A stretch of DNA of 34,379 nt, taken from Nitrincola schmidtii. Lineage in GTDB: Bacteria > Pseudomonadota > Gammaproteobacteria > Pseudomonadales > Balneatricaceae. Position numbers and translations under genes: made by a program. Under the pieces are notes generated by a model. It saw only the letters and a list, made by a program, of their open reading frames with translations, searched no databases and was not told the origin of the DNA. The stretch is from the NCBI RefSeq assembly GCF_008973715.1, contig NZ_WBOL01000020.1, positions 1-34,379 of the forward strand, given 5' to 3'. This document shows, in pieces, positions 1 to 34,379 of the stretch; position 1 is the stretch's first letter, and every line of letters begins with the position of its first letter.

Positions 1-63
1 CTATTCTCCAACAAATACCCATTCACTCATCAAAACTGAATCCGTCGAACACATTAAGTGAAA

Positions 64-2205
64 TTAGGAAAAAACTAACGAGGAAGATATTCGGCAAATA
101 TACGCGGTTTTAGAGCAGCGTTTACAAGCATAAGAGGTGTTTACCCAATGAGCCGTTAAATGAAGTTTTTCGACAGGTATCTCCATCGCCTCAGAGGAAA
201 GCCAGTTTTTATGTTCTTTATTTAATACTAACAAGCCATCAAATTGATGATAAAAAGCTCTTAATAAGCGTCTAAATCGATCCGTATACTGTGCCGATAG
301 GGCAGTGCTGCGTTGAAAGTACTCATGCCAGTCGGTATGCATGTAAAACCAAACGGGAACAGAAAAAGCATGCTTTAAGTAAAGCGCAAAAATACCCATC
401 ATTAATTCGGTTGAACAAATGACGCGATCATAGCCGCCTTGCTCAAACACTTTTTGAATCTCGAGCATATCCGGAACATAGAGTGTTTGTTCACTGGGTT
501 GTTTTAGATGAAACTCGCTAATGGGGCGTAAGACTTTTAAGTTTGATTGCTGAGGTAAACTAGGATGACAGGTCAGCAAGTCGATGGGTAGCTGCTTCTC
601 TTGCACCTCTGAGAGTAAGTTATTGAGAAATCCTGAAACACCGTTGCCATCACAAAAACTATCGGTTAACCACAGAATTCGCTTTGAGTGTTGTCCAGCA
701 TTGAGGTCATCCGCTAATGAATTAAGTAACGAACGATTAGCATATAGTACTTGGCTACCGGCAAAGGAAGCACCACCGATGACCAATGCAGCTAGCGCCG
801 GAAAGGTAAGTGATTCTAATATCTTGAGCATTTGCGGCGAAGTATCTGGGGTGTTAGAAGTATGGTTAACCAGCCCACGTAAGTGCGTTGGCAGCTCAAA
901 CTCTTTAACCAGTGTATCTAAACTAAGTCGCTTAGAACGTGGACGATTTTGGTCTAGTGCAGCAGACAAACGTTGGAAGAAAATACCGGTGACTTGACGA
1001 TAGAGTTCAGGAATACTTTCGCGTAACTTTAACGAGAATTGCTGAGGTTCTTTACGACGAGTTTTAGCAATTTGCTTAATAATCTTTAAGGTGGGCTTAA
1101 ATTCTTTAGGAACACCTATGTTTGTCATTAGTGCTGGAGCTTTACCTCCTAACGCTTGATGAAACGTTTTTAAAAATGCCAGGGTATATTTATGTCGTTG
1201 CAGCTCTTGCATTGTGTTGCTAATACCAAGGCAAAACAGCTTATCTTTTAAACTACCTTTGTGCAGCATCAAGCGCAGCAAACCTGGATCTTTCATGTGG
1301 ATAGCAACTTGAGAGAAGTAATCCAAAAAGGTTGTTGTTAAACGTTCCTCTTCTCCGGGTTCCCCATAGGGTGCGATATAACCCGCTCTCAATGCTTCTA
1401 GGGCCAGCAAGGAAAGGGGTTCAGTTTTTCGTCGTTCAGCTAGATTATCGACATACAAAAAACTACCACACTCGCCAGCAAAAATACCGTTATGATCATC
1501 CGAGCCACCGGTCATGCATTTATTGAAAGGGTGTACACAAAAGTCATGCGGGTTTATTTTGTGCTTGAGGGCTAACTGATGAAGTTTTTCTTCGGTTAAG
1601 CTTTCAATCCAGAGTTGCGTCATGCGGTTTTGCCAGAAACCACGCTGCCCGTTTAGTACTTCGAAGCGTTCAAACAGCAAAGCCAGCTTTTCCAGTGCTT
1701 CAATGCCTAGTTGGTTTTTAGAACTGTAAAAAAATAGAGGATGAGGTAAAACGGTTGGAAGGTCTTGCTCTAGACAATAGGCCGCAAAATGGTAGATGTT
1801 GTGGCGTAATCGGTTTAGTCGACTTTCTTGCTGTGGTGAAAAACCATAGGTGAGTACATGCACACTGAGCGGTTGATCGGGAAAATGACAAGTGAACTCT
1901 GCACCCGATAAAAGATCCATCCCTTTATCCATCAACTCCCAGCAGGATCGGGCATTATTATGATTAGTGATGGTAATCAGGTCGGTTCCATTAGCCTGTA
2001 AGTGCTTAACCAGTTGATCTGTAGGTAACCAGGTTTCAGGCAGCTTCAGTAAGCGCCCCCAGAGTTCATCTGGAACATCACTGTTGTGATCATGGCAGTG
2101 AAGATCAATGCGTAATCGATTTTCCGAAGGAAAACGAGCCTCTTGCTGCTTCATAAAGGTTAAAAAATCAGCACGGGTTTTCTGATGAAAATCTTGGCTA
2201 GGCAT
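64..2205 (-). CDS. PHP-domain protein fused to the N-terminal half of a GT-B glycosyltransferase (C-terminally truncated?)
   Basis: 713 aa. The N-terminal third is a PHP (polymerase and histidinol phosphatase) metallo-phosphoesterase domain: DLHCHDHNSD at about residues 34-43, ITNHNN near 80, GAEFTCHF, LPHPLFF and GGSDDHNGIFAG near 235 supply the expected His/Asp/Glu metal ligands. A helical middle follows. Residues from about 500 look like the acceptor-side Rossmann half of a GT-B enzyme (ILWLTDSF, RVICSTELMMGIFALYLK, VPVWFYMHTDWHEYF, FDGLLVLN). The protein stops just after TAHWVN, where a GT-4-type enzyme would start its nucleotide-sugar-binding half, so that half is absent. The last ~17 residues look unconserved; the +2 frame there runs only to an early stop. 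The start has a GGAG at a good distance. It lies 76 bp downstream of olsF on the same strand and may share its transcript. Substrate unknown; transferase activity is doubtful. Confidence 0.7.
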   Translation of the reverse strand: MPSQDFHQKTRADFLTFMKQQEARFPSENRLRIDLHCHDHNSDVPDELWGRLLKLPETWLPTDQLVKHLQANGTDLITITNHNNARSCWELMDKGMDLLSGAEFTCHFPDQPLSVHVLTYGFSPQQESRLNRLRHNIYHFAAYCLEQDLPTVLPHPLFFYSSKNQLGIEALEKLALLFERFEVLNGQRGFWQNRMTQLWIESLTEEKLHQLALKHKINPHDFCVHPFNKCMTGGSDDHNGIFAGECGSFLYVDNLAERRKTEPLSLLALEALRAGYIAPYGEPGEEERLTTTFLDYFSQVAIHMKDPGLLRLMLHKGSLKDKLFCLGISNTMQELQRHKYTLAFLKTFHQALGGKAPALMTNIGVPKEFKPTLKIIKQIAKTRRKEPQQFSLKLRESIPELYRQVTGIFFQRLSAALDQNRPRSKRLSLDTLVKEFELPTHLRGLVNHTSNTPDTSPQMLKILESLTFPALAALVIGGASFAGSQVLYANRSLLNSLADDLNAGQHSKRILWLTDSFCDGNGVSGFLNNLLSEVQEKQLPIDLLTCHPSLPQQSNLKVLRPISEFHLKQPSEQTLYVPDMLEIQKVFEQGGYDRVICSTELMMGIFALYLKHAFSVPVWFYMHTDWHEYFQRSTALSAQYTDRFRRLLRAFYHQFDGLLVLNKEHKNWLSSEAMEIPVEKLHLTAHWVNTSYACKRCSKTAYICRISSSLVFS

Positions 2206-2281
2206 CGCTTTTCTCCGCTCATTATCTATTAGCGATAAGCCTATGTCACTTTCATGACAAAGCGTTGACAGTGAATGAGAT

Positions 2282-3994
2282 TCATTCCATTCCCATGTAC
2301 CGTTGGCGCTTCTTTAATTTAATCTTATCGACTTCAACACTGACCAATCCATCAATACAGTATCCAAAATCCGCATCGACGCTAAAATCGAGAAAATGTA
2401 CACCATTTTCGTCACATAATTCGGTATATTGCTTGTAAAGTGTTGGAACGGTTACGCCATAAAGATCTAACCGCTCTTTTAACGCGACAAAGTCCTCACG
2501 GGCATCATCAAAAGAAAACAAGCGCTTAGCTTCAGACTCACCTGCGTCAGATAATTGATAAGGTGCATTTGCCAGTGCTAACCCACTGTTACCAAAGTAA
2601 TGACGGTAATAACTGATCAACAGGTCACGTGCCATTTGTGGCAGTTTGGCGGAGATGGACACAGGGCCGATCATATGCGTGATTTCAGGACGTGTTTTGA
2701 GATAGGCGCCGATACCATACCAAAGATAATCTAAGCTTCTTCGTCCCCAGTAACGTGGTTGAACAAAACTGCGTCCAAGCTCAATACTGGTATTTAATTG
2801 CGCCAATAATGCCGGCTGATATTGAAACAAGCTAGCGGCATAGAGGCCTTCTACACCTTCACTCTGGAGAACACTGGCACAATCGGCAATTCGGTAGGCA
2901 CCCACCAGTTCTAAAGCCTCATCATCCCATAAAATAATGTGCTGATAATGACGATCATAACGATCAAGATCGTATCGCTGACCTGTCCCTTCACCGACAC
3001 GACGAAAGGTCAGCTCACGAAGACGACCCAGTTCTCTCATCACTGGTGAGTCAGCAGCATAATCGAACAAATAGATTTGCATACCGTCTTGGGTTTGTCC
3101 TAAGCAGTTAGCTTGTCGTAGGGCTCTTCTCAGTAACAAGCGCTCTTCAGGATGAGCAATCGGTTTTTCGGTGACAAACAACGAGGGCTTGTTTTTGGGT
3201 AATCGGTAAATATGTTTACGTAACAACTTCAACCGGGTTTTGAGCGGCAGTTCATTGTTATCGAAACGTTCTAATGGAATCAGTTCGCCAATCCGTACAG
3301 GCATATCCTCGGCGTGTTTCTTGAACATCTCATTAACCAGCATCAATCCGCCGATGGGACGATAGATCATGGATAGGGAATAAAACAGGGCGGAATTTTT
3401 ACTATTAATATGAATAGGTAAAATCGGTGAGTTGGTTTTTCGAGCAAAATGTACAAACCCACTTTGCCAAGGGCCATCCTTGATACCACTAGGAGTCGCT
3501 CGAGACACCTCACCTGCCGGAAAGATAATCACTGCTTTTTCTTGTTGCAAACAATCTGTCACTTCACGAACGGTTTTGCGATAGCCACTTTGAGTCAGAT
3601 TGTCGACGGGTAATAATAACGGACGAAGTGGCTCAAACTGCCATAACAAATCATTAGCAATAATTTTAATATCACGTCGGACTTCACCCACCAGCTTCAG
3701 TAAAACCAAGCCATCCAAGGTTCCTAAAGGATGATTGGATACGATAATGACCCGACCTTCGGTAGGAATATTTTCCTTTTCTCGTGCCGCCACTAAATAG
3801 CTAATACTGAAGTGCTCTAACACTTTATCGGTGAATTCAAAGGCACCCAGGTCCTGATGTTGATGTAAAAACTGATTGACCTCATCTTCATGAAAGAGAT
3901 GACGCATAAGCTGCATAATGGGTGTTTTTACCAGTGCCGGTTTACGAACCAACTTAGGGTACTTTTCAGCAATCAATGATTCGATGTCAAACAT
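2282..3994 (-). CDS. olsF: Bifunctional ornithine lipid synthase OlsF-type acyltransferase
   Basis: 570 aa with two acyltransferase domains in one chain. The N-terminal half (about 60-280) is PlsC/lysophospholipid-acyltransferase-like, with SNHPLGTLDG at 86-95 (catalytic His and Asp) and IIFPAGEVSR. The C-terminal half (about 300-520) is a GNAT/'hemolysin' domain of the OlsB type, with YRIADC, ELGRSFVQPRYWG and HMIGPVSISA. This order is that of OlsF (Serratia, Flavobacterium, Vibrio), where the C-terminal domain N-acylates ornithine and the N-terminal domain adds the second acyl chain, giving the phosphorus-free membrane lipid ornithine lipid at the inner membrane. GAGG lies 7 bases before the ATG. 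A Pho-box-like repeat sits about 45 bp upstream, and the divergent neighbour is a phoX remnant; both fit phosphate-limitation control. Alternative: a fused acyltransferase with another amino acceptor. Confidence 0.68.
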   Translation of the reverse strand: MFDIESLIAEKYPKLVRKPALVKTPIMQLMRHLFHEDEVNQFLHQHQDLGAFEFTDKVLEHFSISYLVAAREKENIPTEGRVIIVSNHPLGTLDGLVLLKLVGEVRRDIKIIANDLLWQFEPLRPLLLPVDNLTQSGYRKTVREVTDCLQQEKAVIIFPAGEVSRATPSGIKDGPWQSGFVHFARKTNSPILPIHINSKNSALFYSLSMIYRPIGGLMLVNEMFKKHAEDMPVRIGELIPLERFDNNELPLKTRLKLLRKHIYRLPKNKPSLFVTEKPIAHPEERLLLRRALRQANCLGQTQDGMQIYLFDYAADSPVMRELGRLRELTFRRVGEGTGQRYDLDRYDRHYQHIILWDDEALELVGAYRIADCASVLQSEGVEGLYAASLFQYQPALLAQLNTSIELGRSFVQPRYWGRRSLDYLWYGIGAYLKTRPEITHMIGPVSISAKLPQMARDLLISYYRHYFGNSGLALANAPYQLSDAGESEAKRLFSFDDAREDFVALKERLDLYGVTVPTLYKQYTELCDENGVHFLDFSVDADFGYCIDGLVSVEVDKIKLKKRQRYMGME

Positions 3995-4022
3995 AGCAAA
4001 TCCTCGTTAATCAACCTATCAG

Positions 4023-4056
4023 ATCATTCCCTAAAATCGTGACTAACGAGTGACAG
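4023..4056 (-). promoter_or_regulatory. Pho-box-like PhoB site and -10 of olsF
   Basis: Read on the minus strand, CTGTCAC (4056-4050) and TAGTCAC (4045-4039) are direct repeats exactly 11 bp apart. They match about 12 of 18 positions of the E. coli Pho box (two CTGTCAT-like half-sites with a 4-bp spacer). Ten bases further on is AATGAT (4028-4023), a 4/6 match to a -10 hexamer; that spacing is usual for PhoB promoters, where the box replaces the -35. The start codon of olsF is at 3994. PhoB itself is not in the window, so binding is inferred. Confidence 0.5.
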
Positions 4057-4104
4057 AAGTGTGTCGTTTTGATTACCTCAACTGAAGTTTATTTTCATCG
4101 ATGC

Positions 4105-4171
4105 TATTCAACAAAGTGTCACCAAACCTTAATCTTTCGTTTAACGAAGTGTCATGGAAGACACTTACCAT
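4105..4171 (+). promoter_or_regulatory. Tandem Pho-box-like sites and -10 of phoX
   Basis: GTGTCAC (4116-4122) and GTGTCAT (4149-4155) are 33 bp apart, exactly three 11-bp units. Each has a weaker half-site 11 bp upstream (TATTCAA at 4105, CGTTTAA at 4138). The upstream pair matches the Pho box at about 12/18 positions and the downstream pair at about 11/18. TACCAT (4166-4171) lies 10 bases after the second box, in -10 position. A further GGAGAGAG (4192-4199) is the ribosome binding site for the ATG at 4203. The promoter now feeds only a pseudogene. Confidence 0.48.
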
Positions 4172-4202
4172 TGCTGCACTGTCAATCTAACGGAGAGAGT
4201 CA

Positions 4203-5787
4203 ATGACACATTAGCAAACACCTGCAGTGATCGATCATCATGACGGTGACGAGCCACTTAGCAATCACTCTGATAATCCTAGTTTTCAGCAGATTATTGA
4301 AAAGCGTCTATCTTGCCGCTCACTGATGAAAGGTAGCTTGGGAACGGCCGCCATGTTGGGCTTTTTCGCGAGCACCGGCTACAGTGCCACTGCCAATGCC
4401 GCTATCGCGTCACAGCCCGCTGTTGGGCTTTGATGCGATAGCGGTAGATGCAACGGATAGTGTTACCCTACCCAAAGGATATGTTCATCAAGTGATTCTT
4501 CCTTGGGGTGAGCCGATATCAGGCAATATGCCTGCGTTTGATCCCATCAACAACTCTGGTCAAGATCAAGCGTATCAAATGGGTAGCCATCACGATGGTA
4601 TGCATTTCTTCCCGATTGAAGGTCAAGATCCTTATCAGGGTAGTTCAGACGATGGCTTGTTGGTGATGAACCACGAATATGTTGAGCCTCGCTTCATGCA
4701 TGCCTCTGCTCAAGGTCAGGAATTGTCTCGTTCAGCCGTTCCTGTAAAAGCAGACGGAACGCGTTCGGCGGATGAAGTGTTAAAAGAACTGCATGGTCAT
4801 GGCGTTAGTTTTGTACGCATGAAAAAGCAGGCGAATGGTCAATGGGCTATTGAGGCTGATCCACGTAACCGACGAATTCATGGTATGACTGAAATGGAGA
4901 TCAGTGGTCCTGTTCGCGGTACAGATTTTCTTAAAACTAAATTCAGTCCTGAAGGCACGCGCACTCGCGGAACCTTGAACAACTGTGCCCATGGCGTAAC
5001 TCCATGGAACACGTATCTGGCCGCTGAAGAAAACTGGGCTGGTTATTTCATCAACCATGCAGAGCAACCCCGTGAGCAAAGCCGTTATGGTGTATCTAAA
5101 GAAGGTAGCGGCAGATATGGATGGGAGTTGGCTGATTCAGGTGATGATGCGTATATTCGCTTTGATGTAACGCCCAAAGCAGCGTCTGCCACGGAAGATT
5201 ACCGTAACGAAGTCAATGGTTTCGGTTGGATGGTTGAAATCGATCCATTCAACTCCGAAGCGCGTCCAGTAAAGCGTACAGCACTGGGTCGTTTTGCACA
5301 TGAAGGTGTTGTGTTTCAACCGGCTTTTGAAGGTCAACCGATCGTTTGTTACTCCGGTGATGATGCTCGCTTTGAATATATTTATAAGTTTGTCAGTGCA
5401 CAGCCTTACTTCAAAGCGACTGCGGGTGGTCATCTGCTAGATAATGGCACACTCTATGTTGCTCGTTTCAACGAAGATGGCAGTGGTGACTGGTTGCCAC
5501 TGGTGTTTGGTATGGGCCCACTGACACAAGCGAACGGTTTTCACTCTCAAGCAGATGTATTGGTCAATACACGCACAGCTGCGGATGCCGTAGGTGCGAC
5601 CAAAATGGATCGTCCAGAGTGGGGTGCAGTCGATCCTAAGACCAAGGATGTTTATTTCACGCTAACCAACAACAGCCGTAGAACTGAAGAGCAAGTGGAT
5701 GCTGCTAATCCACGTGCTGAGAATAACTGGGGTCAGATTATTCGCTGGCGCGAACAGAGTGACCAAGTTGCCGCTAAAGCCTTTGAA
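4203..5787 (+). pseudogene. phoX: Alkaline phosphatase PhoX, 5' portion (stop at codon 4, frameshift, interrupted)
   Basis: PhoX is a Tat-exported Fe/Ca-dependent phosphatase that releases phosphate from organic esters in the periplasm. The true start is probably ATG 4203, which has GGAGAGAG just upstream, but its fourth codon is TAG (4212-4214). The same frame continues through DEPLSNHSDNPSF, typical of PhoX N termini, to a Tat-like signal reading RLSCRSLMKG, where one arginine of the pair is Cys. At the CCC run 4416-4418 one extra base moves the frame; skipping it gives ASQPLLGFDAIA and then good PhoX sequence (LPKGYVHQVILPWGEPI, the Cys-containing CAHGVTPWNTYLAAEENW, FAHEGVVF, WGQIIRW). 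The phoX match ends at AKAFE (codon 5785-5787), where a TnpB element begins. Further pieces follow at 7337-7400 and 8890-9288. With four independent lesions this is not a sequencing error. A GTG at 4227 could restart translation but not past the frameshift. Confidence 0.9.
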
Positions 5788-5793
5788 CAAAAG

Positions 5794-5834
5794 GCTTGCG
5801 CAATCTCGTTTCTTTAGGGGCGAGTCAAGCAAGC
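5794..5834 (+). repeat. Left-end subterminal hairpin of the TnpB element
   Basis: The core stem CTCGTTTC / GGGGCGAG (5805-5812 with 5817-5824) surrounds a TTTA loop, with some G·T pairs. An outer inverted repeat, GCTTGC (5794-5799) with GCAAGC (5829-5834), flanks it. Foldback structures near the ends are what TnpA of this family recognises in single-stranded DNA. The TTTA loop is shared with the right end. Confidence 0.65.
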
Positions 5835-5911
5835 GATCTATGTTTTTTAAAAAAAGCGAACACTAAAAATATGGTATCATTTAATCTATTAAAAGTACGC
5901 AAACAAGCATC

Positions 5912-7321
5912 ATGTTAACAGGCATCAAGCTACGCGCAAATCCAACACCCCAGCAGAAGCTGATACTCAGTCAGTGGATGGGCTGTGCTCGTAGCATCTG
6001 GAATGCCAAGGTCGAAGAAGAACACTATTATCGTACCTTTGCCCGTAAATATTGCGCTATCGGCACCTATGCCCCCATCGATCAAACCACCGCTCAGTTT
6101 AAGTCAACAGAACTGACGCCATGGCTGAGTGATTGCCCCAGTCAAATACTGCGTAACAGTGCCGTTAACTGGTTCAAGACGTATAAAAAGTTCATGAGCG
6201 GTCAGTGTGGTAGACCCAAGCGTAAACCGAAAACGGATAAGGGCAGTATTCACCTGACCCGCGAAGTGTTTCGGTTTGACCGCTGTGAAGATGGTAATCT
6301 TCGCGTATTTATTGGAACAAAAACGAACAACATCGGATACTTGTTATTCAAGGCACATAAAAAATTCAAGATCCCTAATTCGATATATATTCGCAAAGAG
6401 CGGGGTCAATACACCCTATCCTTCGGCTATGAATATACGGTATCAGATGCGGATCTGCTCACGCCTGAACAACATCTAACCATGCTGCAAGGGGCTACAC
6501 GTGACTATCTGGAAGAAAACACGCTCGGTATTGATCGCGGTGTAGTTATTCCGGTTCATGCGGGTGATCAGACGTATGATTTTACTCAGGATCAGAAAAA
6601 ATCCATGAGTAAATCTGAGCGCTTTATCAAGCGTTTACAGCGCCGATTAGCGCGTCAGCAAAAAGGCTCTAATCGCAGAGCTAAAACCAAACATCGCATC
6701 GCTGTACATCATGCGAAAAAGGCGAATATTCGCAATGACTTTGCGCATAAAACTAGTCGTTCATTGGTGAACAGTGATGCAAAAGTCATTGTCTTCGAAG
6801 CCTTGAGAACGTCCGCAATGACGCGTAAACCTAAAGCGCAACAGGACGAGCAAGGACGATATGTTTCAAATAAAGCCAAGCAGAAGTCTGGACTCAACAA
6901 GTCCATATTAAACGTGGGCTGGCATCTCATCGAAGCCTATACAAAATATAAATCCTTTCATGCTGGAAAGGTGGTATTTAAAATACCCGCCCCAAGAACC
7001 AGTCAGGAGTGCGCGCTATGCGGTCACACTCACCCCGACAATCGCACGTCACAATCCTTATTTACGTGCGGTCACTGTGGACACACTGACAACGCGGATC
7101 ACAATGCATCATTGGTGATTAAGAAGCGGGCAGTTAACTTAATTTTAGACACTGGAACGGTGTTGTCTGATGACGGGGTGTTAAGACCTCAGTTAGATAC
7201 TGGACGTGGAGGCATGCGTAAGACTAGTCGAGCCAAAAGCTCGATTAGCCGTGGCCAGCGAAGCGTCAAAAAAGAAAAGCGAGCGACTCAGGTCGCTGGC
7301 TTGGAAGCTCACCCGCTTTAG
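5912..7321 (+). CDS. tnpB: RNA-guided endonuclease TnpB (IS1341-type)
   Basis: 469 aa, apparently intact. An N-terminal helix-turn-helix/OrfB region starts MLTGIKLRANPTPQQ. The RuvC-like core has GIDRGV with Asp208, VFEAL with Glu296 and NADHNAS with Asp396, so all three catalytic acids are present. A zinc ribbon (C367, C370, C386, C389) lies between the second and third. A basic tail of about 70 residues runs into the right-end hairpin, which contains the stop codon. Known TnpBs use a right-end-derived omega RNA to cut DNA that matches the guide and carries a TAM, which favours retention of the element. It interrupts phoX and is the only undamaged gene between the phoX fragments. Whether it is expressed is not visible; no strong promoter stands out. 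Confidence 0.93.
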   Translation: MLTGIKLRANPTPQQKLILSQWMGCARSIWNAKVEEEHYYRTFARKYCAIGTYAPIDQTTAQFKSTELTPWLSDCPSQILRNSAVNWFKTYKKFMSGQCGRPKRKPKTDKGSIHLTREVFRFDRCEDGNLRVFIGTKTNNIGYLLFKAHKKFKIPNSIYIRKERGQYTLSFGYEYTVSDADLLTPEQHLTMLQGATRDYLEENTLGIDRGVVIPVHAGDQTYDFTQDQKKSMSKSERFIKRLQRRLARQQKGSNRRAKTKHRIAVHHAKKANIRNDFAHKTSRSLVNSDAKVIVFEALRTSAMTRKPKAQQDEQGRYVSNKAKQKSGLNKSILNVGWHLIEAYTKYKSFHAGKVVFKIPAPRTSQECALCGHTHPDNRTSQSLFTCGHCGHTDNADHNASLVIKKRAVNLILDTGTVLSDDGVLRPQLDTGRGGMRKTSRAKSSISRGQRSVKKEKRATQVAGLEAHPL

Positions 7322-7352
7322 CGGTGAGTAGTTCACTGGAATTTGTTTGTGA
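7200..7352 (+). ncRNA. Candidate omega RNA (reRNA) with guide from phoX
   Basis: In this family the guide RNA scaffold is the 3' end of tnpB plus the right end, and the guide is the first ~16 bases beyond the element. Here the scaffold would end in the hairpin 7308-7328 and GTTCAC (7331-7336), and the guide would be TGGAATTTGTTTGTGA (7337-7352), which is phoX sequence. The 5' limit given is only approximate; no promoter or processing site was identified. Confidence 0.45.
7308..7328 (+). repeat. Right-end subterminal hairpin of the TnpB element
   Basis: CTCACCCGC (7308-7316) pairs with GCGGTGAG (7321-7328) around a TTTA loop, with one bulged C. The tnpB stop codon (7319-7321) falls inside it. 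This is the likely TnpA recognition foldback and the 3' structure of the omega RNA. Confidence 0.7.
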
Positions 7353-7400
7353 TGGCTGGTCCTGAATCAGATTCTGATTTGTCTGGTAATAGCTTGTCGA
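7337..7400 (+). pseudogene. phoX: phoX middle fragment between two insertions
   Basis: Twenty-one codons plus one base, reading Trp-Asn-Leu-Phe-Val-Met-Ala-Gly-Pro-Glu and on to Asn-Ser-Leu-Ser. They continue the PhoX motif that in relatives reads FEWDIFVLAGDP. Joining the left end to phoX at 5787 and the right end (7400) to 8894, with one copy of TCGA kept, gives an uninterrupted frame (…NSLSTSLDGGSIFNSPDG…). The fragment therefore proves that both elements inserted into one phoX gene and that no host sequence was deleted. Confidence 0.88.
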
Positions 7401-7411
7401 TCCTGAAAAAT
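7401..7411 (+). repeat. Left terminal inverted repeat of the IS5-like element
   Basis: TCCTGAAAAAT, perfectly complementary to 8879-8889 and preceded by the TCGA duplication at 7397-7400. Beyond base 11 the two ends diverge. Confidence 0.85.
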
Positions 7412-7514
7412 ATCTAACTCTATGATCCATAATGTTTTATAATTTGATTCATATGGTCGTTACTCACCATTTTCGGGCCTGAGGCCCCAAAAAGCTGCAG
7501 AATCACTGATTATT

Positions 7515-8872
7515 ATGAAGCCAAAAAAGAAGACTGCCATTCCGCAGAGTGATATGTTCAAGCCTCGTCTAGAAGACATTATTAACCCCAATCATGCCTT
7601 GGTTCGTTTAGCTTCAGTCATTGATTGCGAAAGGTTGGATATAGAATTAGGTCAACATTTTGCAACGGTGGGTGCAGCTGCACTTCCGATACGATTGATG
7701 GCGGGGTTGATGTATCTACAACACCTGCATAACTTGTCAGATGAAGCGCTGTTAGATCAGTGGCTAGAGTCGCCTTACTACCATACTTCTGTGGTGAAAC
7801 TTTCTTTCAGCACCAATTTCCATGCCATCCAACTAGCTTGGTTAAATGGCGCCAACGCCTTGGCGAAGAAGGTTGTGAATGGTTGTTAACGGAAACGATC
7901 AATGCCGGTTTAAAGTTAAAAGTGATTAAACCTTCCAGCTTAAAACGTGTGATTGTTGATACCACCGTTCAAGAGAAGAATATTGCTTTTCCCACAGATG
8001 CTAAGCTCTATCACAAATCGCGGCAGCTTCTGGTGGCTATAGCTCATGACCATAGCATCACGCTGCGACAAACCTATGATAAAGCTTGTTAGGATCTGAT
8101 GCCTAAGATCGGCCGTTATGGTCATGCAAAACAATACAAGCGAATGAAGAAAGCCATCAAGCAAGTCAAAGGCTTTCTTGGCCGAGTGGTACGCGACTTG
8201 GAACGTCAGTTGATAGCAAAAGGGATTCAGTTGACACCCAAACAACAAAGTACCTTACAACAAGCAAGGGAGTTGCTACTGCAGACTCGCAAAAGTAAAA
8301 ACAAGATTTAAAGCTTACATGAGCCTTTAGTGGACTGTATATTTAAGGGAAAAGCGCATAAACGTTATGAGTTTGGCGTTAAAGCCAGTATTGCTGTGAC
8401 CGCAAAAGAGTCTTTTATCATTGGTGCTAGAAGCTATCCTGGCAATCCCTATGATGGCCATACATTGGCTGATCAACTTCAGCAAGTTGAAACACTGACG
8501 GGTAAAAAGCCAGAATACTGTTTTGTGTATAGAGGCTATCGTGGTTCGGGTGTTAGTGACACTCAAGTGCTCATAGCAGGGCAAAAACGCGGTGTACCCC
8601 ATAAAGAAAAACGTTGGATGGGACGGCGAAACAGCGTAGAGCCGATTATTGGGCATCTGAAGTAGGACGGCAAAATGAAACGGTGCTTTCTTAAAGGAAT
8701 TCTGGGTGATGCACTCAATGTCATACTGAGTGCTTGTGGTCAAAATCTGCGTAAGCTACTGCGGTGGCTTTATTTTGCACCTAGTAAATCATCGTTATTA
8801 CTATCGATCTTGGTTAATAAGTTGCTGGATAAGCTAAAACTGGATTTAAATCATGTGGCGCTTCAGGCTTGA
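7515..8872 (+). pseudogene. IS5-family DDE transposase, multiply inactivated
   Basis: The parts, in order, match an IS5-type transposase of about 450 aa. The N terminus (7515 onward, IPQSDMFKPRLEDIINPNH, GLMYLQHLHNLSDEALLDQW) runs to SPYYH. A one-base deletion near 7782 then shifts the frame to YFCGETFFQHQFPCHP, VKWRQRLGEEG and VDTTVQEKNIAFPTDAKL (first Asp). In that frame there are stops at 8090-8092 (TAG, before DLMPKIGRYGHAKQ), 8306-8308 (TAA, before SLHEPLVDCIFKGKAHKRY) and 8663-8665 (TAG, after EPIIGHLK). The second catalytic Asp of the usual VDKGYRG is Tyr (FVYRGYRG, a GAT-to-TAT-type change). The last piece, DGKMKRCFLKGILGDALNVIL, carries the usual IS5 C terminus. No functional transposase can be made. 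Confidence 0.9.
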
Positions 8873-8878
8873 AACGCC

Positions 8879-8889
8879 ATTTTTCAGGA
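8879..8889 (-). repeat. Right terminal inverted repeat of the IS5-like element
   Basis: ATTTTTCAGGA on the plus strand, the exact complement of the left repeat at 7401-7411, followed by the second TCGA copy (8890-8893). Confidence 0.85.
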
Positions 8890-9288
8890 TCGACTAGCTT
8901 GGATGGTGGGAGCATTTTCAACAGTCCTGACGGCCTGTGGTTTGATGCGGATTCTCGTTTGTGGATTCAAACCGATATGAGCGAGAGTATTGTGAATACC
9001 CGACCTTGGGAACAGTTTGGAAACAACGCGATGTTAGCAGCTGATCCGGTTAATAATGTTATCCGTCGTTTCCTCGTCGGTCCTATTGGTCAAGAGATCA
9101 CAGGCGTTGTCACGACCCCCGATCAGAAAACCATGTTCGTAAACGTTCAGCATCCGGGTGCAACCACATCACCGGAAGCCTTTGCGGCAGGACAGCTCGT
9201 CAGTCATTGGCCTCATGATGGTGCTCTGTACCCTCGTTCAGCTACCCTTGTCATCAGTCGTGAAGACGGCGGAGTGATCGGGAGCTAA
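8890..9288 (+). pseudogene. phoX: phoX 3' fragment
   Basis: About 130 codons of the PhoX C terminus: SLDGGSIFNSPDGLWFDADS, RLWIQTDMSE, FGNNAMLAADP, RRFLVGPIGQEITGVVTTP, TMFVNVQHPGA, a run of the SHWPHDG type, PRSATLVISREDGGVIGS and a stop. This part looks undamaged, and its stop is where PhoX proteins normally end. No start signal belongs to it; the apparent ATG-less opening is in the right end of the IS5-like element. It is the remainder of the gene beginning at 4203. Confidence 0.9.
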
Positions 9289-9414
9289 TTCCACGTTTTA
9301 ATGGACGTATCGCCGAGGTGCAAGGATGCACCGCCCTGCTATTCTGTTGACTGCTATCCTTAAATTGCCCAGCAATGCTATGCTTAATAGAGACCTTGCA
9401 TCTTGAGCAGTAGC

Positions 9415-11823
9415 ATGATTTCAAAACTTAAGCCGTTTTTTCTATCTCCTTGGTGCTTACCTATTACCCTGTTGTTTTGGGCAGTCGTAGTCTACATCAG
9501 TTTTATTAATCGCTCGGTGATGATGAATCACATTGAGTTAGAGATGGCGCGTATGAAGGGTGAATCGGTATTTCACTTAATTCAGACAACTCGCCAGTGG
9601 AATACACAGCATGGTGCTGTTTATGTGCCTGAAACTGAGAAAACACCTGCGAATCCCTATCTGTTTGTACCTGAAAAAAATATAACCAGTCCATCGGGCC
9701 GGCCACTAACACAGGTTAATCCTGCCTATATGACTCGGCAGTTAGCGGAGTTACTTCAGGGTGGTGCTGTTGAAATCAGTCTAACCAGTAAACAACTGTT
9801 AAACCCTAATAACTACCCCGATGACTGGGAATTAGCCGCACTGAATCTATTTGAGCAGCAAGGCGTTCAGCACGTTGAGGAGCAGGTCGATCAGCACTTT
9901 CGATATATGGCACCTTTGTACATCGAGCCGGGATGCCAAGCCTGCCATTTCGGTTATCAAGTTGGCGATATTCGTGGTGGGATTAGTGTGAGTTTTCCTA
10001 TCTACGAGATCACCCATTTAACCGATGGTTTACGGCATAAAATGTTGCTGTTACATCTTTTTGCCTTTGTATTGTTGTCACTGATTGGATTAATAATGGC
10101 CATCAGTATTCGAAAACTCCTTGAAAGTATGGATGATTCCGATGAGTTGCGGCAGTTAAATACTGAGCTGGCGCTTCAGCATCAAACGCAGCAAACCCTA
10201 GTGGCTGATTTGAATGCTACGCGTATTGAAGCTGAAAAATCTAATCAAGCTAAATCGGATTTTCTGGCTACCATGAGCCATGAAGTGCGCACTCCAATGA
10301 ATGCGATTATCGGATTATTAGAGTTGCTCTCCAGAGACAAGCTTCCAGCCAAGCAGCAGGGTTTAGTGAGTGTGATACGCCAATCTGCGGCCGTCTTGTT
10401 ACGTATACTGGATGATATTCTCGACTTTTCGCGTATGGAGTCGGGTCGACTGGCATTAGAAACGATTCCCATCCGTGTAACAGATATACTGCAGGGGGTT
10501 AAAGCCATTTTTGATCCTATGTGCGAAGAACGTGGTGTCAAATTTATCATCAAGGTTGATTCTAAAGTCCCTGAATATGTCCATGGTGACCCGGTAAGAA
10601 TCAGTCAAATCTTACATAATTTAATTAGCAATGCCGTTAAGTTTTCTTCTGGCACCAAAGACTCATCAGGCAACTCTTTAGGAGAAGTGACGGTCATACT
10701 GGATTGGCTCAATGAGCAGCTTCAGATAGACGTCATCGATAACGGTATAGGCATCTCTGACGAGCAAATAGAACGAATCTTTACTCCTTTTTCTCAAGCA
10801 GAAGGCTCTACGACACGAAAATATGGAGGCTCTGGTTTAGGTTTGACTATTGTTCAACGACTGACGGAGATGATGGCTGGACAATTAACCCTTGAGAGTG
10901 AACTCGGTAAAGGTTCAAGATTTACAGTGACTTTACCTCTGTTAAAATTGAACGCCAGTGAAATTGAACTGATTTCTCAGCAACCAGTACTGCTTAATCC
11001 ATCTCAATCCTTGGATCCTTCAGAGTTCCGCATCTTGGTTGCTGAAGATGATAAGGTCAATCAGATGGTGATTGAACAGCAGCTGAGTAAGTTAGGCTAT
11101 CAGTTTAAAGTGGTGAATGATGGCGTTGAAGCTCTCGATGCTTGGCTCCAGTCACCAGATTCCTTTGATTTGATTTTGACAGACCTGCATATGCCGAATA
11201 TGGATGGTATCTCTCTGATCCAGGCGGTGCGTAATGCAGAAGCTAAACGTGCTTCTGTCGATACTGCTATCCCGATTGTTATTTTAACGGCGAATGTTTT
11301 ATCCGGTGTTCTTAATAAACCTGAATTGAAGTTATCAGGACAGCTGACCAAACCTGTTCGATTAGATCAGTTTGCCGACACGTTAAGGCATGCATTATCA
11401 CAGCGAGATGGAAAAAATAGAGCTATCAATATCAGTCATGAACAGCATGAGAATGAGCAGTCTAAAACCGAGTCAACACCATCTCTTCCCGTGTATGATC
11501 CGCAGGCGCTACAGCAGGTCGTGGGTGATAATCCAGAAACCATCAGAGAGCTCCAGCAGATGTATATCAGCGTATCCGAGCAGCAAATGCAGTTGCTGAG
11601 TGAGTTGTGGCAGACAGACCAATCGGATCAGCGCGTGATGTTGCTGCATAAGCTGAAGTCATCTTCACGCTCTACGGGTGGTATGCATTTAGGTCAGTGC
11701 TTCGAGCATTACGAGCACTTAAGTCGTGAAGTCTCAGAGCCACTGTCTTTAGAGGATTGGATTGCATTGAAAAAAGAATATGAATTGTTTATCAATCTGT
11801 TGAGGCAGGAGATCCATGCTTAA
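9415..11823 (+). CDS. Hybrid sensor histidine kinase with haem-binding DUF3365 sensor, receiver and HPt
   Basis: 802 aa from ATG 9415; a TTG at 9403 in the same frame is possible, and neither has a strong ribosome binding site. In order: membrane segment ~8-30; a periplasmic DUF3365 (Tll0287-like) domain with a c-type haem motif CQACH at 174-178 and GDIRGGISVSFPI after it; membrane segment ~210-232; a coiled linker; HisKA with SHEVRTPMNAIIG (His289); HATPase with DNGIGI and GGSGLGL; a receiver with AEDD, acceptor Asp590 in TDLHMPN and TKPV; and a C-terminal HPt with LHKLKSSSRSTGG (His745). This is a complete phosphorelay on one chain, probably reading periplasmic redox state or a gas through the haem. 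The response regulator overlaps its end by 8 bp. Ligand unknown. Confidence 0.9.
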   Translation: MISKLKPFFLSPWCLPITLLFWAVVVYISFINRSVMMNHIELEMARMKGESVFHLIQTTRQWNTQHGAVYVPETEKTPANPYLFVPEKNITSPSGRPLTQVNPAYMTRQLAELLQGGAVEISLTSKQLLNPNNYPDDWELAALNLFEQQGVQHVEEQVDQHFRYMAPLYIEPGCQACHFGYQVGDIRGGISVSFPIYEITHLTDGLRHKMLLLHLFAFVLLSLIGLIMAISIRKLLESMDDSDELRQLNTELALQHQTQQTLVADLNATRIEAEKSNQAKSDFLATMSHEVRTPMNAIIGLLELLSRDKLPAKQQGLVSVIRQSAAVLLRILDDILDFSRMESGRLALETIPIRVTDILQGVKAIFDPMCEERGVKFIIKVDSKVPEYVHGDPVRISQILHNLISNAVKFSSGTKDSSGNSLGEVTVILDWLNEQLQIDVIDNGIGISDEQIERIFTPFSQAEGSTTRKYGGSGLGLTIVQRLTEMMAGQLTLESELGKGSRFTVTLPLLKLNASEIELISQQPVLLNPSQSLDPSEFRILVAEDDKVNQMVIEQQLSKLGYQFKVVNDGVEALDAWLQSPDSFDLILTDLHMPNMDGISLIQAVRNAEAKRASVDTAIPIVILTANVLSGVLNKPELKLSGQLTKPVRLDQFADTLRHALSQRDGKNRAINISHEQHENEQSKTESTPSLPVYDPQALQQVVGDNPETIRELQQMYISVSEQQMQLLSELWQTDQSDQRVMLLHKLKSSSRSTGGMHLGQCFEHYEHLSREVSEPLSLEDWIALKKEYELFINLLRQEIHA

Positions 11824-12769
11824 CACACCTGATAAAGTGCTAATACTATCTGACAGTCAGGCACTGATTGATACCATTGAGCTATTACTGGAAGATACCA
11901 TCAAGCATCTGCAGACTTTTGTGCACTATAAAGCAGAAGTAGCAGCTAAAGCGTTTCGTCAGCAACAAGTTGATGTGGTGGTATTAGCCTATCAAGATCT
12001 TCAGGTAGCGATAAGTGTGAGAGACGCCATTGCACGTCTTCACCAACCAAATGATAAGCCATTTCATGCAATCGTGTTATGCAAAAAAGATACGGTCGTA
12101 AAAGCCTATGAACTTAGTAGAAAACGATTCTTTTATGATTATGTGGTTTTTTGGCCGTTAGGTTATGACCCCTATCGCTTAATCATGTCGATTCATCAAG
12201 CCATAGATGATTTGGGTTACAACGCCGATATTCAGATGCAGCGTTTAGAGCTTGAATCACGACGTCAGCGTATTCAAGCGGTGAGCCGTTTAGTGGAACA
12301 GCTGTTAACGGATCAAAAAGCGAAAAAAGCAGAATTAGAAACCATGATTCGTGTCGCTTTGAAAAAGCTGACGATGCCTGTCAGATTAGATCAATCATCC
12401 ACGCAAGAACAGCTGACGGTTTTAGTCATCGATGATGATGAGTTTCAGTGCATGGTGTTGAAGAAAATACTGGAAGAGGCGGGTTTTAAAGTACAGCTGG
12501 CCACCAGTGGTGAGCAAGGCCTTGGTTATCTAGAAAAGTCCAAAGTCGATATTGTTTTACTTGATGTAATGATGCCGGGTTTGAGTGGTATCGACACATT
12601 ACGCCAGTTAAAGAATGACCCAGAACTATCTGATATACCGGTTATCATGGTGAGTGGTCATCATGAGAAAGAAGTGGTCTTGGATTGTATTATGCTAGGT
12701 GCCATTAATTACATCGTTAAACCAGTCAGTAAAGAGGTGTTACTATCACATCTACCTGGTCATCATTAA
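11816..12769 (+). CDS. Response regulator with N-terminal pseudo-receiver and C-terminal receiver
   Basis: 317 aa, starting inside the kinase gene with AGGAG before the ATG, so the two are translationally coupled. Residues ~5-130 have the outline of a receiver (VLILSDSQALIDTIELLLED, VDVVVLAY, YVVFWPLGYDPY), but the acid pair, the acceptor Asp and the Lys of the usual K-P are replaced (SDS, LAY, W-P), so it cannot be phosphorylated. A helical linker at ~135-190 joins it to a complete receiver at ~200-312 with IDDDEF, acceptor Asp250 in LLDVMMPG and Lys302 in VKPVS. There is no DNA-binding or enzyme domain, so the output is probably through protein contacts. It is the likely partner of the upstream kinase and ends 4 bp from the convergent amphi-Trp gene. 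Confidence 0.85.
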   Translation: MLNTPDKVLILSDSQALIDTIELLLEDTIKHLQTFVHYKAEVAAKAFRQQQVDVVVLAYQDLQVAISVRDAIARLHQPNDKPFHAIVLCKKDTVVKAYELSRKRFFYDYVVFWPLGYDPYRLIMSIHQAIDDLGYNADIQMQRLELESRRQRIQAVSRLVEQLLTDQKAKKAELETMIRVALKKLTMPVRLDQSSTQEQLTVLVIDDDEFQCMVLKKILEEAGFKVQLATSGEQGLGYLEKSKVDIVLLDVMMPGLSGIDTLRQLKNDPELSDIPVIMVSGHHEKEVVLDCIMLGAINYIVKPVSKEVLLSHLPGHH

Positions 12770-12773
12770 ATAG

Positions 12774-13049
12774 CTAGTTAGTGATTTTGAGAGTGTCACT
12801 TGCAGGCTGATCTTTGCCCGTGCATTGGTCTCGCCAAGTGATTTTGACGCACAGCTTATTAAATCCAGACTGTTTCATGGCTAACACATCAAGGTTAAGT
12901 AAACCCTCAGGTTTTAGTTTAATTTTACCGCTGCCATCATCCAGTTTGATGCTTCCGTTATCTAATCCATCGATGAGTGCTTGAAGAACTTTCTTAACGT
13001 CATTGGGTTCTTGAAGTGATTCGTGATGAAAAGTATTCTTTTTACTCAT
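12774..13049 (-). CDS. Amphi-Trp domain protein
   Basis: 91 aa. FHHESLQEPNDVKKVLQALIDGLDNGSIKL, GKIKLKPEGLLNLDVLAMKQ and LCVKITWRDQ are the pattern of the amphi-Trp domain (alternating polar and hydrophobic strands ending in a conserved Trp). AGAGG precedes the ATG. It is the last gene of the four-gene cluster, 21 bp after the phosphoesterase gene. Amphi-Trp proteins have no known biochemical role; I recall them from TIGRFAM notes as companions of an ATP-grasp enzyme and a kinase in 'GAK' systems, which matches the neighbours here. Confidence 0.75.
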   Translation of the reverse strand: MSKKNTFHHESLQEPNDVKKVLQALIDGLDNGSIKLDDGSGKIKLKPEGLLNLDVLAMKQSGFNKLCVKITWRDQCTGKDQPASDTLKITN

Positions 13050-13070
13050 AGGTAGCCTCTAGTTGTAATT

Positions 13071-14420
13071 TCACAGAAAATGCTTAGTCATTACTTGAAG
13101 CTGTTCAGGCTTAAAGCATTTTGCTGCTGCATAGTCACTGCTAATACCGACAACCCATCCAGAAGGATGCAAAAGCGTCACTGCCGCACCGACACCTGAT
13201 AGACCCTCTTCCTGGCGCGATACCTGATTTAGGGTTGCGTCACATTCGAAATGTATCATATTTGCACGAAAAGTAATCCTTTGACCATGATGCAGGTTAC
13301 GATGGCCGTGTACAAAAGCATGAATACCCGTTTGATGCAGGGCTTGGCGACTTGCAGAGCTGAGAAGGGGATCTTGTGATCGATACTTAGTACGCAGCAT
13401 ATTTCCTAATGCACTGAAATAAAGCTGAAAGGCATCGCCATGCCGTGCTTTATGAAATTCCTCGTTTAAGCTTTCAAGACCTTCATCAGCCAGCCGTTTA
13501 GCCATCACATCATCGCAACCGGCATGCAAAAAGACGAAGCTACCTCGTCGACAGCCCAGTTGCTGATCTCTTACAAACCAATGAAACTCGCCACTGGGTT
13601 CAAGAAACAGCTGGCGCCAGCGTTCCAATGCAGCAAATATTTCCTGCATACTGAGTTGTGCTTTTTTTGCGGCACGAAAAAAACGCTGCTTTCGTGATTC
13701 AAGTCGGCTAAGTTCGGTATGGATTTGGCTTGCGGTTAAATGGCTAGTGGCTTCTTGTTGAAAGCGAAGATGCCAGTCATCACTTGGTAACAGTCTGGCT
13801 AAGCACTCGGTTTCAGAAGGTAAGCGCGACTGTTCATCGGGCGTAAGTGGGTATTCATTCAGTAGCTCGACACACAGTGGCATCACTTTGCTACCCAGAC
13901 GAATTAAAAAATGACCGTTCAATGTACAATCAGGTGTTTTAAGTGTATTCACCGCTAACTGTAAGCGTAGGTCATGGTTGCCACTGAGTAGAGTCACGGC
14001 GATTTTCTGATCGATCAGTTGTCGGATGAGTCGGAGTAAGGGCAGGTTAGCGGGACCTTTATCTAAGCAGTCTCCACCGATAATGATCTCAAATACTGGC
14101 GCATTAGCTGCAAGAGCAATCTGATCAGGTTGCCTACCATGACGCACAAATAATCCGCTGGCTACTAAAGAAGCCGAAAACGCGTCGGCATCTGCATGCA
14201 GATCAGTCACAAATAAGACCAGATGGTCCGGCCACTGCCAAGCATCGGGGTTAGCCAAACGTGTTAACTCTTCAGCCAGTGATTTATCAACCTGACCATC
14301 GACCACCCAACCATACTGCTTCTGTTCGAGCCAGCTGCAGAGTCTGTTGGGTAAGGTCGCGTCTATCCATTCGTGGCCGAGATACTTAGGCAGAAATGGC
14401 ATCAGGTCATGGCTAGGCAT
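13071..14420 (-). CDS. Calcineurin-like metallophosphoesterase
   Basis: 449 aa. The metal-binding motifs of the family are in order: VTDLHAD near residue 70, GGDCLDKG near 115, LSGNHDLRL near 147, FLHAGCDD near 295 and FVHGHRNLHHG near 370. Two inserts, one with a helical run rich in Arg/Lys (SRKQRFFRAAKKAQ), make it longer than a minimal enzyme. The start has GAGGT and lies 4 bp after the ATP-grasp stop, so it is part of the operon. The substrate is not evident; together with the kinase-like and ligase genes it may remove a phosphate they add or use. No signal peptide, so cytoplasmic. Confidence 0.85.
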   Translation of the reverse strand: MPSHDLMPFLPKYLGHEWIDATLPNRLCSWLEQKQYGWVVDGQVDKSLAEELTRLANPDAWQWPDHLVLFVTDLHADADAFSASLVASGLFVRHGRQPDQIALAANAPVFEIIIGGDCLDKGPANLPLLRLIRQLIDQKIAVTLLSGNHDLRLQLAVNTLKTPDCTLNGHFLIRLGSKVMPLCVELLNEYPLTPDEQSRLPSETECLARLLPSDDWHLRFQQEATSHLTASQIHTELSRLESRKQRFFRAAKKAQLSMQEIFAALERWRQLFLEPSGEFHWFVRDQQLGCRRGSFVFLHAGCDDVMAKRLADEGLESLNEEFHKARHGDAFQLYFSALGNMLRTKYRSQDPLLSSASRQALHQTGIHAFVHGHRNLHHGQRITFRANMIHFECDATLNQVSRQEEGLSGVGAAVTLLHPSGWVVGISSDYAAAKCFKPEQLQVMTKHFL

Positions 14421-14424
14421 AGCG

Positions 14425-15315
14425 TTAACCTCTTAAGGACTCAACTGCAAAGTCTGCAAGACGCTCAGCTAAGTTAATACCGCTGCCGGCATGAGCTCCC
14501 TTAAATCCGCCAAGGGCAGATACCTCAAATACCACCGGTCCATCTTGGGTTAGAGCCATATCGACAGTGGCATAGTCTAAATCGAAGGCTGCTTGAGCGC
14601 GTTGAGCGATCTGAATCATGTCGGAGGTCGGTGAACAAGGGCCATAACGACCACCACTATTGATGGTGGTATTCCACGCTTTTTGACCTGCAATCCGGGA
14701 ATAGGCACCTTGATAATTACCGTTGATAAAGATCAGTCCCATGTCCTCGCCTTTTAAATCAACAAATTGCTGTAGGTAAAGTAAAGGATGTCGGGTTTTA
14801 TAACGAACTAACTGAGCCCGTAGTAATTTATCATTTTGGTTTGATTTTAGTACCTGCATACCCCGCGCTTTGGTGGAAAAAAGTGGCTTTAGAATAGCCT
14901 GTCCCCATTCGTGAACCTGCTTCATGGCGGTATCAACAGATTCGGTCACCAAGGTAGGTGGCATGGGAATCTTATGGTTGTGTAAGGTGACACTGCACGC
15001 CAATCGATCCAGTAAGCGGATGAGCGAGTTGGCTGAGCTAAATATCCTAACGCCAGCCTCTTCTGCTACACGCAGCATCTCTAAACGTTCAATACAGACT
15101 GGGCTATAGGTCGTGCCGACTTTTCGAATGATGATGCCGTCTAACTCACATAGATGATGACCGGATGAAAGAAGCTGTCCTCGGCTAAAATCCAGTTCAG
15201 TAGAGGATAAATCTGTCACTAAGCGAAAGCCTGTGCGTGTTTCCAGTGCATCTGCGAGAACTTCAGTCGACCATTTTCCGGGGTTGCCAATCACAGCGAT
15301 GCGGGGCTTATACAT
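14425..15315 (-). CDS. RimK-like ATP-grasp ligase (GAK-system type)
   Basis: 296 aa. The N-terminal part is a Rossmann-like preATP-grasp region (RIAVIGNPGKWSTEVLADAL, DGIIIRKVGTTYS). The ATP-grasp fold follows: MPPTLVTESVD, AILKPLFSTKARGMQVL (ATP-binding Lys), LYLQQFVDLKGEDMGLIFI, RIAGQKAWNTTINSGGRYG and VVFEVSALGGFKGAHAGSGI, in which the Glu binds metal. Such enzymes join a carboxylate to an amine or thiol through an acyl phosphate. The start lies within the end of the kinase-like gene (8 bp overlap), so production is coupled. The closest family I recall is the 'GAK system ATP-grasp enzyme'. Substrates unknown. Confidence 0.82.
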   Translation of the reverse strand: MYKPRIAVIGNPGKWSTEVLADALETRTGFRLVTDLSSTELDFSRGQLLSSGHHLCELDGIIIRKVGTTYSPVCIERLEMLRVAEEAGVRIFSSANSLIRLLDRLACSVTLHNHKIPMPPTLVTESVDTAMKQVHEWGQAILKPLFSTKARGMQVLKSNQNDKLLRAQLVRYKTRHPLLYLQQFVDLKGEDMGLIFINGNYQGAYSRIAGQKAWNTTINSGGRYGPCSPTSDMIQIAQRAQAAFDLDYATVDMALTQDGPVVFEVSALGGFKGAHAGSGINLAERLADFAVESLRG

Positions 15316-16930
15316 TCAAGATTTCCTTGAGAGGTAGTGGATAGTCTTTGCTATCTTGGTGTTTTAACAAATGTTCAAGTAGATAAACGCCACGTTCGTA
15401 GAGCGACTTTGCATGGCTTTCATCCAGAATAAATCGTGTAGAGGTAATCAAGCTTCGTGCTAACCCAAGGGCCATGCGCTTATTAAAATGATGATCTTTG
15501 TGTGTTGTTGCAAAGGTCTTTGCCATGTCATACAGCTGAGTTGCCATGATAGCAATCAACTGGCGTGATTCGAGATCAAATAGAGGCAAGCGTAATCCAG
15601 AGACAATAAATACCGAGACATCTTGAACGTAATCCATATGCCCCGAACGATGTAAGTCGATAAATCGTAACTTTTGCTCTTTGCTATCAAAAATCACGTT
15701 GTCGAGATTGAAGTCACCATGAATATAAACCGAAAAGGGTGCTGGGTGCTGTTCATCGAGCCGAGCTGCCTGTGCCAGAATCGCTTTCAAGGCAGGTCGC
15801 TGTAAGTCGCCAATGAGTGTATTGGTAACATCAAATTCGGGATGTATATTTTGTACGGCAGGTAAACGTTTTTTTAGCTGTTGAATAAAACGGGCGCTAA
15901 CTTTTTCATTCTGTTTAGTGGAGCTCCAGATTTTTGGAAGCATCTCGCACATCTGCAGCATGGCTAGATCTAACTCATTCTGGTGCTGAGTTAGCACTAT
16001 GCGTTCAAGTGTTTTGCCGGGTAAGTGTTCAATAATTAACGCACCAGAACTGCCTTTGTGGTGTTGAGATAAAATTTGTGGAGCGATACCGGGAATGATT
16101 TCGTTCCAACGTTCAAGACCTCGACGTTCCTCTTGTACTTTTCTTAAGGCACCTTCTTTCAATACCCCTAGGGTTCGATCATCTTCATGCGTAATCGCTG
16201 AAATTGAACTTCCGGAGCGCGTTTCTGCAATGGTTTCTAAACTCAAGTTATCCCATTCATCATGGCCGAGGCTAGATACCATGGCACGGAGTGAAAGGAA
16301 CTGTTTCATGTTCATTGGTTGACCCAAAAGAACCGCTAGCAAAGACTCACTGATATTGGTGAGGGCTGATCCCATATCTAAAATATAACGCGCAATGAAC
16401 AGGCTGCTGATCAAACCCTCGGTGTTTTTATGTTGCTTTAATGCTTCAAGATGTTCCCGTCGTGCTTTTTTGTAAAAGCGACTGAGTTTATTTCTAACCT
16501 TGCCAATTTTTAACGCTGTGTGGGCATTGTTGGTTTCGAGGATTTGTTCAACTCGTTGCAATGACTTTTCGATCTGTTTTAGGCGTTTGTCATATCGGTG
16601 ATCATTGATTAGCTTGCGATGTTTGAGGTGTTGTAACTCTCTGGCAGCATCACGGCATAAACTTGCGATGCGCTCAAGCTCATCTGCTAGATCTCCGGCC
16701 GCTCTCAATGACTGAGGATCAAAGCGTTCGGTATCACTGAAGGCTTTTAGACAGCGCGCATGGGTTCGTTGCTTAAGGTTATAGCTGTGTCCACTGCGCT
16801 CGGTGATAGCACGTGTCAGCGCTGCAGACGGTGAGTCAATCAGGAGCAACAGGTTTTGTAACTGAGAACGCACCTCAGCAAGCAGAAAAGTAAGCTGCTG
16901 TTTAACGTCGATGGGTAGCGTCAGTTGCAT
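15308..16930 (-). CDS. Two-domain protein: PhoU-like helical domain plus APH-type phosphotransferase
   Basis: 540 aa. The first ~200 residues are long amphipathic helices (RAAGDLADELERIASLCRDA and similar), with the look of a PhoU-like bundle; that label is by eye only. Residues ~240-510 are an aminoglycoside-phosphotransferase/ABC1-like kinase: VLKEGALRK, ALIIEHLPGKTLE, the catalytic loop HGDFNLDN at 404-411 and the metal-binding IDLHRSG with Asp425. It is the first gene of the four-gene minus-strand cluster and its stop overlaps the ATP-grasp start. The kinase domain should phosphorylate a small molecule or a protein side chain; no resistance role is suggested by the setting. Its ribosome binding site is weak. 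Confidence 0.78.
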   Translation of the reverse strand: MQLTLPIDVKQQLTFLLAEVRSQLQNLLLLIDSPSAALTRAITERSGHSYNLKQRTHARCLKAFSDTERFDPQSLRAAGDLADELERIASLCRDAARELQHLKHRKLINDHRYDKRLKQIEKSLQRVEQILETNNAHTALKIGKVRNKLSRFYKKARREHLEALKQHKNTEGLISSLFIARYILDMGSALTNISESLLAVLLGQPMNMKQFLSLRAMVSSLGHDEWDNLSLETIAETRSGSSISAITHEDDRTLGVLKEGALRKVQEERRGLERWNEIIPGIAPQILSQHHKGSSGALIIEHLPGKTLERIVLTQHQNELDLAMLQMCEMLPKIWSSTKQNEKVSARFIQQLKKRLPAVQNIHPEFDVTNTLIGDLQRPALKAILAQAARLDEQHPAPFSVYIHGDFNLDNVIFDSKEQKLRFIDLHRSGHMDYVQDVSVFIVSGLRLPLFDLESRQLIAIMATQLYDMAKTFATTHKDHHFNKRMALGLARSLITSTRFILDESHAKSLYERGVYLLEHLLKHQDSKDYPLPLKEILNV

Positions 16931-17006
16931 GAGTCTGCTCGATATTCCGTGATGACCATAATGCTTTCATCATAACGAGCGCGCGCGTTTCTTGCCACCT
17001 TGGGAC

Positions 17007-17020
17007 ACGTCATTTGACGT
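17007..17020. promoter_or_regulatory. 14-bp palindrome between doeA and the kinase/ATP-grasp cluster
   Basis: ACGTCATTTGACGT is a perfect inverted repeat (6-bp arms, 2-bp centre). It lies 77 bp upstream of the kinase-like start and 17 bp beyond the doeA stop. No T-run follows on either strand, so an operator is more likely than a terminator. No factor can be named. Confidence 0.3.
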
Positions 17021-17036
17021 ATCCTCTGGCTATAGC

Positions 17037-18215
17037 TTATTTAACAAAGAGTTGGCGAGGGAAGTTGCATAGGGTTTCAACCCCTGTTTCAGTGATCAGG
17101 ATACTTTCGGTAATCTCTATACCCCAGTCTTCTTGCCAAATACCTGGCATAAAGTGAAACGTCATGCCGGGTTTCAGCTCGGTTTCATCCGATGCACGCA
17201 AACTCGAGGTTCGCTCACCCCAATCAGGTGGATAACTCACGCCGATGGGATAGCCACAACGAGCACCTTGTCGATCAATACCATATTTTTCCATTACTTT
17301 ATCGAGGGCATTGGCAATATCACAAGTTCTATTACCCGGCTTTGCTTGCTCCAGTCCAGCGTCAATGGCTTCTAGTAGTGCTTTTTCAGCATTGAGGAAA
17401 CGCTGGCTGGGTTTACCCATGTAAAGTGTCCGAGACATAGGCGCATGGTAACGTTTGTAGCAACCGGATATTTCAAAAAACGTACCTTCGTTGGCTTTAA
17501 AGGGTTTTTCATCCCAAGTGATGTGTGACGCGGATGCCTCTTTACCCGAAGGCAATAGCGGCACAATGGAAGGGTAGTCACCACTATAGCCATCCACTCC
17601 GGCAATGGCGGTTTCATAGATTTGCGAGACCACGAAACTTTTCGGTACGCCGACTCGGGCAACATCCAAAATACGTTGATGAATCTTCGAGGTGATGCGT
17701 CCGGCGATACGCATAAACTCAATCTCTTTTGCGGATTTAATCGCTCGACACCAGTTAACTAGATTATGACTATCGACAAAACGGGCTTCAGGAAGTGTTA
17801 GCTTTAGGGATCGATGTGCATCAGCGGTGTAATAGTAGTTATCCATTTCGGTGGCGATGGTTGCACCGTGCCAGGCCTTTTCAATAAAGATATTTTCGGC
17901 AATCCACGTCATCGGGTGATGGTCGAGGTTTTGAACATATTCCTCGGGATAGCTGATCAAGTTTTCTTTTTTCATAAAACAGCGCAATAACGCTGCATTC
18001 TCATCCATGCGTCGACCAAACCAGATAGGTTCTTCAAGATCGACATGCACGATCACCCCTTGATGAACATAGAAAGACCAGCCGTCATAGCCTGTCAGCC
18101 AGTTCATATTGCCGGGATCGGTAGCAATCAAAATGTCTACTTTCCGTAATCGCATCTCGCGGCGGACCTTATTGACCCGCTGTAGGTATTCTTTTTTTGT
18201 AAATGCCAGTTTCAC
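17037..18215 (-). CDS. doeA: Ectoine hydrolase DoeA (M24/creatinase fold)
   Basis: 392 aa from GTG 18215. The protein follows DoeA/EutD: VDILIATDPGNMNWLTGYDGWSF, IWFGRRMDENA, TWIAENIF, the middle HITWDEKPFKANEGTFFEISG, HAPMSRTLYMG, GARCGYPIGVSYPPDWGE and TFHFMPGIWQEDWGIEITES. It opens the ectoine ring to N-acetyl-diaminobutyrate, the first step of ectoine use as a nutrient or of osmolyte turnover. As in creatinase, the usual M24 metal Asp pair is replaced (FEISGCYKRYH). The start chosen has a perfect AGGAGGTG 6 bases upstream; an ATG 18 bases earlier would place that site inside the gene. No doeB or other ectoine gene is next to it. Confidence 0.85.
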   Translation of the reverse strand: MKLAFTKKEYLQRVNKVRREMRLRKVDILIATDPGNMNWLTGYDGWSFYVHQGVIVHVDLEEPIWFGRRMDENAALLRCFMKKENLISYPEEYVQNLDHHPMTWIAENIFIEKAWHGATIATEMDNYYYTADAHRSLKLTLPEARFVDSHNLVNWCRAIKSAKEIEFMRIAGRITSKIHQRILDVARVGVPKSFVVSQIYETAIAGVDGYSGDYPSIVPLLPSGKEASASHITWDEKPFKANEGTFFEISGCYKRYHAPMSRTLYMGKPSQRFLNAEKALLEAIDAGLEQAKPGNRTCDIANALDKVMEKYGIDRQGARCGYPIGVSYPPDWGERTSSLRASDETELKPGMTFHFMPGIWQEDWGIEITESILITETGVETLCNFPRQLFVK

Positions 18216-18220
18216 CCAGA

Positions 18221-18228
18221 CACCTCCT
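18221..18228 (-). promoter_or_regulatory. Shine-Dalgarno that fixes the doeA start
   Basis: AGGAGGTG on the minus strand, complementary to the 16S 3' end and 5-6 bases before the GTG at 18215. It falls within codons 2-5 of the longer ATG-initiated reading, so GTG is the likely start. Confidence 0.7.
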
Positions 18229-18497
18229 GCCATTCGCTCAGTTTGATGGAGCAGTTGCTAAGCAATTTTTCCTTTTGCTATCGATCAATTCGTAATTATT
18301 ACTATGGATAATTATTATTTCTTGATGGTTTAAGCATAATCTGCAAATAGCGGGAGTTCAATTCAAGACTGTTCTGAAAACGACACAAGTTTGTCGTGAC
18401 TATTATCGATGTGCAGGATTAGGAAATTTTTCTGCCTAGAAAGCGTTAATTGAAGTAACGTAGTTAGTCTGAAGATTTTTACTTTAAGGAGCTGAAG

Positions 18498-19142
18498 ATG
18501 CACCTGTACATCGCTTACAAAAATTACTCATCTTGGTCATTAAGGCCTTGGTTGGCTTTAAAAATGGCTGGTATTCCCTTTGAAGAAACCCTGCTCACGT
18601 TCGCCCATGATGATAGTTTGAAAAAATTTAGCGAAGTACATCAGCTGCCGGCACAGGTACCTGTGTTGATGGTGGGTGATTGGGTCATCTGGGATAGTTT
18701 AGCGATTTTGGAGTACTTGGCAGAAACCTATCCTGAAAAGCATTTATGGCCGGAAGATCCTCAGTTGCGTGCTTTGGCTCGATCTGCGGCGGCAGAGATG
18801 CACAGTGGTTTTAGCGCATTACGCAGTCATTTCCCAATGAATTGCCGCACTGAGAAATCAGTGGCTGCAAATGAAGCTGTTTTGTTGGATCTGCAGCGCT
18901 TAGCGCAAATATGGCAGCGTTTTGAGCAGGCAGAGAAACCTGAAGGGGTGTTTTTAGCAGGTCAGTTTAGTAATGTGGATGCGATGTTTGCACCGGTGAT
19001 GTGGCGTGTTCGTAATTATGGCCTAACAGTTTCCCCAGCTTTTGATCGTTGGGCGCAGGCTATGTATGAGCTTCCTGCCATGCAAGAGTGGTTAGCCTCT
19101 GCTCGAGAAGAAGCTTGGCATATGCCAGCTTATGAGCGTTGA
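18498..19142 (+). CDS. Glutathione S-transferase family protein
   Basis: 214 aa. The N-terminal thioredoxin-like domain starts LYIAYKNYSSWSLRPWLALK, with the Ser/Trp-rich active-site loop typical of a plant-zeta/YfcF-like bacterial group, and has QVPVLMVGDWVIWDSLAILEYLAE, in which the Val-Pro and Asp-Ser bind glutathione. An all-helical C-terminal domain follows. AAGGAG lies 8 bases before the ATG. It would conjugate or reduce small substrates in the cytoplasm; which ones is unknown. The 264-bp gap before it, shared with doeA divergently, is A+T-rich and shows no site I can name. Confidence 0.85.
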   Translation: MHLYIAYKNYSSWSLRPWLALKMAGIPFEETLLTFAHDDSLKKFSEVHQLPAQVPVLMVGDWVIWDSLAILEYLAETYPEKHLWPEDPQLRALARSAAAEMHSGFSALRSHFPMNCRTEKSVAANEAVLLDLQRLAQIWQRFEQAEKPEGVFLAGQFSNVDAMFAPVMWRVRNYGLTVSPAFDRWAQAMYELPAMQEWLASAREEAWHMPAYER

Positions 19143-19175
19143 TAAACATTTATTTAGGTCAATCATAGTTTGCAA

Positions 19176-19925
19176 TTAGAAGAGTGCTTGCCACACTAAC
19201 TGAATCGCTAAGAGTGTGAGTAGCCAGTTAAAAATCACTGCAAAGTGCTGGTTGCTCATGCGCTGCAATAGATGAAGTCCGATCCAAGTGCCGATAGCGC
19301 CACTGAGAATCATCAAAACAATTAACCCTAGCCACTCCTTAAACACAAAACCTGCTGCGCCAAATACAAAGGCTTTGGTGAGGTGTTGCAAGCTCATACA
19401 GGCGGCAAAGTTGGCAACGGTTCTAAAACGATCTCCTTCATGCTGCTGTTTTACGAATGCCGCTACTAAGGGGCCAGTTGCACCGACAAACATACTGATG
19501 AAGGTTGAAAAGCCAGCGGCGAAAAATGTTCCGACACGGCCTAGCGCCATGGCGGGTACTTTAGGTCCCCAACAGAGAAACAGAATAAATCCGGCAATGG
19601 TCAGTTGCAGCGTGCTTGTCGGTAGTTGAACCAGAAATAAACTGGCTAGCCATGCGCCCAGTAGTGCTCCCGGTGTAAATGCCAGTAAGATACGCCAATC
19701 CACATGCTGCAGGGTGAGCACGACGCGATTAAAGTTGGACCCTAACTGCACCATACCATGAACGGGAATAATCGCTGCAGGTGGAATCACGACAGCCATA
19801 ATGGCGAGTAACAGTATCCCGCCACCGATGCCTATGCTGGCTGTCACTGCGGAGGTGGCTGCAGCTGATAAAATCAGCATGATAGTGGCAAAAGTACTGA
19901 GCTGTTCAGGCAAAAGCCATTCCAT
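19176..19925 (-). CDS. TauE/SafE-type sulfite/anion exporter family permease
   Basis: 249 aa from ATG 19925. Seven to eight hydrophobic segments, the first with a glycine-rich SIGIGGGILLLAIMAVVIPP and a second-half repeat with GATGPLVAAFV and ILSGAIGTWIGLHLL, are the two-fold repeat of TauE/SafE (DUF81) membrane proteins. Members export sulfite, sulfoacetate or other organosulfur anions; the substrate here is unknown. Its ATG overlaps the uvrD stop as TAATG, so translation is coupled to the helicase gene. A longer in-frame start 39 bases upstream lies inside uvrD and adds no membrane segment; the short one is preferred. Confidence 0.82.
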   Translation of the reverse strand: MEWLLPEQLSTFATIMLILSAAATSAVTASIGIGGGILLLAIMAVVIPPAAIIPVHGMVQLGSNFNRVVLTLQHVDWRILLAFTPGALLGAWLASLFLVQLPTSTLQLTIAGFILFLCWGPKVPAMALGRVGTFFAAGFSTFISMFVGATGPLVAAFVKQQHEGDRFRTVANFAACMSLQHLTKAFVFGAAGFVFKEWLGLIVLMILSGAIGTWIGLHLLQRMSNQHFAVIFNWLLTLLAIQLVWQALF

Positions 19926-22135
19926 TAGATAACTTCCAAACGAGCAAATCCCACCACTAACCACTTGCTGCCGACATCGTCAAAGTTCACTTCCACACGC
20001 GCTTTGGGGCCGTGACCTTCTAAATTCACCACGAATCCTTCTCCAAATTTAGGGTGACTGACACGCTGTCCCAGATTAATTTGAGTGCCGGTGTTGTCTA
20101 GTTCGGTTTGCTGCTGGCGTGTAAAGGCAGGTTGGCTAGATGCTTGATAACCACTGGAGTAAGGACGACGAACCGTTGAGTTTAGTCGTACTTCTTCAAT
20201 AAGGCTTTCAGGAATCTCGCGTATAAAGCGAGAAGGGCGGTTAATTTTTTCTTGCCCGTGTAAGCGACGCGATTCAGCCAGTGTAAAATAGAGCTTTTGC
20301 ATCGCACGAGTGATACCCACGTAACACAGGCGACGTTCTTCTTCTAAGCGTCCCGGTTCTTCAGCAGACATGCTGTGAGGGAATAAACCCTCTTCCATTC
20401 CGGTTAAGAAGACTAATGGAAATTCTAACCCTTTCGCTGAATGCAGGGTCATGAGTTGAACACTATCGGTATGGATATCGGCTTGAGCTTCGCCTGCATC
20501 TAATGCCGCTTGATCTAAAAAGGCAGCGAGTACGCTGGTATTTTCTTCACTGCTTTCTCTTTCCCATTGGTTAGCAAACTGCCGAGTTGCCGTGACTAAT
20601 TCATCTAAGTTTTCGATACGTGACTGACCTTTTTCACCTTTTTCTTTTTCGTGATGTTCAATCAGCCCGGAGCTTTTGATCACCAGATCGGTTTGTTCGT
20701 GCAAGCTTAACTCTTCTGAATCGGTGCTAATGCGGTTCACTAGGTCGAGAAAACCTTGTAGCGCATTGTTGGCGCGCGCGGGTAAGACTTTTAACTCAGT
20801 AATTTCGTTAGCAGCACGCCACATCGACGTTTGCTCTTGACGTGCTCTTTCCCGAATCATTTCAACTGTGCGTGTGCCAATACCACGTGTGGGTACATTG
20901 ATGACGCGCTCCATGGCAGTATCATCATCACGATTGGAGATCAGACGCAGATAAGCCAATGCATTTTTGATTTCCAGACGGTCATAGAAACGCTGTCCAC
21001 CATAGATGCGATAGGGAACGTTAGAACGAATCAGGGCTTCTTCCAGCACCCGCGATTGAGCGTTAGAGCGATACAATATGGCGGATTCGTCACGTCGATT
21101 GCCCTGTTCAACCCATTGGCTGATTTGGTCAACAATGAAACGTGCTTCGTCTTGTTCATTAAACGCACTATAGAGAGAAACCGCTTCACCCTCTTTGCCA
21201 TCAGTCCAAAGCTCTTTACCCAGACGATCCGTATTGTTCTGAATGACCGCATTGGCTGTTTTAAGAATCGATTGGGTTGAGCGATAGTTTTGTTCTAGAC
21301 GAATGGTATCGGTATTAGGGAAATGTGTTCCCAAGGTCTGGATATTTTCGATTCGAGCGCCGCGCCAGCCATAGATAGACTGGTCGTCATCACCGACGGC
21401 CATGAGTTTATGTTCACCCTGACAGAGCAGCCTTAACCACGCATATTGAATCGCATTGGTATCCTGAAACTCATCCACCAGCACGTAACGGAAGCGCTCG
21501 CGATAATGCTGAAGCAGTGCAGGAGAGCGATCGCGAAGCAGTTCCAGTGATCGCAGCAAGAGTTCACCAAAATCGATCATACCTCCACGATCGCACGCTT
21601 CCTCGTAGGCCTGATACAGATCGACCATGGTCCGTTGGAAGGGATCGGCACTGCGTTCTATATGTTTGCTGCGCAGCCCTTCATCTTTCTGAGCGTTGAT
21701 AAACCACTGCATTTGTCGCGGAGGCCAGCGGGTTTCATCCAGATTCAGCTCTTTACATAGCCGTTTGACCAAGCGTAACTGATCATCACTGTCCATGATC
21801 TGAAAGTTTTCTTGTAAGCCTGCATCCTTCCAATGCGCTCGCAACATCCGATGTGCTAGACCGTGAAAGGTACCGACCCACATACCTTGCGTGTTGATAC
21901 CGAGCAGTTGCTCAATACGTCCACGCATCTCTTTCGCAGCTTTGTTGGTGAAGGTCACCGCTAAAATCGAGTAGGGTGATAGCCCTTCAGTTTCGATCAG
22001 CCACGCAATACGGTGAACCAATACTCGTGTTTTTCCAGAACCGGCACCGGCTAAGACCAGTAGGTTTTGCAAAGGAGCGGTCACTGAGCTGCGTTGAGCA
22101 TCATTTAGGGAATCAAGTATGTGGGTAACGTCCAT
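19925..22135 (-). CDS. uvrD: DNA helicase II (UvrD)
   Basis: 736 aa, close to the E. coli length of 720. It starts MDVTHILDSLNDAQRSSV and carries the SF1A motifs: Walker A AGAGSGKT, VTFTNKAAKEM, DEFQDTN, GDDDQSIYGWRGA, RLEQNYRS, LMTLHSAKGLEF and CYVGITRAM. The C terminus has the Tudor-like GQRVSHPKFGEG region used for RNA polymerase contact. It unwinds DNA 3' to 5' in nucleotide-excision and mismatch repair. thrB lies 42 bp upstream in the same direction. I looked for a LexA box (CTGT-N8-ACAG) in that gap and saw none, although E. coli uvrD has one. Confidence 0.97.
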   Translation of the reverse strand: MDVTHILDSLNDAQRSSVTAPLQNLLVLAGAGSGKTRVLVHRIAWLIETEGLSPYSILAVTFTNKAAKEMRGRIEQLLGINTQGMWVGTFHGLAHRMLRAHWKDAGLQENFQIMDSDDQLRLVKRLCKELNLDETRWPPRQMQWFINAQKDEGLRSKHIERSADPFQRTMVDLYQAYEEACDRGGMIDFGELLLRSLELLRDRSPALLQHYRERFRYVLVDEFQDTNAIQYAWLRLLCQGEHKLMAVGDDDQSIYGWRGARIENIQTLGTHFPNTDTIRLEQNYRSTQSILKTANAVIQNNTDRLGKELWTDGKEGEAVSLYSAFNEQDEARFIVDQISQWVEQGNRRDESAILYRSNAQSRVLEEALIRSNVPYRIYGGQRFYDRLEIKNALAYLRLISNRDDDTAMERVINVPTRGIGTRTVEMIRERARQEQTSMWRAANEITELKVLPARANNALQGFLDLVNRISTDSEELSLHEQTDLVIKSSGLIEHHEKEKGEKGQSRIENLDELVTATRQFANQWERESSEENTSVLAAFLDQAALDAGEAQADIHTDSVQLMTLHSAKGLEFPLVFLTGMEEGLFPHSMSAEEPGRLEEERRLCYVGITRAMQKLYFTLAESRRLHGQEKINRPSRFIREIPESLIEEVRLNSTVRRPYSSGYQASSQPAFTRQQQTELDNTGTQINLGQRVSHPKFGEGFVVNLEGHGPKARVEVNFDDVGSKWLVVGFARLEVI

Positions 22136-22177
22136 TGGGTCTCTATAGAGTTGTTGGAATTATAGTGTTATCGGCAT

Positions 22178-23152
22178 TCAGAGCAGTTTTGCTGGGTGTT
22201 GAAGGCGCTGCAGTAAGATCTGTTTGTATTGATCGGGATCTTTCAATTTCATTTCGCCGCCTTGGCGAGATGCTTGTGCAATACCTAGCCAAGGAATTAA
22301 GCGCGATAGCCAGAAACGCATTGCAGCGGTGCGCGTAAGAATCGGCCAGGCAGTTGATTCATCGGCTGTAAATGGGCGGATCTGCGCATAGCCTTCAAGC
22401 AGTGCTTGCTCTCTTTCCGAGTCAATGGTGTGATCAGCATTGTTACACCAATCATTGGCAACGATGGCTAAATCATACAGCTGATATGCGGTTGCCGCAT
22501 TGTACATATCGAGAATCGCAACCAGTTTGTCATCCTGAAACAGCGCATTGTCATGGAACAGATCGCCATGTATGACACCACTAGGCAGGTCTAGTTCTGC
22601 TTCACGCAGTTCGTCAAACGCCTGCACTTCTTGCTTAAGCAGAAAAGCATCTTCAGTTGTTAACCGATGAGCGATAGCCTCACTTTCACGTCGCCACCAG
22701 AAAACCCCTCTATGTGCCTGGCGCTTTAGGTAAAAGTCGTTGCCGGCCAAATGAAATCGAGCCAAGGCTTCACCGATTTGAAAGCAATGTATAGGCCGAA
22801 GTTTTACCGCAGGCACATCGCTGCCATAAAAGCGGGGCTGAAGTGCGGCAGGCTTTCCTTTGATCTGTTTTAACGCAATGCCATTTTTGTCCTTGATGGC
22901 ATAGGGAACCGGTGTATTGCGTTCAGCCAGCCAGTGGCCCAGCTCAATAAAAAAAGGCATCTCATCGGCTGACAGTTCTTCAAAAATGGTCAGCACATAG
23001 GATTTTTTCTGACCGCGAAGCTCTAGATCGACAAAGTAGTTGGTGTTTTCAATACCCCCTTCGATTCCTTCAAATTTAATTAAAGTACCTAAATCGAAGT
23101 CAGCAAGAAGTAGGCTGAGTTCTTCAGCAGTAATGGAAGTGTAGACGGCCAC
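22178..23152 (-). CDS. thrB: Homoserine kinase (APH-type ThrB)
   Basis: 324 aa. MAVYTSITAEELSLLLADF, IEGGIENTNYFV, the catalytic loop VIHGDLFHDNALF and the metal-binding AILDMYNA are the marks of the fructosamine/aminoglycoside-kinase-like ThrB found in pseudomonads, not the GHMP-type of E. coli. It phosphorylates homoserine for threonine synthesis in the cytoplasm. The gene follows the DUF2782 gene by 9 bp, as in Pseudomonas, where both lie next to polA. Confidence 0.93.
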   Translation of the reverse strand: MAVYTSITAEELSLLLADFDLGTLIKFEGIEGGIENTNYFVDLELRGQKKSYVLTIFEELSADEMPFFIELGHWLAERNTPVPYAIKDKNGIALKQIKGKPAALQPRFYGSDVPAVKLRPIHCFQIGEALARFHLAGNDFYLKRQAHRGVFWWRRESEAIAHRLTTEDAFLLKQEVQAFDELREAELDLPSGVIHGDLFHDNALFQDDKLVAILDMYNAATAYQLYDLAIVANDWCNNADHTIDSEREQALLEGYAQIRPFTADESTAWPILTRTAAMRFWLSRLIPWLGIAQASRQGGEMKLKDPDQYKQILLQRLQHPAKLL

Positions 23153-23161
23153 AAAAATATC

Positions 23162-23443
23162 CTACCAGCGGAAAAGAATCCATTTAGGGGTCAGTACGGT
23201 GGGTTCACCGACACGGATTAAATCGCCAGATTCACCTTTCGGCACCAAGTAGTAGGGCTCGCCAATTACAGGGACAACTTTGATCTCTTTTAACTGACCA
23301 CCCACGCGATACTCATAATAGGTCGCTTCGCCGTCATGGGTAATGGTAATTTGTGGCTCTTGATTGAGCAGATCATCTTGTGCATGAACAGCTGCGAATG
23401 GCAGGCTGCTAAGCATGGCGATGAGTAATAGTTTCTTAAGCAT
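23162..23443 (-). CDS. DUF2782 secreted protein
   Basis: 93 aa. An N-terminal signal peptide (MLKKLLLIAMLSSLPFAAVHA, cleavage near residue 21) precedes a small domain with PQITITHDGEATYYEYRVGG and IGEPYYLVPKGESGD, and an end PKWILFRW. This is DUF2782, a short periplasmic family of unknown role found beside thrB and polA in many gammaproteobacteria. It is divergent from polA across an 86-bp gap and the first gene of the thrB–uvrD direction. Confidence 0.85.
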   Translation of the reverse strand: MLKKLLLIAMLSSLPFAAVHAQDDLLNQEPQITITHDGEATYYEYRVGGQLKEIKVVPVIGEPYYLVPKGESGDLIRVGEPTVLTPKWILFRW

Positions 23444-23529
23444 GGCGCTTTTCTCATTAGTTGAGTGTTTAATTTGTTATGATTGTGAACCTTGACACCA
23501 TCCACGGCAACCAGTTAGCGGAAAAATCC

Positions 23530-26265
23530 ATGAGTGAACAGCATCTACCTATTATTCTAGTCGACGGATCATCCTATTTGTACCGTGCTTTTTTTGCTTC
23601 ACAACAGGCAGACCTTCGCACCAAGGATGGATTTCCTACCGGAGCCGTGCGCGTAGTGACATCGATGCTGCGTAGTTTACTCAAACAATATCCTCAAAGC
23701 CCGGTTACCGTTGTTTTTGATGCGAAAGGAAAAACCTTTCGCGATGAGTTGTTTGCCGAGTATAAAGCGAATCGACCTTCCATGCCGGATGATCTGCGTT
23801 TGCAGGTAGAGCCGATTCACCAGATCGTTCGTGCGATGGGAATAGAGGTGATCGTTGAAGATGGCGTTGAGGCAGACGATGTTATCGGGACGCTAGCAAG
23901 AGAAGCAACTGAACAGCAGCGTCCGGTCATTATTTCCACAGGCGACAAGGATATGGCGCAGTTGGTGAATGAGCATGTCACGCTCATCAACACCATGAAC
24001 GATAGCAAAATGGATATCGAGGGCGTTAAAGAAAAATTTGGTATTCCACCCGAGTTGATTATCGATCTATTAGCGCTTCAAGGCGATAAAGTGGATAACA
24101 TTCCCGGTGTTCCGGGTGTCGGTGAAAAAACTGCGCTAGCACTGCTACAGGGTATCGGTGGCATTCCTGCACTTTATGAGAATTTGGACAAAATAGCGGA
24201 CTTGGGTTTTCGTGGTTCGAAAACGATGGCGCAAAAACTGTTGGATCACAAAGCAGATGCCGAGCTGTCTTATCAGCTTGCGACCATTAAAACGGATGTT
24301 ACTCTGCATGTGAAATTACAGGATATTCCGTGTCCGCAACCTCACAATGACCAGTTGTTAACCTTATTCCGTCAGTATGAGTTCCGCTCTTGGGTAGAGG
24401 AGCTGGAAGCCGGTGTTCCTATTAAGTCTGCTGAAACACCAGCCATAGAAGCAGTAGAAACAGATTATCAGGTTATTTTGACTTGGGATGCGTTTGATGA
24501 ATGGTTCAAGCGTCTTGAAGCGGCTGACATTTTTGCACTAGACACCGAAACCACCAGCTTGAACTATATGGAAGCCGAATTGGTTGGCTTCTCTTTTGCG
24601 ATAAAACCGGGTGAGGCGGCTTATTTACCGGTAGCGCATGACTATGTAGGGGTTCCAGATCAGCTTGATCGAAAAGCGGTATTAGAGCGTCTTAAACCAC
24701 TACTAGAAAACCCCAAGCAAGCCAAGCTAGGCCAACACATTAAATACGATATGAATGTGTTGGCTAACTATGGAATTGAGCTTAAGGGTGTGGTTGCAGA
24801 TACCATGATGGCTTCCTATGTGTTGAACTCTACCGCCGGTCGTCATGATATGGACAGCTTGGCTGATCGATTCTTGGGGCATAAAACCATCACTTTTGAG
24901 GAGATCGCCGGTAAAGGAAAGCAACAACTTACCTTTAATCAAATCGATCTAGAAGAGGCCGCGCCTTATGCTGCTGAAGATGCTGATATTACCTTAAGAC
25001 TTCACCAACAAATCATCAGTCAACTGCAATCAGAGCCATCGCTGATGTCGGTACTTAACGACCTAGAAGTGCCGTTGATTCCCGTACTGGCAAAAATAGA
25101 GCGCAATGGTGCCTGTGTCGATGCCAGCTTGTTATCCATTCAAAGTCGTGAATTGGAAATCCGTTTGCATGAGTTGGAGCAGCAGGCTTATGAGTTGGCA
25201 GGTGAAACCTTCAATCTAGGTTCACCCAAACAACTACAGGTGATCTTGTTTGAAAAGCAAGGAATACCCGTTCGCAAGAAAACACCGAAAGGCGCTCCTT
25301 CAACCGCAGAGGAGGTGTTACAGGAGCTGGCGCTGGACTATCCATTACCAAAAGTCATCATAGAACATCGTGGTTTAAGTAAGTTGAAGTCAACTTATAC
25401 CGATAAGCTGCCGCTGATGATCAATCCTCGAACGGGTCGAATCCATACCTCTTATCATCAAGCCGTCACAGCCACAGGTCGCTTATCGTCTTCTGATCCT
25501 AATCTACAAAATATACCCATCAGAACAGCGGAAGGTCGTCGCATCCGTCAGGCATTTATTGCACCAGAGGGTTACTCCATTGTTGCTGCGGATTATTCCC
25601 AAATTGAATTGCGTATCATGGCGCATCTGTCTGGTGATGATGGGCTCCTAAATGCCTTTGCTGAAGGTAAAGATATTCATCGTGCCACAGCTGCTGAGGT
25701 GTTTGGTGTCAGCCTAGCAGAGGTCTCGGCAGATCAGCGCCGCAGTGCTAAAGCAATTAATTTTGGTTTGATTTATGGTATGTCTGCCTTCGGTTTGGCA
25801 AAGCAGTTAGGTTTAGGTCGAAATGAAGCGCAGGCTTATATCGATCACTATTTTGCGACCTATCCGGGAGTGCAGCGTTATATGGACAATACCCGTGCAC
25901 AAGCGCATGAAAAAGGCTATGTTGAAACCTTGCGTGGTCGTCGACTCTATTTACCTGAAATTAATTCGAAAAATGGGATGCGACGTCAAGCCGCTGAACG
26001 TACGGCGATCAACGCGCCGATGCAAGGCACCGCTGCTGATATTATTAAACAAGCGATGATTAATGTGGATGAATGGCTGGCTAATGGCGAGTTTGACGCC
26101 AAGATGATCATGCAGGTACATGATGAACTGGTTTTTGAAGTGAAAACGGAACAGGTGCCGAGCTTTATTGAACAGGTTACCCAGCAAATGGAACGAGCAG
26201 ATCAGTTGAAAGTGCCGTTGTTAGTTGAAGCGGGTCACGGAAAAACCTGGGATGCAGCACATTAA
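23530..26265 (+). CDS. polA: DNA polymerase I
   Basis: 911 aa. ATG 23530 is chosen because [22 protein letters not shown] aligns with the normal N terminus; an ATG at 23479 would add 17 residues. The flap/5' nuclease domain ([43 protein letters not shown]) is followed by a 3'-5' exonuclease with its DTE intact ([21 protein letters not shown]), so proofreading should work. The polymerase domain has motif [17 protein letters not shown], motif [20 protein letters not shown] and motif [12 protein letters not shown], and ends GKTWDAAH. It removes RNA primers and fills gaps in replication and repair. A 231-bp gap with a probable small RNA separates it from engB. Confidence 0.97.
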
Positions 26266-26329
26266 TTGAAAGAGTTGGTAACTAAGATTTCTATGGATTC
26301 TAGAAGCCTTAAGCTGGTCTGACTTTTAA

Positions 26330-26492
26330 TTTAATTAGGCCTTAAGTTAGAGGAACCTTTTGAGTCAGCTAGGCTCTATATTTTTGAGCCCATATGACCG
26401 TCATGTGCCAGTGAAAGCCAAGGCTCAATTCGCGTGGAAGCGTAAGCCCTCTATTCCAAGTGGTCCCCTTCTTGGAGTTGAGGGCTTTTTTT
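26330..26492 (+). ncRNA. Candidate small RNA between polA and engB
   Basis: The polA–engB gap has a strong intrinsic terminator on the plus strand 180 bp after the polA stop. Before it are structured stretches, such as GGCTC (26372-26376) pairing with GAGCC (26386-26390). The same interval encodes Spot 42 in E. coli and ErsA in P. aeruginosa, which share position but not sequence. A possible promoter, CTGACT with TTAAGT 17 bases on, is weak. The 5' end given is a guess. The alternative is simply a long polA 3' untranslated region. Confidence 0.38.
26444..26492 (+). terminator. Intrinsic terminator downstream of polA / candidate sRNA
   Basis: AAGCCCTC (26444-26451) pairs with GAGGGCTT (26480-26487), with an inner CCAAG/CTTGG stem (26456-26460, 26471-26475), and runs into a T-tract to 26492. 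The engB stop lies just beyond, so it can serve the convergent gene too. Confidence 0.82.
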
Positions 26493-26496
26493 CAGC

Positions 26497-27171
26497 TTAA
26501 TCTAAAGATGGTTGATGAGTTAGGTTATCAGTTTGACCGTCTAGATCGTCGCTAGTTGGCAACAAAAGCTCGCTCAAGCGTTTACGAAGTGTATCCACTC
26601 CATCTTTTTTTAATGCAGAAAAGGTTTGTAGCGTAACACCGTCACCCAGACGCTTGCGAAGTTGAGCTGTTAGTTTTAACAAGGTGCTTTGCGCAGGGCC
26701 ACGTGTCAGTTTGTCGGCTTTTGTTAACAGAACATGCAAAGGCATCCCCGTTTTCTCACACCAGCTCACCAACATTTCATCAAACTCTTTCATTGGATGG
26801 CGAATATCCATGACAAGAACCACACCTTTCAGCGCTTCACGATGTTGCAGGTAGGCATCCAAATGTTTTTGCCAATGAACCTTCATTGCGATTGGTACTT
26901 TAGCATAACCATAACCGGGTAAATCGACGATGCGAATGCCTGGAATATTCAAGTCAAAAAAGTTAATCAGTTGTGTTCTGCCTGGTGTTTTAGAGGTTCT
27001 GGCAAGCTTGCCATTTTGAGTTAATGTATTGATTGCGCTTGATTTTCCAGCGTTTGATCGACCTGCAAAAGCCACTTCAGCAATACTGTCGTCAGGGCAT
27101 TGATGAAGCTTATCAGCACTGACAAAATAGCGTGCTTGATGAAAATTAAGTGAACTTTGGTTTTCGGACAT
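26497..27171 (-). CDS. engB: Ribosome biogenesis GTP-binding protein YihA/EngB
   Basis: 224 aa from ATG 27171 ([10 protein letters not shown]); GTGAG is just upstream, and a start 30 bases earlier is less likely. GTPase motifs: G1 GRSNAGKS, G2 region TPGRTQ, G3 DLPGYG, G4 TKAD and the G5-like SALKKDG. It is needed for assembly of the 50S subunit. It lies opposite polA across the small-RNA interval and divergent from cytochrome c4, the order known in Pseudomonas. Confidence 0.96.
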
Positions 27172-27238
27172 TCGTATCTCACTATGATAGGATCGCCACA
27201 CTGAACAAAATGCGTTCCAGTTTGTGAGGATATTAGTT

Positions 27239-27244
27239 TATAAT
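27239..27244 (+). promoter_or_regulatory. Possible -10 of the cytochrome c4 promoter
   Basis: A perfect TATAAT lies 122 bases upstream of the cytochrome start. The best -35 at 17-18 bases is poor (TTCCAG at 27215-27220), so the call rests on the -10 alone. Confidence 0.3.
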
Positions 27245-27366
27245 ATATCCAATTTTACCCGTGAACTGAGAGAACCTCTAGTCAGGGTAGTCACAAATAC
27301 GAGGTCAGCACCGAATAAAGCGGCAGCTGGACAAAAAATTTATTAGCAAAAGTCTGGGTCGAGTCA

Positions 27367-27972
27367 ATGAACAAACTACTGATCAGCTTACTGGTAAGTG
27401 TTGGAATCACAGGTATGGCACATGCCACCGGTGGCGATGCAACTGCTGGGTCTCAAAAAGTTGCTGTCTGTGCAGCATGTCACGGTGCCGATGGTAATAG
27501 TCCAATGGGCGCATTTCCAAGTTTAGCCGGACAAAGTTCTCGCTATTTGCTCAAGCAGATGCAAGATCAACTAAGCGGTGCGCGAGTCATTCCTGAAATG
27601 ACAGGTATGCTTGACGGTTTGTCAGAGCGTGATATGCGTGATATTGCTGCGTTTTACGAAAGACAAACACCGGTTATCGGTCAAACACCCGCTGAAATGT
27701 TAGAGCTTGGTAAAAGTATCTATCGTGCAGGTATTGCTGATAAAGGCGTAGCTGCTTGTGCTGCTTGTCACATGCCAAGTGGTCAGGGTAACAACCCTGC
27801 TCGTTTCCCTGCGTTGAGCGGTCAGCATCCTGAATACACTGCATTGCAGTTAAGAAAGTTTGCTTCTGAAGAGCGTCATAACGATCCTAACCGTATGATG
27901 CGTGATATTGCAGTTAAGATGTCTGATGCGGAAATGGAAGCAGTAGCTCACTTTATTCGTGGTCTACACTGA
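27367..27972 (+). CDS. Dihaem cytochrome c4
   Basis: 201 aa. A signal peptide (residues 1-20, ending MAHA) is followed by two similar halves, each with a c-type haem motif CAACH (35-39 and 131-135) and a distal Met-rich region (PEMTGML; NRMMRDIAVKM). The length and two-domain plan are those of cytochrome c4, a periplasmic electron carrier that supplies cytochrome oxidases, often membrane-attached. Haem attachment needs the Ccm system, not in the window. It is followed by a strong terminator and dsbA, the same neighbours as in Pseudomonas. Confidence 0.93.
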   Translation: MNKLLISLLVSVGITGMAHATGGDATAGSQKVAVCAACHGADGNSPMGAFPSLAGQSSRYLLKQMQDQLSGARVIPEMTGMLDGLSERDMRDIAAFYERQTPVIGQTPAEMLELGKSIYRAGIADKGVAACAACHMPSGQGNNPARFPALSGQHPEYTALQLRKFASEERHNDPNRMMRDIAVKMSDAEMEAVAHFIRGLH

Positions 27973-27994
27973 TTTTAATTCTTAAAGACTCGAT

Positions 27995-28026
27995 AAAGGG
28001 TAGCTAATGCTACCCTTTTTGTTTTT
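27995..28026 (+). terminator. Intrinsic terminator after cytochrome c4
   Basis: A perfect 10-bp stem, AAAGGGTAGC with GCTACCCTTT, around TAAT (27995-28018), then a T-rich run to 28026. Confidence 0.92.
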
Positions 28027-28099
28027 TAACGTAGAACTTTACTCAAGTATTGCTGTCGATATCGATTGAGTTTGCCATTGATAATAAAGTGAGAAAATT

Positions 28100-28741
28100 A
28101 TGTTGAAAAAAACTGTATGGGCAATTTATTTGCTTTGTTTTTCCATTACTGTAGCTGTTGCTCAAGAAGCACCTGATTTTGAAGCAGGTGTTCATTATGA
28201 AGTTTTACCCACCGCTGTTCCAACAAGTGATCCTGAAAGAATTGAAGTGGTTGCGGTGTTTGCCTATAGCTGTCCCCACTGTGCTAGTCTTGAACCAAGT
28301 TTGCAAAGCTGGGCGAGTCAGTTAAACGATGATGTTTACTTCACTCATTTGCCTGCAGTTTTTTCACGTAACTGGGAGCCTTTGGCAAGAGCTTATTATG
28401 TGGCTGAGTTAAGTGGCAAATTAGATGAGGCGCACATGCCAATGTTTGATGCTATCCATGTGCAAAATAACCGCTTTCGTAGCACGGAAGATATAGCCGC
28501 TTTTTATACTAACTATGGTATCGACAAGGACGAGTTTATGAAGCTTTATAACTCCTTTGCAGTTGATACACGCATCAAGCAAGGCCAAGCCCGCTTAAGA
28601 GGTTATCAGATCACTGCTGTTCCTGCGATGGTAGTCAATGGTAAATACCATATTACTGGTGCTATGGCTGGTAGTAACACCGGTATGCTTCGTGTGGCTA
28701 ATTATCTGATTGAAAAAGAACGTGCTGCGTTGGCTAATTAA
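28100..28741 (+). CDS. dsbA: Thiol:disulfide interchange protein DsbA
   Basis: 213 aa. A signal peptide ends at about residue 21 (TVAVA before QEAPD). The thioredoxin fold has the CPHC active site at 58-61 (FAYSCPHCASL) with the helical insert and the cis-proline loop ITAVPAMVVNGKYHI. It introduces disulfides into exported proteins and is re-oxidised by DsbB. It stands alone between two terminators, downstream of cytochrome c4. Confidence 0.94.
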   Translation: MLKKTVWAIYLLCFSITVAVAQEAPDFEAGVHYEVLPTAVPTSDPERIEVVAVFAYSCPHCASLEPSLQSWASQLNDDVYFTHLPAVFSRNWEPLARAYYVAELSGKLDEAHMPMFDAIHVQNNRFRSTEDIAAFYTNYGIDKDEFMKLYNSFAVDTRIKQGQARLRGYQITAVPAMVVNGKYHITGAMAGSNTGMLRVANYLIEKERAALAN

Positions 28742-28767
28742 GACGCCCTGTTCAATACTATTTTAAG

Positions 28768-28814
28768 CCACTGTTGTGATTGTTTGTTCTAAATGATCAC
28801 GTCAGTGGTTTTTT
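28768..28814 (+). terminator. Intrinsic terminator after dsbA
   Basis: CCACTG (28768-28773) pairs with CAGTGG (28803-28808), extended inside by GTGAT/ATCAC, then six T residues (28809-28814). Confidence 0.72.
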
Positions 28815-28863
28815 GGTTTATAGTATATGCATCATTTATAGGGCGTAATGGGAGTTGGCTGCA

Positions 28864-30243
28864 ATGGCAGGCTCGGATGACTGGCAGAAGAAATACAAGA
28901 TACTCTCTAAAGAGCTAGAGCAGGCGGAGGAATATACATCACGTTTGCTTGAACAGTTAAGAATGATCCTTACGCATCTCAGTATTGCTTTAAAAGGGCA
29001 GGATGAAGAGTTAGATGATGTTATGTATCGTTTGGTCGGTTCAATGGGTTCTATAGAAGTCCGTAAACTTCGCAGTTATGCAAAAAATATTGAAAACCGT
29101 GTAACTGCCCTAAGCACAGAACCTGCTGCCTCTGCCGAAGCTTTATCTCATTCAATCGATACTTTAGAGAATGATTTAAGTGAAGACTTAGCAGATAATC
29201 GCGATTTGGAAGTTGTTGAGATTACAGTTCGTCTATTGGAAGTTCTTCAGCTACTCCGTATACCTAATGAGCACAGTCATCACCTCCATTCTTTAATCGC
29301 AGAGATAGAATCTAATCCTCATTTACAGCGCTTACCTGCCATCTTAGACGATCTGATCAAGTTGATGCGCTTGGCTGGTATGAACCTAGGTGAGGACTTT
29401 GAAGATTACCTGCTGAGTTTGAATCAGCAACTTTCCTATGTGCAAAACTTTTTAACTGAGAGCCAGAAAGAAGAGTTGAAAGCTAGTCAGCGGCAAAGTG
29501 AATTGGATAGAGCGGTTCGTCAGGATGTTTCTGAAATCAATCATACGGTTAAGCAGTCCAATGACCTAGTGGAATTAAAGCAGGCAGTGAGTCGTCAGTT
29601 GGCAAGTATTATAAAGTCGATGGATGAACATAAAAAATCTGAAGAGACCCGTGAACATTGCTTGAAGCAACGTTATGACGAGTTGCTAGGGAAGGTAGCT
29701 CAGATGGAAAAAGAAGCCGAGCAGGTTAAGCATCGCATAGAAGAAGAGCAGCTTAAAGCTCGTACCGATCCATTGACGGGTTTACCTAATCGTTATGCTT
29801 ATGATCGTCATATCATTAATGAGCTAGAAAGATGGGAACGCTACAATATTATGTTTTCCCTCTGTGTTGCAGATTTAGACTTCTTTAAACAAGTGAACGA
29901 TGATTATGGTCATTTGGCTGGAGATAAAGTATTGCGATTAATGGCACGTATTCTGCAAAAAAACTTGCGAAAAATTGATATTGTCACCCGTTTTGGGGGT
30001 GAAGAATTTGTCATCATCATGCCATCAACGGATGGCGCTGCTGCCACTCAAGCTGTTGAGAAAGTCAGAAAAGTGATTGAAGAAAGCCCATTTAACTTTC
30101 AAGGTAAGCCGGTTCGCATTACCATGTCATTTGGAGTTACCGAAGTCCAGTCAGGAGATACTCCAGACGAAATTTTCTCAAGAGCAGACCGGATGCTCTA
30201 TCATGCTAAAGAAACAGGCCGCAACAAAGCCTTGTTAGGATAA
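28864..30243 (+). CDS. GGDEF-domain diguanylate cyclase
   Basis: 459 aa from ATG 28864, with GGAG 9 bases upstream; a TTG three codons earlier is in frame. The first ~290 residues are helical with no membrane segment and end in a coiled coil (SEETREHCLKQRYDELLGK and on). The catalytic domain has DPLTGLPNRYAYDR, the signature GGEEF in RFGGEEFVIIMP, and an inhibitory I-site RKID five residues before it, so activity and product feedback both look intact. It makes cyclic di-GMP in the cytoplasm. Its place after dsbA and cytochrome c4 equals that of PA5487 (DgcH) in P. aeruginosa. Confidence 0.92.
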   Translation: MAGSDDWQKKYKILSKELEQAEEYTSRLLEQLRMILTHLSIALKGQDEELDDVMYRLVGSMGSIEVRKLRSYAKNIENRVTALSTEPAASAEALSHSIDTLENDLSEDLADNRDLEVVEITVRLLEVLQLLRIPNEHSHHLHSLIAEIESNPHLQRLPAILDDLIKLMRLAGMNLGEDFEDYLLSLNQQLSYVQNFLTESQKEELKASQRQSELDRAVRQDVSEINHTVKQSNDLVELKQAVSRQLASIIKSMDEHKKSEETREHCLKQRYDELLGKVAQMEKEAEQVKHRIEEEQLKARTDPLTGLPNRYAYDRHIINELERWERYNIMFSLCVADLDFFKQVNDDYGHLAGDKVLRLMARILQKNLRKIDIVTRFGGEEFVIIMPSTDGAAATQAVEKVRKVIEESPFNFQGKPVRITMSFGVTEVQSGDTPDEIFSRADRMLYHAKETGRNKALLG

Positions 30244-30279
30244 TTCAATACTTATTCATTCGTTACAGGATGCTATCAC

Positions 30280-31911
30280 GTGCGACCCGTGTTTCGCTCT
30301 ATCAAGATTTTTTGGGTTATAGCCCGCTTCAGATTAGATACATTTTTCTTAAACCCAACCTTGCCCTGGGTATTAAGAGTATTATTGTATCTGCTCCCTT
30401 GGCGTCTGTTTTTCTCAGCCAAGCAGTCGGAGGCGGTTCGCTTAAGATTAGCTTTAGAGGCGCTCGGTCCGGTGTTCATCAAATTTGGACAAATGCTGTC
30501 AACACGTCGAGATTTATTGCCAGATGAAATCGCTATCGAATTAGCACGACTTCAAGATAACGTGCCTTCATTTTCCAGCCAGAAAGCCAAGCAGATTATT
30601 GAGCGATCTTTAGGTCAATCAGTGGAAGCTCTGTTTCAGGTTTTCGAATCAGAACCGATGGCCTCTGCATCCGTTGCTCAAGTCCATAGTGCGACACTCT
30701 TTGATGGGCGAGCAGTGGTGGTTAAAGTGATACGTCCGGGTATAGAAAAAGTAATACAGCAAGATATTTCATTGCTTTACACTTTGGCTTGGTTGGTCTG
30801 TCATCTTTGGTCGGAAGGTCGACGTTTACGCCCCGTTGAAGTGGTTGAAGAGTACGAGCAAACGATTTTTGACGAATTGGATTTGCGCAAAGAAGCGGCG
30901 AATGGGTCACAGTTAAGACGCAACTTTGAAGGCTCTGGCATTCTTTATATACCAGAAATTTTTTGGGATTATACGCGTCGTAACGTACTTGTCATGGAGC
31001 GGATATATGGTATCCCTGTGGCAGATATGGAGCAGCTTAATGCTCAGAATACGGATATGGAAAAGCTTGCCGAGCGGGGCGTAGAGATCTTCTTTACCCA
31101 AGTATTCCGTTACAGTTTTTTTCATGCGGATATGCACCCGGGGAACATCTTCGTATCGCGAGAGCGACCAGATGATCCGCAATACATCGCTGTAGATTTT
31201 GGTATTATTGGCTCGCTTAGTGCTGAAGATCAAAGCTATCTTGCTCGTAATCTTTTGGCATTTTTTCGTCGTGACTATCGTCAGGTCGCGCAACTTCATA
31301 TTGATTCTGGTTGGGTCCCAAGAGATACCAATGTTCATGCTTTTGAGACAGCTATACGCAGTGTATGTGAGCCCATATTTGAGAAGCCATTAAAAGAAAT
31401 TTCATTCGGTATGGTGTTGCTTGGATTATTCCAAACAGCTCGTCGCTTCAATATGGAAGTGCAGCCACAATTAGTATTGTTACAGAAAACGCTGCTAAAT
31501 ATTGAAGGGCTAGGACGTCAGTTATATCCAGAACTAGATCTGTGGAAAACCGCGAAACCTTTTCTAGAGGAATGGATGAAGGAGCGTATGAGTATTAAAG
31601 CGGTTGCTAATAGTATTCGTCAGCAAGGACCAGAATGGCTAGAAAAGCTGCCACTAATGCCACAATTGGTATTTGATGCACTTCAGCAAACTGCACATCA
31701 AACAGAGAAAAAGTTTGAGTATTCTGAGCAGTTGGCTGTAAAACAATATTTAAGAGCTAGATCCACACGTCGACATCTTTTGCTAGGAGCTACCGCACTA
31801 TTTGCAGTAGCGGTGATAGCGCAGCCTAGTTTGCAGCACACATTAGATGGCTTGCCATGGTATGGTTGGTTGGTAGCAGGTATTGGCTGGTTAAGCTTAT
31901 GGCGAGCATGA
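30280..31911 (+). CDS. ubiB: Ubiquinone biosynthesis protein UbiB (ABC1/ADCK family)
   Basis: 543 aa starting at GTG 30280, with AGGA nine bases upstream. [16 protein letters not shown] is the KxGQ motif of the family, [11 protein letters not shown] the alanine-rich nucleotide loop, [11 protein letters not shown] and [13 protein letters not shown] the kinase-like motifs and DFGIIG the metal-binding site. The last 50 residues form two membrane segments. An ATPase that supports coenzyme Q assembly at the inner membrane. It is followed by hisI, hisE and tatABC, the order seen in other gammaproteobacteria, but without ubiE and ubiJ in front, where the diguanylate cyclase stands. Confidence 0.95.
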
Positions 31912-31982
31912 TTTGGGCTGGTTCGGCTTGAGTTGATAGGCTATGCTAGTGCGCTTTTAATAAACGGATCAGGAAAGCACTT

Positions 31983-32375
31983 ATGAATGATGCATGGTTA
32001 GATGAAGTCTGTTGGGATGAACAAGGTTTAGTACCTGCCATCGCTCAAGACATCCATACTGGCCGTATCATGATGTTCGCTTGGATGAATCGTGAGTCAT
32101 TAAAGCTTACGGTACAAGAAAAGCGAGCTATTTATTGGTCAAGATCTCGTCAAAGACTTTGGCGAAAAGGTGAAGAGTCGGGGCATGTTCAGCAGTTACA
32201 TGACATTCGCCTTGACTGCGATGGTGACGTTGTATTGTTAGTGATTGAACAGCTGGGTGGTATTGCGTGTCATACCGGTAGAGAAAGCTGTTTTTATCGA
32301 AAGCTGAGTGCTCAAGGTGAATGGCTAGTAACTGATGAAGTACTTAAATCGCCAGACGCTATCTATCAGAAATAG
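31983..32375 (+). CDS. hisI: Phosphoribosyl-AMP cyclohydrolase
   Basis: 130 aa. Zinc and magnesium sites are visible in [31 protein letters not shown] and [11 protein letters not shown]. It opens the adenine ring of phosphoribosyl-AMP, the third step of histidine synthesis. AGGAAAG lies before the ATG. It is a single-domain protein, with HisE separate and 12 bp downstream, unlike the fused HisIE of E. coli. Confidence 0.96.
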
Positions 32376-32387
32376 AAAGGTATCATC

Positions 32388-32720
32388 ATGAGCCAAGTGT
32401 TACAGCAGTTAAGTGATGTACTAGAGTCGAGAAAATTGGCTGCACCAGAAAGCTCTTATGTAGCCAGTCTTCACGCGAAAGGGCTTAACAAGATTCTAGA
32501 AAAGGTAGGCGAAGAGGCGACAGAGACCATCTTGGCCGCTAAAGATGCCGAGCTGACACAAGAGAAGGCAGAGTTAATCTATGAAACGGCTGATTTATGG
32601 TTTCATACCTTGGTGATGCTTTCGCACTTAGATATCAAGCCTCAGTCTATATTGGATGAGCTTGCACGCCGCTTTGATCTTTCAGGGTTGGAAGAAAAAG
32701 CTTCACGTAACAAAGAATAA
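32388..32720 (+). CDS. hisE: Phosphoribosyl-ATP pyrophosphatase
   Basis: 110 aa. The MazG-like helical fold shows in [32 protein letters not shown] and [17 protein letters not shown], with the Glu residues that bind magnesium. It hydrolyses phosphoribosyl-ATP to phosphoribosyl-AMP, the second step of histidine synthesis, and so supplies HisI. It is the last enzyme gene before tatA, 58 bp on. Confidence 0.95.
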
Positions 32721-32778
32721 CGATTAGATTAACGAATTCTGATCAGCTTAGGCTGACAATGACAACTGGAGAAAAGCA

Positions 32779-33048
32779 ATGGGTTTTGGTGGAATCAGTA
32801 TTTGGCAGTTAGTGATTGTACTCGGCATTGTCGTGCTGTTGTTTGGAACGAAAAAGCTTCGTAACCTAGGTGGCGATTTGGGTAGCGCCGTTAAGGGCTT
32901 TAAAAAAGCGATGACTGATGACGAGCAAAAAGAAGCGTCAGAAGCTCAAGAAAATAAAAAGCTAACCGCTGACGATGCTGCATTTACTAAGCAAGATGAG
33001 TCTGCGGATGCTGCAAAAGAAAAAGCAAAAGTCGATAGCGAAAAGTAA
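32779..33048 (+). CDS. tatA: Sec-independent translocase subunit TatA
   Basis: 89 aa. One N-terminal membrane segment ([18 protein letters not shown]), then the [24 protein letters not shown] hinge and amphipathic helix, then a charged tail. It forms the transport oligomer for folded proteins with twin-arginine signals. GGAGAAAAG is upstream. The window's one clear Tat substrate, phoX, is dead. Confidence 0.95.
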
Positions 33049-33059
33049 GCGCATATTAA

Positions 33060-33416
33060 ATGTTTGATATCGGTTTTGCCGAACTACTGATTATAGGTGT
33101 CGTTGCTTTGCTGGTGCTAGGGCCGGAAAAGTTGCCTGTGGCTGTTAAAACCTGCGGTATGTGGATTGGTCGCATCAAGCGATCAGTCACAGCTATTCAG
33201 CATGAGATCAGTGAAGAGCTGCGTGTTGAAGAGTTGCGCCGTACAACGGCGATCAGTAAAGAGGAACTAGAAAAAGAGCTTAGTGAAATGCGTAAGCCTT
33301 TTAAAGCAGCAGCTAAAGATGTTGAATCAGCTGTTGCTGATGAAAAGCCGCAAGCTAAGACTGCTTCCTCTAGTTCAGAGTCTTCAAAAACAGAAAGTGA
33401 TAAAAGTAACGCATGA
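33060..33416 (+). CDS. tatB: Twin-arginine translocase subunit TatB
   Basis: 118 aa. MFDIGFAELLIIGVVALLVLG and PEKLPVAVKT are typical of TatB, followed by an amphipathic helix with IGRIKRSV and a Ser/Lys/Glu-rich tail. It binds signal peptides together with TatC. The gene starts 11 bp after tatA without a good ribosome binding site and overlaps tatC by 4 bases. Confidence 0.94.
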   Translation: MFDIGFAELLIIGVVALLVLGPEKLPVAVKTCGMWIGRIKRSVTAIQHEISEELRVEELRRTTAISKEELEKELSEMRKPFKAAAKDVESAVADEKPQAKTASSSSESSKTESDKSNA

Positions 33417-34171
33417 GCGACTCAACCAATGATCAAGAGCAACCCTTAATCTCTCATCTTGTGGAGTTGCGACAAAGGCTAATGCGTGCGGTATTAGCCG
33501 TGTTTATTTTGTTTTTAGCACTCTTCTATTTTGCTAACGATTTATATCTATTTATATCGGCACCGCTGACAGCGCTGTTACCAGAAGGTACCAGCATGAT
33601 AGCAACCGATGTTACCTCACCGTTTTTTGCGCCCTTCAAGTTAACACTAGTGGCTGCAATGGCTTTAGCGATGCCCTATATTTTGCATCAGATTTGGTCA
33701 TTTATATCTCCAGGTTTGTATGCAAATGAAAAGAAGTTCGCTATTCCACTGCTGATTTCCAGTATCTTGCTTTTTTATGCAGGAATCGCTTTCGCATACT
33801 TTGTTGTCTTTCCATTGATCTTTGGTTTCTTTACTAGCGTGGGACCAGAGAATGTTGCGGTAATGACGGATATCAGCAGCTACCTTAATTTCGTATTAAA
33901 ACTATTCTTTGCATTTGGTTTAGCCTTTGAAATTCCTATTGCAACACTTCTGCTAATCAAGTCAGGTGCGATTTCAGCAAAAGACTTAGCTGCTAAACGT
34001 GCATATGTGATTGTAGTATGCTTCGTCTTTGGTATGTTGTTAACTCCACCCGATGTCATTTCACAGAGTCTTTTAGCCGTACCTATGTGGTTGCTTTTCG
34101 AAGTAGGCTTGTTCATGTCTCGGTTTATTGTCGCTGACTCCAAAGAAGACGAAGAAGAAAGGGTTGGTTGA
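33413..34171 (+). CDS. tatC: Twin-arginine translocase subunit TatC
   Basis: 252 aa with six membrane segments. LISHLVELRQRLMRAVLAV, the conserved PF-x-x-x-K region (SPFFAPFKLTLVAAM), WSFISPGLYANEKKFA, FAFGLAFEIPIATLLL and GMLLTPPDVISQSLLAVPMW are the family landmarks. It is the core receptor for twin-arginine signals. Its ATG overlaps the tatB stop (ATGA), so the two are coupled. An rRNA promoter follows 54 bp later. Confidence 0.96.
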   Translation: MSDSTNDQEQPLISHLVELRQRLMRAVLAVFILFLALFYFANDLYLFISAPLTALLPEGTSMIATDVTSPFFAPFKLTLVAAMALAMPYILHQIWSFISPGLYANEKKFAIPLLISSILLFYAGIAFAYFVVFPLIFGFFTSVGPENVAVMTDISSYLNFVLKLFFAFGLAFEIPIATLLLIKSGAISAKDLAAKRAYVIVVCFVFGMLLTPPDVISQSLLAVPMWLLFEVGLFMSRFIVADSKEDEEERVG

Positions 34172-34194
34172 TTTTTAAACAGTTAACATCCTGT

Positions 34195-34254
34195 AATTTA
34201 AATCAATTAAATTTACAAAAACCCGTTGACCTTCCTGATTTTGATCTATACTAT
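34195..34254 (+). promoter_or_regulatory. Ribosomal RNA operon promoter
   Basis: TTGACC (34226-34231) is the -35. TATACT (34247-34252, 15-base spacer) or TACTAT (34249-34254, 17-base spacer) is the -10. A run of A+T before the -35 (about 34195-34220) resembles an UP element, and a G+C-rich CGCACCTCGC follows. This combination fits a strong, growth-rate-controlled promoter. Confidence 0.75.
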
Positions 34255-34263
34255 ACGCACCTC

Positions 34264-34350
34264 GCTTGAGACAACAACCCAACACATCGGGTTGCACAGA
34301 GATCTCAAGCCGCTCTTTAACAAATTAATCAGGTAATGCGTGTGGGCGCT
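34264..34350 (+). promoter_or_regulatory. rrn leader: boxB-like hairpin, boxA and boxC antitermination elements
   Basis: GCTTGAGA (34264-34271) pairs perfectly with TCTCAAGC (34303-34310), with CAACCC/GGGTTG inside (34275-34280, 34289-34294). Immediately after is GCTCTTTAACA (34312-34322), the boxA of gammaproteobacterial rRNA leaders bound by NusB–NusE, and then GTGTGGGCGCT, a boxC-like element (34340-34350). 16S rRNA should start shortly beyond the window. Confidence 0.85.
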
Positions 34351-34379
34351 TGTTCAGGTTAGGCATTAAAGCTTAATCG

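Follow-up and report, generated by a model that had tools for sequence, protein, structure and literature searches.

The window, a stretch of 34,379 nucleotides of Nitrincola schmidtii DNA, carries four genes on the minus strand that are as tightly packed as the first-pass annotation had described. The ORF list of the window confirms their coordinates and their spacing, which runs, from the kinase gene to the amphi-Trp gene, through an 8-bp overlap, a 4-bp gap and a 21-bp gap. In that order, the genes are:

15308 to 16930, minus strand: PhoU-APH fusion kinase, 540 aa (PhoU at about residues 9–200, APH-type kinase at about 230–500)
14425 to 15315, minus strand: GAK system ATP-grasp enzyme, 296 aa, RimK/MptN-like (TIGR04356)
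13071 to 14420, minus strand: PPP-like metallophosphatase, 449 aa, nearest to ApaH (PF00149; profile search of the PDB)
12774 to 13049, minus strand: amphi-Trp protein, 91 aa, apparently accessory (TIGR04354)

A promoter scan gave 2 sites against a shuffle mean of 10.3, fewer than in the shuffles, and a terminator scan 7 sites against 5.6, about equal.

Could such an arrangement have come about by chance? At E up to 1e-20, 18 of 144 related genomes contain a relative of the kinase. Because all 18 fall within the 19 genomes whose grasp_GAK match exceeds the cut-off, the co-occurrence of the two, and with it the gene arrangement, lies far beyond chance. Relatives of the four genes keep together across genera, and the linkage extends in one case beyond Proteobacteria, to Stieleria (L105), a planctomycete.

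The kinase combines two domains. Its N-terminal half passes the Pfam PhoU model (39.1 bits, cut-off 23.5), its C-terminal half reaches 50.9 bits against Pfam APH (cut-off 23.2), and its relatives in the PDB are PhoU (4q25, E 3.8e-13) and APH(3') (4feu, E 7.5e-6). The first-pass annotation was right in calling an APH-type kinase, while the 'helical domain' it saw beside it is PhoU, which it missed. Residues 9–198 cover nearly the full length of PhoU, a phosphate signalling protein. Unlike PhoU itself, the domain is fused to a kinase, its metal motif is partly degenerate (one residue is lost, ERIAS compared with ERIGD in locus L046), and the PhoU_full score is 31.7 against a cut-off of 130.25. 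The AlphaFold model has a mean pLDDT of 91.9, and K258, HGDxNxDN 404–411 and D425 are conserved in an alignment of 14 sequences. With its fold and catalytic motifs the kinase resembles APH(3') enzymes, and APH(3')-Ia provides the best Foldseek matches of the kinase domain model, as would be expected of an antibiotic-inactivation or phage-defence cassette. We reject such a cassette as hardly conceivable: the kinase stays far below the cut-off of NF033068, the APH(3') aminoglycoside phosphotransferase model (50.8 bits, cut-off 205), none of the four proteins has a PADLOC match at E up to 0.01, and, unlike APH(3') kinases, this one is fused to PhoU and linked to the genes of other GAK enzymes.

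The 296-aa protein passes TIGR04356, 'GAK system ATP-grasp enzyme', with 397.3 bits (cut-off 300). It belongs to the fold family of the RimK, MptN and LysX ligases, counts RimK and LysX (1uc8) as its PDB relatives, and keeps K143, R207, D252 and E264, the ATP-grasp residues conserved in an alignment of 14 sequences. Its scores for the corresponding NCBIfam models (MptN 160 bits, RimK family 111.1, LysX 100) nevertheless lie under every one of those cut-offs; for the RimK-type alpha-L-glutamate ligase, TIGR00768, the cut-off is 143.4, and the ExN motif is lacking as well. At positions 215, 217 and 266, all ten outgroup sequences (relatives scoring below the GAK cut-off) have R, N and N, whereas the window enzyme has N215, T217 and S266, residues found in 89, 88 and 90 of 91 GAK ATP-grasps. 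The earlier claim of 'intact catalytic motifs' is borne out by conservation in alignments with relatives; since the ExN asparagine is serine in 90 of 91 GAK sequences, the window included, 'intact' is here true of a family-specific active site (ExS) and not of that of RimK.

The phosphatase scores 27.8 bits against PF00149 (cut-off 21.5), and DxH 73–75, GDCxDKG 116–122, GNHD 147–150 and GH 372–373 are conserved in 16 sequences. A profile search of the PDB leads to ApaH (2dfj, E 2.6e-4), the symmetrical Ap4A hydrolase of the PPP family, with which it shares metallophosphoesterase motifs. The matched stretch spans only about 50 residues, however, and the 449-aa window protein has additional conserved blocks and reaches 20.1 bits in the ApaH comparison, where the cut-off is 176.

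Is this, then, a GAK system in which some parts have been exchanged? We take TIGR04354 (amphi-Trp), TIGR04355 (HprK_rel_B), TIGR04356 (grasp_GAK) and TIGR04357 (CofD_rel_GAK) to form one system, the name GAK appearing in the NCBIfam names of TIGR04356 and TIGR04357. Judged from titles and the beginnings of abstracts, the open-licence literature yielded nothing on it. The 'GAK-like' label given to the operon at first reading holds, as the 296-aa and 91-aa proteins both pass their models (amphi-Trp, TIGR04354, 47.4 bits, cut-off 31). The accompanying idea of other GAK parts being replaced by an APH-type kinase and a phosphoesterase was rejected, because both are regular partners beside HprK_rel_B in ordinary loci. 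An ATP-grasp scan of a one-genome-per-species set confirmed 521 loci, 441 of which lie outside the neighbourhood survey of 91 non-redundant GAK loci. Clustering recovered GRASP in 90 of these 91, KIN in 89, MPE in 76, HPRK in 75, HISP in 69 and AMPHI in 63, many of the misses being contig ends. The conserved order is COFD< KIN> GRASP> HPRK> (SIXA-NUDIX>) HISP> MPE> AMPHI>, with the SixA-NUDIX fusion gene present in 28 of 91 loci and KIN directly upstream of GRASP in almost all loci with sufficient contig. None of the PhoU-APH kinases, PPP-like phosphatases and histidine phosphatases scanned exceeds any NCBIfam cut-off.

The main inference of the first-pass annotation is thereby inverted: the unusual feature of the window is a loss of parts, not a substitution. 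Its kinase and phosphatase are related to the full-locus partners; unlike the full system, its genome yields no HprK_rel_B or CofD_rel_GAK match, and none for the histidine phosphatase partner either. HprK_rel_B was matched neither in the window genome and 10 other genomes of the genus nor in Marinospirillum, and CofD_rel_GAK in none of the same 11 genomes. Used as a query, the histidine phosphatase of locus L034 found nothing in nine of nine genomes of the genus, nor in Marinospirillum; it was found in three of three Marinobacterium-type genomes, including the one from which the query came. CofD_rel_GAK is passed by 27 of the 144 related genomes; among the 9 that have HprK_rel_B, 8 pass it. 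In a class sample, six of the eight genomes over the grasp_GAK cut-off pass HprK_rel_B too. As the HprK_rel_B test failed in its genus, the locus is filed as a reduced variant and not as a full member. The reduced forms make up one monophyletic group (support 0.995), which sits among lineages that carry HPRK. The view that the missing HprK_rel_B, CofD_rel_GAK and histidine phosphatase are losses is thus supported.

Which molecule do the remaining enzymes act on? The amphi-Trp protein had been proposed as carrier or substrate, a suggestion now much weakened. It scores 25.3 bits against Pfam PF20068, narrowly under the cut-off of 27, and its AlphaFold model (pLDDT 87.5) consists of one helix and four main strands; a fold search of the PDB returned nothing with E < 1, and the best PDB match of its sequence is a designed protein (E 0.035). 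No amphi-Trp match over the cut-off was obtained in three genomes of the genus (G003, G007 and G008, with estimated completeness of 100%, 100% and 84%) or in Marinospirillum, though the enzyme genes are kept there, and that of locus L051 is a short frame, so that it is absent or truncated in five genomes of the reduced clade. Being dispensable, it is unlikely to be the sole target, and from its sequence distribution it is probably no obligatory substrate but an apparently accessory protein. LysW-type carriers require a conserved C-terminal glutamate; no such residue was seen among 52 aligned amphi-Trp proteins (every second row of the alignment), whose C-termini are variable, as they are in a 13-sequence alignment. 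An amino-group carrier pathway of the LysW/LysX kind, in which the ATP-grasp would load an amino acid onto amphi-Trp and the kinase would phosphorylate that amino acid, would account for the relation of the ATP-grasp to LysX and for a small protein being co-encoded with it. Given the absences and the variable C-terminus, and a kinase that is APH-like and outside the amino-acid-kinase family, we consider it very unlikely.

A physiological context is suggested by the regions upstream of GAK loci. These were scanned with a hand-written Pho-box matrix, the sites being predictions, and compared with 447 control upstreams from 60 separate windows, whose positions were hand-picked from the window's relatives and are not random over all lineages. 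The best Pho-box scores of 86 GAK upstreams differ from those of the controls with a Mann-Whitney p of 3.4e-9; 33 of the 86 exceed the control 95th percentile (expected 4.3), and 0 of 150 column-permuted matrices match this enrichment. Thiomicrorhabdus, Roseibium and Marinomonas are among the lineages with such a site, and L037 is one of the loci that have it upstream. Thinning at 80% identity leaves 19 of 59 clusters over that percentile (expected 3.0), and coarse single-linkage thinning to 18 clusters leaves a weaker signal (median p 0.007, maximum 0.17), the cluster median exceeding the threshold in 5 of the 18. Upstream of the window operon there is no convincing Pho box: the best-scoring site reaches 10.8, where the controls have their 95th percentile at 11.4, and is located inside the preceding gene, at a distance of about 220 bp. 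The remaining KIN upstreams within the genus reach 4.3–8.7, and the five doeA upstreams 5.1–9.4. In two members of the reduced clade, N. tapanii (L050) and Marinospirillum (L064), GAK loci lie near pst-phoU with an MCP-like gene directly before the kinase, and the Pho-like sites upstream of that gene score 14.5 and 17.3, a region inspected only once the KIN upstreams themselves had given no such site.

Neighbouring genes point in the same direction. Genes of the phoU, phoB-like or polyphosphate type lie within 1.5 kb of 9 of 91 GAK modules where 1.7 are expected, a comparison with a post hoc gene list, queries taken from the same loci, and control matches that were hand-entered from the 10-kb survey and possibly under-counted. 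Examples are a phoU within the operon (L089), an adjoining phoU (L121) and an adjoining phoB-like gene (L102). Within 10 kb, the counts for phosphate and polyphosphate genes (11 of 91 loci, 4 of 60 controls) do not differ significantly. CHAD, CYTH or Ppx-GppA genes, which are of the polyphosphate type, occur within 1.5 kb of six modules (L105, L132, L134, L130, L118 and L044), the CYTH score of L118 (23.5) being barely above the cut-off of 23.2. A family from nine loci considered as PstB proved mixed and is PstB by the stricter score only in L050, L064, L105 and L121. As a group, GAK systems are supported as being tied to phosphate physiology.

What might be written and erased? RimK-like ligases tag protein C-termini, and the phosphatase is PPP-like; together with the kinase-PhoU fusion, these features would suit a switch in which a phosphate and an amino-acid tag are put on and taken off a protein from another locus, such as one of the Pst/PhoR complex contacted by PhoU. 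APH-type kinases act mostly on small molecules, however, and the three-gene operons L047, L048 and L064 contain no candidate target gene, so that we rate a protein target as rather unlikely.

The kinase domain of PPIP5K is an ATP-grasp. According to PMC11836120, the enzyme unites a messenger-making kinase domain with a phosphatase domain. By analogy with eukaryotic inositol pyrophosphate signalling, the ATP-grasp, acting as a kinase and not as a ligase, might build a small phosphorylated messenger jointly with the APH-type kinase and also, where the locus is full, with HprK_rel_B, while PPP-like, histidine and NUDIX phosphatases would degrade it. The pairing, in full loci, of the ATP-grasp with a histidine phosphatase (69 of 91 loci surveyed) and sometimes with the SixA-NUDIX fusion, the Pho-box enrichment and pho-gene adjacency, the six modules with CHAD, CYTH or Ppx-GppA genes, and the three altered positions that are invariant in the outgroup would all agree with a messenger. 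Yet the nearest models and structures of the ATP-grasp are amide-forming ligases (MptN and RimK; RimK and LysX in the PDB), and the reduced form in the window has no histidine phosphatase and, within its operon, no SixA-NUDIX gene, which makes a messenger pathway unlikely on balance. A more far-reaching proposal, distinctly unlikely in our estimate, sees GAK as a hitherto unrecognised phosphate-starvation pathway of bacteria. Its PhoU-fused kinase, ATP-grasp and dedicated phosphatases would produce and break down a dedicated messenger or store, phosphate-rich or phosphorylated, as the bacterial equivalent of signalling by inositol pyrophosphates, and the Nitrincola operon would be its minimal writer/eraser core.

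The explanation that we prefer, tentatively and with a probability of roughly 45%, is a secondarily reduced GAK locus, with a core of PhoU-kinase, ATP-grasp and phosphatase and an accessory amphi-Trp protein, that serves a phosphate-linked modification. The PhoU domain may make the kinase respond to phosphate status, as PhoU does with PstB and PhoR; the kinase would phosphorylate a hydroxyl group of the target, the ATP-grasp enzyme would turn a carboxylate into an acyl phosphate and then couple it, and the phosphatase would take the phosphate off again. In concert, these enzymes would place a modification and remove it again under phosphate limitation, on either a small molecule or a protein.

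For the family, our results add three regular components to the GAK system, namely the PhoU-APH kinase, the PPP-like phosphatase and the histidine phosphatase, and describe reduced forms as small as three genes. The tie to phosphate stands on three lines: the PhoU fusion, the Pho-box enrichment and the adjacency to pho genes. GAK carries NCBI model names, yet no attached function; a role in phosphate starvation is now a testable idea.

Filed by NCBIfam model names and cut-offs, the window operon is a reduced variant of the named, uncharacterised GAK system, on which searches of an open-licence library found no paper. ORF calling on the window bore out all four reading frames described in the first-pass annotation, with their strand and spacings. 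The model searches proposed there likewise upheld its GAK-like label: in an NCBIfam scan the 296-aa protein passes the GAK ATP-grasp model TIGR04356 (397.3 bits, cut-off 300) and the 91-aa protein the amphi-Trp model TIGR04354 (47.4 bits, cut-off 31), the latter protein narrowly failing the Pfam Amphi-Trp model (25.3 bits, cut-off 27). The 540-aa kinase has two Pfam domains, PhoU (39.1 bits, cut-off 23.5) and APH (50.9 bits, cut-off 23.2). A profile of 14 kinase relatives matches PhoU 4q25 (E 3.8e-13) and APH(3') (E 7.5e-6) in the PDB, and the AlphaFold model, built with 44 sequences (mean pLDDT 91.9), places a helical bundle ahead of a kinase-like domain, with APH(3')-Ia as top Foldseek matches. 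The 449-aa protein is a calcineurin-like phosphoesterase, closest in the PDB to ApaH across about 50 residues only. Those members of the kinase, phosphatase and histidine phosphatase families that were scanned pass Pfam's general domain models and reach no NCBIfam cut-off; three regular parts of GAK loci therefore lack a specific model name.

Does the gene set stay together elsewhere? The ATP-grasp model (grasp_GAK) passes its cut-off in 19 of 144 related genomes. Kinase relatives (E up to 1e-20) were found in 18 of the 144 genomes searched, every one among these 19; the one without, G008, has a contig that begins just before the ATP-grasp gene. The top-scoring locus (L034, in genome G014) reads CofD_rel_GAK (divergent, 549 bits), PhoU-APH kinase, grasp_GAK, HprK_rel_B (364 bits), SixA-NUDIX, histidine phosphatase, PPP-like phosphatase, amphi-Trp. 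Scanning genome contigs with the ATP-grasp alignment yielded 521 confirmed loci, of which the best 80 were analysed; 1 + 18 + 80 loci minus 8 duplicates gave 91 non-redundant loci. One of the two scan patterns included the ATP-grasp serine S266, which left loci with a different residue at that position to the second pattern alone. Hosts among the best 80 of 521 are mostly gamma- and alphaproteobacteria, and include the planctomycete Stieleria and a Mariprofundaceae MAG. This survey of the ligase's neighbourhood, also proposed at first pass, places kinase, phosphatase and amphi-Trp genes in 89, 76 and 63 of the 91 loci.

Gene families in the 91 non-redundant GAK loci, assigned by clustering; contig ends account for many misses.
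ATP-grasp family: 90/91 loci
Kinase family: 89/91 loci
Phosphatase family: 76/91 loci
HprK_rel_B type: 75/91 loci
Histidine phosphatase: 69/91 loci
Amphi-Trp: 63/91 loci
SixA-NUDIX: 28/91 loci
CofD: 25/91 loci

In 13/91 loci the kinase gene is closely preceded by a stand-alone NUDIX-like gene (e.g. L135:7854-8384 and L119:726-1223, the Pfam NUDIX check covering L119 only), and one full GAK locus ends facing a second, more distant ATP-grasp gene in convergent orientation (L037:5253-6059). The CofD_rel_GAK model is passed in 27/144 genomes, 19 of these 27 having no grasp_GAK over cut-off (e.g. G012, G013, G022, G027); it therefore also exists outside the GAK locus.

The window is not filed as a full member because searches for HprK_rel_B and CofD_rel_GAK came back empty: neither matches in any of 11 genomes of its genus, 9 of which pass grasp_GAK. 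HprK_rel_B also has no match in Marinospirillum alkaliphilum. The L034 histidine phosphatase, used as query, has no match in 9/9 tested genomes of the genus nor in Marinospirillum, and is found in 3/3 Marinobacterium-type genomes, its own being one. Of 274 genomes sampled across the class, 8 are over the grasp_GAK cut-off. Six of the 8 are over the HprK_rel_B cut-off too; the other two are the window genome and G241, a 560-contig assembly (99% complete) from a genus in which G360 passes both models. HprK_rel_B is also over cut-off in a seventh genome, G407, where the ATP-grasp match is split and under cut-off. Rooted on 10 relatives from below the cut-off, the ATP-grasp tree groups the 10 Nitrincola and Marinospirillum loci in one clade (support 0.995) inside HprK-bearing lineages, with supports of 0.66-0.96 at deeper nodes and an outgroup not monophyletic by script test; a midpoint-rooted ATP-grasp plus kinase tree agrees. 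The first branch of the ATP-grasp tree is L046, whose 7.7-kb contig also carries no HprK or phosphatase gene, as is the case for the 10-kb contig of L101. The nesting of the reduced clade inside HprK-bearing lineages favours loss over an ancestral short form.

The gene set can do without amphi-Trp. Its model finds nothing over cut-off in G003 or G007 (both with an estimated completeness of 100%), in G008 (84%) or in Marinospirillum; G003, G007 and Marinospirillum keep the kinase, ATP-grasp and phosphatase genes, and G008 keeps the latter two on a short contig. Amphi-Trp is likewise unmatched in G009, where the contig ends inside the phosphatase gene. The frame in Nitrincola sp. A-D6 (L051:8023-8199) has 58 aa only, matches the model partially and is apparently truncated. 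In G004 and G006, grasp_GAK is not over cut-off. Across 52 aligned amphi-Trp sequences W72 is invariant and the C-terminus variable; the fold predicted for amphi-Trp (pLDDT 87.5), with one helix and four main strands, matches nothing in the PDB at E <1.

Three lines link GAK to phosphate: the PhoU fusion, adjacent phosphate genes and Pho boxes. In Ketobacter (L121) the module lies between pst-phoU genes and phoR-phoB, with pstS, pstC, pstB, phoU, phoR and phoB over cut-offs; L089 has a phoU gene within the GAK operon, L102 an adjoining phoB-like gene assigned by similarity only, and six modules have a CHAD, CYTH or Ppx-GppA gene no more than 1.5 kb away. A phosphate-type gene falls within 1.5 kb of 9/91 modules, 1.7 being expected from 60 control windows (p 5e-5), in a post hoc test with queries drawn from GAK loci themselves; within 10 kb there is no clear difference (11/91 GAK loci, 4/60 controls). 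Scored with an uncurated matrix, the best Pho-box site within 250 bases upstream of the first gene is stronger in the 86 GAK upstream regions than in the 447 control regions (p 3.4e-9); 33/86 exceed the control 95th percentile (4.3 expected) and 8/86 the 99th (0.9 expected). The four strongest control sites all fall in L182 and L188, the sole control windows with pst genes, which suggests that the matrix works. Permuting its columns 150 times never gave an equally good separation of the two sets (AUC 0.70, permuted maximum 0.56). After average-linkage thinning at 70, 75, 80 and 85% identity, 11/36, 18/49, 19/59 and 26/69 clusters exceed the threshold; coarse single linkage to 18 clusters gives a median p of 0.007, a worst draw of 0.17 and 5/18 cluster medians over threshold.

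The window operon itself has no convincing Pho box (best score 10.8, threshold 11.4, inside the upstream gene), and neither have the upstreams of the other doeA-linked relatives or those of G003 and G007. Its phosphate role is therefore one that we infer from relatives and the PhoU domain. In N. tapanii and Marinospirillum phoU-pst genes lie downstream of the module, and an MCP-like gene directly precedes the kinase, with Pho-like sites of 14.5 and 17.3 upstream of the MCP-like gene, a region examined only after kinase upstreams scored low. Between module and phoU-pst lie GAPDH-like and MFS-like genes (L050:13872-16120, L064:12088-14333), which resemble an ArsJ-type arsenate-export pair, with Pho-like sites of 17.6 upstream of the GAPDH-like gene in both loci. 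In the window, a DoeA-like ectoine hydrolase gene (17037-18233, minus strand; TIGR02993 595 bits against a cut-off of 613, a narrow miss) precedes the kinase by 106 bp in the same direction; it recurs in L042, L043, L045 and L051 and does not adjoin the kinase in L047, L048, L050 and L064. A hybrid sensor kinase (best model TorS, below cut-off) and a response regulator (9403-12769, plus strand) converge on the operon, ending 4 bp from the amphi-Trp gene; response regulator relatives adjoin the module in L042, L049 and L051.

What might the ATP-grasp enzyme do? Compared with 10 outgroup relatives, GAK ATP-grasps keep K143, R207 and D252, and E264 in 90/91; N215 (89/91), T217 (88/91) and S266 (90/91) are GAK-specific, the outgroup having R, N and N, each 10/10. 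In the alignment with RimK, E264 and S266 fall on its ExN motif, which has a metal role. The altered site hints at a substrate or chemistry other than glutamate ligation. Amide ligation remains the prior, because the closest ligase models to the 296-aa protein are MptN (160 bits) and RimK (111 bits), both below cut-off. In eukaryotes, PPIP5K is an ATP-grasp enzyme. Among rival readings the most interesting is that of a phosphate messenger, a small molecule that the ATP-grasp and the histidine/NUDIX phosphatases might handle, by analogy with eukaryotic inositol pyrophosphates (PMC11836120).

A regulated module of writers and an eraser best fits. The PhoU domain would be its sensor or docking part, the kinase a writer, the ATP-grasp a ligating writer and the PPP-like phosphatase the eraser. 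HprK-type enzymes can strip phosphate using inorganic phosphate as acceptor; this reaction would suit phosphate sensing in full loci, and the reduced form dispenses with HprK.
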